Assembly (NCBI RefSeq): GCF_000328685.1
Contig: NC_019974.1
Coordinates: 1,665,001 to 1,729,000, forward strand
DNA: 64,000 bases
Direction of reading: 5' to 3'
Origin: Natronococcus occultus SP4
Lineage (GTDB): Archaea > Halobacteriota > Halobacteria > Halobacteriales > Natrialbaceae
The notes beneath the pieces are model-generated. The model was not told where the DNA came from, searched no databases, and saw nothing but the letters and a program-made list of their open reading frames with translations. Of the stretch, positions 1 to 64,000 are shown piece after piece. Made by a program: the position numbers and the translations under genes. Numbering within the stretch: the stretch's first letter is position 1; each line of letters opens with the position of its first letter.

Positions 1-661
1 GATCGGGAGCGTCCACCTGCCCGCCTTCGTCGGCGCCCTGGTCACCGCCTTCCTCGTCTACGCCATCGCGACCGAGGGCGGACGAACGCCGGTCGCAACC
101 CTGCTGCTGGCGGGGGTCGCGATCCAGGCGTTTCTCGGCGCGGTGATCTCGTTTATGGTCGTCCACAGCGGCGAGAACCTCCGGGAGGCCGTCATCTGGA
201 TGATGGGCCACCTCCACCGCAGCAGCTGGGGTGACGTCGGGTTCGCGCTACCCGTCACCGTCGTCGGCGTCCTCGTGCTTGGCGCCTACACCCGCGAGAT
301 GAACGTCCTCTTGCTCGGCGAGGAGGACGCCCAGCATCTCGGCGTCGACGTCGAGCGAACCAAGCTCCTCCTGCTCGCGCTGGCGAGTCTCGTCACCGCC
401 GCGGGGGTCGCCGTCGCCGGCATCATCGGCTTCGTCGGCCTCGTCGTCCCCCACATGATGCGCCTGGTCGTCGGCCCCGACCACCGGATCCTGCTGCCGA
501 CCAGCGCGCTCGCGGGGGCCTCCTTCCTCGTGATCGCGGACACCGTCGCCCGCGTCGGCGCCTTCGGCCTGCCGATCGTCCCCGTCGGGATCGTCACCGC
601 GACCGTCGGGGCACCCTTCTTCCTCTACCTGCTGACAAACCGGGAGGTGCACGCGCTGTGA
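1..661 (+). CDS. btuC: FecCD/BtuC-type ABC importer permease, 5' truncated
   Basis: The reading frame is open from base 2 of the window, so the N-terminus lies outside it. The visible part is about 219 residues of a polytopic membrane protein. It has the FecCD family pattern: a helix with [11 protein letters not shown], the cytoplasmic segment WMMGHL, and the conserved LGVDVERTK and [12 protein letters not shown] segments, the last contacting the ATPase. Family knowledge: such permeases import cobalamin, haem or ferric siderophores. The next gene starts on GTG overlapping this stop, so permease and ATPase are translationally coupled. The B12 assignment rests on the ATPase's resemblance to haloarchaeal BtuD, so an iron-siderophore substrate is possible. 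Confidence 0.9.
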
Positions 662-1968
662 CCGACGGCGACCAGCTGTCGAGGGTGAGAGAGGGCGCCC
701 GGATCGACCTCGAGGACGTCGCGGTTTCGTTCGGCGAGACGGACGTCCTCGCGGACGTCTCCCTGGCGGTCGAGCCCGGTGAGTTCGTCGGGCTGGTCGG
801 ACCCAACGGCGCGGGCAAGACGACGCTGTTGCGGGCGATGAGCGGCGCCCTCGAGCCCGACCGTGGGCTCGTCGACGTCGACGGCGCCCCGCTACACGAG
901 CGGTCCTCGAAGGCCGCGAGCCGGCTGGTCGCGGTCGTCCCCCAGAACACCCACCTCTCGTTTTCGTTCGACGTCCGAACCGTCGTGGAGATGGGACGAT
1001 ACCCCCACCGATCGCGCTTTTCGCCGCCCGACGAGGACGATCGGACGGCCGTCGATCGCGCCCTCGAGCGCACGCGAACCGCACGGTTCGCCGACCGACC
1101 GATCGACGAGATAAGCGGCGGGGAGCGCCAGCGGGTCGTCCTCGCGCGGGCGATCGCCCAGCAGACGCCCGCCCTCCTGCTCGACGAGCCGACGGCGAGT
1201 CTCGACGTCAACCACCAGATCGAGACCCTCGAACTCGTTCGCGAACTCGTCGAAGAGGGCCGTACCGCCGTCGCCGCGATCCACGACCTGGATCTGGCCG
1301 CGCGGTACTGCGATCGGCTCGTCGTCCTCTCCGATGGGACCGTCCTCGAGTCGGGACCGCCGGAGACGGTACTGGATCGGGACGTCCTCGCCGCGGCGTT
1401 CGACGCGAACGCCGTCGTGACCGAGAGCCCGGTGACGAGGACGCCGACGGTGACCGCCCTGCGGAACGATCCCGAACGGGGCGTTCCCGATCGAGTTCAC
1501 GTCGTCGGAGGCGGGGCGACCGCCGCGGGCGTCCTCGCCGAGCTCGCCGCGGCCGACTGTACGTGTACGGTCGGCCCGGTCGCGAGCGGTGACGCGGCCG
1601 CGGAGCTGGCCCGCGGGCAGGGGTTCGAAGTGGTCACCGTCGAGCCGTTCGCCCCGCTTGCCGCCGACGAGCTGGAGCGAACACGGACCGCGATGGCGGA
1701 CGCCGACGCGACGGTCGTCGCCGACCTCGAGGTCGGAGCCGGGAACCAGCTGCTGCTCGAGGCGCTCGCAGACCGGGCGTCGCTCGCGGTTCTCGAGGAT
1801 CGCCCGTTCGCCGAGCGAAACCACGCGGGCGAGCGGGCGCGGGCGCTGTACGAACGGTGCCGGGAGCGGGGGGTCGTCGCGTCGCCGGCCGACGTCCTCG
1901 GGGCGGTCGCCGAGGCGGTGGCCCGCACGGAACCGACGGGACGAGCGCTCGAGGCCGACGACGACTGA
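658..1968 (+). CDS. btuD: BtuD/HmuV-like ABC ATPase with an extra C-terminal domain
   Basis: This is the ATPase of the importer. Walker [10 protein letters not shown] is at residues 48-56, the signature SGGERQR at 153-159 and Walker B LLLDEP at about 173-178. It starts on GTG inside the permease stop. The ABC domain ends near residue 265. About 170 further residues begin with a glycine-rich [11 protein letters not shown] motif and look like an alpha/beta Rossmann-type domain. Typical bacterial BtuD or HmuV proteins are about 250-270 residues and lack it. Long BtuD proteins are known in haloarchaea, so this is probably a lineage trait. The tail's function is unknown; a regulatory or cobamide-binding role would be a guess. 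Confidence 0.85.
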
Positions 1969-2039
1969 GATCGCGAGGACGAACGGGCCGACGGAGACGA
2001 GCGGACGAACCGTTCCCGTCCGCGAGCCGGACTGAACGG

Positions 2040-2045
2040 TTTTTT
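2040..2045 (+). terminator. Oligo-T tract between btuD and gatE
   Basis: Six consecutive T residues follow the btuD stop by about 70 bases. Archaeal termination commonly uses U-tracts without a hairpin. The same T-rich stretch lies about 27 bases before the gatE ATG, so it may instead, or also, serve as the gatE TATA element. Confidence 0.4.
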
Positions 2046-2071
2046 ACCCCCGCGCGCCCGAGTGGAGCGCA

Positions 2072-3940
2072 ATGACCGAGTACGACTACGACGAGCTCGG
2101 ACTCGTCGCCGGGCTGGAGATCCACCAGCAACTCGATACGGCGACGAAGCTGTTCTGCCAGTGTCCGACCGAACTGCGCGAGCCCGAGGAATCGACGCGG
2201 CGGTTCACCCGGTATCTCCACCCCACGCGGAGCGAACTGGGAGAGATCGACGACGCCGCCTTAGAGGAGAGCAAGGTCGACCGCGAGTTCGAGTATCTCG
2301 CGTACGACTCGACCTGTCTCGTCGAGGAGGACGACGAGCCGCCCCACGAGCTCGATCGGGAGGCCCTCGAGACGACCCTCGAGATCGCCCAGTTGATGAA
2401 CATGAAGCCGGTCGATCAGGCCCACGTCATGCGAAAGATCGTCGTCGACGGCTCGAACACGTCGGGCTTCCAGCGCTCGTCGCTGATCGCCACCGACGGC
2501 GAGATCGAAACAAGCGAGGGTGCGGTCGGGATCGAGGACCTCCTGCTCGAGGAGGAAAGCGCCCAGCGCGTCGCAGAGACCGACGACGGGGTTCGATACA
2601 GCCTCGACCGGCTCGGCATCCCGCTGGTCGAGATCGGCACCAGTCCCGATATCTCGACACCCGAGCAGGCGCTGGAAGCCGCCGAGCGGATCGGCATGCT
2701 GCTTCGCTCGACGGGGAAGGTAAAGCGTGGCCTGGGGACGATCCGCCAGGACGTCAACGTCTCGATCGCCGAGGGGGCCCGCGTCGAGATCAAGGGCGTC
2801 CAGAGTCTCGACGACATCGACGACATCGTCCGCAACGAGGTCGCCCGCCAGGTCGAGCTCGTCGAGATCGCGGCCGAACTCGCCGAACGTGAGGCCGCCG
2901 TCGGCGACCGGCAGGACGTGACCGACGTCTTCGAGAACACCGACAGCGGCGTCATCGGCGGCGCCCTGAGCTCCGGGGGGTCCGTGATGGCCGTCCGCCT
3001 CGAGGGGTTCGACGGCCTCGTGGGCCGCGAGATCGCCCCCGACCGCCGTCTGGGGACGGAGCTGTCGGATCACGCCAAGCGCCACGGCGCGGGTGGGATC
3101 TTCCACACCGACGAGCTCCCCGCCTACGGCGTCACCGAGGAGGAAGTCGCGGACCTGCGGGAGGCCGTCGGCGCCGACCCCGAGGACGCCGTCGCCATCG
3201 TCGCCGACGACACCGACACCGCCGAGTCGGCGATCGAGGCGGTCGCCGAGCGGGCACGGACGGCCCTCGAGGGCGTCCCCGAAGAGACCCGCGGCGCGAA
3301 CGACGACGGGACGACCCGCTACCTGCGCCCGCTGCCTGGCGCGGCGCGGATGTACCCCGAGACGGACGTCCCGCCGGTCGAACCGGATCCGAGCGAGGTG
3401 CCCGAACCCGAGCTCCTGACCGAGAAGGTCGAGCGCTACCAGGCCGAGTACGACCTCGGCGCCGGGCTGGCCGAGCAGGTCGCCTACGGGACCCACATGC
3501 CGCTGTTCGAGGACGTCGTCGCCGACGGCGTCGACCCGACGCTCGCGGCCTCGACCCTCGAGTCGACGCTGACCGAACTGCGACGGGACGACGTCCCCGT
3601 CGAGAGCCTCGAGCGCGAGCACCTCGAGGACGTCCTCGGGATGGTCGAGGACGGCGACCTTCCCAACGAGGGCGTGGGCGACCTGCTCGCGGTGCTCGCC
3701 GAGGAGCCCGATCGGACGGCCGAGGAAGCGGCCGAAGCGGAGGGGCTCGGCGGCGCCGACGAGAGCGAGGTTCGCGAGGCCGTCGTCGAGGTCGTCGAGC
3801 GAAACGAAGGGCAGGTCGAGGAGGAGGGGATGCAAGCCTTCTCCGGACTCATGGGCGAGTGTATGGGTGCACTTCGGGGCAAGGCCGACGGCGACCTCGT
3901 CAGCCGGCTGCTGCGCGAGGAGATCCAGAAGCGGGCCTGA
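2072..3940 (+). CDS. gatE: Glu-tRNA(Gln) amidotransferase subunit E
   Basis: GatE is the archaea-specific subunit that, with GatD, converts Glu-tRNA(Gln) to Gln-tRNA(Gln). The 622-residue length fits the family. Near the N-terminus LVAGLEIHQQLDT is the diagnostic GatB/GatE start. Next comes the kinase-like cradle with RQDVNVSI, then an insertion at about residues 280-400 (VRLEGFDGL onward) resembling the AspRS-type GAD domain. The helical and YqeY-like tail ends with FSGLMGECMGALRGKADG. GatD is not in the window. The ATG at 2072 begins the family-typical N-terminus. Confidence 0.97.
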   Translation: MTEYDYDELGLVAGLEIHQQLDTATKLFCQCPTELREPEESTRRFTRYLHPTRSELGEIDDAALEESKVDREFEYLAYDSTCLVEEDDEPPHELDREALETTLEIAQLMNMKPVDQAHVMRKIVVDGSNTSGFQRSSLIATDGEIETSEGAVGIEDLLLEEESAQRVAETDDGVRYSLDRLGIPLVEIGTSPDISTPEQALEAAERIGMLLRSTGKVKRGLGTIRQDVNVSIAEGARVEIKGVQSLDDIDDIVRNEVARQVELVEIAAELAEREAAVGDRQDVTDVFENTDSGVIGGALSSGGSVMAVRLEGFDGLVGREIAPDRRLGTELSDHAKRHGAGGIFHTDELPAYGVTEEEVADLREAVGADPEDAVAIVADDTDTAESAIEAVAERARTALEGVPEETRGANDDGTTRYLRPLPGAARMYPETDVPPVEPDPSEVPEPELLTEKVERYQAEYDLGAGLAEQVAYGTHMPLFEDVVADGVDPTLAASTLESTLTELRRDDVPVESLEREHLEDVLGMVEDGDLPNEGVGDLLAVLAEEPDRTAEEAAEAEGLGGADESEVREAVVEVVERNEGQVEEEGMQAFSGLMGECMGALRGKADGDLVSRLLREEIQKRA

Positions 3941-4000
3941 GCCCGAGTTCGCGTTCGGGTTCACCGTCGAGATCGAGGCGACGTTCTCGAGCGATCGGCG

Positions 4001-5335
4001 TTACTGGTAGGCCTCGAACTCCTGACCGAAGATCGCGAAGTAGACGACGCCGATCATGCCGATGATCGTCGCGATCGTAAAGGAGAGTTCGGGATCGACG
4101 AACTGCCAGAGGAACCCGCCAAGCGCGCCGCTGGGGATCACGATCGCGCCGCGGATCAGGTAGTACGATCCCGTCACGCGGCCGCCAGCCCCCTTCTCAG
4201 CGGGGCCGACCACGAGCGCCTTGTGAGCGGGCAGGCCGGCGAATCGAAGTCCCGAAAAGGCAAAGAGCGCGATCAGGAGCCACGTTTCGTCGAGTCCACC
4301 GACGTACTGGGGGCCGAAGATCAGCAGTACCGGGAAGATCGCGTAGACGAAGAATCCGAGCCCGACGACCGGTTTGAGCCCAACGTACTCGGCGACCTTG
4401 GCCGTCGGGGCCATCGTCAACAGCGCGACCAGCATCTCGACACCCAGGAGGACGCCGAAGAAGGCCGCAGGCGAGAGATCGATCGTACCGACGACGGGAA
4501 GGGTCGTGGTCAGTCCGATCTCGAGCAGCTGGGTGATCACGAGGATAAAGAAGGCGTAGACCATCCCGTTGGCGAACCGGACGAACGTGTCGGCGACCAG
4601 CAGCGGTCGCAGCGGATCCGGGAGCGCCCGCAGGTCGTCGACGATCTGGCCGACGCCCTCGAACTCCTTGCCGACCGAGTCGGCGTCGGGGTCGTACAGC
4701 AGGTGCTGGACGATCGTCCCGAGGACGGCGAAGACGATCGCGATCACGAGCACCCAGAGAAAGCCGGGCATTAGCTCGTCGGCGACGAGGACGGCGACGA
4801 TCAGCGGGGCGATCAGGAACGCCGTCCGCCGAAACGTCTCCGTGCTGGCGAACCCACGGGCCAGCCGGCTCGGTTCGGTGGCCTGCTTGACGATCGCGTA
4901 GTGACCGCCGATGCCGAACGATTTCCAGCACTGGGCCAGCAGGAGGCCGACGAACACCCACACCCACGGCTCGAGGACGACGACGCCGAGGTCGATCGCA
5001 GGGACGTAGGCGGACCCCAGCCAGACCGCGAAGCCGAACGTCGAGAGAAAGCCGAAGACGGTCAGGGCGTACCGCGACCCGACGCGGTCGGAGACGACCC
5101 CGCCGTAGTAGGGGTAGACCGCGCCGATCACGTTGCCCAGCGTGGCGAACAGCCCGACGACGAACCCGCCCGCGCCCAGGTAGACCAGATAATCCGGAAG
5201 GAACCGGTTTGTCATCTGGAACCCGAGACTGAACGTGAACATCGCCAGCGAGAGCACCAGGACGTCCCGCTGGAGCGAGAAGAACTGCCGAAACGCGTCG
5301 ATCGGGCCGGCGACCTCGGCTTGTTCCTGTGCCAT
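4001..5335 (-). CDS. Major facilitator superfamily transporter
   Basis: A 444-residue membrane protein with about 12 hydrophobic segments. The motif-A-like loop GGVVSDRVGSRYAL lies between helices 2 and 3, as in MFS carriers. The substrate cannot be told from sequence. I start at the ATG at 5335 (MAQEQAEV): a T-rich box at about 5361-5368 on the minus strand lies the right distance upstream for a leaderless mRNA. The longer open frame upstream looks non-coding. It stands alone between gatE (convergent) and a Lrp/AsnC-type regulator. Confidence 0.85.
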   Translation of the reverse strand: MAQEQAEVAGPIDAFRQFFSLQRDVLVLSLAMFTFSLGFQMTNRFLPDYLVYLGAGGFVVGLFATLGNVIGAVYPYYGGVVSDRVGSRYALTVFGFLSTFGFAVWLGSAYVPAIDLGVVVLEPWVWVFVGLLLAQCWKSFGIGGHYAIVKQATEPSRLARGFASTETFRRTAFLIAPLIVAVLVADELMPGFLWVLVIAIVFAVLGTIVQHLLYDPDADSVGKEFEGVGQIVDDLRALPDPLRPLLVADTFVRFANGMVYAFFILVITQLLEIGLTTTLPVVGTIDLSPAAFFGVLLGVEMLVALLTMAPTAKVAEYVGLKPVVGLGFFVYAIFPVLLIFGPQYVGGLDETWLLIALFAFSGLRFAGLPAHKALVVGPAEKGAGGRVTGSYYLIRGAIVIPSGALGGFLWQFVDPELSFTIATIIGMIGVVYFAIFGQEFEAYQ

Positions 5336-5360
5336 GGGAGAACTGCAGTCAGGCTCGACG

Positions 5361-5368
5361 TAAAAATT
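5361..5368 (-). promoter_or_regulatory. TATA-like box for the MFS gene
   Basis: On the minus strand TTTTTACG lies about 26-33 bases before the ATG at 5335. This is the spacing expected of a leaderless haloarchaeal promoter and it supports the chosen start. Confidence 0.4.
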
Positions 5369-5563
5369 CCCGTGGAGCGGGCGGTTCAAGCGTCCGTCAC
5401 GGCACGAGGAGCGGCGATTCGGGTCGACCGCGGCGCGGTTCTCAGCGCGGAGGGAGATCGTTCCAAGTGCGACCGGACGAACGGTGCCACTTGACGGCAC
5501 CGGGTTCCGATTCGGCGGTCGGGTGGCTCGCGGGTCGAGGAGCAAACGACTCCGATTCCGGCG

Positions 5564-6043
5564 TTACTCGACGAGTTCCTCGAGCAGCGTCTCGAGTTCG
5601 TAGCTCTGCAGGGCCTCTCGCTCTTCGATCGCCGAGATGACGAACGTCGAGTCGGTGCGGTCGACGCCCTCGAGCTGTTCGAACTCGGCGATCAGCCGCT
5701 CGACCATCCCGCTCTCGCTGAGTCGGGCGACGACGATGAAGTCGGTCTCGCCCATCGTGAAGTAGACGTTCGTCACCCCCTCGACGGTTAACAGGCGGTC
5801 CGCGAACTCCTCGTAGGAGCCCTTGTAGTCGGCGTGAACCTCGATGATGACCGTGACGTCGAGGCCGAGCTCCTCGAGGTCGATCTCGTAGCGGTCGTTC
5901 GCGATGATCCCCTCCTCCCGGAGATTGTTCAGTCGGTAGTGGATCGTCGATACCGGGATCCCTGTGGCCTCGTGGAGCGCCTCGGGACTGCCGGTTTCCC
6001 GCTCGGCGATCGCCTTCAGCAGACGCACGTCGCGTTCGTCCAT
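5564..6043 (-). CDS. Lrp/AsnC family transcriptional regulator
   Basis: A 159-residue DNA-binding protein. Residues 1-60 (MDERDVRLLKAIAE, then GIPVSTIHYRLNNLREEG) form the N-terminal winged helix of the Lrp/AsnC family. The rest is the RAM/AsnC ligand-binding ferredoxin-like domain (VTVIIEVHADYKG, YFTMGETDFIVVARL). Family members sense amino acids or other small molecules and form octamers. The start at 6043 gives the canonical N-terminus; the frame open to 6169 adds a non-homologous leader. An ATTATC-like box at about 6062-6070 could be its TATA element. It is divergent from the EamA exporter, so it may regulate that gene (inference). Confidence 0.9.
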   Translation of the reverse strand: MDERDVRLLKAIAERETGSPEALHEATGIPVSTIHYRLNNLREEGIIANDRYEIDLEELGLDVTVIIEVHADYKGSYEEFADRLLTVEGVTNVYFTMGETDFIVVARLSESGMVERLIAEFEQLEGVDRTDSTFVISAIEEREALQSYELETLLEELVE

Positions 6044-6229
6044 ACCCCGAGTTCGGACGATAATGTGATCGGTGTTTCGACTCGTACCCACAGTGTTGGA
6101 CCTTTCTTCAATAGCTACCCCTCTTTCCAGGGGCTTCTTCGGATCGAATTCATATGTGTGGTTCTGCATCCGATCTCGAGACTACTGTTGTAGAAGGGTC
6201 TAAGTACGACGACCGTTTTCGAACAGTTC

Positions 6230-7279
6230 ATGATTCGACGCGCGCTCTTTCGGTCTAAGTACGGAGATCTGGTGTTGTTCTCGATCCTCGCGCTCTGCTG
6301 GGGGACCTCCTTCGTCGCGATCGAGATCGGCCTCGAGTATGTGCCGCCGCTGCTGTTCGCCGGCCTCCGGTACGGGGTTGCGGGCCTGATCGTTCTCGGT
6401 TACGCCGCCGTCGTGACCGATCGGTTCCGTCCGATCGATCGGGCCGAGTGGCTCTCGGTCGGCGTCGCCGGAATCTTCCTTATCGCCATCTACCACGCGC
6501 TGTTGTATCTCGGCGAGCTGTACGTCTCGGGTGCGATCGCGGCGACGGTCGCCAGCACCGCTCCGATCCTCACCGCTGCGTTCGCTGGCGCCGTCCTCCC
6601 ACGGGAGCAACTCTCACTCGCGGGCGTCGTCGGGCTCGTCCTCGGGCTGCTCGGGGTCGTCGCCGTCGTCCGACCCTCGCCGACGGGACTCGAGACCGAG
6701 CTCCTGCTCGGCGCTGGGCTCGTCTTCGGCGCCGCGATCGCCTTCGCGGTCGGAACTGTTCTCACGCGACCGCTCGACGCCGGTCTCCCCCTCGAGACGC
6801 TGCAGGCCTGGGCGATGCTCATCGGCGCGGCAGTGTTGCTGGTCGGTGCCCCGCTTCGGGGCGAGCGACTCGCCGCAATCGACGTAACCTCGACTGCACT
6901 GCTATCGTTCACCTACCTGACGCTCGTCTCGAGCGTGTTCGCCTTCCTGCTGTACTTCCAGCTGCTCGACCGCGCCGGCCCGACCCAGGTCGCACTGGTG
7001 GGGTACGCCGAGCCCGCGGTCGCGATCGGCGTGAGCTGGGTCCTGCTAGGGTACGTCGTCGACTCTCTGACGATACTGGGGCTGTTGACGATCCTCGCCG
7101 GGTTCGCCGCGATCAAGCGACGTCACCTCGCTCGGGTCGTAGACACGCTGTTCGAGGAAGAGAGCGATCAACGACCGAGCGTCGGTTCTCGGCTCCCGCA
7201 GGAACCGAGCGAAGCCAGAACCGACGGCGGGACGCCCCAGGAAGCCGACGCAGTCGGAGCGGAACGGAGCGCCGACTAG
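6230..7279 (+). CDS. EamA/DMT-family transporter
   Basis: A 349-residue drug/metabolite-superfamily protein with ten predicted membrane helices in two EamA repeats. The first repeat opens with LALCWGTSFVAIEIGLEYVPPLLFAGLRYG, shown here only as a landmark of the family. The second ends in the conserved GPTQVALVGYAEPAVAI segment. DMT proteins export amino acids, nucleobases or similar metabolites; this substrate is unknown. The last 45 residues are a hydrophilic acidic tail. TCTAAGTA about 25 bases before the ATG is a plausible TATA box. The divergent Lrp/AsnC regulator beside it is consistent with amino-acid export, but unproven. Confidence 0.85.
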   Translation: MIRRALFRSKYGDLVLFSILALCWGTSFVAIEIGLEYVPPLLFAGLRYGVAGLIVLGYAAVVTDRFRPIDRAEWLSVGVAGIFLIAIYHALLYLGELYVSGAIAATVASTAPILTAAFAGAVLPREQLSLAGVVGLVLGLLGVVAVVRPSPTGLETELLLGAGLVFGAAIAFAVGTVLTRPLDAGLPLETLQAWAMLIGAAVLLVGAPLRGERLAAIDVTSTALLSFTYLTLVSSVFAFLLYFQLLDRAGPTQVALVGYAEPAVAIGVSWVLLGYVVDSLTILGLLTILAGFAAIKRRHLARVVDTLFEEESDQRPSVGSRLPQEPSEARTDGGTPQEADAVGAERSAD

Positions 7280-7398
7280 GGGCCGTCGAAACGGCTACAA
7301 CGTGGCGCGGCTCTTGGTAGCAAATCTCTCGTCAACAACTCTCACAAAGGTTTATACGAAATACCGTTGGCTAGCTCACACGACGGAGGGGGTTCAGT

Positions 7399-8139
7399 AT
7401 GAATGCACAATCGCAGACACTGACGGTGGTTTGTCACGTGCGGGCGCCGTTGCTCCTTGAACCGGTCGACAGCCAGGTCGAGAGCCTACGCGCCTGCGAG
7501 GACGAAGGACGGATCGACGACCTGCTGGTGCGAAGCTGGCCGAAGGAGGTCAGCCGCTCCGGGGAGAGTCCCTACCAGGAGGTCCTCGAAACCCACGAGC
7601 GACTGCAGCGATGGGCCGACCGACACGAGGTGTCGCTCAGCCCGCCGTTCAGGACGCGCACGACGACATCACAGATCACCGACGAGACCGAGGACGTCCT
7701 CGTGACGCCGTTGCTGTGCCTCGAGTACTACCGCGGCGACGAGCTGGTCGGCGTCTACCCACACACGACCGGCGAGGAGACGATCACGACCGAGGACGTG
7801 ATCGCCCGGATCCGCTGTGGCGACGACTCCGCCTCGGCGGCCGAAGCGCTCGCAAAGCTGACGCCCGATTCGGCCGGTTCGCCGGGAACGAATCAGACGG
7901 TCGTGACCGGGAACGGTGCTACCGAGGGCCTCGAGACGGAGTCCCCGACGCGGTCCGGGACGTGTCCCGACTGCGAGGGTGACGTGGTCGACGGCCAGGG
8001 ACTGGTGGCCTGTATGGACTGTGGATGGATCGGAACGCTCGCCGAGAACGGCGGGTATGGGTCGACCATCCTGGAACGGACACAACACGGGACAACCGAT
8101 ACCGAGCCCGAGTCCGTTCGTTCGGTTCCGTCTCGGTAG
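7399..8139 (+). CDS. Haloarchaeal conserved protein with C-terminal zinc ribbon
   Basis: This 246-residue protein belongs to a type I associate with haloarchaea. Residues 1-140 form a mixed alpha/beta domain starting with a strand-like LTVVCHVRAPLLLE. Residues from about 189 hold CPDCEGDV and, 16 residues on, CMDCGW, a four-cysteine zinc ribbon. There is no signal peptide or membrane helix. A good promoter is visible: GTTTATACG near 7351, then a GGAGG Shine-Dalgarno stretch 8-14 bases before the ATG. The zinc ribbon suggests nucleic-acid or protein binding, perhaps as a regulator. The exact function is unknown. Confidence 0.7.
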   Translation: MNAQSQTLTVVCHVRAPLLLEPVDSQVESLRACEDEGRIDDLLVRSWPKEVSRSGESPYQEVLETHERLQRWADRHEVSLSPPFRTRTTTSQITDETEDVLVTPLLCLEYYRGDELVGVYPHTTGEETITTEDVIARIRCGDDSASAAEALAKLTPDSAGSPGTNQTVVTGNGATEGLETESPTRSGTCPDCEGDVVDGQGLVACMDCGWIGTLAENGGYGSTILERTQHGTTDTEPESVRSVPSR

Positions 8140-8225
8140 CTCCGGCGGTGTGTCGTCGCTGAGTTGCCGGTTCGGTCCTCGCTGGCGGGCTAGCGTGTTC
8201 AGCCGTCGGCGGCGAACGGTCCGGT

Positions 8226-9008
8226 TCAGTCCTCGGCGGGGCGTTCGGTCGCCCGTCGGAGGATTCCCAGCAGTGTATTTGCTTCGCGCTCGGTCAGGTC
8301 GGCCCGCCCGAACACCCGACGGAGCATCCGCATCGTCTTGTCACGTTTCTCGTCGGGGTGGTTGAGTTCCGCAAGCAAGGCACCCCACTGATCGTAGAGC
8401 CGATCGAGCGTCGGCTCCGGCGCTCGGGTGCGCTCGAGTTCCGGCAGCTGGGTTTCCGTCAGTGTGAGCGTTCGGAGTTCGTACAGCGTCACCGTCGCGG
8501 CCTGTCCGAGGTTCAACACGGGGTACTCCGCGCTGGCGGGGATCGAACAGATCTCGTCGATCCGTGCCAGCTCCTCGTTGGTGAGTCCGACCCGCTCGCG
8601 GCCGAAGACCAGCGCCGTCGGCGCCTCGACGGTCGGCAGCCGTTCCGCGAGTTCGGCGGGCGTCGAATAGGGGTAACGCACGTGGCTGCGGTCGTCCTCG
8701 TTCGTGACCGCTGTGCAACCGATCGTGTGGTAGTTCTTCGCGAGCTCGTCGAAGGAGAGCTCGGTCGCGTCCGGGAGGACGTCCTCCCGGGCGTGACCCG
8801 CGTAGCCATAGGCTTCGCCGTCGGGATCGAGCTCCGGCGGATCGACGAGCAGCAAGTCCTCGAATCCGAAGTTCTTCATCGCGCGGGCGATAGTGCCGAC
8901 GTTGCCGGGCGTTTCGGCGTCGACGACCGCGACCGCGGGCGGCGTTCGGTCGCTCGTCACACCCGAGTCGGGGTCGTCCGTGTCGTCGCGGTCCGACGTC
9001 TCACTCAT
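8226..9008 (-). CDS. trmJ: tRNA 2'-O-methyltransferase, TrmJ/SpoU family
   Basis: A 260-residue SPOUT (SpoU-TrmH) RNA methyltransferase. After an acidic N-terminal stretch, motif 1 reads VVDAETPGNVGTIARAMKNFG. Motif 2 is LVFGRERVGLTNEEL and motif 3 IPASAEYPVLNLGQA; together they form the SAM-binding trefoil knot. TrmJ enzymes 2'-O-methylate position 32 of tRNA. About 80 C-terminal residues form a helical extension typical of TrmJ. It stands alone on the minus strand, beside the replication origin. Confidence 0.88.
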   Translation of the reverse strand: MSETSDRDDTDDPDSGVTSDRTPPAVAVVDAETPGNVGTIARAMKNFGFEDLLLVDPPELDPDGEAYGYAGHAREDVLPDATELSFDELAKNYHTIGCTAVTNEDDRSHVRYPYSTPAELAERLPTVEAPTALVFGRERVGLTNEELARIDEICSIPASAEYPVLNLGQAATVTLYELRTLTLTETQLPELERTRAPEPTLDRLYDQWGALLAELNHPDEKRDKTMRMLRRVFGRADLTEREANTLLGILRRATERPAED

Positions 9009-9360
9009 GATTCGACGGCGTGTTCGGACGGCTTCTCGTGGGCGCTTCTCGAGGACGGACTGGCGAACCGAGAGTCACAAAGACGATTCGGTGCGTGCAT
9101 ACCGCTGCTAACGACCGTGATCGCAAAAGCCGACTGATACGGGGTCGAGTGGAGAGACGGCGGCGACGGTCGACAGACTGGGTGGAGTGAAGGAGCGACG
9201 GTCGGTGAGGACGTCCCCGTCCGCCGGGTCGTGTTGATCGAGGCGGACGTCCTCGGTCTGTCGTTGGGTCCGTGCTCGTCTCGATGGACCGGTTCGGAAT
9301 CGAGATTCGACGGCGTGTTCGAGCGGATTTGTCGGGGACTATTACAGAGTCAGTTAGAGT

Positions 9361-9520
9361 GGGTAGAGAGAACTAGTAGTGTAGAATAGGTATAATATAT
9401 AAAATAAATATGATAGGAAGAATAGGTACGATTAGTGCGATAGGTATGGTAGGCAAGCTAGTAGAGTTGGTAGGATAGCTAGAATAGTTGTTGCTAGAGT
9501 AGTCTCGGAGTAGCTTCGGT
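9361..9520. other. AT-rich, TAG-repeating tract (putative DNA unwinding element)
   Basis: In an otherwise GC-rich genome this stretch includes TATAATATATAAAATAAATA and is almost free of C on the plus strand. The triplet TAG starts at least 19 times between 9364 and 9511. Many are 8-10 bases apart, for example at 9414, 9423, 9433, 9441, 9450 and 9459. It does not look coding. It lies about 90 bases from the nearest ORB-like repeat, which fits an origin unwinding element. Confidence 0.65.
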
Positions 9521-9604
9521 ATCGGACGGCTGTTCGTTGCTTCTGCCGTCGCTTGCGGGTCGTCAGTCAGCCGTCTCGTTCTCATCGGTCTCGCGGATTC
9601 GAGG

Positions 9605-9630
9605 ACACACACCCCCCTCGCGTTTGTAAC
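9605..9630 (-). repeat. ORB-like element 1
   Basis: On the minus strand it reads GTTACAAACGCGAGGGGGGT followed by TG repeats, matching the shared pattern TTACAWCCGCGAGGGGGGTG at all but one or two bases. It points toward the TAG-rich tract. Confidence 0.75.
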
Positions 9631-9660
9631 GCCGTACACGTGTGGGGGGTCTGTTCGGCA

Positions 9661-9685
9661 ACACACCTCCGTCGCGGTTGTAAAC
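9661..9685 (-). repeat. ORB-like element 2
   Basis: On the minus strand it reads GTTTACAACCGCGACGGAGG followed by TGTGT. It has the same core as element 1, with two substitutions in the G-string. Confidence 0.72.
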
Positions 9686-9751
9686 CAGGGGGTTCAGGGC
9701 AAATCGGGGGCGAATTTCGGCTCTCAGCTCGACCCCACCCACCCGTTCGCC

Positions 9752-9777
9752 GTTACATCCGCGAGGGGGGTGTGTGT
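9752..9777 (+). repeat. ORB-like element 3
   Basis: The plus strand reads GTTACATCCGCGAGGGGGGT followed by GTGTGT, the fullest match to the consensus. It faces away from element 2, with 66 bases between them. Confidence 0.78.
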
Positions 9778-9927
9778 CCCCCGACGGATCGTTTGACACG
9801 TTCGAAATTCCACGCTCTACTGCTTCCCGACCGCCTAATCCGCCGGTTTGGAATACGAGAGGTACTGCTCGATCACTACCCGATCGTCGATTCGGCGCAG
9901 TTCCCACGGTACGCGTCCTCGGCCGCC

Positions 9928-9947
9928 GTTACATCCGCGAGGGGGGT
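9928..9947 (+). repeat. ORB-like element 4
   Basis: It has the same first 20 bases as element 3, but the following TG repeat is replaced by CCCC. Confidence 0.72.
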
Positions 9948-10060
9948 CCCCGTCGACAGTTCCCACGTTCGCGAACTCTGCTCACAAGCGCGAGGGCGGC
10001 GATAGTTCGCCTCTCGACTGACTGGTGGGAAGAGTGGCGCTTCGGGCCTCTCGGGCGGAT

Positions 10061-10073
10061 CTTACATCCGCGA
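10061..10073 (+). repeat. Partial ORB-like element 5
   Basis: CTTACATCCGCGA matches only the left half of the element; the G-string is missing. It overlaps the orc1 promoter region, about 20 bases before its TATA-like box, so Orc1 might autoregulate (inference). Confidence 0.5.
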
Positions 10074-10124
10074 CCGATCTCCATACATTTATTTCAGCTC
10101 GGTGGGAAGGGACGGGGTACTGCA

Positions 10125-11354
10125 ATGTCCGCGAACGACGACCGTGATCCGCTCTTCCGATACGACGATCCGATCTTTGCCGACGAGCGGCTGCTCGAGA
10201 TCACGCACCTGCCCGGTCCGGACCGGATCGTCGGCCGCGACGAGCAGATGCAGCGGGTAGCCGACGCGTTGAATCCGGCTATCTTCGGGAGCGAGCCCAA
10301 CCACCTCTTTATTTTCGGTAAGACCGGAACCGGCAAATCGCTGATCTCCCGGTCGGTCACAAAGCGGGTGATCTCGGAGGCCAAGCGAGACGACGTCACG
10401 GTCAACTACGCGTTTATCGACTGTGGTGAACAGAACACCGAGGCCTCGATCGTCAAGACGATCGCCCAGCTGGTCAACGACCCGGAGCAAAGCGGGATCA
10501 CCGTCCCCGACCGCGGACTGGGAACGGGCGACTACTACAAGCGACTCTGGCAGGCCGTCGATCGCTGTACCGACGTCACGATCGTTATTCTCGACGAGAT
10601 CGACATGCTCGAGGACGACGAGGTGCTCCGAAAACTCTCGCGGGCGGGGGAGAACCGGCGAATCTCGGACTCGAGTATCGGCATTATCGGCATCTCGAAC
10701 AAGATCGACTTCCCCGATCACCTCTCCGAACGGGTCAAGTCAAGTCTCTCCCGGGACGAACTCGTCTTCTCGCCGTACGACGCCAACCAGCTCGTCGAGA
10801 TTCTCGAGAAGCGCCGGGACGCCTTCCACGACGAGGTGCTCTCGGGCGACGTTATCCCGCTGACGGCAGCACTGGCCGCCCAGGAACACGGCGACGCGCG
10901 CAAGGCGATCGACATCCTCCGGAACGCGGGCCGAATCGCGAAGAAACAGAACGCCGACCGCGTCACCGCCGACCACGTCCGGGACGCCAAGGAAAAGACC
11001 GAGGCCGACCGCTTCAACGAGCTGATCGAGGGCTCGCCCCAGCAGGCGAAGGCGATCCTTTACTCGCTGACGATCCTCACCGAGAACAGTTCGGAGAAGG
11101 AGTTCCCGACGAAGATCATCTACAACCAGTACAAGGAGGTCGCCCGGCGGCTCGACTTCGACGTCCTCTCGGAACGACGGGTGCAGGAGATCCTCCAGGA
11201 GCAGAACTTCCTGAACGTCATCCAGTCCGAGCGCGAGGGCCGAGGACGCGGGCGGGGCGCCCACGCGAAACACCGGCTGCTCGAGAACCCATCGATCGTC
11301 AAGAAAGTCCTGTTGCGGGATTCCCGGCTCGCACCGCTGGAAGCGGACGCGTAG
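10125..11354 (+). CDS. orc1: Orc1/Cdc6 replication initiator
   Basis: A 409-residue AAA+ initiator that recognises origins and loads the MCM helicase. Walker A GKTGTGKS is at residues 65-72 and Walker B ILDEID at 155-160. Sensor 1 (GIIGISNKIDF) and sensor 2 (HGDARKAIDILRNAGR) are visible. A winged-helix DNA-binding domain fills the last 110 residues and includes a basic GRGRGRGAH turn. I use the ATG at 10125; the frame is open upstream but runs through the ORB repeats. ATTTATTT about 35 bases before it is a plausible TATA box. Its position beside the ORB cluster marks it as the cognate initiator. Confidence 0.95.
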   Translation: MSANDDRDPLFRYDDPIFADERLLEITHLPGPDRIVGRDEQMQRVADALNPAIFGSEPNHLFIFGKTGTGKSLISRSVTKRVISEAKRDDVTVNYAFIDCGEQNTEASIVKTIAQLVNDPEQSGITVPDRGLGTGDYYKRLWQAVDRCTDVTIVILDEIDMLEDDEVLRKLSRAGENRRISDSSIGIIGISNKIDFPDHLSERVKSSLSRDELVFSPYDANQLVEILEKRRDAFHDEVLSGDVIPLTAALAAQEHGDARKAIDILRNAGRIAKKQNADRVTADHVRDAKEKTEADRFNELIEGSPQQAKAILYSLTILTENSSEKEFPTKIIYNQYKEVARRLDFDVLSERRVQEILQEQNFLNVIQSEREGRGRGRGAHAKHRLLENPSIVKKVLLRDSRLAPLEADA

Positions 11355-11456
11355 CCGTCGCCCGTCTCCGGGCGGCGTTTCGGAACCGTCGACTCCCGCG
11401 TCCTCGTCGTTCGCCGGGATCGCGGTACCTTTCTACCTCGGTTCCTCAGGGGCGGT

Positions 11457-12326
11457 ATGGACAGCGTCGACGCGGCCGGGCTCGGGATCGGCGACGGCTA
11501 TCCGACCCGGATCATGGGCGTGCTGAACGTCAGCGAGGAGTCGCCGTACGATCCGAGCGTCTACGACGACCCCGGCGAGGCGGCCCGTTACGTGGACGAG
11601 GAGCTGATCGGCGAGGGTGCCGACATCGTCGACGTCGGCCTCGAGTCGGCGAACAAGCGCTTCGAGGTGCTGTCGGCCGAGGAGGAGCTCGAACGGCTCC
11701 ACGTCGCCTGCGAGACGATCGACCGTGTCGAGGGCGAGGCGATCTTCTCGATCGAGACCCGATACCACGAGGTCGCCGACGCGGCCCTCGAGCAGGGGTT
11801 CGACATGGTCAACGATATCTGTGGGTTCGCTGATCCGCGGATGCCCGCGGTCTGTGAGTCCCACGCCGCCGCCGTCGTGAAGATGGCGAGTCCGTCGGAT
11901 CTCGAACGCCCCGGCGCAGTCGAGGAAACCGACTGGGCCGCCCGGCGGTCGCCCGCCTGGGCCGAACGGGCCGACTACGTCGACCAGGTGTACGAGGCGC
12001 TGAAACAGAACGGGCTCACCGACAGGACGATCGTCGATCCCGCCTTCGGCGGGTGGAGCGAGACCCAGACCGTCGCGGACGATCGAGAGACGTTCCGCCG
12101 GCTCCAGGAGTTCCGGGACCTCGGACGGCCGATTCTGGTCTCGATCAACCGGAAGAACTTCCTCGGGGAACTCGTCGACCGGGAGACCGAGGACCGACTC
12201 CCCGCGAGCCTGGCAGCGACCGCGATGGCGATCGAGCGCGGCGCGGACGTCGTCCGGACCCACGACGTCGCGGAGACCAGGGACGCGGCCGTGATCGCGG
12301 ATGCGTTCGGCGAGCGGAGCGGATAG
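11457..12326 (+). CDS. folP: Dihydropteroate synthase-like protein
   Basis: A 289-residue TIM-barrel protein of the pterin-binding family. It opens with IMGVLNVSEESPYD, the counterpart of the DHPS motif IMGILNVTPDSF. GADIVDVGLES parallels GADIIDIGGES, and VNDICGFADPRM parallels the INDVSGG segment. The RKNFLGEL segment parallels the RKSF pABA/pterin loop. Several usually invariant residues differ, so it may be a divergent or secondary enzyme. The pterin kinase gene mptE follows about 400 bases downstream on the same strand, supporting a role in folate or methanopterin-type biosynthesis. Confidence 0.8.
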   Translation: MDSVDAAGLGIGDGYPTRIMGVLNVSEESPYDPSVYDDPGEAARYVDEELIGEGADIVDVGLESANKRFEVLSAEEELERLHVACETIDRVEGEAIFSIETRYHEVADAALEQGFDMVNDICGFADPRMPAVCESHAAAVVKMASPSDLERPGAVEETDWAARRSPAWAERADYVDQVYEALKQNGLTDRTIVDPAFGGWSETQTVADDRETFRRLQEFRDLGRPILVSINRKNFLGELVDRETEDRLPASLAATAMAIERGADVVRTHDVAETRDAAVIADAFGERSG

Positions 12327-12723
12327 CACGGAACCGATCGAACGCGCCACTACCGGGCCACGATATCGTCGATCGCGACTCAATCGTTTTCACCCGATTT
12401 CGGCGAGCAGACCGCCCGTTTATCGCCTCCAAACTCGTTATTCCCATCTGGTAAGTCAAGAGAAAGCTTATGTTGGAGGCTCCGAAAGGACGTGATGGAC
12501 GCCGGGCGGTCTCCCGGGTAGGGGTACTTTGGAGGCGACGCCCGGCCCACAACACGGCATTATTGTGGCGTTGCATCGACCAGCTGCGGCGCCGTCAGAA
12601 GGACCGACACGCTTCCCGAACGTCAGCCGACGCTCTCACCTGTCGAGAGATCGCCGTATCGAACGCGCCGTCCCGGCCTCGGCGAACGCACAGACACATA
12701 CCTCGTCGGTACGGAGAGGACGT
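12327..12723. other. Intergenic region folP-mptE: promoter and possible RNA structure
   Basis: No protein gene is credible in this 397-base gap. A promoter-like GAAAGCTTATG is at 12462-12472. About 22 bases on is an 8-codon open frame at 12495-12521. Inverted arms GCCGGGCG (12501-12508) and CGCCCGGC (12539-12546) follow, then a smaller CACAA/TTGTG repeat at about 12548-12567. From 12575 to 12723 I see nothing distinctive. It could be a structured leader of mptE or a small RNA; neither is established. Confidence 0.35.
12462..12472 (+). promoter_or_regulatory. BRE/TATA-like promoter element (GAAAGCTTATG)
   Basis: An A-rich BRE-like stretch runs into CTTATG. The identical 11-mer lies upstream of the small gene at 13715, at about the same distance from an ATG, so it is probably a real promoter motif. 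The expected transcription start is near 12495. Confidence 0.4.
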
Positions 12724-13416
12724 ATGGAGTTCGACGAGTGGGAACCGGTCTACGACGCGATCAGACGGGAGTTCGGCTACGATCGCCACGGCGACGAGCG
12801 CGCCCGGGACGTCCTCGCCGAACTTACGGACCCGTTCGACCTCCGGCGCCTCGACGCCGCCAGCGGTGCGACCGTCGCGGTCGTCGGCGCCGGCCCGACG
12901 CTGTCGGACGAGCTCGCCGTCGCTCGCGAGGCCGACGTCGTCTTCGCGGCCTCGACGGCCGCCGATACGCTCCTCGAAGCGGATATCGACGTCGACTGTA
13001 TGGTCACGGACCTCGACAAGAACCCCGACACCGTCCGTCGACTAACCCGGCAGGAAACTCCGGTCGCCGTTCACGCCCACGGGGACAACATCTCACAGCT
13101 CCGGGCGGTCGTTCCCAACTGCCGCGACGACTGGCTCCTGCCGACAACGCAGGTCGCGCCTCGCGGTCCGGTTCGGAACGTCGGCGGCTTTACCGACGGC
13201 GACCGAGCGGCGTTTCTCGCGGACCGCCTCGGCGCCGGGGAACTCCGATTTGTCGGCTGGCTGTTCGACGACCCATCGGTCGATCCCACGAAAGCCCGGA
13301 AGCTCGTGTGGGCCGAGCGACTGTTGTACTGGCTCGAAACCCGTCGTGACGAGCGGTTCGACGTCCTCGACGGCCGTCGGTCGACGATCGAGACGGTCTC
13401 GCTGCCCGTCGACTGA
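12724..13416 (+). CDS. mptE: 6-hydroxymethylpterin diphosphokinase, MptE type (DUF115)
   Basis: A 230-residue protein of the archaeal MptE family, which pyrophosphorylates 6-hydroxymethyl-7,8-dihydropterin in place of bacterial FolK. The family nucleotide-binding segment VAVVGAGPTLSDEL comes early. It is followed by DVVFAASTAADTLLEADIDVDCMVTDLD, shortened here to its key DCMVTDLDKN motif, then HAHGDN and GGFTDGDRAAF. Length and order agree with MptE. I start at the ATG at 12724 (MEFDEWEPVYD); the open frame further upstream lacks family sequence. It pairs functionally with the DHPS-like gene just before it. Confidence 0.9.
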   Translation: MEFDEWEPVYDAIRREFGYDRHGDERARDVLAELTDPFDLRRLDAASGATVAVVGAGPTLSDELAVAREADVVFAASTAADTLLEADIDVDCMVTDLDKNPDTVRRLTRQETPVAVHAHGDNISQLRAVVPNCRDDWLLPTTQVAPRGPVRNVGGFTDGDRAAFLADRLGAGELRFVGWLFDDPSVDPTKARKLVWAERLLYWLETRRDERFDVLDGRRSTIETVSLPVD

Positions 13417-13681
13417 GAGAGACCGTCGACGGCAGTTGTCCCTGCGAGGAACACGGTCCGGATCGGGATCACCTCCGCTGGTTTCGGTCCTCACGGGAAC
13501 AGGTCCGTCGTCCGAGCGAACCCCGAATATCAGAAATTCTTATTATAACGCGTGAACAACGTTCGCCCGAAACACCGCTTTCGTGTCGAGACGGCCGACG
13601 CGAGACCTGGTGACGACGGATGGTTCCGTCAGATCGTTCGTCGCTTCCTCTTTCATTTTAACTACCGTTTTATCGACAAGA

Positions 13682-13690
13682 AAGCTTATG
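13682..13690 (+). promoter_or_regulatory. Promoter of the 109-residue gene, twin of the 12462 element
   Basis: GAAAGCTTATG (about 13680-13690) ends 24 bases before the ATG at 13715. This is the TATA spacing for a leaderless transcript and supports that start. Confidence 0.5.
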
Positions 13691-13714
13691 CCGGGATGCT
13701 CAACTTATGGAATT

Positions 13715-14044
13715 ATGTCATCCGACACTTCGGTGCAGAACGACACCTCCGGTGGCCAGCCCGATCGGCTTCCGAATCTGGTGACGATCGTCGGCCGCGG
13801 AGTGCCGTCGAACTTCGAAATTGCGGTCGACGGCAAGATAGAAATGATCGCGGACGATCCCGTCGCGGAAGGAACGGTCGTCTCCGGCGGCGTTGCAGAA
13901 GGAGCGATCGAGGTCGGCGTTCAGCGGTTTCGGTTCTCCGGCCAGATGGCAAACGTCCACGTCGTCGACTGGAACGGCGTCGAGATGCCCGACTCCGCAC
14001 ACACACCCGAGGTGCACGTGGATTACGGTGTCTCAAACCGCTGA
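13715..14044 (+). CDS. Small conserved haloarchaeal protein of unknown function
   Basis: A 109-residue acidic protein with no signal peptide or membrane helix. Residues 20-105 look like a compact all-beta domain: NLVTIVGRGVPSNFEIAVDG, then VSGGVAEGAIEVGVQRFRFSG shortened here to GAIEVGVQRFRFSG, and a final VHVDYGV. I recall similar small proteins, often in several copies, in haloarchaea, but no function. The promoter is strong and leaderless. The upstream extension of the frame to 13583 is not supported. The next gene is convergent. Confidence 0.65.
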   Translation: MSSDTSVQNDTSGGQPDRLPNLVTIVGRGVPSNFEIAVDGKIEMIADDPVAEGTVVSGGVAEGAIEVGVQRFRFSGQMANVHVVDWNGVEMPDSAHTPEVHVDYGVSNR

Positions 14045-14174
14045 TGGGAGCCACCGGCCGACGTTCGCTCTCGATCGCCTCTGCATCGAGGGGTTCAGTA
14101 GTTCGATTTCGACTTGCTATCCTTCTCAGACTCGTCTGTTCTCCGTTCGATCGGAGCGGCGACCCCAATCGGAC

Positions 14175-15179
14175 TCATCGCTCCGGCGCGAGCGCCTCGA
14201 TCGTCGCGTCGATCTCGTCACGGTCGGCACCGCGCGGGAATCCGATCGCGACGTCATCGACGCCGTCGATACGTTCGAACTTCCGCAGCTCCTTGCGGGC
14301 CCGCTCGGGCGTGCCAGCGGCGCCGAGATCGTCGAGCATCGCGTCCGGAATCCGCTCGACGGCGCGGTCGTGCTCGCCGTTTGCCCACGCGGCGGCGATC
14401 TCGGTTGCCGCCTCCTCGTAGCCCTGACGGGCGAGTGACTTTCGGTAGTAGGTCCCCATCGCGCCGACGTAAAACGCCAGATGCTGGCGAGCGAGCCGAC
14501 GTGCACGAGCACCGTTCTCGAGGGCACACGCGGTCACCGAAAGCGTAACCCGAACGTCCTCGGGAGCGCGATCACCGAGCTCCGCACCGCGTCGGAGGTC
14601 CTCGAGACGGTTCTCGAGCCCCTCCGGAGTGAACACGATCGCGTGCCAGCCGTCGGCGAACCGGCCTGCGAGCTCGACCGACTTCGGTCCCATCCCTGCG
14701 GCGTCGATCGGGACCGGCTCCGACGGCGGGTCACACCGAAGACGGAACCCCGACAGCGAGAAGATATCCCCGTCGTAGTTGACCGTCTCGCCGCTCATTA
14801 CTGCACGCATGATCTCGAGATACTCGCGCGTTCGTCGGAGTGGACGCTCGAACTCGACGCCGTGCCATCCCTCGATGACGGCGGGGCCGCTCGGCGCGAT
14901 CCCCGCCCGGAGCCGTCCGTCGGCGACCTCCTGGAGGGTCGTCATCGTCTGTCCGAGCAGTGCTGGCGACCGAGAGTAGACGTTGACGATGCTAGATCCG
15001 AGGCCGATCTCGTCGGTTTCGCGAGCGATCGCCGTCAGGACGGTCACCGCGTCCCGACCCCAGGTTTCGGGTAGCCAGGCGTACTCGTAACCGTAGCGCT
15101 CCCCGAGCGCTGCGAGTTCGACGAACGAATCGACCGACGGCTGTGCTGCGACCGGAAGGTGTAGGCTTCTGACAGTCAT
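14175..15179 (-). CDS. LLM-class (F420-type) flavin-dependent oxidoreductase
   Basis: A 334-residue luciferase-like TIM barrel. Family landmarks are the N-terminal strand MTVRSLHLPVAAQPS, AWLPETWGRDAVTVLTAIA, LGSSIVNVYSRSPALLGQT and the cofactor-contacting segment GMGPKSVELAGRFADGW. Haloarchaea make coenzyme F420, and such members usually use it rather than FMN. Substrate unknown; tetrahydromethanopterin reductase-like (Mer) proteins are relatives. The ATG at 15179 starts the first barrel strand; the frame open to 15287 lacks family sequence. Confidence 0.85.
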   Translation of the reverse strand: MTVRSLHLPVAAQPSVDSFVELAALGERYGYEYAWLPETWGRDAVTVLTAIARETDEIGLGSSIVNVYSRSPALLGQTMTTLQEVADGRLRAGIAPSGPAVIEGWHGVEFERPLRRTREYLEIMRAVMSGETVNYDGDIFSLSGFRLRCDPPSEPVPIDAAGMGPKSVELAGRFADGWHAIVFTPEGLENRLEDLRRGAELGDRAPEDVRVTLSVTACALENGARARRLARQHLAFYVGAMGTYYRKSLARQGYEEAATEIAAAWANGEHDRAVERIPDAMLDDLGAAGTPERARKELRKFERIDGVDDVAIGFPRGADRDEIDATIEALAPER

Positions 15180-15422
15180 CTGGATCACCGGGCGGCCTCG
15201 CGTGGCTAGGAGCTCCCGTCGACACCAGACCGCCTCGACCGCTCGGACGGTCCGAACCGGGAGAGACGTTCTATCGTACACGATCAACTGTTTTAATGTT
15301 TCTCCCCACGATCCTCACGAGACGATCACGGCAAAACCACCGGAAACCCGCCCGAAAACCGGTATTCGACCGCTCGGATCGGGAGTAAGTCCTATACGCG
15401 ACGGCGCCGTACCGGGACGCAT

Positions 15423-17165
15423 ATGGACGACGTCGGTTCTCCGACGACGCGTCGGGGGATACTCGCGGGAACGGCTACCGGTATCGCCGGCTCGCTCGCC
15501 GGCTGTACGGAGCGACTCTGGTCCAGAGCCGAGAACCCGGGACCGGAACAGGTCTCGCTGACGATCAAGGCCGTTCCCGCGGACGACGATATCGTCGCCG
15601 CGAAGATTGCGAGCCAGCTTCGGGAAAACCTCGAGGCCGCCGGGATCGACGCGACGTTCGAGCCGATCGCCAAGGCCGAGCTGTACCGTGATATTCTTCT
15701 CGAGGACGAGTACGACGTCTTCGTCGCCAGACATTCCGGGCTCGACGAGTACGACGCGCTTCGTGGACTGTTGCACTCGCGGTACGCCAACGAACGGGGG
15801 TGGCAGAACCCGTTTCAGTTTTCGAACGTAACCGTCGACGACCTGCTCGAGACGCAACTCACCGCCACCGGCGAGGACCGCGAGCGAGCGCTCGCAGAGC
15901 TGTTCGAGCATCTCACCGAGACTGTTCCGTACACGACTGTCGCGTTCCCGTCGCGGATCGGTGCCGCCCGAGAGCCGCTCTCGGAGTCGATCTCCGGTCC
16001 CCCGTACCGGCCGCTCGACTACCTCGAGATCCTCTCGCAGGAGTCCGAGGACGGCCCGCGGGAGCGACCGCTCGAGGTCGGTGTCTTCGGCGAAGGACTC
16101 ACCGACCGGCTGAACCCGCTCGTCGTCGACTCCAACCGGGTCCCCGCGTTGCTGGAGCTGCTCTACGAGCCGCTGGCGTACCGGACCGACGACGGACTGA
16201 TCGGCTGGCTCGCCGAGGACGTCGAGTGGAGCGAGGGAGCGTTGCTCGAGGCGACGGTGACCCTGCGTGCCGATCACTCCTGGCACGACGGGCGCTCGCT
16301 GGACGCCGACGACGTCGCCTTCACGTATCGATTTCTCCGGGACACGTCCCTCGGTGAGGCCGAGGGTGGCGTGCCGGCGCCGCGATACCGGGGCCGACAG
16401 CGCCTCGTCGAGAGCGTCGAGGCAGTCGACTCCCGGACCGTCGAGTTCTCCTTTCGGACGACGAACCGGGAGACGGCACTCCGGGCGTTTCGAATTCCGG
16501 TGTTACCGGCCCACATCTGGGAGCCGCGTTCGGCCGTCGTCGGTGACCGCCAGACCGAGGCGCTCGTCGACGACAACGAGGAACCGATCGGATCGGGACT
16601 GTTCGAGCTCGCAGCCGTCACCGACGACACCGAGGTCGAACTCGAGCTCTTTACCGATCACGTCTTCTACGACGACGATCGACCCTCGCTTCTGGAGGGG
16701 TTTCCACAGTACGAGGGGATCAGGTTCGCCGTCGCACCGAACTCGGGAGCTGTCGTCGACCTGCTCGAGGACGAGGAGATCGATCTGACTGGCACTCCGC
16801 TACCGGCGGACGAGACGGCTCTGATCAGTGACCTCTCGGGTCGGACCGTGCTAACCGAACGGACCGACGAGTTCTACATGATCGGCTACAACAGTCACCA
16901 CGAGCAGCTGGGTAACCCACACTTCCGGCGGCTCCTCTCGCGGCTCCTCGACCGGGAGCACGCCGTCGACGAGCTGTTCGCCGGCTTCGCGGAGCCGGCC
17001 CGAACGGTGAGTTCGCTGTTCGGACTCCGCGACAGCGAACTGGCCGTCGAGGAGTCCGAGATCACCGCGTTTCCCGGCTCCGACGGAGCGATCGATTCCG
17101 AACGGGTGCGATCGCTCTTCGAGGACGAGAACTACCGGTACGAGGACGGAGCCTTGCTCGAGTGA
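15423..17165 (+). CDS. Peptide/nickel-type ABC substrate-binding lipoprotein (orphan)
   Basis: A 580-residue DppA/OppA (family 5) solute-binding protein. A twin-arginine signal (TRRGILAG, RR at 10-11) leads to a lipobox with Cys28, so it should be exported by Tat and lipid-anchored outside the membrane. Domain landmarks are LTDRLNPLVVDSNRVPALLELLYEPL (the family entry motif) and WHDGRSLDADDVAFTYRFL. No permease or ATPase gene adjoins it: the next gene encodes a PAP2 phosphatase. It either serves a transporter encoded elsewhere or has another sensing role. A box CCTATACG lies about 25-30 bases before the ATG. Confidence 0.85.
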   Translation: MDDVGSPTTRRGILAGTATGIAGSLAGCTERLWSRAENPGPEQVSLTIKAVPADDDIVAAKIASQLRENLEAAGIDATFEPIAKAELYRDILLEDEYDVFVARHSGLDEYDALRGLLHSRYANERGWQNPFQFSNVTVDDLLETQLTATGEDRERALAELFEHLTETVPYTTVAFPSRIGAAREPLSESISGPPYRPLDYLEILSQESEDGPRERPLEVGVFGEGLTDRLNPLVVDSNRVPALLELLYEPLAYRTDDGLIGWLAEDVEWSEGALLEATVTLRADHSWHDGRSLDADDVAFTYRFLRDTSLGEAEGGVPAPRYRGRQRLVESVEAVDSRTVEFSFRTTNRETALRAFRIPVLPAHIWEPRSAVVGDRQTEALVDDNEEPIGSGLFELAAVTDDTEVELELFTDHVFYDDDRPSLLEGFPQYEGIRFAVAPNSGAVVDLLEDEEIDLTGTPLPADETALISDLSGRTVLTERTDEFYMIGYNSHHEQLGNPHFRRLLSRLLDREHAVDELFAGFAEPARTVSSLFGLRDSELAVEESEITAFPGSDGAIDSERVRSLFEDENYRYEDGALLE

Positions 17166-17222
17166 CGCCGTCCAGATGGATGACCGGGCGCTATTAATGT
17201 CTCCCGTGTCGTACCGTCTTGC

Positions 17223-18098
17223 ATGACGCTGCTCGAGGTCGTCCTCGAACTCGCGCTCGTCGTCGTGACGATGCTCGTGACGGCGACGCTTGTGTTCGTG
17301 GGCCCGCGGCGGATCGCGGCCGCGATCCGGGGGTACCGGTGGCGGCTCGAGGCCTGCCTGCTCCCGGTCGTCGCGCTTGCGGTCGTGCTCGCGTTGCGGT
17401 GGTCGACCCGGGATATCGTCCTGCGGATCGAGCGTCGCGTGATCGGGCTCAATATTACTCACGACCTGTTCGCGCTCGAGCAGCAGCTGTTCGGCGAGAC
17501 GCCGGTGGTGCTTCTCCAGGCGATCCAGACCGAGTTCCTGACCGAATTTTTCGTCTTCGTCTACATCTACGGCTATGCGTTCCTGCTGTTGTTCCCGATC
17601 GTCGCCTACTTCGCGCTCGAAGAGATGGACGACCTCTCGACGCTGCTGCTCGCGTTTACGGCCAACTACGGGATCGGGCTGCTCTGTTATATCGTCTTTA
17701 TCGCGTACGGACCGCGGAACTTCGATCCGCTCGTGTTCGAGCCGCTGTTGTACGACGCCTTCCCACAGTCCCGGACGCTGACAAACCAGGTCAACCAGAA
17801 CACGAACGTCTTCCCCTCGCTGCATACGTCGCTGTCGATGACGGTGTTTTTCCTCGCATGGGTGACCCGAAAGCGGTACCCGCTGTGGCTCCCGCTGTCG
17901 GGCTTTCTGGCGATTAGCGTCGCGCTCTCGACGATGTATCTAGGAATCCACTGGTTCCTCGACGTCGTCGCGGGGACCGTGCTGGCCCTGATCAGCGTCT
18001 ACATCGGCGTCAACTACACCGTCGAGGGACTCCTCGAGACCGGACGCCGGTACCTCGGACGACGGTTCGAGCGGTTCGGGAACCCGGGTGGCGAGTAG
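17223..18098 (+). CDS. PAP2-superfamily membrane phosphatase
   Basis: A 291-residue membrane protein with about six hydrophobic segments. The C-terminal half carries PAP2-type motifs: AYGPRNFDP (C1-like), PSLHTSLSMT (C2) and LGIHWFLDVVAGT (C3). The two histidines of C2 and C3 are the catalytic pair. Family members dephosphorylate lipid or isoprenoid phosphates, or transfer inositol phosphate to lipids. The first half includes a helix with charged residues (RWSTRDIVLRIERR). Substrate unknown. It lies 57 bases after the binding-protein gene and 38 before photolyase. Confidence 0.82.
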   Translation: MTLLEVVLELALVVVTMLVTATLVFVGPRRIAAAIRGYRWRLEACLLPVVALAVVLALRWSTRDIVLRIERRVIGLNITHDLFALEQQLFGETPVVLLQAIQTEFLTEFFVFVYIYGYAFLLLFPIVAYFALEEMDDLSTLLLAFTANYGIGLLCYIVFIAYGPRNFDPLVFEPLLYDAFPQSRTLTNQVNQNTNVFPSLHTSLSMTVFFLAWVTRKRYPLWLPLSGFLAISVALSTMYLGIHWFLDVVAGTVLALISVYIGVNYTVEGLLETGRRYLGRRFERFGNPGGE

Positions 18099-18107
18099 GG
18101 CGAGCAG

Positions 18108-18116
18108 CTTTTATCG
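18108..18116 (+). promoter_or_regulatory. TATA-like box for photolyase
   Basis: CTTTTATCG ends about 20 bases before the GTG at 18137. This fits a leaderless transcript starting at that GTG. Confidence 0.45.
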
Positions 18117-18136
18117 CGGCGGCCGTCGGAACGGCC

Positions 18137-19543
18137 GTGATCCTTCACTGGCATCGCAGCGATCTGCGAGCGGTCGACAACCGGGGTCTCGCTCGCGCCG
18201 CTCGTGACGACCGGGTGCTTCCCCTGTACGTTCTCGATCCGACCGTCCTCGAGCACGCCTCACCCGTCCGGGTCGCCTGTCTCCTGGAGGCGCTCGGGGC
18301 GCTTCGATCGTGGTACCGGGATCGGGGTGGCGACGTCCTCGTCGTTCGCGGCGATGCGAGCGAGGTTCTCCCGGCCGTGGCGACCGACCGCGACGCCGCG
18401 CGGGTCGTCTGGAACGAGGACGTCGGCGGGCTCGCCCAGCGGCGCGACAGCGCAGTCCGGACGGCCCTCGAGGACGTGGGTGTCGACCACGAGTCGGTCG
18501 TCGACGGGCTCCATCACGAGCCCGGCTCGATCTCGCCGAACGAGGGCGAGCACTACTCGGTGTTTTCGTACTTCTGGAAGAAGTGGCGCGACAGGGAGAA
18601 AGCCGATCCGGCTGCGGCGCCGACCGGGGAGGACCTCGCGGGCTTCGAGGGCGAGCGCGGGTCGCTTCCGTCGGTCGCCGACCTCGGGTTCGAGGACCCT
18701 GAAGCGGATCCACAACCGGTGACTCGAACGGCGGCCCGGGAGCGCCTCGAGGCGTTCTGCTCGGGACCGATCTATCGGTACGCGGACGATCGAGACGTCC
18801 CCGCGGCGGCTGGGACATCGCGGCTCTCGGTACATTTCAAGTGGGGGACGATCGGCCCGCGGGAGGTGTACGCCGCGACCGAACGAGCCCGCGAGGACGC
18901 CGAAAGCGAGGCCGAACGGGAGAGCGTCACCGCGTTCCGACGGCAGCTTGCGTTCCGCGAGTTCTACGCCCACGTGCTGGCGTTCAATCCCGAGAGCGTC
19001 ACGGAGAACCTCAAGACCGGCGAGAACGCAATCGAGTGGCGAAACGACCCCGACGAGCTCGCGGCCTGGACGACCGGAGAGACCGGGTATCCGATCGTCG
19101 ACGCCGGGATGCGCCAGCTCCGGACGGACGGGTGGGTCCACAACCGCGTCCGGATGCTGGCTGCCTCGTTTCTCACGAAAGATCTGCTGATCGACTGGCG
19201 GAAGGGGTACGACTGGTACCGTCGCCACCTGGCCGACCACGAGACCGCGAGCGACGTCGCGGGCTGGCAGTGGGCGGCCTCGACGGGCGCGGACGCCCAG
19301 CCGTACTTCCGGGTGTTCAACCCGATGAAGCAGGGCCGGGAGTACGATCCCGACGCCGAGTACATCCGCGAGCACGTCCCGGAGCTCGCGGACGTCCCCG
19401 CCGAGCGGATCCACGAGTGGGATGAGCTCGTCCCCGCGGACCGGGCCGAGCTGGCGCCGGCGTACCCCGAACCGATCGTCGACCACTCGAGCAGGCGCTC
19501 GGCGGCGATCGAGGCGTTCGAACGAGCGTCCGGCGGGAAGTAG
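18137..19543 (+). CDS. phr: Deoxyribodipyrimidine photolyase (cryptochrome/photolyase family)
   Basis: A 468-residue light-driven DNA repair enzyme. The N-terminal alpha/beta domain begins ILHWHRSDLRAVDNRGLARA, the family start. The FAD-binding helical half carries LSVHFKWGTIGPREVY, RQLAFREFYAHVL, GYPIVDAGMRQLRTDGWVHNR (the most conserved photolyase block) and WQWAASTGADAQPYFRVFNP, each cited in part as a landmark. Length matches class I CPD photolyases; a cryptochrome role cannot be excluded. Start is GTG, supported by the TATA box at 18108. Confidence 0.95.
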   Translation: MILHWHRSDLRAVDNRGLARAARDDRVLPLYVLDPTVLEHASPVRVACLLEALGALRSWYRDRGGDVLVVRGDASEVLPAVATDRDAARVVWNEDVGGLAQRRDSAVRTALEDVGVDHESVVDGLHHEPGSISPNEGEHYSVFSYFWKKWRDREKADPAAAPTGEDLAGFEGERGSLPSVADLGFEDPEADPQPVTRTAARERLEAFCSGPIYRYADDRDVPAAAGTSRLSVHFKWGTIGPREVYAATERAREDAESEAERESVTAFRRQLAFREFYAHVLAFNPESVTENLKTGENAIEWRNDPDELAAWTTGETGYPIVDAGMRQLRTDGWVHNRVRMLAASFLTKDLLIDWRKGYDWYRRHLADHETASDVAGWQWAASTGADAQPYFRVFNPMKQGREYDPDAEYIREHVPELADVPAERIHEWDELVPADRAELAPAYPEPIVDHSSRRSAAIEAFERASGGK

Positions 19544-19616
19544 CCGACCCGTACGGCCGTTGTCAGAAACCGACACGGAACAGCATTCTTATCGACGGCT
19601 GGCTGGTAGCGTCCGT

Positions 19617-19919
19617 ATGGCCGCCCCGAGCAAGAGGTCGCCGGATCCGGACGGGGACCGTCCGTCGAAGGCGATTATCGCGGCGATCGCCTGTCACGAG
19701 GGCGTCGACGTAACGGCAGTCGAGCCCCCGGCGTACGATCCCCTGTACAGCGTCGTGGACCCCGGCGCGCTCGACGAGATCTTTCGGGAACACGCCTCAC
19801 CCACGACGCGGGTTACGCTCACGTACGCCGGCTACGAGGTTATCGTCTTCGGCGACGGCCGGGTCGAGGTCACCGATCCGCCCACCGGCGAGACGGTCGC
19901 ACGCCGGTTTCGTGACTGA
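19617..19919 (+). CDS. HalOD1-type output domain protein
   Basis: A 100-residue protein matching the HalOD1 domain, a small module found at the end of haloarchaeal signalling proteins or alone. Landmarks are KAIIAAIACHEGVDVTAVEPP, YDPLYSVVDPGALDEIF and a final beta pair VTLTYAGYEVIVFGDGRVEV (partly cited). Its role is thought to be in signal output; no partner kinase or receiver is nearby. A TTCTTATCG box about 30 bases before the ATG at 19617 supports the start. Confidence 0.75.
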   Translation: MAAPSKRSPDPDGDRPSKAIIAAIACHEGVDVTAVEPPAYDPLYSVVDPGALDEIFREHASPTTRVTLTYAGYEVIVFGDGRVEVTDPPTGETVARRFRD

Positions 19920-19924
19920 GACGC

Positions 19925-20998
19925 CTACTCCTCGCCGATCGTGACCGTGCCGCCGGTCTCGCTCGAACGGTAGATTCCGTCGATCACCCGCTGGACTGCC
20001 AGGGCCTGCTGGACGCTGTCGCTGACGTCGTCGTCGCCGCCCGCGATCGCGTCGAAGAACGCCCGCTGTTCCTCGGTGTGGGTGTCGTTCTGTCGAGTCT
20101 CGATCGAGGTGTCCTCGAGGTGATCCGGTCCGGCCGTGCTCGCCGAGTGAACCGAGAGATCGCCGTCGAGGAGGTCGAACACCGCGGCCGATTCGGTCCC
20201 GCGGACGACGAACTCGTTGTTCTCCGGGCGGTTGGTCGCCCAGGCGACCTCCAGTGAGATCGTGCGATCGTCCTCGGTCCGGATGAACGCGCTCGCGGAG
20301 TCGTCGACGTCGAAGCCGGCCGGCCCGGCGTCGTCGCCCCACATCTCGAGGTAGGCGTACTCCTCCTGGGTGCCGAACTCGCCGCGGGTGACGCCGTTTA
20401 CCTCCGTGACCGTCGGATATCCGAGCAAGTACAGCGAGAGATCGATCGCGTGAACGCCCAGATCGATGAGCGCGCCGCCGCCGGCGATCTGGCGGCGGGT
20501 GAACCACGACCCTCGCCCGGGGATCCCCCGCCGACGGACGTAGTTCGCCTCGACGTGGGTAACGTCTCCGAGCTCGCCGCGGTCGATCCGGTTTCTGACG
20601 ATCCGAACCGTGTTCGCGAACCGGTTGTTGAACCCGATCATCCCGAGCCCGTCGCTGTCGGCCGCGGCGGTCGCGATCCGATCGGCGCTTTCCAGGGAGT
20701 GAGCGAGCGGTTTCTCGAGAAGCACGTGGCGGTTCCGATCAAAGGCGTCGACCGCGTACTCCTCGTGGTACTTGTTCGGCGTCGTGATGATTACGGCGTC
20801 GACGTCGTCGTACAGCTCCTGGTGGTCGTCGTAGACGTCGACGTCGTATCGTCTGGCGAACCGGGTCCGAGCGTCTGCCGCAACGTCCATCCCGCCGACC
20901 AGGGGGACGTCGAGGTCGAGGAGCCGCTCGGCGTGGTAGCGGCCGATGTTCCCGAGGCCAACGATACCGGTTCTGATATCGCCTCGTGCTGTCGTCAT
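19925..20998 (-). CDS. Gfo/Idh/MocA-family oxidoreductase
   Basis: A 357-residue NAD(P)-dependent sugar or polyol dehydrogenase. The Rossmann motif GIVGLGNIGRYHAERL opens the protein. The EKPLAHS segment holds the family's conserved EKP lysine. Later ALIDLGVHAIDLSLYLLG contains the catalytic-region histidine, and the C-terminal beta domain ends SSETGGTVTIGEE. The ATG at 20998 (MTTARGDIR) starts just before the Rossmann strand. It is the last gene on the strand of the sugar ABC cluster, 238 bases after the ATPase gene, so it may have its own promoter. It probably oxidises the imported sugar or a derivative. Confidence 0.85.
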   Translation of the reverse strand: MTTARGDIRTGIVGLGNIGRYHAERLLDLDVPLVGGMDVAADARTRFARRYDVDVYDDHQELYDDVDAVIITTPNKYHEEYAVDAFDRNRHVLLEKPLAHSLESADRIATAAADSDGLGMIGFNNRFANTVRIVRNRIDRGELGDVTHVEANYVRRRGIPGRGSWFTRRQIAGGGALIDLGVHAIDLSLYLLGYPTVTEVNGVTRGEFGTQEEYAYLEMWGDDAGPAGFDVDDSASAFIRTEDDRTISLEVAWATNRPENNEFVVRGTESAAVFDLLDGDLSVHSASTAGPDHLEDTSIETRQNDTHTEEQRAFFDAIAGGDDDVSDSVQQALAVQRVIDGIYRSSETGGTVTIGEE

Positions 20999-21236
20999 GT
21001 CGTCGTCCGTCGTTGTGAGTGGTGGTTCGGCATGGTGGTTCGAGTTCGGGACACTCGTGCGGACGTTTGCAGTCAGTTTCCTTTGTTCCGTCGTTCGTTC
21101 ACCGGTGCGATTCGTTACACGAGCGGTTTTGCTGTGTCTACTGATAGCTATTCTCAATGTAGGTGAAACTATCGGCCCACAGCCGTCGCCGGATCCCGAG
21201 CGGTCGTCTCGAGGACGGAACGTGATCGACGACGCC
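20999..21236. other. Gap between sugar ATPase and oxidoreductase genes
   Basis: 238 bases without a credible gene. On the minus strand an A/T-rich stretch near 21120-21165 (ending before ACACAGCAAAACC) could hold a promoter for the oxidoreductase. No clear hairpin or T-tract terminator was seen. Confidence 0.4.
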
Positions 21237-22424
21237 TCAGTCCTCGGCCTCGGTCGGGGTCGTTCCCGGCTCCGATCCCGAGCGGTCGGCGATTCCGTGG
21301 ACGAGCGCCTCCCCGCTCGACGTATCGAAAAGATGAATTTTCGAACCGTCGAAGACGACTTCGACGGCTTCCCCCTCCCTGAGATCGGTGTCCGGCGAGA
21401 CGCTCATCAACAGCTGATCGGACGACGTCATCGGATCCTCCTCCATCGACTGCTCCGCCCCTTCATCGAGCAGGAGGTAGACGAAGATCTCGTCGCCCAT
21501 CGGCTCGAGGACGTCCGTCGTCACCTCGATCGCTCCCGTCGAGTGGGCCAAATCGTCGGCCCCGCGCACGAGATGAACGTCCTCGGGTCGAACGCCGAGC
21601 GTGACGTCGTCGCCGACGCCGACGTCGGAGACCGTCGCGGGATCGAACTCGAGATCGAAGTTCTCCGTCTCGAGGCCGTCGGCGACGACCGTTCCCTCGG
21701 CGAAGTTCATCGAAGGGGAGCCGATGAAGCCGGCGACGAACAGGTTGGCGGGCTGGTTGTAACAGACCAGCGGCGGGTCGATCTGCTGGAGCTGGCCCGC
21801 GTTGATGACGGCGATCCGATCGGACATCGTCATCGCCTCGGCCTGGTCGTGGGTGACGTAGATGATCGTCGTATCCAGCTGCTTGTGCAGGCGCTGGAGT
21901 TCGGTCCGCATGTGGACCCGGAGCTTCGCGTCCAGGTTCGCCAGCGGCTCGTCCATCAGGAAGACGTCCGGATTGCGCACGATCGCGCGGGCGATCGCGA
22001 CGCGCTGGCGCTGGCCGCCGGACATCTCGTCGGGCATCCGATCGAGCATCCCCTCGAGCTGGACGATCTCGGCGGCCGTCTCGACGCGGCGTTCGATCTC
22101 TTCGTCCTCGAACGTCCGCAGCCGGAGGCCAAACGAGATGTTGTCGAAGACGTCCATGTGGGGAAACAGCGCGATGTTCTGGAAGACCATCGCGACGCCC
22201 CGGTCCTTCGGTGCGAGGTTCGTGACGTCCGTTTCGCCGATACGGACCGTCCCCTCGCTGGGCCGGGTCAATCCCGCGATGGTCTCCATCGTCGTCGACT
22301 TGCCACAGCCCGAGGGGCCGACGAGACAGACGAACTCTCCGTCTTTGATCTCGAGGTTCATGTCGTCGACCGCGACAACGTCCTCGTACCGTTTCGTAAC
22401 GTGTTCGAGTTGTACTCGTGCCAT
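21237..22424 (-). CDS. Sugar ABC importer ATPase (MalK/UgpC type)
   Basis: A 395-residue ATPase of the carbohydrate-uptake CUT1 class. Walker A GPSGCGKST is at 36-44, the signature MSGGQRQR near 136, and Walker B VFLMDEPLANLDAKLR follows. Residues from about 240 form the MalK-type OB-fold regulatory domain (GVRPEDVHL). CUT1 ATPases couple with paired permeases such as the two genes just upstream. Three bases separate it from the permease stop, so it is co-transcribed. Confidence 0.93.
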   Translation of the reverse strand: MARVQLEHVTKRYEDVVAVDDMNLEIKDGEFVCLVGPSGCGKSTTMETIAGLTRPSEGTVRIGETDVTNLAPKDRGVAMVFQNIALFPHMDVFDNISFGLRLRTFEDEEIERRVETAAEIVQLEGMLDRMPDEMSGGQRQRVAIARAIVRNPDVFLMDEPLANLDAKLRVHMRTELQRLHKQLDTTIIYVTHDQAEAMTMSDRIAVINAGQLQQIDPPLVCYNQPANLFVAGFIGSPSMNFAEGTVVADGLETENFDLEFDPATVSDVGVGDDVTLGVRPEDVHLVRGADDLAHSTGAIEVTTDVLEPMGDEIFVYLLLDEGAEQSMEEDPMTSSDQLLMSVSPDTDLREGEAVEVVFDGSKIHLFDTSSGEALVHGIADRSGSEPGTTPTEAED

Positions 22425-22427
22425 AGT

Positions 22428-23468
22428 TTACTCCTTGAGTGCGCCCGCGGTGAGCCCGCTGACGATCTTCTCCTGGGCCACGATCACCAGGATCGCGACC
22501 GGGAGAACACCGATGATACTCGAGGCGGCCATCAGGTTGAACAGAATCTCGTACTGCCCCTGATAGCCCAGAATCCCCTCGAGGATCGGCGCCCAGTTCT
22601 CCGGCTGACCGTCGGTCATCAGGAACGAGAAGAAGAACTCGTTGTATACCGCGATGAACGTCAACACGCCGGCGGTCGCGACCCCGGGTGCTGACAGCGG
22701 GATGATGACCCGGAACAGCGCGCCCAGGCGGGTCGTCCCCTCGACCCGGGCCGCGTCCTCGAGGCCGTCGGGGATCTGTGCGTAGAAGGTTGTGAGGATG
22801 AAGATCGCCAGCGGCATGAAGATCGCCGAGATCGGCATCACCATCGCCCCCGGCGTGTTGTACAGCGTCCCGTCGCTCATGACCGGCTCGAGGACGGAGA
22901 CCGGCGTGTTGAACAGATCGTTCAGCGGGATGAAAAACGCCGCCGGCGGGAAAAACGAGACGAGCAGGACGAGCAACATCATCGGCGTCTTCCCCGGAAA
23001 CTCGAGGCGACCGAAGGCGTAGCCAGCGAGGCTGGCGACGACCAGCACCAGCACCGTGGAGGCCGTCGCGATGACGAAGCTGTTGAACATGTACCAGTGG
23101 AACGGCAGGGTCTGGAAGACCTCGACGAACGCGCCCGGGTTGAATCCGTTCGGCGTAAAGACGATGTCTTGGAGTTGGCCCTCGGGGGTCAATGCGACCA
23201 TCAGCAACCAGTAGAAGGGAAACAGCGTCGTAAACAGGAAGAAAATCGCCGCGACGTAGAACATCGCCCTGTAGACGCGCTGGGGGTTCTGGATCGACCG
23301 GTCGACCCACCGGGAGAACGGCCCGCGTTCGATCTCGGCGTCCTCGGCGCGGCCAAGTGCCGTGCCGCCGTCCGCGAGTCGGCTTCGTGGACCGCCGTCC
23401 GGCCGGTAGCGACCGGATCCATCGCGGTCGGCTCCGTCGTCGGTCGGCTCGTGATCGTTCGGGCTCAT
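22428..23468 (-). CDS. Sugar ABC importer permease (MalG/UgpE type)
   Basis: A 346-residue inner-membrane permease with six core helices. The coupling EAA loop is visible (IPDGLEDAARVEGTTRLGAL), as is the C-terminal KE end typical of MalG. About 70 hydrophilic acidic residues precede the first helix, which is long for the family. The ATG at 23468 overlaps the stop of the preceding permease (ATGA arrangement). The frame is open much further upstream, but that is shadow of the neighbour. Confidence 0.9.
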   Translation of the reverse strand: MSPNDHEPTDDGADRDGSGRYRPDGGPRSRLADGGTALGRAEDAEIERGPFSRWVDRSIQNPQRVYRAMFYVAAIFFLFTTLFPFYWLLMVALTPEGQLQDIVFTPNGFNPGAFVEVFQTLPFHWYMFNSFVIATASTVLVLVVASLAGYAFGRLEFPGKTPMMLLVLLVSFFPPAAFFIPLNDLFNTPVSVLEPVMSDGTLYNTPGAMVMPISAIFMPLAIFILTTFYAQIPDGLEDAARVEGTTRLGALFRVIIPLSAPGVATAGVLTFIAVYNEFFFSFLMTDGQPENWAPILEGILGYQGQYEILFNLMAASSIIGVLPVAILVIVAQEKIVSGLTAGALKE

Positions 23469-24496
23469 CAGTAGAATCCCGCCTCCGTATCCCGGAACAG
23501 GACGATGTACACCGAGATGAACAGGCCGATGACCAGCGCCGTCAGGAAGGCCACGGCAGCGGCCGTCCCGAAGATGCGGGTACCGCCGAACATCGCCTCG
23601 ACGACCATGCAGGTCAGCGACGGAACGGTCGTACAGCCGACGCTCGACTCGATCAGCCCGTACACGCGCATCGCGTCCATCGTTCGGAACAGCATCGCGA
23701 CCAGCAGCGCCGGCAGGATCAACGGCAGCGTGATCAGTTTGAACCGCTTCCAGGGCGAGGCGCCCGCGACCTTGGCGACGTCGTAGAGGCTCCGATCGAC
23801 GCTCTGGAGCCCGGCGAGGATCAACAGCGCCATGAACGCCGTCGACTTCCAGATGTCGGCGACCAGCACGATGACGAACGCGTCCTGGCTGTCCGCGAGC
23901 GGGTTCGGACCGAACAGGCCGAGCCACTGCATCAGGTCGGTCCCGAAGCCGACCTCCGGCTGGAACAGCAGGAAGAAGATCATCCCCTGGATGACGATCG
24001 GGACGGCCCACGGGAGGATGATCGCGACTCTGACCCAGCGCCGGCCGCGGAACTCCTGGTCGAGGATCAGCGCCTGTCCGAAGCCGAAGACCGTCTCGAA
24101 GAAGACGCTGATGACCGCGAAGCCGAGGGTGACGAACAGCGCCTGCTGGAGGAGTGGCACGCCGAACTCGACGAACGGGAACGCCCCCGACAGCGACACG
24201 TCCATGAACTGCTGGGCCAGCCTGACGTCGCCAGTGAGCACGTCGACGTAGTTCTCGACGCCGACGAAACCACCCAGCGTCTCCCCGCCCCGGGTCCGGT
24301 CCTCCTGGAGTGACATGACGAACGTCATGAGCAGCGGGTAGAAGGCGATGAAGGCGAGCAACAGGAACGAGGGGATCAACAGGAGGTAGGCGTAGGCCGC
24401 CTCGCTCAGTCCCTCCATCCAGTTGACGACGGCGTTCCCCGTGCGTTCGCGTTCGGGGGTCTCGCCGCCGATCGCCGCGTCGGTATCACTGGACAT
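23468..24496 (-). CDS. Sugar ABC importer permease (MalF/UgpA type)
   Basis: About 342 residues with six helices. The EAA-type coupling loop reads LYDVAKVAGASPWKRFKLI, followed by TLPLILPAL. I choose the ATG at 24496 over the GTG at 24505: on the minus strand AGGTGA, complementary to the 16S 3' end, lies 5 bases before that ATG. It overlaps the binding-protein gene by 11 bases and the next permease by one base, consistent with one operon. Confidence 0.9.
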   Translation of the reverse strand: MSSDTDAAIGGETPERERTGNAVVNWMEGLSEAAYAYLLLIPSFLLLAFIAFYPLLMTFVMSLQEDRTRGGETLGGFVGVENYVDVLTGDVRLAQQFMDVSLSGAFPFVEFGVPLLQQALFVTLGFAVISVFFETVFGFGQALILDQEFRGRRWVRVAIILPWAVPIVIQGMIFFLLFQPEVGFGTDLMQWLGLFGPNPLADSQDAFVIVLVADIWKSTAFMALLILAGLQSVDRSLYDVAKVAGASPWKRFKLITLPLILPALLVAMLFRTMDAMRVYGLIESSVGCTTVPSLTCMVVEAMFGGTRIFGTAAAVAFLTALVIGLFISVYIVLFRDTEAGFY

Positions 24497-25940
24497 CCTG
24501 TTCACCTACGTCGGCCTCACTGGCCTCGAGTCGGTCCGCCAGGTCGGCCATCGCCTCCTCGGGCGACTTCACGCCCCGATAGGCTGCGTTCACCTCCTGA
24601 TAGATGTGGGCCGACTGCTCCGGCCAGATGTCGGTTACGGGCCGCGGAACGGCGTTCTCGCCCGCGATCTCGATGGTCTCGGCGTACTCCGCGACGGGAC
24701 CGATCTCCTCGGGGTCGACGTCCTCGAGCAGTTCGACGATCGGCGGGATCCAGCCCTGGACCTCGAATACCGTAAGCATCACCTCCTCGGTCGCGAACGC
24801 CTCCAACACCTGGGTCGCCTCCTCCTGGTTTTCGCTCGCGGGGTTCAGCGTCAGGTGCCAGCCGCCGAGCGCGGCGGCGGTCCCTCCGAGACCGTCGTAG
24901 GCGGCCTCGTCCTCCTCGACGCCGTAGGGCATCGGCATCATCCCGACCTGATCGCCCATTCCGTCGTCGTGAGCGATCGCGATCGAGTACGGCCAGTTGC
25001 GGTGCATCACGACGTTGCCGCCCGCGAAGGGACCGCGAGCGTCTTCCTCGGTGTACTGGACGATCGCGGTCGGAGCGATCTGTTCGTACCCCTCGAGGGC
25101 GTGCTCGTCGTCTTGACCCCGAACGAACGTCCGCATCATCCGGATGGCGTCGAGGACGGGTTCCTCGTCGACCGTGACCTCGCGGCCGCCCGCCTCGAAC
25201 AGTTCGTCGAGACCGCCGAAGTACGCGCCGCCCCAGGTGCTTATCACCTCGTTGAACGTACAGCAGGCCAACCCCTCGTAGGCGGCCGCCTGCGTAGTGA
25301 ATCCGAAGTCGACGCCGGAGTCGGCGCGGACGTCGGCCGCGACCTCCGAGAACTCCTGCCAGGACATCGGCTCGGTCCCCCAGTCCTCGGTGTCGTACCC
25401 CGCGTCCTCGGCGAGGTCTTCCCGGTACTGCATCGTCCCGAAGTCGGGAAACAGCGGGAGTGCGTGCAACTCGCCCGTCTCAGGGTGGCGAGCGGTTTCG
25501 ACCGCCGCCTCGAGGTACTCGTTCTCGATCAGGCCGAGCGTCTCGTTCGAGAGCCGATCCTCGAGGTTGACCGTCTGCTCGCGCAGGATAAACGGGATCG
25601 TCCACCCGCTGTCCATCATGAAGAGATCCGGCTGGGACCGTTCCGCCTGGAGCGCGGACTGTGCGGCGGATCTGCGCTGTTCGGTCTCGTCCGGTCCGGT
25701 GCGGACCGACACGGTGATATCCTCGTCGAGGCCGGCGTCCCAGAGGGCCTGATGTAACTCACCCTCCGGATCCATGATGTCCTGAAAGTCCGTATCGCCG
25801 TAGGCGACGACCGCCCCTTCCTCGGCGCCACGACCGAGACACCCCGCTATCCCGCCGGCGCCGACCGCTGAGGCCGCCGCGACGAACGACCGGCGCGAGA
25901 CCCCAAGGGATGTTGTCCGTTCACATCTGTCTGGCACCAT
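24486..25940 (-). CDS. Sugar ABC importer substrate-binding lipoprotein
   Basis: A 484-residue family 1 (MalE/UgpB-like) binding protein. A Tat signal (SRRSFV, RR at 16-17) is followed by a hydrophobic stretch and lipobox Cys34 (GIAGCLG), so it is probably exported folded and lipid-anchored. The mature part has the typical PDLFMMDSGWTIPF and PLFPDFGTMQYREDL segments. The ligand is probably a sugar, perhaps a disaccharide such as trehalose or maltose given the TrmB neighbour; this is inferred. First gene of the operon after its own promoter. Confidence 0.92.
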   Translation of the reverse strand: MVPDRCERTTSLGVSRRSFVAAASAVGAGGIAGCLGRGAEEGAVVAYGDTDFQDIMDPEGELHQALWDAGLDEDITVSVRTGPDETEQRRSAAQSALQAERSQPDLFMMDSGWTIPFILREQTVNLEDRLSNETLGLIENEYLEAAVETARHPETGELHALPLFPDFGTMQYREDLAEDAGYDTEDWGTEPMSWQEFSEVAADVRADSGVDFGFTTQAAAYEGLACCTFNEVISTWGGAYFGGLDELFEAGGREVTVDEEPVLDAIRMMRTFVRGQDDEHALEGYEQIAPTAIVQYTEEDARGPFAGGNVVMHRNWPYSIAIAHDDGMGDQVGMMPMPYGVEEDEAAYDGLGGTAAALGGWHLTLNPASENQEEATQVLEAFATEEVMLTVFEVQGWIPPIVELLEDVDPEEIGPVAEYAETIEIAGENAVPRPVTDIWPEQSAHIYQEVNAAYRGVKSPEEAMADLADRLEASEADVGEQDVQ

Positions 25941-25978
25941 CCCTGTTTGAGACCACTTTCAGAACCTTAATTGTTGGC

Positions 25979-25986
25979 GTATAAAG
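25979..25986 (-). promoter_or_regulatory. TATA box of the sugar importer operon
   Basis: On the minus strand TTTATACG lies about 40 bases before the binding-protein ATG, implying a short leader. A palindrome sits 20 bases further upstream. Confidence 0.6.
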
Positions 25987-26005
25987 GTCACAATGCGGTG
26001 AAAAT

Positions 26006-26019
26006 CTCTACAAATAGAG
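26006..26019. promoter_or_regulatory. Palindrome upstream of the sugar operon TATA box (operator candidate)
   Basis: CTCTACAAATAGAG has perfect 5-base arms around a 4-base spacer. It lies directly upstream of the TATA box, where an archaeal activator would bind. The TrmB-type regulator encoded just upstream is the obvious candidate. It is not the published Halobacterium TrmB half-site arrangement, so the link is inferred. Confidence 0.45.
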
Positions 26020-26084
26020 CGTATAATCCGACGATACCGTTACGATCGGAAGTTTTGGATCGCCGAGTGTGTCCCGCGAGGCCG

Positions 26085-27149
26085 CTACTCCTCCGGCTCG
26101 GGGGGTTTGTGCCGACCGATGTGGATCTCGTGGGCCTCGACGTCCTCGAGCGCGGCGACCCGGCCGCCGACGGTTACCTCCGCCCCGTCCTCGTTCTCGA
26201 GAGTGATCGCGGCGACCTCCTCGCTGACCTCGAAGGAGACGTCGATGATCTGCCCTCGAACGACCCGCTGGCCGCCGACCTCGACGTCCCGGCCGACGAT
26301 CGTCGCGTAGAACTCCCCGCCCTCCTCGATAATGTCTTTCACGCAGCGCCGGATCGAGGCGTACTTTCGCGGGTAACTGCGCGGGTCCTCGTCCTCGCCC
26401 AGCGTCTCCTCGGCGGTCGTCCAGAGGACGGTGCCGAAAAAGCCCGAGACCAGAAAGCCAAGCGCCGATCGGTTGAAGATGACCCCGTACCGGTCCTTGT
26501 CATCCCGCAGCGCGTCCTGTGTCGCGTAAATCGAGTAGTTACCGTCGGCGACGGCGAGCACCGGCGTCGTGATCCCGCGGCGGGCGCGCGTCGTCGTCGC
26601 GATCGCGGTGTAGTCGAAGTCGCCCGGCGCGGGCGCCTCCGTGGCCGGCGTCACGATCAGGTCGATACTGACGCCGCGTTCGAGCGCGCCCGCGAGTTCG
26701 TCCTCGAAACGGGTGAGCAGATCCGGCGTCAGCGACAGCGAGAGTTCGTATTCGGCGTCGGTGATGATCTCCTCGAGGTATCGAAGGATCGTCGAACGGG
26801 ATTTCACCAGCGAGACGGCCTCCGTGTCGCGGGCGGGTGCCGTGTAGCGGGCCTCGAGTTCGTCGATCATCTGCTCGAGGGAGTGTTGGACCTCGTCGAA
26901 GGCGTCGGCCGGATCGATCGCGACCACCTTCATCGGTCGGGACTCGCGCAGCTCGACCAGCCCCCGATCGCTCAGACTCCGGACGGTGTCGTAGACGCGG
27001 GGCTGGGGTATTTCGGTGCGGTCCGCGATTTCGCTCGCGGTCAGCTGTCCCTGCTCGAGGACGGTCAGGTAGGCGTCGATCTCGTACTCGCCGAGGTTAA
27101 ACCGCTCTCCGACTCGCTCGACGGTCGAGCGAAGCTCGTCTGGTGCCAT
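26085..27149 (-). CDS. TrmB-family sugar-responsive transcriptional regulator
   Basis: A 354-residue regulator. Residues 15-90 form the TrmB winged helix ([27 protein letters not shown] and [20 protein letters not shown], partly cited). A dimerisation coiled coil follows. The remainder is the sugar-binding domain ([20 protein letters not shown] onward). TrmB proteins in archaea control sugar uptake and central sugar metabolism in response to glucose, maltose or trehalose. The start at 27149 ([17 protein letters not shown]) is the family start. It shares the strand with the importer genes 145 bases downstream and is divergent from the MscS gene. Confidence 0.9.
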
Positions 27150-27280
27150 ACTCGGTCGCAGGATTCGAACGGATAAATGATTTATTACAACGCGAGTACT
27201 ACCGCGTTCGAAAATCGAGTCCACGATCGACGGCGACGCCGGTCAGAACCCTTAACCACGCCGGCCATGACTGTGTTGGC

Positions 27281-28273
27281 ATGCTGGAGGTCGCGCCGAT
27301 TCCGGAGGAAGAGGAGGTCCTCGAGCGGACCAACGAGGTGCTTCCCGAGACGGTCCCCGGAATCGTCGGTCAGCTCCTCCTCGCTGTGGCCGTCCTCGTC
27401 GTCGGCTGGTATCTCTCGAAGCTCGTCGTCCGACTGACGGGCCGGACCGTCGCCCGGCGGATCGAGCGACCCAGCGTCACGCGAACGGTCCTGCGGGGCG
27501 TCAGATCCTTCGTTCTCCTGGTGACGCTGATCGTTGTCGCCGGCATCCTCGGCGTCGGCGACACCCAGATCCTCCTCTCGGTGACCGTCATCTCCGCCAT
27601 CGTCGCGGTCGTGCTCGCGCCGCTGGTCGGTAGCTTCGTCAACGGGCTGTTCGTCCTCGGCGATCGGCCGTACGAGATCGGCGACATGATCGAGATCGTC
27701 GACGAGGGCCACACCGGGTTCGTCGAGGACATCACGATCAGGTACACGAAGGTCTTCACCCTTCAGAACACGTTCATCGTGATCCCGAACTCCGAGATCC
27801 AGCAGCGGGACGTGATCAACTACTCGGCGGAGGACGAACGAACCCGACTCTCGCTGGAGTTCGAGATCACCTACGAGAGCGACCTCGAGGCTGCGCGCAA
27901 CCTCGCCGAACGAGGGGCTCGATCCGTCGACGTCGTCATCACCGGCGGGCCGGATATTCGGATCGGAAGCGCGCGCTACGCGGCCGCCCCGCTTTGTAAC
28001 GTCCGCGAGTACGCCGACAGCGGCATCGTGCTGGAGCTGTACTTCTGGGTGCAACACCCATACAAGCAGTCCGTCGCTCGGTCGGCGGTCCGAACGGCGA
28101 TCCGTGAGCGGTTCGTCGACGCGGACGTCGAGTTCGCGTACCCACATCGACACCACGTCTTCGACGGCGACAGCGGCACCGCGAGGGTGGCCGTCGACGG
28201 CTCCCGGTCGGCGCGTCCGGACGCCGATCCGCCTATCGACGCGGACGGCAACGGCGTCGATCCCGATGGGTAG
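27281..28273 (+). CDS. MscS-family mechanosensitive channel
   Basis: A 330-residue membrane protein with three helices followed by the MscS beta domain: GDRPYEIGDMIEI, GFVEDITIRYTKVFTLQNTFIVIPNSEI (landmark, partly cited), then an alpha/beta C-terminal domain. Family channels release solutes on hypo-osmotic shock, a useful function in brine. I choose the ATG at 27281; CCTTAACC about 30 bases upstream is a possible TATA box. The last 45 residues are an acidic, low-complexity tail. Divergent from the TrmB gene. Confidence 0.88.
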   Translation: MLEVAPIPEEEEVLERTNEVLPETVPGIVGQLLLAVAVLVVGWYLSKLVVRLTGRTVARRIERPSVTRTVLRGVRSFVLLVTLIVVAGILGVGDTQILLSVTVISAIVAVVLAPLVGSFVNGLFVLGDRPYEIGDMIEIVDEGHTGFVEDITIRYTKVFTLQNTFIVIPNSEIQQRDVINYSAEDERTRLSLEFEITYESDLEAARNLAERGARSVDVVITGGPDIRIGSARYAAAPLCNVREYADSGIVLELYFWVQHPYKQSVARSAVRTAIRERFVDADVEFAYPHRHHVFDGDSGTARVAVDGSRSARPDADPPIDADGNGVDPDG

Positions 28274-28276
28274 CCG

Positions 28277-28690
28277 TCACTTCGCCGGCGCGCCCTCGAC
28301 GGTGATGACCTCGCAGTCGAGGTGTTCCCGAAGGTAGTCGTCGATGTCCGGATTGTTGGTAAACCGACGGAACAGTCGGCGCAGTCGGCTCGCCTGTTTG
28401 GTCCCGATGACGACGGCGTCGGCGTCCTCGGCAGCGACCTCGTCGAGAATGCTCTCCTCGACGAGAAACCCCGTCCGGACGACGTACCGTGCGTTCTCGA
28501 TCCGGCCGAATGCCGACTCGACGGCCTCCTTGAGGTCGATACGGGTGACTTTCTTCCCGTTCTGGTAGAGATCGACGTGCAGGACCGTCAGCGCGGCGTC
28601 GCGCTCTCGGGCGACCTCGATCGCCCGCTCGAGGGTCCGCTTTGAGTGTTTCGTGAGGGGGTATCGGACGGGGACCACAACCAGCGTCAT
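28277..28690 (-). CDS. Universal stress protein (UspA) family
   Basis: A 137-residue cytosolic alpha/beta protein. It opens with strand MTLVVVPVRYPLTKHSKRTLERAIEVA (partly cited), has ADAVVIGTKQASRLRRLFRRF in place of the usual ATP-binding GxxG-x9-G(S/T) loop, and closes EVITVEGAPAK. The altered loop suggests weak or no ATP binding. The start at 28690 begins the first strand. It is convergent with the MscS gene, only 3 bases apart. Confidence 0.8.
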   Translation of the reverse strand: MTLVVVPVRYPLTKHSKRTLERAIEVARERDAALTVLHVDLYQNGKKVTRIDLKEAVESAFGRIENARYVVRTGFLVEESILDEVAAEDADAVVIGTKQASRLRRLFRRFTNNPDIDDYLREHLDCEVITVEGAPAK

Positions 28691-28826
28691 CAACGAGAGA
28701 AACGATATCCGCCCGGGTAAACCTTTCAGTTGGGACAGTTCCAATTGTGAACTAATCACGTGGCAGAAACACCCACTCACGGATCGGAGAGACAGTCCTT
28801 TACTCCGAGCGCTACTACCGACGAGT

Positions 28827-29066
28827 ATGGAAACGAGGTCGACCGCCGACGGCGACACCGTCTACGTCTCGAAGACGGACGGCGACAGGGGCTCGAAGGG
28901 GCCGTTTCTGATCGCCTACGAGTCGCCCGAGGCACAGCGACGGTACGGCTGGTTCTGTACCAACTGCGAGAGCTTCGACAACGCGATGGATTCGATGGGA
29001 CGGATCCAGTGTAACCGATGTGGGAACTTCCGCAAGCCCACAGAGTGGGACGCCGCTCACGAGTAA
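28827..29066 (+). CDS. Small zinc-ribbon protein (DUF5816-like)
   Basis: 79 residues, acidic. Four cysteines, CTNC then CNRC 18 residues later, form a rubredoxin-type or ribbon zinc site. It resembles a haloarchaeal family I know as DUF5816; the number is from memory. The conserved PFLIAYE precedes the zinc site. Function unknown. The frame is open upstream to 28653, but the ATG at 28827 starts the conserved part. Confidence 0.7.
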   Translation: METRSTADGDTVYVSKTDGDRGSKGPFLIAYESPEAQRRYGWFCTNCESFDNAMDSMGRIQCNRCGNFRKPTEWDAAHE

Positions 29067-29224
29067 CCCGAGACCGCCCCAATCACGGATTACTGTCACC
29101 GGTACCGACGGTTGGTTTGCACTCGTTGTCCGATCCCCGAAATCCGTTCAGGGTTGTTCTCTTTCGATACGGATGTGTATGCCAGACCAAGGTTTATGAG
29201 GGTAGATATCGTACTATGTGTTGA

Positions 29225-29545
29225 ATGGGACCTGTTAACATGCGTCTCGTCGAACAGGCCAAGTCGATTTTCGCCGAGCTCGGGTACACAGTCGAAGGTA
29301 CCGGCCCCGTGTTCCGCGCCGAACGAAAGTGGAAGGTCGTCCACGTCAACCCCGTCCTCGAACCCGAGGAGCTTCCGTCGGCCACCGGTCAGTTCCACTG
29401 TTTCGTCGCCCGTCCGGACGACGCCGACGTGCTCGAACGAGAACTCGAACGGACAAACCCGAACTACGAGTGGGCTATTATCGTCGTCGATGGCGACGAC
29501 TATCAGGTCGAACGCGTCCCGCCGGGACCGCGCGCCTCCGCCTGA
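29225..29545 (+). CDS. Conserved haloarchaeal protein (DUF7116-like)
   Basis: 106 residues. SIFAELGYTVEGTGPVFRAERKW is typical of a small haloarchaeal family I recall as DUF7116 (from memory), with a further HCFVARPDDADVLERELE segment and a final YEWAIIVVDGDDYQVER. It has an alpha/beta fold and no transmembrane helix. A second possible start is the ATG at 29240 (MRLVEQAKS). A box GGTTTATGAGG at about 29191-29201 could be the TATA element. Function unknown; convergent with the aminotransferase. Confidence 0.7.
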   Translation: MGPVNMRLVEQAKSIFAELGYTVEGTGPVFRAERKWKVVHVNPVLEPEELPSATGQFHCFVARPDDADVLERELERTNPNYEWAIIVVDGDDYQVERVPPGPRASA

Positions 29546-29555
29546 CTCGCTCTCC

Positions 29556-30758
29556 TCACTCCAGTGTGTTCCGTGCCGCCGTCACGCCCGCACCGGGATC
29601 GACGTCGGCACCCATCGATTCGAGGACGTCCCCCAGTGCCGTCACCGTGTAGATGACGTTTTGCGGCCGCGCCGAGTACCCCATACAGCCGATCCGGAAG
29701 ATCTCGCCGTCCAGATCGCCGAGCCCGCTTGCGACCTCGAGATCGTAGCGCTCGAGCAGCTCCGCACAGACCGCGCCGTCGTCGACGTCCTCGGGGACCC
29801 GGACGGCGTTCAGGCTCGGTAGCCAGTACTCTTCGGGGGCGTTCATCTCCAGTCCCATCCCCTCGACGCCGGCTTTCAACGCCCCGGCTAACCGCTCGTG
29901 GCGCTCCCAGCGTTGCTCGATCCCCTCCTCGGCGACGAGCCGCAGCGCTTCCCGGAGCGCGTAAACGTTCGTGACGGGTGCGGTGTGGTGGTACGCGCGC
30001 TCGTCGCCCCAGTACCCCTCCAGCAGGGAGAGATCGAGATACCAGGATCGGGGCTCGTCCTCGCGGCCGAGTACCTTCTCCATCGCGGTATCCGACAGCG
30101 TCAGCGGGCTCGCGCCGGGCGGACAGGAGAGACACTTCTGGGGCCCCGAGTAAGCGACGTCGATCCCCCATTCGTCGACCCGAAGCTCCACGCCGCCCAG
30201 CGAGGTGACGGTGTCGGCGATCACCAGGGCGTCGTGGTCGTGGGCCGCCGCGGTGAGTTCGGGGACGTCGGGCTGGAGGACGCCCGTGCTCGTCTCGGCG
30301 TGGACGAACCCGAAGACGTCCGGATCGTGCTCGGCGAGCGCGTCGGCGACGTCGTTGGGATCCAGCGGTTCGCCCCACGGCGCCGATACCTCGGCGACCT
30401 CGCCGCCGGCACGGCGGGCCATCGAGGCCATCCGTCCGCCGAAGTAGCCGTTGGTCGGCACCAACATCGTGTCGCCGGGCTCGACGACGTTGCCGATCGC
30501 AGCCTCCATCGCGGCCGATCCGGTACCCGAAACGGGGAGCGTCCACTGGTTGTCGGTCCGGAACGTGTACCGCAACAGCTCCTGGACCTCGTTCATGATC
30601 TCGACGAACGAGGGGTCGAGGTGACCGACCAGCGGCGTGCTCATCGCCCGCAGTACGCGAGAGTGGACGTCGCTGGGACCCGGCCCCATCAGCGTTCGAT
30701 CCGGCGGCGTCAGTTCGCCGATCTCGGTGACGTCGATCGAATTGTCGGACTCACTCAT
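29556..30758 (-). CDS. PLP-dependent aminotransferase, alanine-glyoxylate/serine-pyruvate type
   Basis: A 400-residue class V aminotransferase. The early motif [17 protein letters not shown] is characteristic of the alanine:glyoxylate/serine:pyruvate group. The PLP lysine is K208 in [12 protein letters not shown]. The conserved arginine region [13 protein letters not shown] lies near the C-terminus. It probably transfers amino groups between alanine or serine and glyoxylate or pyruvate; a phosphoserine or purine-catabolic role is possible. The start at 30758 (MSESDNSID) follows family pattern. Divergent from dodecin. Confidence 0.9.
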
Positions 30759-30869
30759 ATGTCGTACTGGCGTGGGGGGTCCCAAAAGCGTTGCCGGACC
30801 GATCGCACCCCGAATCTTGCTATTCCCGACCATACATTGAATATCCGAACCGACGTACCTCCACGGGCG

Positions 30870-31070
30870 ATGGTATTCAAAAAGATCACGCTGATCGGCA
30901 CGAGCACGGAGAGCTTCGACGACGCCGCTGACGAGGCGATCGACCGCGCGGAGAACACGCTCCAGAACGTCTACTGGGTCGAAGTCGACGAACTCGGCGT
31001 CGAGATCGCAAGCGCCGAAAACCGCGAGTATCAGGCCGAAGTAACCGTCGCGTTCGAACTCGAGGAGTAG
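30870..31070 (+). CDS. Dodecin (flavin-binding)
   Basis: A 66-residue protein that forms dodecamers storing riboflavin or lumichrome. Residues W36 and Q55, the flavin-sandwiching pair known from halophilic dodecin, are present (VYWVEV and YQAEV). The opening [19 protein letters not shown] is diagnostic. The ATG at 30870 gives the exact family length. Confidence 0.95.
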
Positions 31071-31445
31071 CTACGTCCGGAACGACTCGCCACAGCCACA
31101 CTCGCTGACGACGTTCGGGTTCTCGACGTGGAACCCTTCGGCCTGCAGCCCGGTCTCGTAGTCGAGGACGCTTCCCTCGATGTACTTCAGACTCGCCGGA
31201 TCGACGAACACCCGTAGCTCGTGGTGTTCGTAGATCGTGTCGTCCTCGTCGGGTGCGTCGTCGAATCGCATTCCGTACGACAGCCCCGCACAGCCACCCT
31301 GCTGGACGAACAGCCGAAGCCCGGCCTCGTTGTCGTCGAGCCCCTCGCTCTCGAGCAGTGAGAGCGCCTGGTCTGCTGCCGACTCGGTCACTTCGATCTC
31401 GGGACGCGCGTCCGCGGTTGCGCCGTCCACGCTGTCGGTGCTCAT
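31071..31445 (-). CDS. HesB/IscA/ErpA-type iron-sulfur carrier
   Basis: A 124-residue A-type Fe-S carrier. The three conserved cysteines are present, one in GGCAGLSYG and two in the terminal SECGCGESF. The N-terminal 18 residues are an acidic extension. It passes Fe-S clusters to target proteins such as ferredoxins. The ATG at 31445 is preferred over the in-frame GTG at 31451. It ends next to the dodecin stop, convergent. Confidence 0.9.
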   Translation of the reverse strand: MSTDSVDGATADARPEIEVTESAADQALSLLESEGLDDNEAGLRLFVQQGGCAGLSYGMRFDDAPDEDDTIYEHHELRVFVDPASLKYIEGSVLDYETGLQAEGFHVENPNVVSECGCGESFRT

Positions 31446-31555
31446 ACTCACTCTTTCCCGCGCGACGGTGTTAACATTGACGCTACAATCGGTCCCGGCC
31501 GCAGTCGAACCGCACGGCTCCTGGCTCCGTCGGCAGTCGTCGATACCCCGTCCCG

Positions 31556-31771
31556 CTATACGCGCGAGCGCTGCTGAACCGACCGATAGTACGTCCCGAA
31601 CAGCCGTTCGTCGTTCGCCGAGAGCTCGACGTCGTTCTCCGCGAGTAGCTCGATCATCCGTTCGAGCTCACACTCGTACCACATCGAGAGTAGCCGAGCG
31701 TTCTTCTGTGCGTAGTCGTAGTTTCGTTCGAGGACGCGTGCATCGGTCGGATCGACCTGACACGGCTCCAT
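31556..31771 (-). CDS. Small conserved hypothetical protein
   Basis: 71 residues, mostly helical, with the acidic character of the genome's real genes. It reads DPTDARVLERNYDYAQKN, then WYECELERMIELLAEND. No known domain is recognised. A start ATG at 31771 and an orderly stop between two other genes support it. It may bind a partner through its helical hairpin; no function can be given. Confidence 0.6.
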   Translation of the reverse strand: MEPCQVDPTDARVLERNYDYAQKNARLLSMWYECELERMIELLAENDVELSANDERLFGTYYRSVQQRSRV

Positions 31772-31880
31772 CTCCTCTGGTACTGTGTCCCGCAGCTACG
31801 TAAAACCAATTATAGATTGGTGACGTGTAACGCGGCTCCCTACCGAGAGTAGGGACGGAATACAGTCGGCGACTCGCCGT

Positions 31881-33164
31881 TCAGTCCCGGTTCAGCCGCC
31901 GTCGAACGCTTTCGGCGTGGGCATCGAGCCCCTCCGCGTCGGCAAGGGTCGTAATCGTCTCCCCGAGGTCGGCCAACCCCTCCGAAGAGAGCCGCTGGAC
32001 GGTCGTCGATCGCAGGAACGTCTCGACCGAGAGCCCGCCGGTGACACGCGCGCCACCGTTTGTCGGCAGGACGTGGTTCGTCCCGCTCGCGTAGTCGCCC
32101 GCCGCGACCGGCGTCTCCGGACCGAGGAAGACACTGCCGGCACTGTCGATCCGCTCGAGGAGCGACTCGTCGTCAGCGGCGAGAATCGAGAGGTGCTCGG
32201 GTGCGTACGACTCGGTAAAGAGGATCGCCTCGCTCATCGAGCGGGCGAGCAACACGCCGCTGGCGTCGTTCGCGAGCGCCTCGCGGATCACGTCCTCGCG
32301 CTCGCGAGCGCTCGCCTGCTCGTCGACGGCGTCGACGATGTCCGCTGCGGTCGTCGCGTCGTCGGTAACTGCCACCACCGAGGCGTTCGGATCGTGCTCG
32401 GCCTGGGCGACGAGCTCCGCCGCGACGAGCTCCGGCTCGGCGGTCTCGTCGGCAAGGACGACGACCTCGCTTGGCCCGGCGAGGAAGTCGATCTCAACGT
32501 CACCCCGAACCTCGGCCTTGGCCGCTGTCACCCACTTGTTCCCGGGACCGACGATCTTCTGGACCCTAGTGATCGTCTCGGTTCCGTACGCCAGTCCCGC
32601 GACCGCCTGGGCGCCGCCGACGCTGAACACCTCGTCCGCGCCCGCAACGTCGATCGCCGCCAGCGTCGCTGGATTCAGTTCCTCGGCGGGCGGTGTCACG
32701 ACGGCGACGTGGTCGACCCCCGCGACGACCGCGGGCACGACGCCCATGATCGCACTCGAGGGATAGGCCGCCGAGCCGCCGGGCACGTAGACACCGACGC
32801 GCTCGAGGGGGCGAAAGCGTCGCCCGAGCTCCCGGCCGTCGCCGAACGACTCGCGCCAGTCTTCGGGCAGCTGGGCCTCGTGGAACTCCCGGACGTTCGC
32901 CACGGCGGCCTCGATGGCCTCGAGCAGGTCGTCGTCGACGTCCTCGACGGCCCGCTCGCAGTCGTCGGTGATTTCGAGGTTCCCGACCTCGACACCGTCG
33001 AACTCGCTCGTGAACTCTCGGACCGCGACGTCGCCCTCCTCGTGAACCCGGTCGACGATCTCCCGAACGTCTCCCCTGACCCCTTCGATACCGGCGTCGC
33101 GTTCGAAGTAGGCGACCCGGTCGTCCGGTCCGAGGTCGGCGAGCTCCCGCATCTCGACTGTCAT
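31881..33164 (-). CDS. hisD: Histidinol dehydrogenase
   Basis: A 427-residue enzyme that makes the last two NAD-dependent oxidations of histidine biosynthesis. Landmarks are VPGGSAAYPSSAIMGVVPA, VGPGNKWVTAAKAEV and the zinc-site region SYAPEHLSILA, followed by GTNHVLPTNGGAR. The length is normal. The ATG at 33164 (MTVEMRELADLGP) is chosen; the frame to 33506 reads through the neighbouring membrane-protein gene. No other his gene is in the window. Confidence 0.95.
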   Translation of the reverse strand: MTVEMRELADLGPDDRVAYFERDAGIEGVRGDVREIVDRVHEEGDVAVREFTSEFDGVEVGNLEITDDCERAVEDVDDDLLEAIEAAVANVREFHEAQLPEDWRESFGDGRELGRRFRPLERVGVYVPGGSAAYPSSAIMGVVPAVVAGVDHVAVVTPPAEELNPATLAAIDVAGADEVFSVGGAQAVAGLAYGTETITRVQKIVGPGNKWVTAAKAEVRGDVEIDFLAGPSEVVVLADETAEPELVAAELVAQAEHDPNASVVAVTDDATTAADIVDAVDEQASAREREDVIREALANDASGVLLARSMSEAILFTESYAPEHLSILAADDESLLERIDSAGSVFLGPETPVAAGDYASGTNHVLPTNGGARVTGGLSVETFLRSTTVQRLSSEGLADLGETITTLADAEGLDAHAESVRRRLNRD

Positions 33165-33202
33165 ACTCCGTTCTTGGCGTGGCGGTCGAAAAACCGTTTT
33201 CA

Positions 33203-33424
33203 TCACGACTCCGCGTCCTCGATCCGCCAGAGTCCGACGGCGTCGAGGGTCGCCCTGACGAACAGATAAACCAACAGCGCGAACCCGACGACGGCCAGCG
33301 GCGCCTGAAGCAGGTCCGCGACGCCGCGGCCGAATAGCAGCTGGCTGAAGCCCCGAACAAAAAAGCTCGCCACAACGAGCCCGATCGCGACCAGCGCGAG
33401 TTTGACGAAGCCAGAGCGATCCAT
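33203..33424 (-). CDS. Small two-helix membrane protein
   Basis: 73 residues with two hydrophobic helices (about 8-27 and 36-60) and a short acidic end. It lies 38 bases before hisD on the same strand, so the two may be co-transcribed. Proteins like this are common and unnamed in haloarchaea. Function unknown. Confidence 0.6.
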   Translation of the reverse strand: MDRSGFVKLALVAIGLVVASFFVRGFSQLLFGRGVADLLQAPLAVVGFALLVYLFVRATLDAVGLWRIEDAES

Positions 33425-33635
33425 ACGCGATCGTACTGCCTAGCTCCGCTAAATCGTATCGGTCGGCGCCGGTGCCGTCGGTTTCAGCAGCGGACCTCTT
33501 CGACACCGAACTGCCGTCCGTCTACCGAATCCGAGTCCTCGGGCGGCCCCTCCTTTGCCGTCGACTCGACCGTCCATCGATTCCTGTGATTCGCCCTCCC
33601 GAGACCCACTAACACGCCTCACGCTCCGACCGAGA

Positions 33636-33652
33636 CGACGGCCTTATGTATG
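33636..33652 (+). promoter_or_regulatory. rRNA promoter P1
   Basis: GACGGCCTTATGTATGG resembles the haloarchaeal rRNA promoter core (CGACGCCCTTAAGTA-like), with one changed base in the TATA part. Confidence 0.5.
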
Positions 33653-33790
33653 GACCGGGTCCTCGTCATTAATGCGAACGACGTGGCGCACTCGTCACGT
33701 CCCCTTCGGCCGATTTCGGCGCGAAGGCAGGTGCTCCATCCGACGTCCTCATCGGTCAACCGATCTCCGTACTCGTGGGCCGCGGTCGAT

Positions 33791-33808
33791 CCGACGGCCT
33801 TAAGTACA
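33791..33808 (+). promoter_or_regulatory. rRNA promoter P2
   Basis: CCGACGGCCTTAAGTACA keeps the full CTTAAGTA core preceded by CGACGG, the best match of the four. Confidence 0.65.
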
Positions 33809-33886
33809 TACGAGGATTCGGATGGAACGCAATCGAGAACCCGACAGCGCCGTTCTGCGGCCCCGTCGGTTCGGGCGATTTGGCTT

Positions 33887-33904
33887 CGAAGGGGTTAAGT
33901 ACCC
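33887..33904 (+). promoter_or_regulatory. rRNA promoter P3
   Basis: TCGAAGGGGTTAAGTACC keeps TTCGA and TTAAGTA with the same spacing as P2. Confidence 0.6.
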
Positions 33905-33906
33905 CT

Positions 33907-33924
33907 CGACGCTTATGAATACGT
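33907..33924 (+). promoter_or_regulatory. rRNA promoter P4
   Basis: CGACGCTTATGAATACGT is about 20 bases after P3 and shares the CGACGCTTA pattern. Confidence 0.5.
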
Positions 33925-34025
33925 CCGAAGGAAATGAGGATCCTACCCCTGCGGTCCGCCGTACAGATGGGATCTGATGTGAGCCTTGGTAGTTCGGTGA
34001 CGCCCGATCGGTCTGCGATCGCGGC

Positions 34026-34041
34026 CGATCCGAACGTGGAC
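34026..34041 (+). repeat. Left arm of the pre-16S processing stem
   Basis: CGATCCGAACGTGGAC pairs with 35635-35650 (GTCCACGTTCGGTTCG) at 15 of 16 positions. The two arms enclose 16S, so the precursor can be looped out and cut by the archaeal splicing endonuclease. Confidence 0.8.
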
Positions 34042-34104
34042 CCATTCAAGTGAGTGTGATTCGATTCATACTCCGCCAACCTCCCCCACTTTGGGGGAAA
34101 GAGC

Positions 34105-35574
<1,470 letters not shown>

Positions 35575-35634
35575 ACAGACCGGGACCACCCCGACGGGGT
35601 GGCCCACCAAACTCGTGGCGCGTTGCGCCACGCA

Positions 35635-35650
35635 GTCCACGTTCGGTTCG
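35635..35650 (+). repeat. Right arm of the pre-16S processing stem
   Basis: Reverse complement, with one mismatch, of 34026-34041. It lies in the spacer before tRNA-Ala. Confidence 0.78.
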
Positions 35651-35739
35651 CGCCCATCACGGGCCGACCGGGCACCCTTGAACTACCGAGGCTCACACTA
35701 TCTACGCTCTCTACGGGCCACATCCGGCCTGTAGAGAGT

Positions 35740-35811
35740 GGGCCCATAGCTCAGTGGGAGAGTGCCTCCTTTGCAAGGAGGATGCCCAGGGTTCGAATCC
35801 CTGTGGGTCCA
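35740..35811 (+). tRNA. tRNA-Ala (anticodon UGC) in the 16S-23S spacer
   Basis: A full cloverleaf of 72 bases: acceptor GGGCCCA with TGGGTCC and discriminator A, D-loop AGCTCAGTGGGAGAGT, anticodon loop TTTGCAA, and T-loop TTCGAAT. The CCA end is not encoded. tRNA-Ala in this spacer is standard for haloarchaea. Confidence 0.97.
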
Positions 35812-35838
35812 TGATTGCGGAAGCGATCGAAGATCGTG

Positions 35839-35851
35839 TCCCTTAAGTGGG
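35839..35851 (+). promoter_or_regulatory. Internal promoter candidate for 23S
   Basis: GTCCCTTAAGTGG matches the rRNA promoter core (CCCTTAAGTA) except its last base. An internal spacer promoter is known in some Halobacterium rRNA operons. Confidence 0.45.
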
Positions 35852-35980
35852 GCAGGAACTTTCGATCAAATCCGCAGACGAAACCGATGCACCAGCCCGC
35901 GCAAGTGTGGCTGGGAAGGGTTAATGCAGGCCGGCCGTCTACCGGCGTGCAGATGAGACCGTGTGTACGTGTAGTCCAGG

Positions 35981-36004
35981 CGTCCACTGGACCCGTTCCC
36001 GGGT
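35981..36004 (+). repeat. Left arm of the pre-23S processing stem
   Basis: CGTCC, a 3-base bulge ACT, then GGACCCGTTCCCGGG pairs with 38983-39005 (CCCGGAAACGGGTCCGGACG) across most positions. The 3-base bulge fits the bulge-helix-bulge recognised by archaeal endonuclease. Confidence 0.75.
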
Positions 36005-36041
36005 CACTACACGGTTGCTTTGCAACCCTGATCCGACGAAC

Positions 36042-38960
<2,919 letters not shown>

Positions 38961-39036
38961 CATATTCGCATTCGGATCACAGTGCCCGGAAACGGGTCCG
39001 GACGCAAACTGGACTACACGTACATTACGGTCGTTG
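38961..39036. other. Spacer between 23S and the first 5S tRNA-like element
   Basis: It contains the right arm of the pre-23S stem at about 38983-39005. It has no gene. Confidence 0.6.
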
Positions 39037-39078
39037 ACCGATTAGGGTTTGACGACGGTTCGACTCCGTCGATCGGCA
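39037..39078 (+). other. Mini-tRNA-like element before 5S copy 1
   Basis: CCGAT (39038-39042) pairs with ATCGG (39072-39076), forming an acceptor-like stem. A perfect T-arm follows: GACGG, loop TTCGACT, CCGTC (39054-39070). The last base before 5S is A at 39078, in the discriminator position. There is no anticodon arm. In Haloferax, tRNase Z is reported to cut such a structure to make the 5S 5' end. Confidence 0.8.
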
Positions 39079-39200
39079 TTACGGCGGCCACAGCGGCGAG
39101 GTGCCTCCCGTACCCATCCCGAACACGGAAGATAAGCTCGCCTGCGTTTCGGTCAGTACTGGAGTGGGAGACCCTCTGGGAAATCCGATTCGCCGCCACC
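39079..39200 (+). rRNA. rrf: 5S ribosomal RNA, copy 1
   Basis: 122 bases from TTACGGCGGCCACAGCGG to CGCCGCCACC, with conserved CCCGTACCCATCCCGAAC and GGAGTGGGAGACC blocks. Closely matches haloarchaeal 5S. Stem I is closed by CGGCGGC with GCCGCC. Confidence 0.97.
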
Positions 39201-39213
39201 ACTCATATCGACG

Positions 39214-39255
39214 ACCGACAGTGGTCTTGCGGCGGTTCGATTCCGCCGGTCGGCA
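39214..39255 (+). other. Mini-tRNA-like element before 5S copy 2
   Basis: The arrangement matches that of copy 1: CCGAC (39215-39219) pairs with GTCGG, the T-arm is GGCGG-TTCGATT-CCGCC (39231-39247), and the last base is A at 39255. Several bases differ from copy 1 but the pairs are kept. Confidence 0.8.
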
Positions 39256-39377
39256 TTACAGCGGCCATAGCGGCGAGGTGCCTCCCGTACCCATCCCGAA
39301 CACGGAAGATAAGCTCGCCTGCGTTTCGGTCAGTACTGGAGTGGGAGACCCTCTGGGAAATCCGATTCGCCGCTTCC
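39256..39377 (+). rRNA. rrf: 5S ribosomal RNA, copy 2
   Basis: 122 bases, differing from copy 1 at four positions I can see: two near the 5' end and two near the 3' end. The 5' G to A (second base of CAGCGGC) is matched by a 3' C to T (GCCGCT), so stem I is kept. The unit (tRNA-like element plus 5S) repeats with a 177-base period, so this is a tandem duplication. Confidence 0.96.
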
Positions 39378-39544
39378 ACTCATACTTTCGTTCTTCGATA
39401 GTCACTACACCGCCGTCTGTGCAGTAACACGACTTCGAGGACGCGGTACCGCGATCGGAACGGCCGACACGCGCCGGGTTCGAATACTGCGAGCGAGCGC
39501 TTGCTCGATGGGTCGAACGAAACGTGGGTCAGCGGTGCCGCCGG

Positions 39545-39844
39545 CTACTCGCCTTCGAGGGGTGTTCCACGGCGGTCGATCCGTGTGGCCGGAAGCCCCG
39601 CCCGATCGGCGTGCTCCCGGATCGCCGCCGTATCCTCGGCCTGGTAGTGGCAGTACGTGCCGGTAATTTGTCCTTCGTCGTTCGTCAGTACCTCCGATTC
39701 GACCCAGCGGATGCCGACGCCCTCGTCGCGCAACGCCTCGAGGACGTCGCCCGACTGTTCGGCGGCGGCTTCGAGGTCGGCTTCGCTGATCGGATCGTCG
39801 AGCGCACGGAGGATGAGGTAGTCCTCCAGATCGTCGTTCGTCAT
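39545..39844 (-). CDS. DUF4242-type (nickel-binding SCO4226-like) small protein
   Basis: 99 residues. The pattern YLILRALDDPISEADLEAA, GIRWVESEVLTNDEGQITGTYCHYQAEDTAAIREHADRAGLPA (partly cited) matches the DUF4242 group, small ferredoxin-like proteins some of which bind nickel. It starts at ATG 39844, on the strand opposite to the CDC48-type ATPase. The gap from 5S (39378-39544) holds no gene; T-rich ACTTTCGTTCTTCG after 5S may be its terminator. Confidence 0.7.
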   Translation of the reverse strand: MTNDDLEDYLILRALDDPISEADLEAAAEQSGDVLEALRDEGVGIRWVESEVLTNDEGQITGTYCHYQAEDTAAIREHADRAGLPATRIDRRGTPLEGE

Positions 39845-39996
39845 GGTCCATGTTACCCCTCAACGTCATCTGGGATAAACGTTCGTCGTCGCCGACTGTC
39901 TCGAGCGCTGCCGGGTCACGCGGTGTTCGGAACGCCGCCGCGATCCAAACGTTCTTGCACTCGTGCGTGACACGGTACCAAAAGACGAGACTAGCA

Positions 39997-42195
39997 ATGA
40001 AACTCACCGTCAAGCCGCTCGTTTCGAACCGGTCGGAACGGTCCGTCGCCGCCCTCGAGCGAGAGACGATAGCTGAGCTTGGTATCGAGTCCGGCGAGTA
40101 CGTTTCTCTCGAGGGACCAACGGGCGAATCGGCCGTCGTCGAGGTGACGTCGCGACCGACCGAGGACGTCGACGACCGGACGATCCGTCTCGAGGACGCG
40201 CTCGCGGATCGCCTCGGCGTCGAGGTCGGGGGGACCGTCCGCGCGGAACCGGTCGACGTTCGGTCCGCCGAGCGAGTCGAGGTCGCGCTCCCCGAGGACG
40301 TCTCCTCGAAGGCAGCCCTCGAGTTCGCACAGCGGGACACATTGGTCGGCCGAGTGCTTTCGGACGCGGAGACGGTGACGGTGTCGCTGGCCGCCGAGTC
40401 GGGCGCCGGGAGCCGGAGTGTCCCGATCGAGGTCGTCGACCTCGAGCCGACGCCTCCGGTCGTCGTCGAGGACTGGACGTCGGTCGTGCTCTCGCCGGAG
40501 GCGGCGTCGATCGACGACACGGAGCGCGATCAACCGACGCCTGCCGTGACGTACGACGACGTCGGCGGTCTCGCCGAGGAACTCGACCGGGTGCGGGAGG
40601 TCGTCGAGCTGCCGATGCGGTATCCGGACGTCTTCGATCGGCTCGGGATCGAGCCGCCGAAGGGCGTCTTACTGTACGGTCCGCCGGGAACCGGGAAGAC
40701 GCTCATCGCCCGCGCGATGGCCAACGAGGTCGGGGCACACTTTCAGACGCTTCGGGGACCGGAGATCGTCTCGAAGTACTACGGCGAGAGCGAGGAACGG
40801 CTCCGGGAGGTGTTCGCGGAGGCCGAGGAGAACGCGCCGGCAATCGTCTTCGTCGACGAGATCGACGCGATCGCGCCGAAACGAGAGGACGTCGGCGACG
40901 CCGAGCGTCGGATCGTCGCCCAGCTGTTGTCCCTGCTCGACGGCGGCGACAGCCGGGGCCAGGTCGTCGTGATGGGGACGACGAACCGGGTCGATTCGGT
41001 CGATCCGGCCCTGCGTCGTCCCGGACGGTTCGACCGGGAGATCGAGATCGGCGTGCCGGACGCGGACGAACGGGCGGAGATCCTCGACATCCACGCGGCC
41101 GACGTCTCCCTGAGCGAGGACGTCGACCTCGAGCGCTACGCCGAGCGAACCCACGGGTTCGTCGGGGCGGATCTCGAGAACCTGATCAGGGAGAGCGCGA
41201 TGTGTGCGCTGCGACGGCTGCGCGAGGACTCGCCCGGTGGACGATCCGAGCTCTCGATCGACGGCCCGATCGAGATCGGCGAGCCGGACGTCGAAGCGGC
41301 GCTTCGCGAGATCGAACCCTCGGCGATGCGCGAGGTGTTCGTCGAGGTTCCGGACGCGGGCTGGACGGATATCGGCGGGCTCGAGGACGCGAAACGGACG
41401 CTCCGGGAGGCCATCCAGTGGCCCCTCGAGTACGCCGACGCTTTCGATCGGGTGTCGCTGCGGCCGGCGACGGGCGTCCTGCTGTACGGGCCCCCAGGGA
41501 CCGGGAAGACGTTGCTGGCGCGGGCCGTCGCAAACGAGGCCCAGTCGAACTTCATCTCGATCAAGGGTCCCGAACTCGTCGACAAGTACGTCGGCGAGTC
41601 CGAACGCGGGATCCGGAACGTCTTCAGCAAGGCTCGAGAGAACGCACCGACCGTGCTCGTCTTCGACGAGATCGACGCCATCGCCGGCACTCGCAACGAG
41701 TCGGGCGAGACGGCCGTCGGGGAACGGGTCGTCTCGCAGCTGTTGACCGAACTCGACGGGCTCGAGGACCTCGAGGACGTCGTCGTCCTCGCGACGACGA
41801 ACCGTCCTGACCGGATCGACGACGCGTTACTCCGGGCCGGGCGGTTCGAACGACACGTCCGCGTCGGAGAGCCAGACCGTGGGGCTAGACGGGAGATCTT
41901 CGAGGTCCACCTCCGCGATCGTCCGCTCGCTGACGACGTCGACCTCGAGACGCTCGCGGAACGGACCGAGGGCACAGTCGGCGCCGCCATCGAGGGGATC
42001 TGTCGAACGGCGGCGATGAACGCCGTCCGCGACTACGTCGAGGACGCGCCGAACGCGGGCTCGCCGCCAGATCTCGAGACGCTCGTCCTGACTGCCGAGC
42101 ACTTCGAGCGGGCACTCGAACGGACGGACGGGGAGTCGGCCGACGAGTTCGGTCGGTCGGCGGACGGGTTCGACGCGCTCCTCGACGGCGAGTGA
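39997..42195 (+). CDS. cdc48: CDC48/VAT-type AAA+ ATPase
   Basis: A 732-residue double-ring unfoldase. Residues 1-180 form the N-domain (double-psi barrel plus small domain). Walker A GPPGTGKT of D1 is at 228-235, with Walker B IVFVDEIDAIAPKRED following. D2 has a second GPPGTGKT near 497-504 and VLVFDEIDAIAGTR. The arginine-finger RPGRFDREIEIG segments are present. It unfolds proteins for the proteasome. The start at 39997 (MKLTVKPLV) fits family length; an upstream open frame does not. Haloarchaea carry several paralogues, so this may be a secondary one. Confidence 0.93.
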   Translation: MKLTVKPLVSNRSERSVAALERETIAELGIESGEYVSLEGPTGESAVVEVTSRPTEDVDDRTIRLEDALADRLGVEVGGTVRAEPVDVRSAERVEVALPEDVSSKAALEFAQRDTLVGRVLSDAETVTVSLAAESGAGSRSVPIEVVDLEPTPPVVVEDWTSVVLSPEAASIDDTERDQPTPAVTYDDVGGLAEELDRVREVVELPMRYPDVFDRLGIEPPKGVLLYGPPGTGKTLIARAMANEVGAHFQTLRGPEIVSKYYGESEERLREVFAEAEENAPAIVFVDEIDAIAPKREDVGDAERRIVAQLLSLLDGGDSRGQVVVMGTTNRVDSVDPALRRPGRFDREIEIGVPDADERAEILDIHAADVSLSEDVDLERYAERTHGFVGADLENLIRESAMCALRRLREDSPGGRSELSIDGPIEIGEPDVEAALREIEPSAMREVFVEVPDAGWTDIGGLEDAKRTLREAIQWPLEYADAFDRVSLRPATGVLLYGPPGTGKTLLARAVANEAQSNFISIKGPELVDKYVGESERGIRNVFSKARENAPTVLVFDEIDAIAGTRNESGETAVGERVVSQLLTELDGLEDLEDVVVLATTNRPDRIDDALLRAGRFERHVRVGEPDRGARREIFEVHLRDRPLADDVDLETLAERTEGTVGAAIEGICRTAAMNAVRDYVEDAPNAGSPPDLETLVLTAEHFERALERTDGESADEFGRSADGFDALLDGE

Positions 42196-42250
42196 ACCGC
42201 TCGAGCTGGTGACCACGGATGCTAAGTAGGAGCACGGCTAGTGGTTGTGT

Positions 42251-42733
42251 ATGTCACCCAACCTTCCCCACGTCCGGCTCGGCGAGGACGCCGCGGAACG
42301 GGGCGACAGCGAGGCCGACGAGGGTCCCGTCCGAACCGTCGAGTACCTCGACTACGAGGTCCTGAGCGAGCGGGGGTGGGATATCGAGGACGACGACCTC
42401 TTCGAGAAAGCGGCCGAAGCCGACCTCGACGACACCGATCACGGTCGGATCGAGGTCACCGGCCGGCGGTACATCCTCGACGCCGCCGAGGATCAGGGGT
42501 TCGAGTGGCCCTACGAGTGTCGGGCCGCGTCGTGTGCCAACTGTGCCGGGATCGTCTACGAGGGCGACGTCGAGATGGATATGGATCTCATCCTCACCGA
42601 GGAGGAAGTCGAGGAACGACAGATTACTCTCACCTGCCAGTCGATCCCGAAAAGCGACGAGGTAAAACTCGTCTACAACGCGATGTATCTCGACTACCTG
42701 CAGGATCGCGTCATCGGCGTCCGAGAGGTGTAG
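42251..42733 (+). CDS. [2Fe-2S] ferredoxin, plant type
   Basis: A 160-residue halophilic ferredoxin. Cluster ligands: CRAASCANC (C-x4-C-x2-C) and a fourth Cys in LTCQSI. About 60 acidic residues precede the beta-grasp domain, more than in the 128-residue Haloarcula and Halobacterium ferredoxins, but with the same kind of acidic surface. It is an electron carrier for oxidoreductases. The ATG at 42251 is used; upstream TTG/TGT codons are unlikely starts. A CTAAGTAGG box about 25-30 bases before it may be the TATA element. Confidence 0.92.
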
Positions 42734-42768
42734 CCCCTCCTGGCGGAATCAGGAGAGCGCCGTTCCGA

Positions 42769-43365
42769 TCAGGACTCGAGGTTCTCGATGGCGTCCTCAA
42801 GTCGCTGGGAGGGCGACTGCTCGGTGACGATCTGTTCTTGCTGGTAGGCGCGGATCGGTTCGGTGTCGATGTCGACGTCGGCGTCGGCCAGCGCGTCCAG
42901 TGCCGTCGCGAGGACGACGGTCTGGAACTCGAGGCGGGATTCGAGGTTGTTGACCTGCTCGAGGGCCCGTTCGGAGAGTTCGGTCAGCGACTGGGAGAAC
43001 TCCGAGAGGTTCGCCTCGGCCTGGTCGAGTCGTCGCTCGCCGAGACTGATCGTCGCGAAGTTCTCGAGTTCGTCGATGTCGTCGGACAACTGCTCGAGGT
43101 CGTCCTCGAGCGTCTCGAGTCGATCATCGACGACGCGCTCGACCTGCTGGTCGATCGTCCCTCCTGCCTCCGCTTCGGTTCCGGGGTTCGACTCGGACGC
43201 GCGCGCTCGCGGACCGCTCGCGCCTTCCGGGCCGCTTTGGGCGTCGCTCTCCTCGATCGGTTCGTCCGCCGGAACGGCGCCGTTTTCGTTCGCACACGTC
43301 AGTACGTGGCTCTTGTACGGGCCCGGTGCCGGATACTCCTCGCCGCAGTGGGCACACTCTGGCAT
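42769..43365 (-). CDS. Zinc-finger and coiled-coil protein, haloarchaeal
   Basis: 198 residues. The N-terminus MPECAHCGEEYPAPGPYKSHVLTC (partly cited: CxxC then HxxxC) is a C2HC zinc finger. Then about 35 residues of acidic linker, and residues 70-170 form a heptad-rich helix (LETLEDDLEQLSDDIDELE, then LSERALEQVNNLESRLE) that should be a coiled coil. It may link DNA or a partner to a multimer; function is unknown. It is convergent with the ferredoxin gene, 35 bases apart. Confidence 0.65.
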   Translation of the reverse strand: MPECAHCGEEYPAPGPYKSHVLTCANENGAVPADEPIEESDAQSGPEGASGPRARASESNPGTEAEAGGTIDQQVERVVDDRLETLEDDLEQLSDDIDELENFATISLGERRLDQAEANLSEFSQSLTELSERALEQVNNLESRLEFQTVVLATALDALADADVDIDTEPIRAYQQEQIVTEQSPSQRLEDAIENLES

Positions 43366-43461
43366 ACGGGCACAATCAACACAGTTGTGTAAATACCTTT
43401 AGCAAATGTTTCATCTATAGGCGGTTGAAAAGAATGCTAGCGGGAGACCGGCCTCGACCCG

Positions 43462-43746
43462 TCAGTCCGACCCGTCGGACTGGTCGGTCGCCTGCAGGAT
43501 GAAGGCTCGCTCCGGCGGGGGCGCGGCGTACAGTTCGACGTCGTTAACGAGTCGGTAGTACTTCCGGTTCCCGCGCCGGTAGTGATCGACGAGCCCCGCC
43601 TCCTCGAGGACCGAGAGGTGATGCACCGCCGACTTTCCGTTCATTCCGACAGCTTCGGCGAGTTCGGACACGTACTTCGGCTCCCGAGAGAGCTCCCGGA
43701 TGATCTTCAGCCGTCGAGCGTTTCCCAGCGCCTCGAGCAGCGTCAT
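43462..43746 (-). CDS. ArsR-like winged-helix regulator
   Basis: 94 residues: LLEALGNARRLKIIRELS, EPKYVSELAEAVGMNGKSAVHHLSVLEEAGLV and HYRRGNRKYYRLVND are the helices and wing of an ArsR-type DNA-binding domain (partly cited). There are no cysteines, so it is not a metal sensor of the ArsR/SmtB type. It is divergent from the amphi-Trp gene, 93 bases apart, so it may control that gene and itself. Confidence 0.82.
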   Translation of the reverse strand: MTLLEALGNARRLKIIRELSREPKYVSELAEAVGMNGKSAVHHLSVLEEAGLVDHYRRGNRKYYRLVNDVELYAAPPPERAFILQATDQSDGSD

Positions 43747-43839
43747 GAACTACCGTACACACACCTGATAGTTGAGTGTTACCGTCTACCCAACAGTTGT
43801 CACGCACATTTATGTATCGATGACGTGGTATTCGATACC

Positions 43840-44142
43840 ATGACGAACAACGTCGAGTTTCCCGACGACGAGCGACCCGACCGCAGGGTCATCACGGATG
43901 GGTTCTTCGAGCAGGAGATCTACCTCTCGCGGACCGAAACGGCGAGTTTCCTCCGGGAGATCGCCGACGCCCTCGAGGACGACGCGTCGCTGACGATCTC
44001 GGGAAGTAGCTGGGAGATCCCCTTCGAGTACCGCGAACCCATCGAGGTCGAGATCGAGTTCTCCGGCCAGCGTACGTCGGAGCTCGAGATCGAACTCGAG
44101 TTCGAGCAGGCCAGAGACGGGAGTGACCTCCGCGTCGAGTGA
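43840..44142 (+). CDS. Amphi-Trp domain protein
   Basis: A 100-residue acidic beta-rich protein. FFEQEIYLSRTETASFLREIADALED and the SSWEIPFEYREPIEVEIEFSG pattern (partly cited) match the amphi-Trp domain, a small module of unknown function. The start at 43840 follows TTTATG at about 43809, a plausible TATA box. The methyltransferase gene follows almost directly. Confidence 0.8.
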   Translation: MTNNVEFPDDERPDRRVITDGFFEQEIYLSRTETASFLREIADALEDDASLTISGSSWEIPFEYREPIEVEIEFSGQRTSELEIELEFEQARDGSDLRVE

Positions 44143-44149
44143 CCGACGC

Positions 44150-44920
44150 GTGATCGGACCGCGATACTACTTCGGGATCTACCACTGGCGGCGGCGGCTC
44201 CGTTCGATCGCGACCGCGGCGGTCGTGATCGTGGCTGCGGCCGTCGCCGGACGCCGAACGCGATCCCGCAGCCGTCGGCTCGTCGCGGCCGCGGTCGGGG
44301 TGGTCGCGGCCGTCCGTATCGGGCGGACGCTCCGCCGACTGGGATCGCCGCCCCCGTGGGCCCTCGAGCGCGCGAAGTACGACGCGCTCGCGAGCCGGCT
44401 CCCGTTCGATCGGGCACAGCGAGTTCTCGACGTCGGCTGCGGGACGGGTCGGTCGCTCGTGGGGCTGGCACCCCACGTTCCCGACGGCGTCGCGGTGCTC
44501 GGCCTCGACGTCTTCGACGACCGCGTCATCCACGGCAACGGACCGCAGCTGGCACGTCGAAACGCCGCCCGCGCCGGACTCGACGCCGAGCCGGTCGCTG
44601 CGGACGCGGCGACGCTCCCGCTCGAGACCGATTCGGTCGACGTCGCGACCGCGTGTCGGGTTCTCCACGATCTGCCGGCCGAGGACGCCGCGGCCGCGCT
44701 CGCCGAGCTCCGGCGGGTCTGTGGTCCCGAAGGGACCGTCGGCGTCCTCGAGTTACCGCTCGTCCCCGACGATGTCGAGGACGATCCGGACCCGGAGTCG
44801 TACTGGTCGGATCGGATCGTCGAGGCCGGGTTCGAGATCGAGGCGCTCGAGCGCCTCGAACTGGCTGGGCGAGCGGAGCCGTACATCGTCGTCGTGGCGC
44901 GGCCGAACACTGATCGCTAA
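44150..44920 (+). CDS. Membrane-anchored SAM-dependent methyltransferase
   Basis: About 256 residues. Residues from about 85 form a class I methyltransferase: VLDVGCGTGRSLVGLA is motif I, LGLDVFDD the next acidic loop, and VDVATACRVLHDLPAEDA motif IV. Before it, two hydrophobic helices (SIATAAVVIVAAAVAG and LVAAAVGVVAAVRIG) predict membrane attachment. I start at GTG 44150, just after the amphi-Trp stop; another GTG, at 44123, would overlap that gene by 20 bases. Substrate unknown, perhaps a lipid or quinone. Confidence 0.75.
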   Translation: MIGPRYYFGIYHWRRRLRSIATAAVVIVAAAVAGRRTRSRSRRLVAAAVGVVAAVRIGRTLRRLGSPPPWALERAKYDALASRLPFDRAQRVLDVGCGTGRSLVGLAPHVPDGVAVLGLDVFDDRVIHGNGPQLARRNAARAGLDAEPVAADAATLPLETDSVDVATACRVLHDLPAEDAAAALAELRRVCGPEGTVGVLELPLVPDDVEDDPDPESYWSDRIVEAGFEIEALERLELAGRAEPYIVVVARPNTDR

Positions 44921-44935
44921 GCGGTCGACAAACCG

Positions 44936-44941
44936 AAAAAA
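44936..44941 (-). terminator. Oligo-U tract after the quinoprotein gene
   Basis: Six A on the plus strand (six T on the minus strand) start 19 bases after the stop of the gene ending at 44960. This fits an archaeal U-tract terminator. Confidence 0.5.
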
Positions 44942-44959
44942 CCGACTGCAGCGAGGTCG

Positions 44960-46678
44960 CTACTCAGACAGCGAGAAGACCGCCAGACGGGTGTCACGGC
45001 CGCCGGCGCCGCGCCGGAGCCAGCCGCTGCCGCCGACCTGGATCGCGACGTACTGCTTCTCGGTCTCGGGGTCGTACCAGCTCATCGGGCTGCCGGCGAT
45101 CGACGCCTCGCCGAGGTCGTACTCCCAAAGCCGGTCGCCGCTCTCGCCGTCGTAGGCGATGAAGTCGCCGTTCTGGGTGCCGGTGAAGACGACGCCGGTC
45201 TCGGTCGTCACCATGCCGCCCCAGATGTAGGCGTCGCTCTCGATCCAGTCGCGCCAGACCCGCTCGCCCGTTTCGGGGTTGATCGCGACGATGGCGCTGA
45301 TCTTCCCGTTGTACTCGTCGGGGACGGCTTCGGTCTCGTCCTCTAAGATTCCGCCCCAGTACTTCTTGCCTTCCTCGTACTCCTCGAAGCGCCACCAGGC
45401 TTCCTGGGGCGAGTTGTTCATCTTCGTGTACATGAGTCCGGTTTCGGGGTTGTAGGCTGGCGGCTGCCAGTCGTTGCCCCCCATCGCGCCGGGCATGAAC
45501 GGCATCCGGCGTCCCTCGTCGATGTGCGGGATCATCCGGTACATGTTCAGCTGCTGGACGCCGGGCTCGCTGCGCTCGATGAGCTCGCCTGTCTCGGTGT
45601 CCATCGTGTAGAGCCAGGCAGTCTTGCCGGCGGAGACGACGACGTCTTTGGTCGTGTTTCGGTGTTCGATCTCCATGTCCCGGATGAGGACTCGCGGCGC
45701 AGCCGAGTCGTAGTCCCAGACGTCGTGAGCGACTTCCTGGTGAGTCCACAGTCGCTCGCCGGTGTCCATATCGAGCGCGAGCGTTCCGCAGCTGTTTCGG
45801 TTCGGTCCCGGTCGGACGGAGCCGTCGAAGTCCGGCCCGGGGTTGCCGATCGGGAGGTAGAGCCGGCGCTGTTCGACGTCGACCGTCGCGTTCATCCAGT
45901 TGGTTGCACAGGACTGGTTGATGCTGTCGCCGACCCACTCGGTCTCGGGTGAGGTCCAAGTGTGCCACAGCTCGTCGCCGGTTTCGGCGTCCAGCGCCTT
46001 GTGGAACCCGCGAACGCCGTACTCGCCGCCCGCGCTGCCGGTGAAGATCATCCCGTCGTACGCGATCGGCGCCCAGGTCGCCGAGTACCCTTCCTCGTGG
46101 TCCGCCGTCGAGGTGTGCCAGACTTCCTCGCCGGTGTACCGGTCGAGCGCGACGACCCCGGAGTCCAACGTCGTCATAAAGACCTTGTCGCCGTAGGCAG
46201 CGACGCCGCGGTTGTTGTCGTCACAACAGAGAACGACGTCCGAGGGCACGGCATACGTATAGCTCCAGAGGATATCGCCCTCGCGAGCGTCGATGGCCTT
46301 GACGTGGTTCGGCCCGTTGGACTGATACATGATCGGCGGGTCGCCCGGAACGATCAGCGGCGTCCCCTCCATGCTCGAGCCGGCACCGACGTCGAGGATG
46401 TACTCGACCTCGAGGTCGGCGACGTTGTCGGGCGTGATGACGTCGGCGGTCGTACGACGGTGTTGTTCGTAGTTCCCGCCGTAGGTGAGCCAGGCCTCCG
46501 GATTATCGCCGGACTCCTGGATCATCTCGTTGGTGACGTCGAACTCCTCGATCCGATCGACGTCGTGTTGGTGCGTGACCGATTTGTCGGGCGATCCCAG
46601 TACGCGGAACCCCTGGTCAGTCTCTCTAACAACCGTATCCTTTGCGGCCTGTACGGCCCTGTCTTCTTCGAGTGACAT
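44960..46678 (-). CDS. PQQ-type (quinoprotein) alcohol dehydrogenase, no signal peptide
   Basis: A 572-residue eight-bladed propeller with repeated tryptophan-docking motifs (for example GEEVWHT, GDELWHT, GERLWTH, GDRLWEY). The vicinal cysteines that form the PQQ-sandwiching disulfide ring are C151-C152. The metal and active-site residues are E219 (GGEYGVRG), N279 (GNPGPDFDG) and D322. D324 two residues on (WDYD) is the extra aspartate associated with lanthanide-using XoxF/ExaF enzymes. There is no haem domain. There is also no signal peptide, and only six bases separate it from the upstream gene, so no hidden one. Family members oxidise alcohols or similar substrates, normally outside the membrane; here it should stay in the cytoplasm unless exported by a partner. 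Confidence 0.85.
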   Translation of the reverse strand: MSLEEDRAVQAAKDTVVRETDQGFRVLGSPDKSVTHQHDVDRIEEFDVTNEMIQESGDNPEAWLTYGGNYEQHRRTTADVITPDNVADLEVEYILDVGAGSSMEGTPLIVPGDPPIMYQSNGPNHVKAIDAREGDILWSYTYAVPSDVVLCCDDNNRGVAAYGDKVFMTTLDSGVVALDRYTGEEVWHTSTADHEEGYSATWAPIAYDGMIFTGSAGGEYGVRGFHKALDAETGDELWHTWTSPETEWVGDSINQSCATNWMNATVDVEQRRLYLPIGNPGPDFDGSVRPGPNRNSCGTLALDMDTGERLWTHQEVAHDVWDYDSAAPRVLIRDMEIEHRNTTKDVVVSAGKTAWLYTMDTETGELIERSEPGVQQLNMYRMIPHIDEGRRMPFMPGAMGGNDWQPPAYNPETGLMYTKMNNSPQEAWWRFEEYEEGKKYWGGILEDETEAVPDEYNGKISAIVAINPETGERVWRDWIESDAYIWGGMVTTETGVVFTGTQNGDFIAYDGESGDRLWEYDLGEASIAGSPMSWYDPETEKQYVAIQVGGSGWLRRGAGGRDTRLAVFSLSE

Positions 46679-46684
46679 GTATGA

Positions 46685-47587
46685 TTACCTCGCTTCTGAT
46701 GGTGCGCGCATCTCTTCAGTGATCCAGAACACGTTCTTGCAGATCTCTTCCTGGTTGACGATCGTGATCGCTGCTCCGGCCGTGATTGCGGCGGTGAGCT
46801 GCGAGTCGGTCAGCCCCTCCTCGCGACCGATCTCGAGGGCTGCCTGCGCCAGCAGGTAGAACCCGCCCAGCAGCGCCTTGACGTCCCAGGAGGCGTCGTC
46901 GAGTATCTCGTCGGTGACGAGGACGCGGTTCTGCCAGAGGTGGACGTCCAGCGAGTCGATCCACAACAGTGTGCCGCCCGCGGCCCGCTGGTGGAGCGGC
47001 GGGACGTGTTCGACGCCGAACTCGACGTCGGCGGGAATCTCCTTCGTCGGAACCCACCGGGCGAGCCGATCGTTGTTGTTCGTGACGTCCATGACGAGCG
47101 CGATCCGCTCCTGCTCGTCGAATCCGAGCGCCTCGAGTTCGGCCGTCAGCTCGTCCGAGCCAATCAGTTCGTGGGCCGTCCCCTCGATGTGTTCGGGCGT
47201 GAACCGCGGCAGGTTCGCCTCCAGGCTCTCGAAGAAATCGATCTCGAGGAGGTGTTCGTAGATCTCCCAGCCGGGATCGGCGAGCTCGCGGTACAGCGAC
47301 TCCGGTTCGCGATCGCCTTCCGGGATCCCCCGTTCTCGAACTTCCGGAAGGCGCTCGAACTGGTCCGAGAGCTCCTCGAGCTGTTCGTCGAGTAACTCAG
47401 TGTCTACCTTTCCGGAGAGATCGCTCCGGATCGCCTCACCCATCGAGGCGAACTCGGGGTCTTCCTCCCGCTTTACTTCCTCCCGGAGCCGTTCGATGGT
47501 CAGCCGGTCGCCATCCACAACCTGCTCGACGTCGAACGTTCGGGCGAGTTGCCGTTGTGCCTCGTCGGTGATCTGTGCCGTCGTCAT
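46685..47587 (-). CDS. Unrecognised 300-residue protein paired with the quinoprotein
   Basis: I do not recognise this family. It is acidic, 300 residues, with no signal peptide and no convincing membrane helix. Residues 1-90 are helical and charged. Residues 150-215 contain RIALVMDVTNNNDRLARW and VPPLHQRAAGGTLLWIDSLDVHLWQNRV (partly cited), which look like an enzyme or cofactor-contact core. Near the end are ITAGAAITIVNQEEICKNVFW and two further helices. It is the first gene after the promoter at about 47665, with the dehydrogenase 6 bases downstream, so it is probably a partner subunit, chaperone or cofactor-related protein. This is inference from context. Confidence 0.7.
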   Translation of the reverse strand: MTTAQITDEAQRQLARTFDVEQVVDGDRLTIERLREEVKREEDPEFASMGEAIRSDLSGKVDTELLDEQLEELSDQFERLPEVRERGIPEGDREPESLYRELADPGWEIYEHLLEIDFFESLEANLPRFTPEHIEGTAHELIGSDELTAELEALGFDEQERIALVMDVTNNNDRLARWVPTKEIPADVEFGVEHVPPLHQRAAGGTLLWIDSLDVHLWQNRVLVTDEILDDASWDVKALLGGFYLLAQAALEIGREEGLTDSQLTAAITAGAAITIVNQEEICKNVFWITEEMRAPSEAR

Positions 47588-47644
47588 ACCTCGTACTCCC
47601 AGTGATACCTGTCGTGTCCCTTGGTTTCAACTACCATGCAGTGT

Positions 47645-47661
47645 GTGTAGCCAACCTACAC
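47645..47661. promoter_or_regulatory. Palindrome at the quinoprotein operon start (operator candidate)
   Basis: GTGTAG-CCAAC-CTACAC has perfect 6-base arms and a 5-base spacer. It sits about 25 bases downstream of the AT-rich TATA tract on the minus strand, at the expected transcription start, where a repressor would block RNA polymerase. Confidence 0.5.
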
Positions 47662-47664
47662 GAT

Positions 47665-47695
47665 CTTAGACCTTATTATAATAAATATATAATTA
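47665..47695 (-). promoter_or_regulatory. AT-rich TATA region of the quinoprotein operon
   Basis: The minus strand carries TTAATTATATATTTATTATA, a run far more AT-rich than the genome. The start ATG lies about 80 bases further, implying a leader. Confidence 0.5.
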
Positions 47696-47968
47696 ACGGG
47701 TGGAATTATGTGTCTTGGACTGTCGCTGTCGTCTTTTCGATAACACAGCTGGTTTCGATACCGTTACCCTCCTCGCTCCTGTCCCGTGGAACCCTTCGGC
47801 CATGATAGAAATCCGCCATTACCGGGCCGGCGCCAGCGTTCGAACGGGAGCCGGGACAGATGCGGACTCGGGATCGCTACCGATGCGGTCAGCATCTACT
47901 TAAACGTTAACCCAAATGATTTATTAGCTCCTTCGTCGACAGTCGGATACGGTAAGAGTGTGAATAAC

Positions 47969-49036
47969 ATGCAAAATACGCGACGCGGCGTCCTCGCGCT
48001 CGGCGGCGGGCTCGTCCTCTCAGGGTGTGCCGGCCGGCTCGGCGGGAGCGAGGACGGGGGGACGTCCTCGAACGACGGGGTCGACGTGGAGTCGGTCTCG
48101 CTGTTGTTGAACTGGAACCTGGGCGGTCTCCACGCGCCCTACGTCGCCGCCCGGGAGGAAGGGTTCTACGCGGACGAGGGGTTCGCCGACATCGAGATCG
48201 AGAGCGGGGACGGTTCGGACTTCGCGGCGAACCAGGCCGGGCTCGGCAACACGGAGTTCGCCGTCTCCAGCGGCGACCAGATCCTGACGGTCAACAGCAA
48301 CGAGCTGTCGCCCCGCGCGGTCGGGATCGTCATGCAGCGGAACCCGAACGTCGTCTTCGCCGACCGCGAGGAGTTCGGGGAGCTCACCGATCCGGAACAG
48401 CTCGAGGACGTGACGGTCGGGAGCGGTCCGGGAATGGTTCGAACGATGACAGAGGCGTATCTCGATCACCACGGGCTCCTCGACACCGTCGAGTACGTCG
48501 ATGCCGGCTTCGACACCGTCCAGCAGCTGCTGGCCGGCGAAATCGACGTCGCCGGCGGCGTCTTCAGCGACGTCGTCGACGCGCGCCACCAGGGCAGGGA
48601 GATCGACGTCCTCGAGACCGACGAGGCCGTCGCCTCCTACGGCCACCTGATCGCGACCGACGAGTCGTTCGCCGAGGACCACCCCGAGACCGTCGAGGCG
48701 TTCCTCCGGGCGACCGCCAGAGGAGCCGTCTGGGCGGCTCGAAACCCCGACGCGGCGATCGATCACCTCGTCGACGTCCAGCCCGAACTCGCTGAGACCC
48801 GGGAGAACCAGTACGACAAGTGGGAACAGATGTACACCGAGTACATGCTCTCGGAGACGGTCGAGCGCGAGGGATGGGGAGCGAGCGCACCCGACCCCTG
48901 GCGGGAAACCCACGAGGTGCTGGCCGACGGCGACGTCCTCGAGAACGAGGTCGATCCGGACGCCGTCTGGACCAACGACTACCTCGACGCCGAGGACGAA
49001 TACGTCTCGGCATTCGCCGATCGAATCGATGGCTAA
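47969..49036 (+). CDS. NMT1/SsuA-type ABC substrate-binding lipoprotein
   Basis: A 355-residue binding protein. A Tat signal (NTRRGVLALGGG, RR at 5-6) leads to lipobox Cys20 (LSGCAG). The mature domain belongs to the NMT1/THI5-SsuA family: LLLNWNLGGLHAPYVAAREEGFYADEG (partly cited) and SVSSGDQIL-like segments, here AVSSGDQIL. These proteins carry thiamine precursors, sulfonates, nitrate or similar small molecules; I cannot choose. The ATG at 47969 begins the Tat signal. The permease follows 39 bases later. Confidence 0.88.
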   Translation: MQNTRRGVLALGGGLVLSGCAGRLGGSEDGGTSSNDGVDVESVSLLLNWNLGGLHAPYVAAREEGFYADEGFADIEIESGDGSDFAANQAGLGNTEFAVSSGDQILTVNSNELSPRAVGIVMQRNPNVVFADREEFGELTDPEQLEDVTVGSGPGMVRTMTEAYLDHHGLLDTVEYVDAGFDTVQQLLAGEIDVAGGVFSDVVDARHQGREIDVLETDEAVASYGHLIATDESFAEDHPETVEAFLRATARGAVWAARNPDAAIDHLVDVQPELAETRENQYDKWEQMYTEYMLSETVEREGWGASAPDPWRETHEVLADGDVLENEVDPDAVWTNDYLDAEDEYVSAFADRIDG

Positions 49037-49075
49037 CCGTCCCGGCCGCAGCCAGGACCGCAAGCGCACTCCGCG

Positions 49076-49906
49076 ATGATCGACGGACGAACCGAGCGAC
49101 GCGACGCTCGTCGGCTCGAGGACGTCCCGGAGCGCCGAGGTGGACTCGCAGCCGGACGGCGACTCGCCCGGAAAGCGGGTGCGCGGCTCCTCCCACCGGC
49201 GGTCGTCCTCGCGGCGCTGCTCGCCGCGTGGCACGTGGTCGTCGTCCACTACGACGTGCCTGCAGTCGTGCTCCCGTCTCCAATCGAGGTCGGAGCGACG
49301 CTCGCCGAGACGTATCCGACGCTGCTTTCCGACGCCGCCGTCACGGCGGCGACCGCCGGGATCGGGCTGTTCGCGGGTACCGTCGTCGGCGCCGGACTCG
49401 CCTTCGCGATGCTCGGCTCGCGGCGGGCCGCGAGTACGCTCCTGCCGTACGTCGTCGCGCTCCGGATCGCGCCGGTGATCGCGATCGCGCCGCTGCTGTT
49501 TCTCTGGTTCGGCCGCGGGATCCCCGCCCGCTCGCTGGTTGTCACGACGCTGACGGTGTTCCCGATCACGATCGCGACCCTCGACGGCCTCCGTGGCACT
49601 CCCGAGTCGTACCTCGATCTGGCCCGGACCGTCGACGCCTCCCCGACCGCGGCGTTCGTCCGCGTTCGGGTTCCCGCAGCCGCACCGAGCGTTTTCGCTG
49701 GGCTCAAGATCGCCGCGACGCTTTCGGTCATCGGCGCGATCGTCGCCGAGTTCGTTACGCTCAACGCCGGACTGGGCTACCGGGTGTTCGAGACGGCGGC
49801 CTATCTCCGGACGGCCGAGACGTACGCCGCCCTCGTCGTCCTCTCGACGCTCGGTATCGCCTTCTACCTCGTCCCGGTCGGCCTCGAGCGCGCGCTCTGG
49901 CACTGA
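49076..49906 (+). CDS. SsuC/ThiX-type ABC permease 1
   Basis: A 276-residue permease of the binding-protein-dependent class with six helices; about 40 hydrophilic residues precede the first. The EAA coupling loop reads YLDLARTVDASPTAAFVRVRVPAA (partly cited), and SVFAGLKIAATLSVIGAIVAEF follows as in SsuC/TauC. It is convergent with permease 2; the two stops are one base apart. Confidence 0.88.
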   Translation: MIDGRTERRDARRLEDVPERRGGLAAGRRLARKAGARLLPPAVVLAALLAAWHVVVVHYDVPAVVLPSPIEVGATLAETYPTLLSDAAVTAATAGIGLFAGTVVGAGLAFAMLGSRRAASTLLPYVVALRIAPVIAIAPLLFLWFGRGIPARSLVVTTLTVFPITIATLDGLRGTPESYLDLARTVDASPTAAFVRVRVPAAAPSVFAGLKIAATLSVIGAIVAEFVTLNAGLGYRVFETAAYLRTAETYAALVVLSTLGIAFYLVPVGLERALWH

Positions 49907-49907
49907 T

Positions 49908-50679
49908 TCAGGCGACGTCCTCGAGCCCGAGGCGGGCGTGGACACGCCGCTGGACGAGGACGACCAGCCCGTACAGCGCCAGCCCGACGACCAGCAGAAC
50001 GGCGAGTGCCGCGAGCATGACGTCGGGCCGAACGTTCTCGGATCCCATTAAGATTAGAAACCCCAGACCGCTGTCGGCGACGACCCACTCCGCGACGACG
50101 GCGCCGACGACCGCGAGCGTGACCGACTGTTTCAGCCCGGCGAAGACGTCGGGAATCGCGTAGGGGACGTCGACGTACACCAGCCGCGCTATCGGGCCGG
50201 CTCGAACCGACCGCAGCAGGTCGTGGTGGGTCGACGGCGTGCGATCGAGCCCGGCGGCGGTGTTCAACACGAGCGGGAAGAACGTGATGAGCGCGACGAA
50301 GACGATCGCTGTCGCCGTTCCGGTCCCCAGGTAGATGAGCAACAGCGGCGCGATCGCGAGCTTCGGCAGGACCCGGACGGTCACGAGGTAGGGGTAGACG
50401 GCTCGCCGGAACCAGGGGACGGAGGCGACGAAGACCGCGAGGACGATCCCCGCGGCGATCCCGATCGCGCCGCCGTAGACGACCTTCTCGAGAGTGTGGA
50501 GGGCGTTGACCAGATACAGCTCCGGGTTCCCCGCCAGCCGGGCGAGGACGGCGTCCGGCGTCGGGAGGAGAAACGACGGGATCTCGGCGAGGACGGCGAG
50601 CCCCCACCAGAGCGCGACGCCGACACAGAGCGCGGCCGCCGGGTAGGCGACGTCTCCGCCCGCGAGCCGGAGGGTGCGT

Positions 50680-50687
<8 letters not shown>
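49908..50687 (-). CDS. SsuC/ThiX-type ABC permease 2
   Basis: A 259-residue permease of the same class as its convergent neighbour but clearly different in sequence. Coupling loop: HHDLLRSVRAGPIARLVYVDVPYAIPDVFAGLK (partly cited), followed by AVVGAVVAEWVVADSGLGF. The ATG at 50687 overlaps the ATPase gene by 8 bases, so the two are co-translated. Confidence 0.88.
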
Positions 50688-51419
<732 letters not shown>

Positions 51420-51423
<4 letters not shown>

Positions 51424-52691
51424 GGGTCGGTCGCGAGCAACTCACCCTGTTCGAGCGCCGTCCGCAGCCGGTTCCAGGTTTGCTCGCGCTGCCAGCCCCA
51501 GCCCCGTTCGCGGCTATCGTCGCTATGGCCGAACTCCTCGACCGCTCGTTCGAACGTCTCCCGGACGCGATCGGGCTCGTCGTCCCCTCGGTCGGCGATC
51601 CGTTCCGCGGCTCGATCGGCGTCGTCAGTCGCCTCGATCCATCCGCCGACGGTGCCCGCCAGAAACGACGCGAGCGCCGACCGTCGCTCCCGTAACGCCG
51701 ACTCCCGGGCGACGATCGTCGGGCCGTAGATCGGGAAATGGTCGGTGGGAAACAGCGTATCGACGGTCTCACCCTGTCGCTCGAGCTGTCGCGGATCGGT
51801 GATCGACCCGGTGACGACGTCGGCCTCGCCGGACAAAAGCGCCGCCCGCTCCTCACCGGCCGTCGCCGTGATCTCCAGGTCATCCCCGAGGGCGGCCTGG
51901 GAGACGAACAGGCGACCGAGGACGCCCGTTTCGGAACGGGCGGGCATCCCGATCCGTCGCCCCCGGAGCTGGTCGACGCTGCGAAGCTCCGTCCCGAAGG
52001 CCTCGCGGGTGGAGTACAACACCGCCATCGCGCGCTGGTAGAGGACTGCGATCGGAACGACGGGAACCCCCGCCGCCCTGGCCCGGAGCACGGTCGCGGC
52101 CCCGGCGACCCCGACGTCGGCGTCCCCGGCGTCGACCGCGTCGACGGCGCGTCGGGACCCCGCGCGGTGGTCGAGCTCGACCTCGATCCCGTACTCGTCG
52201 TACCAGCCCGTCTCGACGGCCGCGTAGAAGGGAACGTGGAGCCCGTTCGGGTGCCAGTTCAACGCGACCGCGAGCTCCGACCCGGATCGTTCGTCTCCCG
52301 TCGCGGAGTCGGTATCCGAGCAGCGCCCGAAGATCGCCTCCGCTCGCTCGAGCAACGTCTCCGCGTGGCAGTCGTAGACGCGACGACGACTCGTGTCGAG
52401 GTCCGTCGCCGGCGTCCACGCCGACGGAGGCCGTCCCGTCGCGTCGGTGTCGACGGTGGAGCGTTCGACCAGCTCGTCGTCTTCGAGCCGGGCGACCGCG
52501 TCGCTGATCGGCGATCGACTCAGCTCGGTTCCGACCTGCAGCTGGATCGTTCTCGCGGGATCGTCCTCACGCTCGGCCCGCAACAGCAGGTACGCGAGGA
52601 CTCGCGCGGGCGTCCGCCCCAGCCCGACGGCGAGGTCGTCGACGACTGCTTCGTCCTCGTCGTCGAGCACCCAGAACGTTCGCGAGCGCAT
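51420..52691 (-). CDS. Fused helix-turn-helix and NMT1/SsuA-like binding-protein regulator
   Basis: 423 residues. Residues 1-95 form a winged helix (VVDDLAVGLGRTPARVLAYLL, then RSPISDAVARLEDDELV). Then a linker and, from about 140, a solute-binding domain starting LNWHPNGLHVPFYAAVETGWYDEYG (partly cited). This is the same motif as in the cluster's lipoprotein (LNWNLGGLHAPYVAAREEGFY). No signal peptide, so it is cytoplasmic. The simplest reading is a one-component regulator that senses the imported ligand with a copy of its carrier. First gene of the leftward operon regulator-ATPase-permease. Confidence 0.82.
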
Positions 52692-52785
52692 TCGTCGTAA
52701 CAGATCATGTGGGACCGCATAAGGATACCCCCGGTTTCGGCGACTGCCGGGAGCGACGGATCCTGTCGGTCGGCGCGTCTCGTCG

Positions 52786-52950
52786 TTACTGGTGTTTCGT
52801 CGCCGTGTGGTCGACCCGCGAGGGGTTGACCTTGCCGTGTTGCTCGAGCTCGTGGGCGTTGAGCCGCCGCTGGAGGTCCGAGATCGACGTTACGGCGAAG
52901 TACGTTTCACACACTGGACATTTGTCGACGAGTAGATCGTTCGAACTCAT
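52786..52950 (-). CDS. Small C2H2-type zinc protein
   Basis: 54 residues: KCPVCETYF, then a helix LQRRLNAHELEQH, giving two Cys and two His as in single-finger C2H2 proteins common in haloarchaea. The conserved CPVC and HELEQHG lead to a short basic tail. Start ATG at 52950; the frame open to 53085 adds an unlikely basic leader. Confidence 0.65.
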   Translation of the reverse strand: MSSNDLLVDKCPVCETYFAVTSISDLQRRLNAHELEQHGKVNPSRVDHTATKHQ

Positions 52951-53185
52951 AGTAGTAGTCGAGTAGGCTGTTCGTCGAAGCGTTCGACATCTGAACAAGG
53001 GACTTACGAGAGATGACGAACGTCGTTGCGTTCGCCGGTCCCTTTTCACCGGTCGCGAGTGTACAGAATGCCGCGATATGCGCACTCACGACGGATGTTA
53101 GCGGGAATATTGGTGTTTGCTACCTCTCCATAAATAGGGACGGCCGGTGCGAGGATTCTTTACTATGGCAGGCAATAACTAACGT

Positions 53186-53365
53186 ATGGATCCCTACGCG
53201 GACGATCTGCGACTCCCGAGAGCCACTATCGAACCGACGGAGCGGGCGACCGTGCGCTGTCGCGACTGCCAGGCGAACTTCCGGCGGCGCGACGCCGAGA
53301 TTCCGAAGAAGGGGACGCTTCGCTGTCCGAACTGCCAGTCGGCGGCGATCGGCGACGTCGACTGA
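53186..53365 (+). CDS. Very small zinc-ribbon protein
   Basis: A 59-residue open frame, too short for most callers. It reads MDPYADDLRLPRATIEPT, then CRDCQANFRRRD, and a second CPNCQSAA: four cysteines in two CxxC pairs, a zinc ribbon. The codons show haloarchaeal bias. A T-tract at 53394-53398 ends the unit, and ATTCTTTACT about 30 bases before the ATG could be a TATA box. The function is unknown. Confidence 0.65.
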   Translation: MDPYADDLRLPRATIEPTERATVRCRDCQANFRRRDAEIPKKGTLRCPNCQSAAIGDVD

Positions 53366-53393
53366 CCGCCGACTTCCGCTTCGGAGACCAACG

Positions 53394-53398
53394 TTTTT
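53394..53398 (+). terminator. T-tract after the small zinc-ribbon gene
   Basis: Five consecutive T residues follow the stop at 53365 by 28 bases. Confidence 0.35.
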
Positions 53399-53429
53399 GC
53401 CACGGTGAGTGGTACCTCGGGGCAGACGA

Positions 53430-54275
53430 ATGCGACTCATCACTGCGGCTTTCGATGCTGTCCGTCAGCCTGCGTACACCGGTGAGAACCGATGCCTGCC
53501 GTGTACTGTCGTGAACGTCGCGATCGCGATCGTTCTGGCCGTCGCTCTGGGGATCGCCGCAACCCCACCGATCGGGGCAGTTGCGCTCGCGGTCTCTCTC
53601 GCGACGATCGTCCTCCGTGGCTACCTCGTTCCCGGAACCCCCGAACTGACGAAGCGTTACCTCCCGGCCCCGGTTCTGGAACTGTTCGGAAAGGAACCGA
53701 TCGAAACCTCCTCGCTCGAGGACGTCGACCCGGACGAGCCACGGGACGTCCTCGTCGCTGCCGGCGTCGCCGAGCGAACCGCCGACGGTGCGCTCTCACT
53801 GACCGACCGATTCCGGTCGGCGTTCCGCGACGCGGCCGAGTCGACGGCGCCGGACGCCACTGACGTCGCGATCCTCGTCGGCGCCGACGAGGCCGTCGAA
53901 CGCGGGCCGCGGGCGTACTCGATCGACGGGAGTCGTCTCCTTCGGTGGGAGTCCGACGCCGCGCTGGTCGCCGACGTTGCGGCCGCGTCGGTCCTCCGGG
54001 CGACCGTCGACGACTGGGACTCTATCGACCGCGACCGGCGTCTGGACCTTCTTCGACGGCTCCGCCTGCTTCTCGAGCGGTGTCCGGACTGCGGAGGGTC
54101 GGTCGTCCGGCGCCGCGAGCGCGTCGATCCCTGCTGCCAGCCGCCCCACGTCTCGGTCTGGTCGACCTGTCGGGACTGCGAGGCCGTCCTCGGAGACGTC
54201 ACCGTCCCCGAGGCCGACGGCGAGGACTGGCTCGACGCGCTCGAGACGGAAGACCCGCCGATCGCACCCGATTGA
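53430..54275 (+). CDS. Membrane protein with C-terminal zinc-binding cysteines
   Basis: About 281 residues. The N-terminus has a CLPC motif near residue 23, then two hydrophobic helices and a short basic loop. The central part is alpha/beta and acidic. The C-terminus carries CPDCGG, then CCQPPH and CRDCEAV, a cluster of six cysteines and a histidine likely to bind zinc. I do not know the family. The start at 53430 (MRLITAAFDA) is preferred over the in-frame upstream GTG at 53409. Function unknown. Confidence 0.6.
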   Translation: MRLITAAFDAVRQPAYTGENRCLPCTVVNVAIAIVLAVALGIAATPPIGAVALAVSLATIVLRGYLVPGTPELTKRYLPAPVLELFGKEPIETSSLEDVDPDEPRDVLVAAGVAERTADGALSLTDRFRSAFRDAAESTAPDATDVAILVGADEAVERGPRAYSIDGSRLLRWESDAALVADVAAASVLRATVDDWDSIDRDRRLDLLRRLRLLLERCPDCGGSVVRRRERVDPCCQPPHVSVWSTCRDCEAVLGDVTVPEADGEDWLDALETEDPPIAPD

Positions 54276-54424
54276 CGGCAGACGCTCCGATCGATCCGCG
54301 ACGCACGGGGACTCGTCAATCCACTTCGTCGATCCGACGTTCGCATCTTCTAACCAACCCACAGTTCGAACGAATTATAATTTAAACAGAAAGTATATAT
54401 AAACTTACTTTATTGATAGTATGC

Positions 54425-55156
54425 ATGAAGCGGCGTACGTTTCTCGCGCGGGCCGGAACCGTCGCCGGCGGAGCGATCGCACTCGACCAGGGGGTGCGTC
54501 GCGTTCGGGCGCCGAGGACGATCACCGTCGCCGTCTACCAGACCGACGAGCTCACTGACCGGTTCGCCGAGACCGGACAGCGTCGAGAGACCGGCCAGCG
54601 ACTCGCCGAGGACGCGGTCAGAGAGATCCTCGAACCCCACTTCGCACACTCGTTCGAGCTGCACGCGGAGGTGGTGACCGTCCCACAGCAGGTGTCGTCG
54701 CTCCCGCCGACGCTGTCGACGTTCGGCGACGAGCTGCCGGCGGCACAGCGATCGCTGCTCGACTGGATCGACCACGATCGGTCGCGGTCCGACGTCGACA
54801 GTCACGTCCTCCTCGCACACCATCCCGAACTCGGCTCGGGAAACGGGGTCGCGTCCCCAGCCGTTCTCCCGACCTGTTGCGAGCCGATCGATCGGTACGG
54901 GATCGTCTGGATGGCCGCCGAGCGATCCGCCCGCTCGGAGGCGGGCGTCGCGGAGACGGTCGCCCACGAGATCGGCCACACGATCGGGCTCCAGCACTTC
55001 CACGGGACGAACGTCGGGGACGCGATCTCGGTGATGCTGACGAGTTCCTACGCGGAACGCGTCGGCCGAAACCGCTTCGGAGAGCGCGTTCGCCCGGCGG
55101 GACGTCGGGTCTCGGAGCTCAACGACGACATTACCGATCACCACCTTCGGGTGTGA
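54425..55156 (+). CDS. Tat-exported metzincin-like zinc protease
   Basis: 243 residues. The N-terminus KRRTFLARAGTVAGGAIAL is a twin-arginine signal without lipobox cysteine, so the protein should be secreted or N-anchored. The zinc motif is HEIGHTIGLQH, residues 181-191, the HExxHxxGxxH of metzincins, followed at about residue 205 by a Met-turn-like SVMLTS. The length is short but complete. The family includes archaemetzincin, pappalysin and others; it is too divergent to name. The start is the ATG at 54425. AT-rich sequence at 54365-54420 (AAAGTATATATAAACTTACT) forms its promoter. Confidence 0.82.
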   Translation: MKRRTFLARAGTVAGGAIALDQGVRRVRAPRTITVAVYQTDELTDRFAETGQRRETGQRLAEDAVREILEPHFAHSFELHAEVVTVPQQVSSLPPTLSTFGDELPAAQRSLLDWIDHDRSRSDVDSHVLLAHHPELGSGNGVASPAVLPTCCEPIDRYGIVWMAAERSARSEAGVAETVAHEIGHTIGLQHFHGTNVGDAISVMLTSSYAERVGRNRFGERVRPAGRRVSELNDDITDHHLRV

Positions 55157-55200
55157 CATCCGCCGGTACAGCTACGGCTATCCGGAATCGAACCACGGAT

Positions 55201-55758
55201 ATGACGAGCGATTCCACGCGGACGGCCTCGATCGTTCGAACCCTCTGTACCGCCGAAGGACGCGACGTGGTCTTTCGGTTCGGCGATCCGATCAGTGCTC
55301 CCGTCGAAAAGTACGACGGACGGTCGTACCGGAGCGACACGCTCCCGAAAGCGACGCTGCACGCGACGATACAGCGCGCGGACATCGAACATCTCGAAGG
55401 GGTTCTCGTGTGTCTCGCGAAGATCGACGTGTGCGAACTCGAACGCGTCGGGATAGACCCCGCGGTCGTGTACACGGAGCCGACCGACGGACTGTCGGAG
55501 CATTGTATCGTCGACGTGCGGGCCTCGCGGGAGTGGGTCGAAACGGAGTCCGAACTCTCGAGGAAGGAGGGAGAGCGCGCGGTCGAAGCGGGCCGCGAGG
55601 ACGACGTCCTACCACCGTGGGACGGTCTTCCGACGGTCGTCGTCGACGTTGAGCGAACCGAAGAGTGTCTCGAACGGGCGTATCACTCCGATTTCGATCT
55701 GCAGTACAGTCCGCCGACCCACGAGATAGGCGACGTGATCGACGTTCGGATCACGTAA
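55201..55758 (+). CDS. Conserved hypothetical protein
   Basis: 185 residues, acidic, cytosolic, alpha/beta. It reads RTLCTAEGRDVVFRFGDPI, then HLEGVLVCLAKIDVCELERV, and ends VVVDVERTEECLERAYHSDF (landmarks). Three cysteines lie in no obvious motif. The start at 55201 gives a clean N-terminus; the frame is open upstream into the protease gene. I do not recognise it. It might be co-transcribed with the protease, 44 bases upstream. Confidence 0.6.
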   Translation: MTSDSTRTASIVRTLCTAEGRDVVFRFGDPISAPVEKYDGRSYRSDTLPKATLHATIQRADIEHLEGVLVCLAKIDVCELERVGIDPAVVYTEPTDGLSEHCIVDVRASREWVETESELSRKEGERAVEAGREDDVLPPWDGLPTVVVDVERTEECLERAYHSDFDLQYSPPTHEIGDVIDVRIT

Positions 55759-55812
55759 TCGACGGCTACGTTACGCCCCACTGTAGCGGGCTACCTCGAC
55801 GGCAGAAAGTGG

Positions 55813-55836
55813 AGTGCTCCGACAGGGATTCGAACC
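55813..55836 (-). repeat. 24-bp copy of the tRNA-Glu 3' end (attachment-site scar)
   Basis: Identical over 24 bases to 55953-55976, the 3' end of tRNA-Glu plus two bases. Copies are 140 bases apart. The copy ends in the T-arm, as recombination sites of archaeal integrases do. No integrase is nearby, so it may be what remains after loss of an element. Confidence 0.65.
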
Positions 55837-55952
55837 ACACGAAACGCTCGCTGCGCTCACGTCTCTCCTTCGAATCCCGTGATTGATTTCACGGCTCACG
55901 AGGTGACTCACACACGCTCTGCGGTGCTCGTCGTCGAGTGGTTCGCCGTAGA
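55837..55952. other. Gap between the two tRNA-Glu end copies
   Basis: 116 bases without a gene. A reverse complement of GGGATTCGAA (55825-55834) occurs at 55869-55878 (TTCGAATCCC), so a stem could form with the scar. This may be a degraded second T-arm or a remnant of the lost element. Confidence 0.45.
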
Positions 55953-55954
55953 AG

Positions 55955-56029
55955 TGCTCCGACAGGGATTCGAACCCTGGTCATTGCCGTGAGAGGGCAA
56001 TATGATTGGCCGGACTACACCATCGGAGC
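55955..56029 (-). tRNA. tRNA-Glu (anticodon CUC)
   Basis: 75 bases on the minus strand: acceptor GCTCCGA with TCGGAGC, discriminator A, anticodon stem TTGCC/GGCAA around loop CTCTCAC, T-loop TTCGAAT. CCA is not encoded. It is a complete cloverleaf with no intron. Confidence 0.95.
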
Positions 56030-56212
56030 GGGCGTCGTCTTCTGCCTGCACTCTTTCGTAACGCGGTGTAATGTTTAAGGGTTCCGTTTCGATCCGCCTC
56101 TGGCGTACCGTAACACGGCTCTCGGTGCCGAACGCGTCTCTGTTCGTCGGATACTGATCTCGAAGCAACGATACCTTTCGAGCGGTCGTGGGACCTGAAG
56201 CCGAACGCGTTC

Positions 56213-57418
56213 TTACTCGTCGAACGGCGACTTCGCCGCCTCGGGTTCATACCCCTCGAGGCTGATGATGTTCTCACGACCGACGCGGAGCTTGCTGATG
56301 CTGCCCTCCCGTTCCATCTCCGAGAGGAGCATGCTCACCTTCGATTTCGACCAGCCGGTCTCCTCGACGATATTGACCTGTTTCATCCGGCCGCCGTTCT
56401 CCCGAATGAGTCGAATCACCCGGTCCTCGTCGGTCAGGAGTTCGTCCTCGGTGAGCGCTTCGGAGGGCGCGTCCGTTTCCGCCTCCGAGTCGGTCGAATC
56501 CGCGTCCTCGGACGCCGGCTGCGGGCCGATCGGTTCGCTCGCCTCCGTCGGCGCCGTCTCCGCCGAGGACGTCCCATCCTGCTCTCGGTACCAGACGAGG
56601 GCGATCGCTGCGCCGAGGACGACCACGGTCGCGCCGACCAACACGGGCCAGGAGAACAGCGCGTTTCCGGTCGACCAGCCGGTCGTTCCCGCGGTATCGC
56701 CGCTTCCGACGTCGTCGGCGTCCCGGAGCACGGCGCTCGGGTAGCCGTCGACGAACTCCCGTTCACCGCTCCAGGTCATCGAACTGGCGTTTTCCATCGT
56801 CGTCCCCGCGTACTCACCTGCGGGTTCGGCGGCGGTGAACACGAGATCGCCGCCGGGCTCGATCACGAGCGACTGATCGTCGCTCAGATAGAGATTCTGG
56901 AAGACGTCACCGACGACGAGTCGGTCCTCCTGGTGTTCAGCGAACCCCTCCCAGACGAACGACATCTCGATGACGCCGATCGCACCGGGGCGGTACTCGG
57001 TCGTCGCCGAGCGGTTGAACGCGGTCGCCTCCATCTCCCGGTCGGTCGCCTCGGCTCTGGTGTCGGTCAGCGCCTCGGCCTGCTCGGTAAACCGCTCGTA
57101 GAGCCCGGTCTCCTCGGCCTCGAACTCCTCGGCGAAAGCCTCGAAGTTCGTCTCGTCATCGTCGTCCTCGAGCCGCTGCTCGTGGCGGAACGTCCAGGTC
57201 GCGCTCCCGTTCTCGTGGACGGTGATCTCGAAGGTGGTGCTGTCGAAGTCCTGTGAATCGTACTCCTCGACGGCGTGGGCCGTCGACGCGTGTTCGTTGC
57301 CCGCGGGCGCCTGCTGGCTCCCGCCGACCGCGCCAGCCATCGCTACGGGGAGACTGATCCCGGCGAGCACGACAACAATGACGAGGATCCCGACCCCGAC
57401 GGGGATCGACCGACTCAT
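56213..57418 (-). CDS. Membrane-anchored protein with extracytoplasmic domain and C-terminal winged helix
   Basis: 401 residues. A signal-like helix opens it (VGVGILVIVVVLAGISLPVA). About 220 residues of acidic, probably external, beta-rich sequence follow. A second helix comes at about 258-282 (FSWPVLVGATVVVLGAAIAL), then an acidic linker and, from about 330, a winged helix: DEDRVIRLIRENGGRMKQVNIVEETGWSKSKVSMLLSEM (partly cited). A haloarchaeal family of this kind is known, with DUF7345/7343-type names I cannot verify. The ATG at 57418 precedes the signal helix. It might sense something outside and act on DNA inside. Confidence 0.72.
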   Translation of the reverse strand: MSRSIPVGVGILVIVVVLAGISLPVAMAGAVGGSQQAPAGNEHASTAHAVEEYDSQDFDSTTFEITVHENGSATWTFRHEQRLEDDDDETNFEAFAEEFEAEETGLYERFTEQAEALTDTRAEATDREMEATAFNRSATTEYRPGAIGVIEMSFVWEGFAEHQEDRLVVGDVFQNLYLSDDQSLVIEPGGDLVFTAAEPAGEYAGTTMENASSMTWSGEREFVDGYPSAVLRDADDVGSGDTAGTTGWSTGNALFSWPVLVGATVVVLGAAIALVWYREQDGTSSAETAPTEASEPIGPQPASEDADSTDSEAETDAPSEALTEDELLTDEDRVIRLIRENGGRMKQVNIVEETGWSKSKVSMLLSEMEREGSISKLRVGRENIISLEGYEPEAAKSPFDE

Positions 57419-57541
57419 TCGTCTCCTACTACGTGCCGGAGCTAAAAATGGTTGTGAATATTCGAGCGCCGCGCTTTTGCGCGCTCGGCTCCTCGAAGTC
57501 AGGTCGACACGCACAAGCCCCCCGACCCTGTACGGTCCGCC

Positions 57542-58120
57542 ATGGTCACGAATCTCGCCCAGGGCGTCCAGGCGTTTACGAGCAACGTCTACCTCGTTCC
57601 CGGCGAGCGGACGGTACTGATCGATCCCGGCGCGAACTTCGACGTCGTCGACCGCCTCGAGTCGCGGGTCGACGACCTCGACGCGGTCGTGCTCACCCAC
57701 ACCCACCCCGACCACGTCGGCAACCTCGAGGACGTCACGTCGGCGTTCGACGTCGAGGTCTGGGGGTACGATCCGTCGATCGACGGCGTCGACCACGGGA
57801 TCGCCGACGGTGAGACGGTGCAGCTTGGCGACCACGAGTACGTCGCCGTCCACACGCCGGGCCACAAGGACGACCACCTCTGTTTCTACTCGGCCGACGC
57901 GGGGATCCTCTTTGCGGGCGATCTCGTCTTCCAGAACGGTAGCTTCGGCCGTACCGACCTCGAGGAGGGTGACCGGGAGACGCTGATCGAGAGCATCGAT
58001 CGCGTCCTCGAACGGATCTCCCCGGAGCTCGCGGAACTACATACGGGCCACGGGCCGAGCGTGACGACGAACCCCTACGATCACGTCGAGCTCTCCTCGC
58101 AGATGGCCCGTCAGGCCTAG
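57542..58120 (+). CDS. Metallo-beta-lactamase-fold hydrolase
   Basis: A 192-residue MBL hydrolase. HTHPDH (residues 53-58) is the metal-binding motif, HTPGHKDDH follows near 111-119, and LFAGDLVF continues the site. It is of the glyoxalase II or RNase-like small-hydrolase type; substrate unknown. The start is ATG 57542. The stop overlaps by 4 bases with that of the convergent P-loop gene. Confidence 0.85.
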   Translation: MVTNLAQGVQAFTSNVYLVPGERTVLIDPGANFDVVDRLESRVDDLDAVVLTHTHPDHVGNLEDVTSAFDVEVWGYDPSIDGVDHGIADGETVQLGDHEYVAVHTPGHKDDHLCFYSADAGILFAGDLVFQNGSFGRTDLEEGDRETLIESIDRVLERISPELAELHTGHGPSVTTNPYDHVELSSQMARQA

Positions 58121-58953
58121 ACGCGGCCAGCGGCCTCGAGCAAGGCGTCGTAGGCGTCGGCGTAGGCCGCGGCGACCCGTTTCGAGTCCTCGCGTTCCTC
58201 GCTTTCAAGCGGCGGTAGCCGAACCCGCTCGAGGGGATCGAGGTAGTCGAGGACGCTCCCCACCCGTTTCTCGAGGCTTCCGTCTTTCGGGCTCGAACTG
58301 GCGACCTCGCAGGCCCGGCAGTACCGATCGCCGGGATAGATTCGGGCCCGACCCGGCTCGACGGCCGCGACTGCGGCGATCGACGCGGGGTCGATGGCGG
58401 GTAGCGGTCGGGCGATGTCGCCGTAGGATTCGACGACCGCGACGTCGGTCGCCTCGAGATCTGTCGCCAGTGCCTCGAACGCCGGCACGTACCGCTCGGC
58501 CGTGACGTCGTTGAGTTCTGCGACGGAGTCGACGGGGACGGCGTCCTCGAGGGGCAGCGCCGTGGCGACCCGATCGGGGACGTCGACGGTGGCGTTGCGA
58601 ACGTACGTCGGCTCGCCGGGCGCCTCCGGGTCGTTGATCCTATCGACGACGAACTCCCGGTTGCTCTGGCCGAGCAGTCCCGTTCCGCCACCGGGACTGG
58701 GCCGCCACAGGCGGTGGACGGGGTTGAGCCGTTCCGGCGCGCGGCCGCGGGCCTCCGCGGTCGCGAGCCGCGTCGCGTCCTTGCCGTACAGTCGACCGTC
58801 GGCGAGCGCGCGTCGACAGTCGTCGTGGTCGAACCAGTAGTCGTTGCCGGCCCGGGGTTTGGCGCCGACCGCGCCGGTTCGCTCGAGCAGACCCGTCGAG
58901 AACGTCGTCTTGCCGGCGTCGACGCGATCCGACCCGACCACGAGGAGTATCAT
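58117..58953 (-). CDS. BioD-like P-loop ATPase/GTPase
   Basis: 278 residues. Walker A is GSDRVDAGKTT near residues 7-17 and the fold looks like deth[i]obiotin-synthase/GTPase-like proteins. Further on, YDIARPLPAIDP-type and GDRYCRACEV (CxxC, perhaps zinc) segments occur. It is a family found in haloarchaea and of unknown role. The start is at 58953 (MILLVVGSDRVD); the frame is open upstream through the neighbour. It overlaps the gene at 58950 by 4 bases, so the two are co-translated. Confidence 0.75.
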   Translation of the reverse strand: MILLVVGSDRVDAGKTTFSTGLLERTGAVGAKPRAGNDYWFDHDDCRRALADGRLYGKDATRLATAEARGRAPERLNPVHRLWRPSPGGGTGLLGQSNREFVVDRINDPEAPGEPTYVRNATVDVPDRVATALPLEDAVPVDSVAELNDVTAERYVPAFEALATDLEATDVAVVESYGDIARPLPAIDPASIAAVAAVEPGRARIYPGDRYCRACEVASSSPKDGSLEKRVGSVLDYLDPLERVRLPPLESEEREDSKRVAAAYADAYDALLEAAGRV

Positions 58954-59219
58954 TCGTCTTTCAGTCCGTAGAACCCGGGCTCCTCTTCGTCTCGCGGCTC
59001 CGCGACCACGAGCTCGTCGGCGTTTACCATCACCCACGGGATCGCCCAGTCGAGCAGGATATCCTCGGTCTGGCGGTCGATGTCCGCGTCGGGCTCGAGC
59101 CCCTGGAGCAGGCGCGCGATCTCGTAGACGGTGTACATCTGATCGTCCTCGAGCAGCTCCGCGGGCGTGTAGAAGTCACAGGGCGGGAGCTGATCGAACT
59201 CGTCTTTCGGGACTGGCAT
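58950..59219 (-). CDS. Small conserved haloarchaeal protein (DUF5827-like)
   Basis: 89 residues, acidic, helical: PKDEFDQLPPCDFYTPAELL, then MYTVYEIARLLQGLEPDADI and LLDWAIPWVMVNADELVVAEP (landmarks). I recall it as the DUF5827 family; the number is from memory. The ATG at 59219 (MPVPKDEF) is the family start. It overlaps the P-loop gene by 4 bases (ATGA), suggesting a joint role. Confidence 0.75.
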   Translation of the reverse strand: MPVPKDEFDQLPPCDFYTPAELLEDDQMYTVYEIARLLQGLEPDADIDRQTEDILLDWAIPWVMVNADELVVAEPRDEEEPGFYGLKDE

Positions 59220-59300
59220 GGGCGTTGCTATCGTCGCGGCGCCACAAGACCGCACCGATCTCTCCCGTCGTAGACGCCGCTTTCGACGGTCGGTCGCGGT

Positions 59301-59306
59301 AAAAAA
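59301..59306 (-). terminator. U-tract after superoxide dismutase
   Basis: Six A on the plus strand, 25-30 bases beyond the stop of the minus-strand sod gene; a classical archaeal U-tract. Confidence 0.5.
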
Positions 59307-59330
59307 CGTCGGGATGAACCTAGTCGTCGC

Positions 59331-59933
59331 TTACTCGAAGTGGTCGAGGCACTTCTCGTACTCTTCTGCGGCCTTGTCCCAGTTGACGACGTCGAAGAAG
59401 CCGTCGATGAACTCGCCGCGGTCCGGGCCGTAGTCGTAGTAGTACGAGTGCTCCCAGACGTCACAGGCGAGGATGGGGTGGGCACCCCACAGCGCGTGAA
59501 GGTCGTGACGGTCGACCTTCAGGTTGCGCAGCTGCTTGGCGACGGGATCGTAGACGAGCAGTGCCCAGCCACCGGCGCCGCTCGCGGCGGCCTCGAATTC
59601 GCCCTTCCAGGCCTCGTAGGAGCCGAAGTCCTCCTCGATGCGGTCGGCGAGGTCGCCCTCGGGTTCGCCGCCGCCGTCGGGGGACATGTTCTCCCAGAAC
59701 AGCGTGTGGAGATAGTGGCCACTGCCGTTGTGGGTGACGTTTTCCATCGCAGCGCCGGACGAGCTGAAGTCGCCGCTCTCGCGGTTCTCCTCGAGGGTCT
59801 TCTCGGCGCTGTTCAGGCCGTCGACGTACCCCTGGTGGTGCGTGTCGTGATGCCAGGTGACGACCTGTTCGGAGATCGCCGGCTCGAGTGCGTCGTAGTC
59901 GTACGGAAGTTCCGGAAGTTCGTGATCAGTCAT
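59331..59933 (-). CDS. sod: Superoxide dismutase (Fe/Mn family, Mn type)
   Basis: A 200-residue enzyme converting superoxide to oxygen and hydrogen peroxide. Metal ligands: H28 (WHHDTHHQ), H76 (SGHYLHTLFW), and the Asp/His pair in ACDVWEHSYYYDYG. The acidic surface is typical of halophilic SOD. The start at 59933 (MTDHELPEL) is used; the upstream extension to 60119 is not coding. GAGGTG about 8 bases before the ATG is the ribosome site and AGCTTAAC further upstream a possible TATA box. Confidence 0.97.
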   Translation of the reverse strand: MTDHELPELPYDYDALEPAISEQVVTWHHDTHHQGYVDGLNSAEKTLEENRESGDFSSSGAAMENVTHNGSGHYLHTLFWENMSPDGGGEPEGDLADRIEEDFGSYEAWKGEFEAAASGAGGWALLVYDPVAKQLRNLKVDRHDLHALWGAHPILACDVWEHSYYYDYGPDRGEFIDGFFDVVNWDKAAEEYEKCLDHFE

Positions 59934-60085
59934 AAGGACACCTCTATGATTCGTATCGATAGCTCGCCTGTTAAGCTTTGAGGATGGGAATGCTACCACC
60001 CAACAGGGGATCGGACCGGGAGACGTCCTCGCCCCCAGGTCTGACCACCCCGAGTTCGGCTCCGGCGATGACGGGACGTCGCGAG

Positions 60086-60457
60086 CTACAGCTCCTTGTG
60101 TTTCGCATGCTCGAGCCACTCCTCGAGTGAGGGCTGGCTCCAGTAGCGGACGGTGTCGCTGCGCGGATCGTGTTCGAGGAGACTGGTGTCGGCGAGCTTT
60201 GGGAGATGCGAGTGTTGAAGCTCGGCCCGGACGGCTCGCCGGTGTTGGGCGGCGTCGGTCTCGCCGTGGCCCGTCTCGTTCTCGAGCCGAACGATCCCGT
60301 CGGCCAGTTCGTCGACGCCGGCGACGCCATCGGTCCGTTCGGAGAGATAGTACAGCGCGTACCGCCGCCGTCGGCTCGAGAGCAAGTCGAAGATCAGATC
60401 GAGCGACGGCGGCGTCGCCGTCGAGACCGGCTTCGATCCCTGTCCTCGCTTACGCAT
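60086..60457 (-). CDS. Winged-helix protein (DUF7344-like)
   Basis: 123 residues. LDLIFDLLSSRRRRYALYYLSE starts a winged helix, with the wing-like RRAVRAELQHSHLPKLADTSLLEHDPRSDTVRYW (partly cited). Haloarchaea have many such single-domain proteins, named DUF7344 in recent annotation (from memory). It is an inferred transcription factor; target unknown, perhaps sod beside it. A long N-terminal part is basic (MRKRGQGSKP). Confidence 0.75.
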   Translation of the reverse strand: MRKRGQGSKPVSTATPPSLDLIFDLLSSRRRRYALYYLSERTDGVAGVDELADGIVRLENETGHGETDAAQHRRAVRAELQHSHLPKLADTSLLEHDPRSDTVRYWSQPSLEEWLEHAKHKEL

Positions 60458-60610
60458 TCACGAACCACCTACCGTGAGTTACCATTCGAAACCACCGGTC
60501 TCGACTACTACAGCCGATACATTAGATGTTCCGTCTATGTAAGACGGCAATATGGATAATTCAACGTCTGTGTTTCTATAGAAATAGCTCGGAACGACGA
60601 CTCCGAGTCG

Positions 60611-61075
60611 TTACTCGTAGAGCCAGGCGGCGTCGTGCTGATCGTAGTCGATCAGTTCGTCCTCATCGAAGTGCAGCGAGATCTCGCGTTCGTTGGCTCC
60701 CTCGTCCTCGTGGTCGGCGGCGTGGACGACGTTCCGACCGAGGTCGAGCGCGTAGTCGCCCCGGATCGTTCCGGGCTCGGCCTCGAGCGGGTCGGTCTCG
60801 CCGATCATCTGGCGGACCTGACGCGTCGCGTCCTGGCCCTCCCAGACCATCGGGACGACCGGACCCGAGGTGATGAACTCGACGAGATCGTCGTAGAACG
60901 GCTTGTCCTCGTGCTCGCCGTAGTGTTCCTCGGCTCGCTCGCGGGGCATGTTCTCGATCTTGATGCCGACGAGCTTCAGCCCGCGGTCCTCGAGTCGTGA
61001 GACGACCTCGCCGACCAGGCCGCGCGCGAAGGCGTCGGGCTTGATCATCACGAAGGTCCGCTCGGCCTCACTCAT
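60611..61075 (-). CDS. ndk: Nucleoside diphosphate kinase
   Basis: A 154-residue enzyme that makes nucleoside triphosphates from diphosphates using ATP. The phosphohistidine lies in NVVHAADHED, preceded by TIRGDYALDLGRN; the catalytic and nucleotide-binding lysine is in FVMIKPDAFARGLVGE. Start ATG 61075, one base overlapping the L24e stop (TGATG). Last gene of the L7Ae-S28e-L24e-NDK operon, an order conserved in many archaea. Confidence 0.96.
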   Translation of the reverse strand: MSEAERTFVMIKPDAFARGLVGEVVSRLEDRGLKLVGIKIENMPRERAEEHYGEHEDKPFYDDLVEFITSGPVVPMVWEGQDATRQVRQMIGETDPLEAEPGTIRGDYALDLGRNVVHAADHEDEGANEREISLHFDEDELIDYDQHDAAWLYE

Positions 61076-61422
61076 CAAGCCTCACTCTCCTCGAGATCCT
61101 CGGTCTCGTCGCCCGCGGGTTCGTCTTCGGTCTCGTCCTCGGCGGCTTCGGTCTCGGCCTCGAGGTCCTCGTCCTCGGCGGCTTCGGCGACCTCGTCCTG
61201 ATCGGCGTCCTCGCTGGCGGCAGTCTCGGCCTCGGCCGGCCCCTTGCCGGCGCGGCCGGCCTCGGTCCACTCGAGATCGCGAGGTTCGCGACCGAGCTTG
61301 TAGTTTTTCTCCGCCTTCGAGTCGACGAAGTGAAGCACGGTGCCGTCGTTCTGGACGTACATGATTCCCGTCCCGGGCTCGATCTCTTCGCCCGTGTAGT
61401 CACAGGTTCGTTTCTCGACCAT
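61075..61422 (-). CDS. rpl24e: Ribosomal protein L24e with long acidic tail
   Basis: 115 residues. Residues 1-60 are a normal L24e: the zinc site is reduced ([13 protein letters not shown], one visible Cys, with two or more of the usual ones missing), then [26 protein letters not shown]. The last 50 residues are almost all Glu, Asp, Ala and Thr (for example [18 protein letters not shown]). The Haloarcula protein is about 67 residues and lacks that tail. Start ATG overlaps the S28e stop (TAATG). Confidence 0.93.
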
Positions 61423-61646
61423 TATTGTCCTCCGATGGAGTCCGCCTCGCGGGCGGTCTCGCGAAGCTGGAGTACGTCTCCTTCGCGGACCGGCCCGAGG
61501 CAGTTTCGGGTGATGATTCGACCCTGGTTTTCGCCCTCCTGGATGCGGCACTTGACCTGCATGGCTTCGCCGTGCATGCCGGTCTTGCCGACGACCTCGA
61601 TGACCTCGGCGGGCGTGGATCCGCTTTCGTTCTCTTCAGCACTCAT
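61422..61646 (-). CDS. rps28e: Ribosomal protein S28e
   Basis: 74 residues: [22 protein letters not shown] and [23 protein letters not shown] are the S28e OB-fold landmarks. Small-subunit protein near the mRNA exit channel. Second gene of the operon, 11 bases after L7Ae; its stop shares the A of the L24e start. Confidence 0.96.
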
Positions 61647-61657
61647 CTCAGGTCACC

Positions 61658-62020
61658 TCAGTCGAGATCCTCGACCTTGTTGGCGATCTCTTCGACGTCG
61701 TCGGACGCCTCGCCGGCGTCGACGATCGCAGCGGCGGCCGAGCCGACCTCGAGGCCGGCAGCGTGGCCGACGTCGTCCTGGGTCTCGACGAAAACGACGG
61801 AGATGCCCTTCTCGTTGGCGAGCTCGGGCAGGTGCATGACGATCTCCTCGGGGGAGACGTCCTCGGCGACGTAGACGAGTTCGGCGTTGCCGCGCTCGAT
61901 CGCTTTGGTGGTTTCGTTGGTTCCTTTCTTTACTCGTCCGGTGTCTCGTGCGACCTCGAGGGCCTCGAGGGCGTCCTCGGCGAGGTCGGCTGGGATGTCC
62001 GTTGTAACGTAGACTGACAT
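61658..62020 (-). CDS. rpl7ae: Ribosomal protein L7Ae (K-turn binding)
   Basis: A 120-residue protein that binds kink-turns in 23S, in box C/D and H/ACA guide RNAs and in RNase P. The RNA-binding motif [22 protein letters not shown] is present, then [21 protein letters not shown]. The start at 62020 ([10 protein letters not shown]) fits the family; GAGGTGA is 8 bases before it. First gene of the operon; see the leader entry. Confidence 0.97.
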
Positions 62021-62146
62021 TGGTTGTTCACCTCTCCTACGCGTGGGCTCGCGCTCCCCTGCCATCCGGGCTGGGTCCCGGGCCGGCACAATGCCGGCGG
62101 AAGTCCTGTGAGGCTAGGAGCATCATCAACCCCGCGTAGGGTGTAC
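62021..62146 (-). promoter_or_regulatory. Structured 5' leader of the L7Ae operon
   Basis: About 125 bases between the probable start (25 bases after a TTTTAA box at 62168-62173) and the ATG. Outer arms CCTACGCG (62140-62133) and CGCGTAGG (62043-62036) enclose the structure. Inside are GCCGGCA-TTG-TGCCGGC (62098-62082), a GGG/CCC pairing, and TGATGA (62128-62123) opposite GCGA (62052-62049), which looks like a kink-turn with C-box sequence. The outer stem runs into the Shine-Dalgarno (62037-62028). L7Ae could bind it and repress its own synthesis. Confidence 0.5.
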
Positions 62147-62167
62147 TACCGGATAGCGGTGCCCACC

Positions 62168-62173
62168 TTAAAA
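62168..62173 (-). promoter_or_regulatory. TATA box of the L7Ae operon
   Basis: The minus strand reads CGCTTTTAAGGTGGG. The centre TTTTAA lies about 150 bases before the ATG, implying a long leader. Confidence 0.55.
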
Positions 62174-62302
62174 GCGTGTCCAAACGCTCGAAGGGGTGGG
62201 ATCGGTCCGCACGGCCGGTAGCGTCGGTTTCGGATCGAAACTCGTCGCGGGGCGCGACCGCGAGACCGTGGCCTCTTACCCGCGAGTCGACGACTCGAGG
62301 AC

Positions 62303-64000
62303 ATGATCGCGGACGACGCCGTCGTCGACCTCGCCCGGTCGCTCCGGGCGGAGGCCGCGCGGACGAACGAGCGACGGGCGCTGGTGCTCGCCGGCGACCG
62401 GGAGCAAGGGTACGACGCGCTCGAGGACGTCCTCGACGCGCTCGCGGTTCCGATCACCCGGACGACGCTGGTCGGCCCCGAGGATCGGCTCCGCTGTGAG
62501 CAGCTCCCACAGAGTCACGCGGGAGAGCTGCTGGGGACGACCCGGGACGTTGTCGTCCTCGACGCCCATGGAGAGCTCCGGCCCGACGCCCTGGGAAAGC
62601 TGGTCGGAACGGTCGACGGCGGCGGACTCCTGCTCTTGCTGACGCCGTCCCTCGAGGACTGGCCCGATCGGCGAGACGGGTTCGACGACTCTCTGGCAGT
62701 GCCGCCGTTCTCGCTGTCGGACGTCACCGGACGGTTCAGACGGCGGCTCGCCGAGACCCTTCGTGACCACCGCGGGATCGGCATCGTCGACCTCGAGGAC
62801 GGCGTCGTCGACGACGGGCTGACCGAGCCCGCTCCGAGACGCGACGCCGAGGACGAAGCGCCCGACCCGCCACCGAGTCGTCGGTTTCCGACCGTGGCCT
62901 ACGAGGCCTGTCTCACCGCCGATCAGGCCGACGCCGTCGCCGCGTTCGAGGCGCTGTTCGACGCTCCGGCGGCCGTCGTCCTCGAGGCCGACCGCGGCCG
63001 CGGCAAGTCGAGTGCGGCGGGGTTGGCAGCCGGGGCGTTCGCCGCCGAGGGCGAGGACGTGCTGGTGACCGCGCCCGCCGCGCGCAACGCGCGGGAGGCG
63101 TTCGACCGGGCGGGGGAGCTCTGTGAAACGCTTGATTGCGCCGACGTCGTTGAGCCGCGCCGTATCGAGACGACTACTGGCGGGCGCATGCGCTACCGAG
63201 AGCCGACGGCCGCGATCGAGCGGCTTGCGGACGCCGACGTCGTGATCGTCGACGAGGCCGCCGCGCTCCCGGTGTCGGTACTGCAGGATCTGCTCGCGGC
63301 CGAGCGGATCGCCTTCGCCACGACGGTCCACGGCTACGAGGGTGCGGGACGCGGGTTCTCGGTTCGGTTCCGTGATCGCCTCGCCGAGAGCGACCACGCG
63401 GTGACCGAACGGGTGCTGGCGGAGCCGATCCGCTACGCGGCGGGCGACCCTCTCGAGGTCTGGGCCTTCCGCGCCCTGTTACTCGACGCCCGCCCGCCCG
63501 TCACGCAGCTGGTCGCCGACGCCGACCCCGACTCCGTCGCGTACCGACGGCTCGAGCCCGAGGCCCTGCTCGCCGACGAGCACCTCCTGCGGGAAGCGTT
63601 CGGCCTGCTCGTGCTCGCACACTACCGCACCGAGCCCAGCGACCTCGCCCGGCTGCTCGACGCGCCGAACCTCGAGGCCCGTGCGCTCACACACGGGGGA
63701 CGGATCGTCAGCGTCGCCCTGCTGGCCCACGAGGGGGACCTCCCTCCGGCACAGCGGGCGATGATGTACGAGGGCGGTCGCATCCGCGGGAACATGCTCC
63801 CCGACGTTCTCACGAGCCAGCTGCGGGACGAACGGGCGGGCGAACCCGCGGGAATCCGCGTGGTCCGCATCGCGACCCACCACGCCGTTCGCTCGCGAGG
63901 ACTCGGCTCGCGACTGCTCGAGGAAATCCGCGAGGAGTACGGCGACGACGTCGACTGGCTCGGCACCGGGTTCGGCGCGACCCCCGGTCTCCTGGAGTTC
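62303..64000 (+). CDS. tmcA: tRNA(Met) cytidine acetyltransferase TmcA, 3' truncated
   Basis: The first 566 codons have no stop; the gene continues beyond the window. An N-terminal domain of about 190 residues precedes a helicase-like domain with Walker A ADRGRGKSS (near 229-237) and Walker B VVIVDEAAALPV. From about 470 the GNAT acetyltransferase domain begins (GRIRGNMLP, VVRIATHHAVRSRGLGSRLL). TmcA uses acetyl-CoA and ATP to make N4-acetylcytidine in tRNA; archaeal homologues modify further RNAs. It starts at ATG 62303, divergent from the L7Ae operon. Confidence 0.95.
   Translation, partial: MIADDAVVDLARSLRAEAARTNERRALVLAGDREQGYDALEDVLDALAVPITRTTLVGPEDRLRCEQLPQSHAGELLGTTRDVVVLDAHGELRPDALGKLVGTVDGGGLLLLLTPSLEDWPDRRDGFDDSLAVPPFSLSDVTGRFRRRLAETLRDHRGIGIVDLEDGVVDDGLTEPAPRRDAEDEAPDPPPSRRFPTVAYEACLTADQADAVAAFEALFDAPAAVVLEADRGRGKSSAAGLAAGAFAAEGEDVLVTAPAARNAREAFDRAGELCETLDCADVVEPRRIETTTGGRMRYREPTAAIERLADADVVIVDEAAALPVSVLQDLLAAERIAFATTVHGYEGAGRGFSVRFRDRLAESDHAVTERVLAEPIRYAAGDPLEVWAFRALLLDARPPVTQLVADADPDSVAYRRLEPEALLADEHLLREAFGLLVLAHYRTEPSDLARLLDAPNLEARALTHGGRIVSVALLAHEGDLPPAQRAMMYEGGRIRGNMLPDVLTSQLRDERAGEPAGIRVVRIATHHAVRSRGLGSRLLEEIREEYGDDVDWLGTGFGATPGLLEF

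Follow-up and report, generated by a model that had tools for sequence, protein, structure and literature searches.

The quinoproteins of the class to which the enzyme described here (P1) is related are known as extracytoplasmic enzymes. P1 is a PQQ-type alcohol-dehydrogenase-like catalytic subunit of 572 amino acids with a DYD metal motif and without a signal peptide, encoded at 44960..46678 on the minus strand of the 64-kb stretch of Natronococcus occultus SP4 DNA that was analysed (the window). It shares with the lanthanide-dependent PQQ alcohol dehydrogenases PedH/ExaF and XoxF the fold, the catalytic Asp, the Glu and Asn metal ligands, the extra Asp and the vicinal cysteines, but it is only about 27% identical to them, has no signal peptide and comes with an obligate partner, P2, while its host, unlike theirs, is without PQQ synthesis and shows no linked cytochrome. 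The thaumarchaeal (HMT) PQQ dehydrogenases are also archaeal and PQQ-type, and some have DYD, but 15 of 21 carry signal peptides and none has the Cys-Cys motif (PMC7300363). P2 (46685..47587, minus strand) is a helical protein of 300 amino acids whose N-terminus reads as a decayed Tat signal. The pair resembles the Burkholderia FAD glucose dehydrogenase gamma-alpha complex, in which the small subunit is a Tat hitchhiker escort that is encoded with, and thought to export, the catalytic subunit (PMC6719666). However, the Burkholderia catalytic subunit is an FAD/GMC enzyme whereas P1 is a PQQ propeller, and P2, for which hhalign detects no homology to Gluconate_2-dh3 (probability <4%), has lost its signal in the window's lineage. 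E. coli PaoABC is described as a ternary Tat hitchhiker in which several subunits are co-exported on one Tat signal, and as an aldehyde oxidoreductase, of another family than P1 (PMC4273604). No description of the P2-P1 family was found in the literature searched.

By sequence and fold similarity P1 falls within the PQQ-dependent alcohol dehydrogenase family (TIGR03075/PF01011), whose PQQ ligands, metal ligands and catalytic Asp are present. It matches PF01011 with 190 bits (E=1e-55, cut-off 26.7) and TIGR03075 with 368 bits, which is under the cut-off of 480; its top structural match is the lanthanide-dependent PedH (6zcv, Foldseek E=5e-36), and its AF2 model has a pLDDT of 62. C151, C152, E219, N279, D322 and D324 are all where the sequence-only reading had placed them, and in a HMMER alignment to Methylacidiphilum XoxF (4MAE) they correspond to C104/C105, E172, N256, D299 and D301. 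XoxF residues E55, R110, T154 and W238 are matched by E104, R157, T201 and W261, while S169 and R326 have become A216 and K352. The alignment also bears out D324 as the extra Asp two residues past the catalytic Asp, which had been taken to indicate a lanthanide-type site, and the claimed lack of a haem domain agrees with the absence of CxxCH from the sequence. The catalytic Asp, metal ligands and stacking Trp are invariant in the close family, and dN/dS values of 0.05-0.15 against orthologs show purifying selection on P1. Some of the haloarchaeal members aligned lack E219 or the vicinal cysteines; D324 is invariant in all of the members, and all have DYD save one, which has DWD. This invariance and the published practice of treating DxD as a lanthanide marker (PMC11996626) argue against Ca2+ as the metal of P1, a reading in which DYD is inherited and not diagnostic here, but as the sequence cannot tell the metal, Ca2+ is given a chance only somewhat short of even. 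A lanthanide-type site is present in the sequence, and because the active-site residues are identical to those of the Tat-bearing sister clade, P1 would probably oxidise alcohols with the help of PQQ and a metal, either divalent or a lanthanide.

The sequence-only reading had asked where the PQQ comes from, and a profile search of this genome for the biosynthesis genes returns none of PqqB, PqqC, PqqD and PqqE above cut-off; PqqC and PqqD give no match and PqqB and PqqE weak ones, and the PqqE model also matches in 14 of 14 control genomes. A search of ten haloarchaeal genomes that bear P1, run with a bacterial positive control, finds PqqC in none of them. HMT genomes encode PQQ synthase (PMC7300363), whereas PqqC is below its cut-off in all 292 haloarchaeal genomes. 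PQQ, if used, must therefore be imported, or else the cofactor is something else. In the latter case P1 would be an 'empty' quinoprotein which keeps the fold but leaves PQQ unused, with another cofactor or a structural or binding role, and in favour of this are the missing biosynthesis genes, the exchanges of S169 to A and R326 to K, and the second-best NCBIfam match of P1, TIGR04528 (acido-empty-quinoprotein group A; 251 bits, below the cut-off of 650). It is nevertheless doubtful, given the invariant catalytic Asp, metal ligands and stacking Trp of the close family and the many bacteria that rely on imported PQQ and do not produce it themselves (PMC12124388).

The preferred reading is that PQQ would not be made by the cell but imported, perhaps via the linked NMT1-type ABC transporter. 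Divergent from P2 is the gene of an NMT1/THI5-type substrate-binding lipoprotein (47786..49036, plus strand), which is followed by ABC permease 1 (49076..49906, plus), ABC permease 2 (49908..50687, minus), which aligns with permease 1 in other loci, and an ABC ATPase (50680..51423, minus). The next product combines an NMT1 ligand-binding domain with an HTH-looking N-terminal part (51420..52691, minus) and is probably a one-component ligand-sensing regulator of the adjacent transporter. Of the 292 genomes, 35 encode the NMT1-type binding protein, and P1 is present in 33 of these, mostly nearby (Fisher p=1e-28, without correction for relatedness); 17 P1 genomes are without the binding protein. 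The transporter is a candidate PQQ importer and could equally import the substrate.

P1 relatives are found in 50 of the 292 haloarchaeal genomes searched, with at most four copies each, and close orthologs are present in Natronococcus, Natronolimnohabitans, Natribaculum, Halorubrum, Halalkalicoccus and MAGs. In one locus a second, 57%-identical P1 paralog is located upstream of the P2-P1 pair (L010:3-824). P2 is found in 51 of the 292 genomes, including all 50 that bear P1; the extra genome, without P1, has a 57-residue fragment only (G208:C1:1281450-1281620), possibly a remnant of a P2-P1 pair. All haloarchaeal loci read but one have P2 directly 5' of P1, usually with a gap of -4 to +26 nt, and in the window the gap is 6 nt, as had been noted. 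The exception, L012:2934-4643 from a MAG, is the only P1 locus without a detectable P2 and possibly represents an assembly or loss event. P2 is an obligate partner of P1, and from the gene order we infer that the two form a complex. P2 is predicted to be all-helical (model pLDDT 66); Foldseek with this model gives no significant match (best E=0.15), no Pfam family matches and no sequence relative was found in the PDB. A role for P2 as a Gluconate_2-dh3 escort subunit (PF13618) was considered and rejected, with hhalign probabilities of 0.07-3.6% and no Pfam match.

None of the haloarchaeal P1 proteins read (about 60 genes) has an N-terminal signal of its own, such as the signal peptide of periplasmic quinoproteins, while alphaproteobacterial relatives carry their own N-terminal hydrophobic signals. 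In the window P1 lacks a hydrophobic N-terminal stretch, in keeping with the sequence-only reading, and its first ~47 residues are hydrophilic and conserved among close orthologs. The start is not miscalled either, since an in-frame stop two codons 5' of the ATG excludes a hidden signal, and a stop 13 codons upstream of the P2 start does the same for P2. Extracytoplasmic features are found on signal-less P1 proteins of the Tat-bearing group. Five paralogs (L042, L043, L044, L047 and L048) have Thr-rich, PGF-CTERM-like tails, that of L044 scoring above the PF18204 cut-off, which suggests archaeosortase-type surface anchoring, and two signal-less P1-type enzymes that are preceded by a Tat-bearing P2 (L051:4729-6828 and L053:4752-6842) have a fused N-terminal halocyanin-like copper domain (PF00127 above cut-off). 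The signal itself is located on P2: 22 P2 proteins from paralogous operons, each paired with a signal-less enzyme, start with an RRxFLK-type Tat signal and a hydrophobic stretch, for example DRRTFLKALGVGGAVAAG, and these N-termini align with that of the window's P2, ITDEAQRQLARTFDVEQV. The homologous stretch of the window clade, EAQRQLARTFDVEQVVDGD, is without RR and without a hydrophobic segment, and several Tat-less P2 relatives keep a relic RR. The Tat calls are based on motif and hydrophobicity, and of 33 P2 sequences, 14 give a weak match to the Pfam TAT_signal model at a permissive E. As the Tat signal is on P2, none is on P1 and some P1 proteins have extracytoplasmic hallmarks, the simplest reading is hitchhiker export, with folded P1 carried out by Tat-bearing P2, and in most of the sampled outer branches P1 would travel folded and cofactor-loaded. 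The arrangement of a Tat-signalled partner next to a signal-less enzyme is thus seen in these 22 relatives and not in the window's lineage.

In a tree rooted on bacteria, Tat-bearing P2 is basal and there are two Tat losses. The first is on the stem to the window's lineage (bootstrap/SH-aLRT 97/96), where the window clade and the Tat-bearing L065/L068/L069 clade are united with 100/100 support, and the second is in the L041/L046/L054/L056 clade (100/100); a single origin of all Tat-less members is rejected (AU p=2.3e-8). How many changes occurred is more certain than their direction, a loss and not a gain, because the root branch is long and bacterial; the relic RR motifs help to support that direction. 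One side branch within the window's lineage (L062, L066, L070-L072, L079) encodes a Tat-signalled halocyanin directly downstream of P1, and the Tat signal may here have moved to this third subunit. The second loss clade has the same gene directly downstream of P1 in L046, L054 and L056, and Tat-signalled halocyanin genes further off in L041. For the branch to which the window itself belongs, the loci read revealed no halocyanin, a halocyanin query returned nothing in the 64-kb window, and the P2-P1 operon and cluster contain no Tat-signalled gene.

A [2Fe-2S] haloarchaeal ferredoxin (42251..42733, plus strand; Frdxn_Halo 203 bits, cut-off 150) is a conserved member of the cluster only within the window's own branch. 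Apart from the window itself, 19 loci of this branch have it near P1; it is not found in L012, L015 and L064, while several other loci are too short to judge. A CDC48-like two-domain AAA ATPase (39997..42195, plus) usually accompanies it and is conserved in the cluster, as are a zinc-finger/coiled-coil-like protein (42769..43365, minus) and an ArsR-type HTH regulator (43462..43746, minus). Between these and P1 are an amphi-Trp domain protein (43840..44142, plus), whose orthologs match TIGR04354 above cut-off, and a methyltransferase with an N-terminal hydrophobic segment (44123..44920, plus), which is convergent with P1 and conserved beside it. Aldehyde ferredoxin oxidoreductase (AOR) is encoded near P2-P1 in L007, L008, L009, L013, L014, L075 and L080 and in the side-branch loci L062 and L071, directly upstream of P2 in L007 and L062; the locus counts for AOR, as for halocyanin and ferredoxin, reflect one or few evolutionary events and are not independent. 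Halocyanin is the likely acceptor in the exporting branches, and in the window's lineage the acceptor would no longer be an obvious cupredoxin. The ferredoxin is a candidate redox partner of P1. The potential of PQQH2 is about +0.09 V and that of haloarchaeal ferredoxin about -0.35 V, which implies that reduction would not be easy and that the ferredoxin may work with AOR instead of P1; its role as a simple electron acceptor was set back to that of a candidate for this reason. AOR and the ferredoxin may together handle the product.

The sequence-only reading had assigned P1 to the cytosol, and this is supported, although not by the absence of a signal alone, since no haloarchaeal P1 has one; it is likely, for the window's lineage only, because the Tat signal of P2 has decayed there. 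Secretion by a partner, which had been named as the finding that would overturn the assignment, is indicated in sister lineages, where P2 is Tat-signalled, and rejected in the window's lineage, where it is not. Relocation of P1 to the cytosol is probably the best reading of these N-termini, though the vicinal cysteines, which usually form a disulfide and are unusual in the reducing cytosol, count against it. That P1-P2 of the window's lineage is still exported, via a Tat-signalled protein encoded elsewhere or an unrecognised route, is improbable: the propeller fold and vicinal cysteines are retained and the halocyanins of the two other Tat-less clades imply that the signal can sit on another subunit, but the operon and cluster have no Tat-signalled gene, a halocyanin query returns nothing in the window, and a cytosol-type ferredoxin is conserved in its place.

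It is proposed, with a probability of roughly 70%, that P2 and P1 are the two subunits of a haloarchaea-specific PQQ-type dehydrogenase, P1 being its catalytic beta-propeller, and that P1 would be exported as a hitchhiker in relatives, whereas in the window's lineage the decay of the Tat signal on P2 and the lack of a Tat-signalled operon partner would keep the P2-P1 complex in the cytosol. A more specific version, in which a PQQ-dependent and possibly lanthanide-dependent dehydrogenase relocated to the cytosol, exchanged a halocyanin for a ferredoxin/AOR context and is served by a dedicated NMT1-type ABC importer of PQQ, is tentative and rather unlikely to hold in every part. The family would offer a natural series, with the Tat signal on the escort, on the halocyanin or absent, in which it may be studied how the loss of one short signal shifts the compartment of a redox complex. 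Tat hitchhiker export would gain a PQQ-type example, and the family raises a testable idea of how archaea that do not produce PQQ may obtain it.

Follow-up and report, generated by a model that had tools for sequence, protein, structure and literature searches.

A haloarchaeal protein family joining a winged helix to an NMT1/THI5-type solute-binding domain: candidate ligand-responsive regulators of an ABC importer

Introduction

Which small molecule would be sensed, and which genes controlled, by a protein that joins a helix-turn-helix to an ABC-type solute-binding domain and is encoded beside an importer carrying a similar domain? The question is raised by a gene, here called REG, in a 64,000-bp stretch of Natronococcus occultus SP4 DNA (NC_019974.1, positions 1,665,001 to 1,729,000; hereafter the window). 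An initial annotation had described its product as a one-component regulator that uses an ABC binding-protein domain inside the cell, and had proposed that this domain is a duplicate of the importer's own carrier. Here we examine the domains of REG, its kinship with the importer's lipoprotein (LIP), the genes that accompany it in other haloarchaea and the promoters that it might control.

Results

REG combines a winged helix with an NMT1/THI5-type binding domain

REG is a clean minus-strand open reading frame of 423 codons running from an ATG at 52691 to a TGA stop at 51420-51422 (Table 1). Both profile and fold place its C-terminal part in the NMT1/THI5-like solute-binding fold. The Pfam profile PF09084 (NMT1) scored 108.1 bits over residues 152-360, against a cut-off of 20.5, and matched 60 of 60 REG family members; the predicted structure, built on 60 family members (mean pLDDT 91.7), has a two-lobed binding domain at residues 139-419. 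Ahead of it, the model contains a winged helix (residues 11-94), a long helix (98-121), which is a probable dimerisation or linker helix, and a link of low confidence (124-134). Residues of the sensor domain are strongly conserved among REG proteins, for example E254, G279 E280 E281 and G397 W398 G399.

The N-terminal domain matched the Pfam MarR_2 profile at 19.2 bits (residues 23-83), under the cut-off, and 16 of 60 family members had such a match. The secondary structure of the model agrees with a winged helix, and the GRP wing is invariant in the N-terminal alignment of the family. The first 125 residues matched MreA at E≤0.01 in 50 of 54 members and Lrs14 in 24 of 54. Since the window protein scores below the curated cut-offs of both families (26.7 bits versus 100 for MreA, 18.6 versus 90 for Lrs14), these comparisons indicate a winged helix that is related to archaeal MreA/Lrs14-type regulators and is a member of neither family. 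The pairing of a helix-turn-helix with an ABC binding-protein domain in one protein, as annotated, is thus borne out by the profiles and by the model, in which both domains are present.

The annotation had further stated that REG lacks a signal. Indeed, none is visible in its N-terminus, MRSRTFWVLDDEDEAVVDDL, nor did inspection by eye reveal a signal peptide or lipobox in the REG N-termini of 54 loci, whereas LIP begins with a twin arginine followed by an LSGC lipobox (R5, R6, G19 and C20 are invariant in 33 orthologs). Judged by eye in this way, REG would not qualify as a canonical extracytoplasmic ABC solute-binding protein.

Table 1. Coordinates of REG, its domains and the neighbouring features (window positions unless a locus is named)
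Feature	Position	Strand	Basis
REG, 423 aa, winged helix-turn-helix plus NMT1/THI5-fold solute-binding domain, signal-less	51420..52691	-	ORF, profile, model
REG residues 1-97, winged helix-turn-helix, archaeal MreA/Lrs14-like, conserved GRP wing	52401..52691	-	model and family comparison
REG residues 98-121, long helix	52329..52400	-	predicted model
REG residues 139-419, solute-binding domain; ThiY (3ix1) is the best solved relative	51435..52277	-	model, fold comparison
ABC ATPase, start codon inside the REG stop (ATGA)	50680..51423	-	ORF, profile
Permease 2, exact start uncertain (most distal candidate, TTG at 50747)	49908..50747	-	ORF, profile
Permease 1	49076..49906	+	ORF, profile
LIP, solute-binding lipoprotein, NMT1 family, twin-Arg and lipobox	47969..49036	+	ORF, profile, orthologs
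GX, 300 aa, all-helical, partner of PQQ-type dehydrogenase	46685..47587	-	ORF, profile, model
PQQ-type alcohol dehydrogenase, CCD..NRG and HDVWDYD motifs, signal peptide not seen	44960..46678	-	ORF, profile, alignment
Candidate operator TAAACGTTAACCCAAATGATTTAT, which overlaps the core promoter of LIP	47901..47924	+	motif search, PWM
Probable core promoter of REG (GGGTATCCTTATG region), ATG after a short leader, without LIP-type inverted repeat	52718..52732	-
Neighbour genes in other genera	L053 11240-12751, L077 4740-5393, L051 13923-15350, L057 2697-4835

Fold comparison of the sensor domain retrieved ThiY first (3ix1; Z 29.4, rmsd 3.2, 281 residues aligned), followed by a thiamin-bound solute-binding protein (Z 26.0), THI5 (Z ~25), SsuA (Z ~23), PqqT with PQQ (Z 20.8) and the cytosolic regulatory domains of CmpC and NrtC (Z ~20). 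PqqT therefore ranks below ThiY, THI5 and SsuA, and no PqqT sequence match to REG was obtained at E≤0.01. Many NMT1-fold proteins score alike, so the rank speaks for the family only, and we rejected it as a guide to the ligand. K62 of THI5 is the lysine that binds PLP, and H66 is named in the title of structure 4esw; in REG these positions align with A196 and T200, and REG thus fails as a THI5-type HMP-P synthase. A system that, like ThiY, imports a thiamine-type pyrimidine or thiamin, with REG as a vitamin sensor, would agree with ThiY and the thiamin-bound protein being the best relatives in sequence and fold. However, the neighbouring genes examined included none recognised as a thiamine gene, and the near-constant companions of REG are GX and a PQQ-type dehydrogenase (see below), and we consider a thiamine system improbable.

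REG, the lipoprotein and a cytosolic paralog belong to separate clades

A motif common to REG and LIP had drawn attention to their kinship. It reads LNWHPNGLHVPFYAA in REG and LNWNLGGLHAPYVAA in LIP, and their alignment spans 274 columns at 26% identity (75.5 bits, E=2e-19), a resemblance that is therefore not due to chance. The motif, LNWxPxGLHxP, recurs with variations in ThiY- and THI5-type proteins and is for this reason a sign of family membership, not of a shared ligand.

The same genome encodes a third relative, CYT, a signal-less NMT1 protein of 321 residues located about 540 kb from REG. The REG domain is closer to CYT (128 bits, 30% identity) than to LIP, and LIP and CYT are nearer to each other (182 bits, 37%) than either is to REG. 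A tree was built without an outgroup, and hence unrooted, from 63 selected rows, 28 of them drawn from the 55 for REG. Regulators, lipoproteins and cytosolic proteins each fell on one side of a branch with a bootstrap of 100, and the REG domains formed a single clade (100/100) on a long branch apart from the other two. Such a topology speaks for three old clades, and from their well-supported separation the fusion of the helix-turn-helix to the binding domain appears, in this unrooted tree, to have been one old event. Hence, of the proposal that REG carries a duplicate of the importer's carrier, the homology stands, and a recent or cluster-specific copy of the cluster lipoprotein is not supported, given the trees and the greater closeness to CYT.

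We compared the pockets by alignment columns; CYT_L060, whose start is misread, was left out of this comparison and of alignment A3, and row L099 was left out of alignment A8. Forty-three columns are conserved at ≥85% in both REG and LIP. Thirty are identical, among them LNW, P154, G178 S179, G323 and GWG...W, and 13 differ, including G197/S101, A199/D103, E254/M156, E280/D182 and P324/H226 (REG/LIP), several of them probably in loops that line the pocket. REG and LIP may thus bind in a similar way through pockets that differ in part, and because 13 of the 43 columns differ, the same ligand is not established for the two proteins.

REG is coupled to the importer ATPase and recurs across haloarchaea

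As annotated, the end of REG and the beginning of the ATPase gene overlap; they share 4 nt. We looked for an adjoining ATPase in 59 REG loci (54 from the searched G genomes and 5 from named contigs): an adjacent same-strand ATPase was present in 40, with the 4-nt overlap in 35 of these 40, and an adjacent ATPase of this type was absent from 19. The gene order REG-ATPase-permease / permease-lipoprotein recurs across the fetched loci. A lipoprotein match of ≥45% was absent from 17 of the 59 genomes with a full-length REG among the matches listed. At two loci, L086 and L091 (genomes G190 and G240), REG homologs adjoin a different NMT1 importer, in which the genes for a lipoprotein and for a binding protein lacking a signal stand in tandem.

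Among 391 genomes of the class, 83 had some REG match at E≤1e-10 and at least 59 had a full-length REG, counted among the matches listed; "REG-" below denotes genomes with no full-length REG among those matches. Among 216 genomes sampled from the phylum, five REG matches reached E≤1e-40, all within the family of the window genome. Named genera with REG relatives are Natronococcus, Natronolimnohabitans and Natribaculum, together with a Natrialbaceae metagenome-assembled genome. Within single genera both presence and absence of REG and of GX were found; genome counts for REG, GX and the PQQ-type dehydrogenase, here and below, are phylogenetically non-independent.

GX and a PQQ-type alcohol dehydrogenase accompany REG

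GX and the PQQ-type alcohol dehydrogenase gene adjoin the importer in the window, and the two were found in 69 and 68 of the 391 class genomes, respectively. Among the matches listed, GX was present in 58 of the 59 genomes with a full-length REG, a copy lying within 20 kb of REG in 47 of the 59, and in 11 genomes without a full-length REG. GX matched no Pfam family, and no NCBIfam model above its cut-off; its confident helical model (pLDDT 90.4) had no PDB match at E≤0.001 or Z ≥8. In all 69 GX genomes, a cytosolic or lipoprotein NMT1 relative was present at E≤1e-40.

The nearest relative of the dehydrogenase is PedH (6zcv), with CCDDNNRG corresponding to CCDVINRG and HDVWDYD to HDGWDFD. A vicinal Cys pair has a role in lanthanide-type quinoprotein alcohol dehydrogenases, and the window enzyme, which has both this pair and the second Asp, would by these residues be classed with them. 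The D-x-D rule for lanthanide-type enzymes is given in PMC11996626. No signal peptide is visible on the dehydrogenase, which is unusual, such enzymes being normally exported.

We searched the 69 GX genomes for PQQ synthesis genes. PqqC was found in 0 of 69, in a search run without a positive control, and PqqE likewise in 0 of 69, its matches all staying below the equivalog cut-off, as in 14 control genomes. Since neither equivalog was found, archaea with GX and the dehydrogenase may have to import PQQ, or make it by unrecognised genes.

In other genera the neighbourhood of the dehydrogenase and REG holds further genes (Table 1), coding for a TAT-type cupredoxin protein and an aldehyde:ferredoxin oxidoreductase and, as judged by eye, for a second cupredoxin-like protein and a formate-dehydrogenase-like protein. 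A glyoxalase-superfamily protein recurs nearby together with the aldehyde ferredoxin oxidoreductase. Elsewhere in the genome, three signal-less NMT1-fold genes lie in tandem (L100 4981-7853; genome C1:1174980-1177852), and their products are possibly cytosolic carriers.

These surroundings also bear on a catabolic alternative, in which the importer brings in the substrate of the dehydrogenase, an alcohol or an aromatic compound, and REG senses it as an inducer rather than a cofactor. Because no signal peptide is visible on the dehydrogenase (the rows examined are alike in this), its substrate would need to be taken up; the recurring oxidoreductase and glyoxalase-superfamily genes and the co-occurrence of the three signal-less NMT1 proteins are in keeping with such a pathway. 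In contrast, the nearest solute-binding structures have heterocyclic cofactor precursors or anions as their ligands, and the TAT-type cupredoxins that adjoin the dehydrogenase in other genera hint at extracellular electron transfer. On balance, a catabolic inducer seems somewhat unlikely.

An inverted repeat links the lipoprotein and cytosolic promoters

An unsupervised palindrome search on 56 upstream regions, taken from the window and 20 G-genome loci (of 54 fetched), returned a score of 134.6 at width 20, compared to 43-48 for four shuffled sets. The palindrome was carried by 16 of 18 lipoprotein, 8 of 8 cytosolic-operon, 0 of 21 REG and 1 of 9 GX upstream regions. In the genome of the window, the element also lies upstream of the cytosolic solute-binding protein operon (C1:1174929-1174952).

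A position weight matrix was then trained on 24 LIP promoters alone, 13 near-duplicates having been left out, and applied with a threshold of ≥7. It was reached by 1 of 55 REG regions, 0 of 41 GX regions and, among held-out sequences ahead of the cytosolic operon, 40 of 41 (from 40 genomes, one of them contributing twice). LIP promoters reached it in 37 of 37 cases near REG (24 of these are the training set) and in 0 of 5 cases distant from it. The motif is in part a generic BRE/TATA; the half outside the core promoter ranked in the top 5% of its own sequence for 34 of 41 cytosolic-operon, 2 of 55 REG and 0 of 41 GX regions. With at most one mismatch, the pattern occurred at two promoters only in the 4.3-Mb genome, those of LIP and the cytosolic operon (three matches, one being the other strand of the palindrome), while a reversed control pattern had 2 matches; since sites of this kind had served to define the pattern, only its rarity is informative. 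These upstream comparisons suggest that the inverted repeat likely marks a shared regulon of LIP and the cytosolic operon.

Promoter comparison, palindrome search and matrix disclosed no convincing shared operator at the REG promoter. Another inverted repeat, GTGTAG-CCAAC-CTACAC, lies in the GX promoter region (window 47645-47661); it is conserved, and then in part, among Natronococcus-like loci only, and is at most a lead.

The reader of the element may be REG or another factor. In REG- genomes, with no full-length REG among the matches listed, 9 of 9 cytosolic-operon regions scored ≥7, with a median of 10.0 versus 10.55 in the 32 others; because these genomes keep the element, another factor may read it. 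This persistence, the REG and GX promoters devoid of the element and the REG loci with no importer nearby are what would be expected if REG were not a ligand-responsive factor of the importer, its binding domain being a scaffold or interaction module, or if it acted elsewhere and the LIP element belonged to another regulator. Yet the sensor residues are strongly conserved among REG proteins, and the element follows LIP copies near REG and not those away from it; we thus judge this explanation unlikely.

Discussion

REG consists of two domains, bears no visible signal, is coupled in an operon to the importer ATPase and is co-inherited with the importer, GX and a PQQ-type dehydrogenase. The initial description of REG as a one-component regulator working in the cytosol with a binding domain of the importer type is therefore supported, and gene order and co-inheritance tie it to the importer. 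We infer dimerisation, ligand binding, DNA binding and the direction of regulation, and favour, as a probable account, a ligand-gated transcription regulator of the importer. The NMT1/THI5-fold domain would close on a small molecule of the importer/PQQ-dehydrogenase system, most likely the one that the importer brings in; closure would be passed on through the 98-121 helix and alter the geometry of a dimeric winged helix, which would thereby adjust transcription of the importer genes. Feedback repression with the ligand as co-repressor would be the likeliest sign of regulation, because the candidate site overlaps the TATA region of the lipoprotein promoter.

The leading single candidate for the ligand is PQQ or a PQQ-metal complex, since a PQQ-type dehydrogenase is a near-constant companion and no PqqC or PqqE equivalog was found; we advance it tentatively, as a serious possibility that falls short of being probable. 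A fuller picture, in which REG senses PQQ, or lanthanide-PQQ, in haloarchaea unable to make it, and one fold serves outside the cell (LIP), in the cytosol and on DNA, with the outer and cytosolic sets tied by the promoter element, is speculative and, taken as a whole, fairly unlikely. The three tandem signal-less proteins would in that case perhaps be cofactor carriers for a cytosolic quinoprotein.

Several known systems resemble REG in part. SgrR of E. coli is likewise a single cytosolic protein with an N-terminal winged helix-turn-helix and a C-terminal ABC solute-binding domain, but that domain is SBP_bac_5, of which REG had no Pfam match up to E=1, while the REG domain is NMT1/THI5; the regulons also differ, and REG fails as a member of the SgrR family. 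LysR-type regulators, too, combine a winged helix-turn-helix with a two-lobed, periplasmic-binding-protein-like effector domain; in contrast, REG belongs to the NMT1 solute-binding family and had no Pfam match to a LysR helix-turn-helix or substrate domain. With ThiY and THI5, its best sequence and structure matches, REG has fold and family (PF09084) in common, although ThiY is extracytoplasmic. The cyanobacterial NrtC and CmpC share with REG a cytosolic regulatory domain of the solute-binding type, as described in PMC11349869. Theirs is fused to the ATPase, however, whereas that of REG is fused to the winged helix, with the ATPase encoded separately by an overlapping gene. Because binding family or fusion partner differ, REG is a member of neither SgrR nor NrtC/CmpC. 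Finally, PqqT of Methylobacterium/Methylorubrum extorquens has the solute-binding fold and is reported, in PMC12124388 and PMC12828617, to bind PQQ with a Kd of 50 nM; unlike REG, it is periplasmic and lacks a helix-turn-helix. In a literature search for haloarchaeal NMT1-HTH regulators or haloarchaeal PQQ or lanthanide biology, which covered mostly papers outside subscription journals and is no proof of novelty, we recognised none on this family among the titles listed.

Whatever its ligand, REG represents a recurrent haloarchaeal family of HTH-SBP regulators with no curated model of its own among the Pfam and NCBIfam matches reported. If the PQQ reading is true, archaea would have a dedicated cofactor sensor that reads the importer's ligand through the importer's own fold, and the importer would be a candidate PQQ uptake route for organisms that have quinoprotein dehydrogenases and no recognised PQQ synthesis genes. 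How these haloarchaea obtain PQQ and regulate its supply would then become a testable question, for which specific genes and a specific promoter site can be named.
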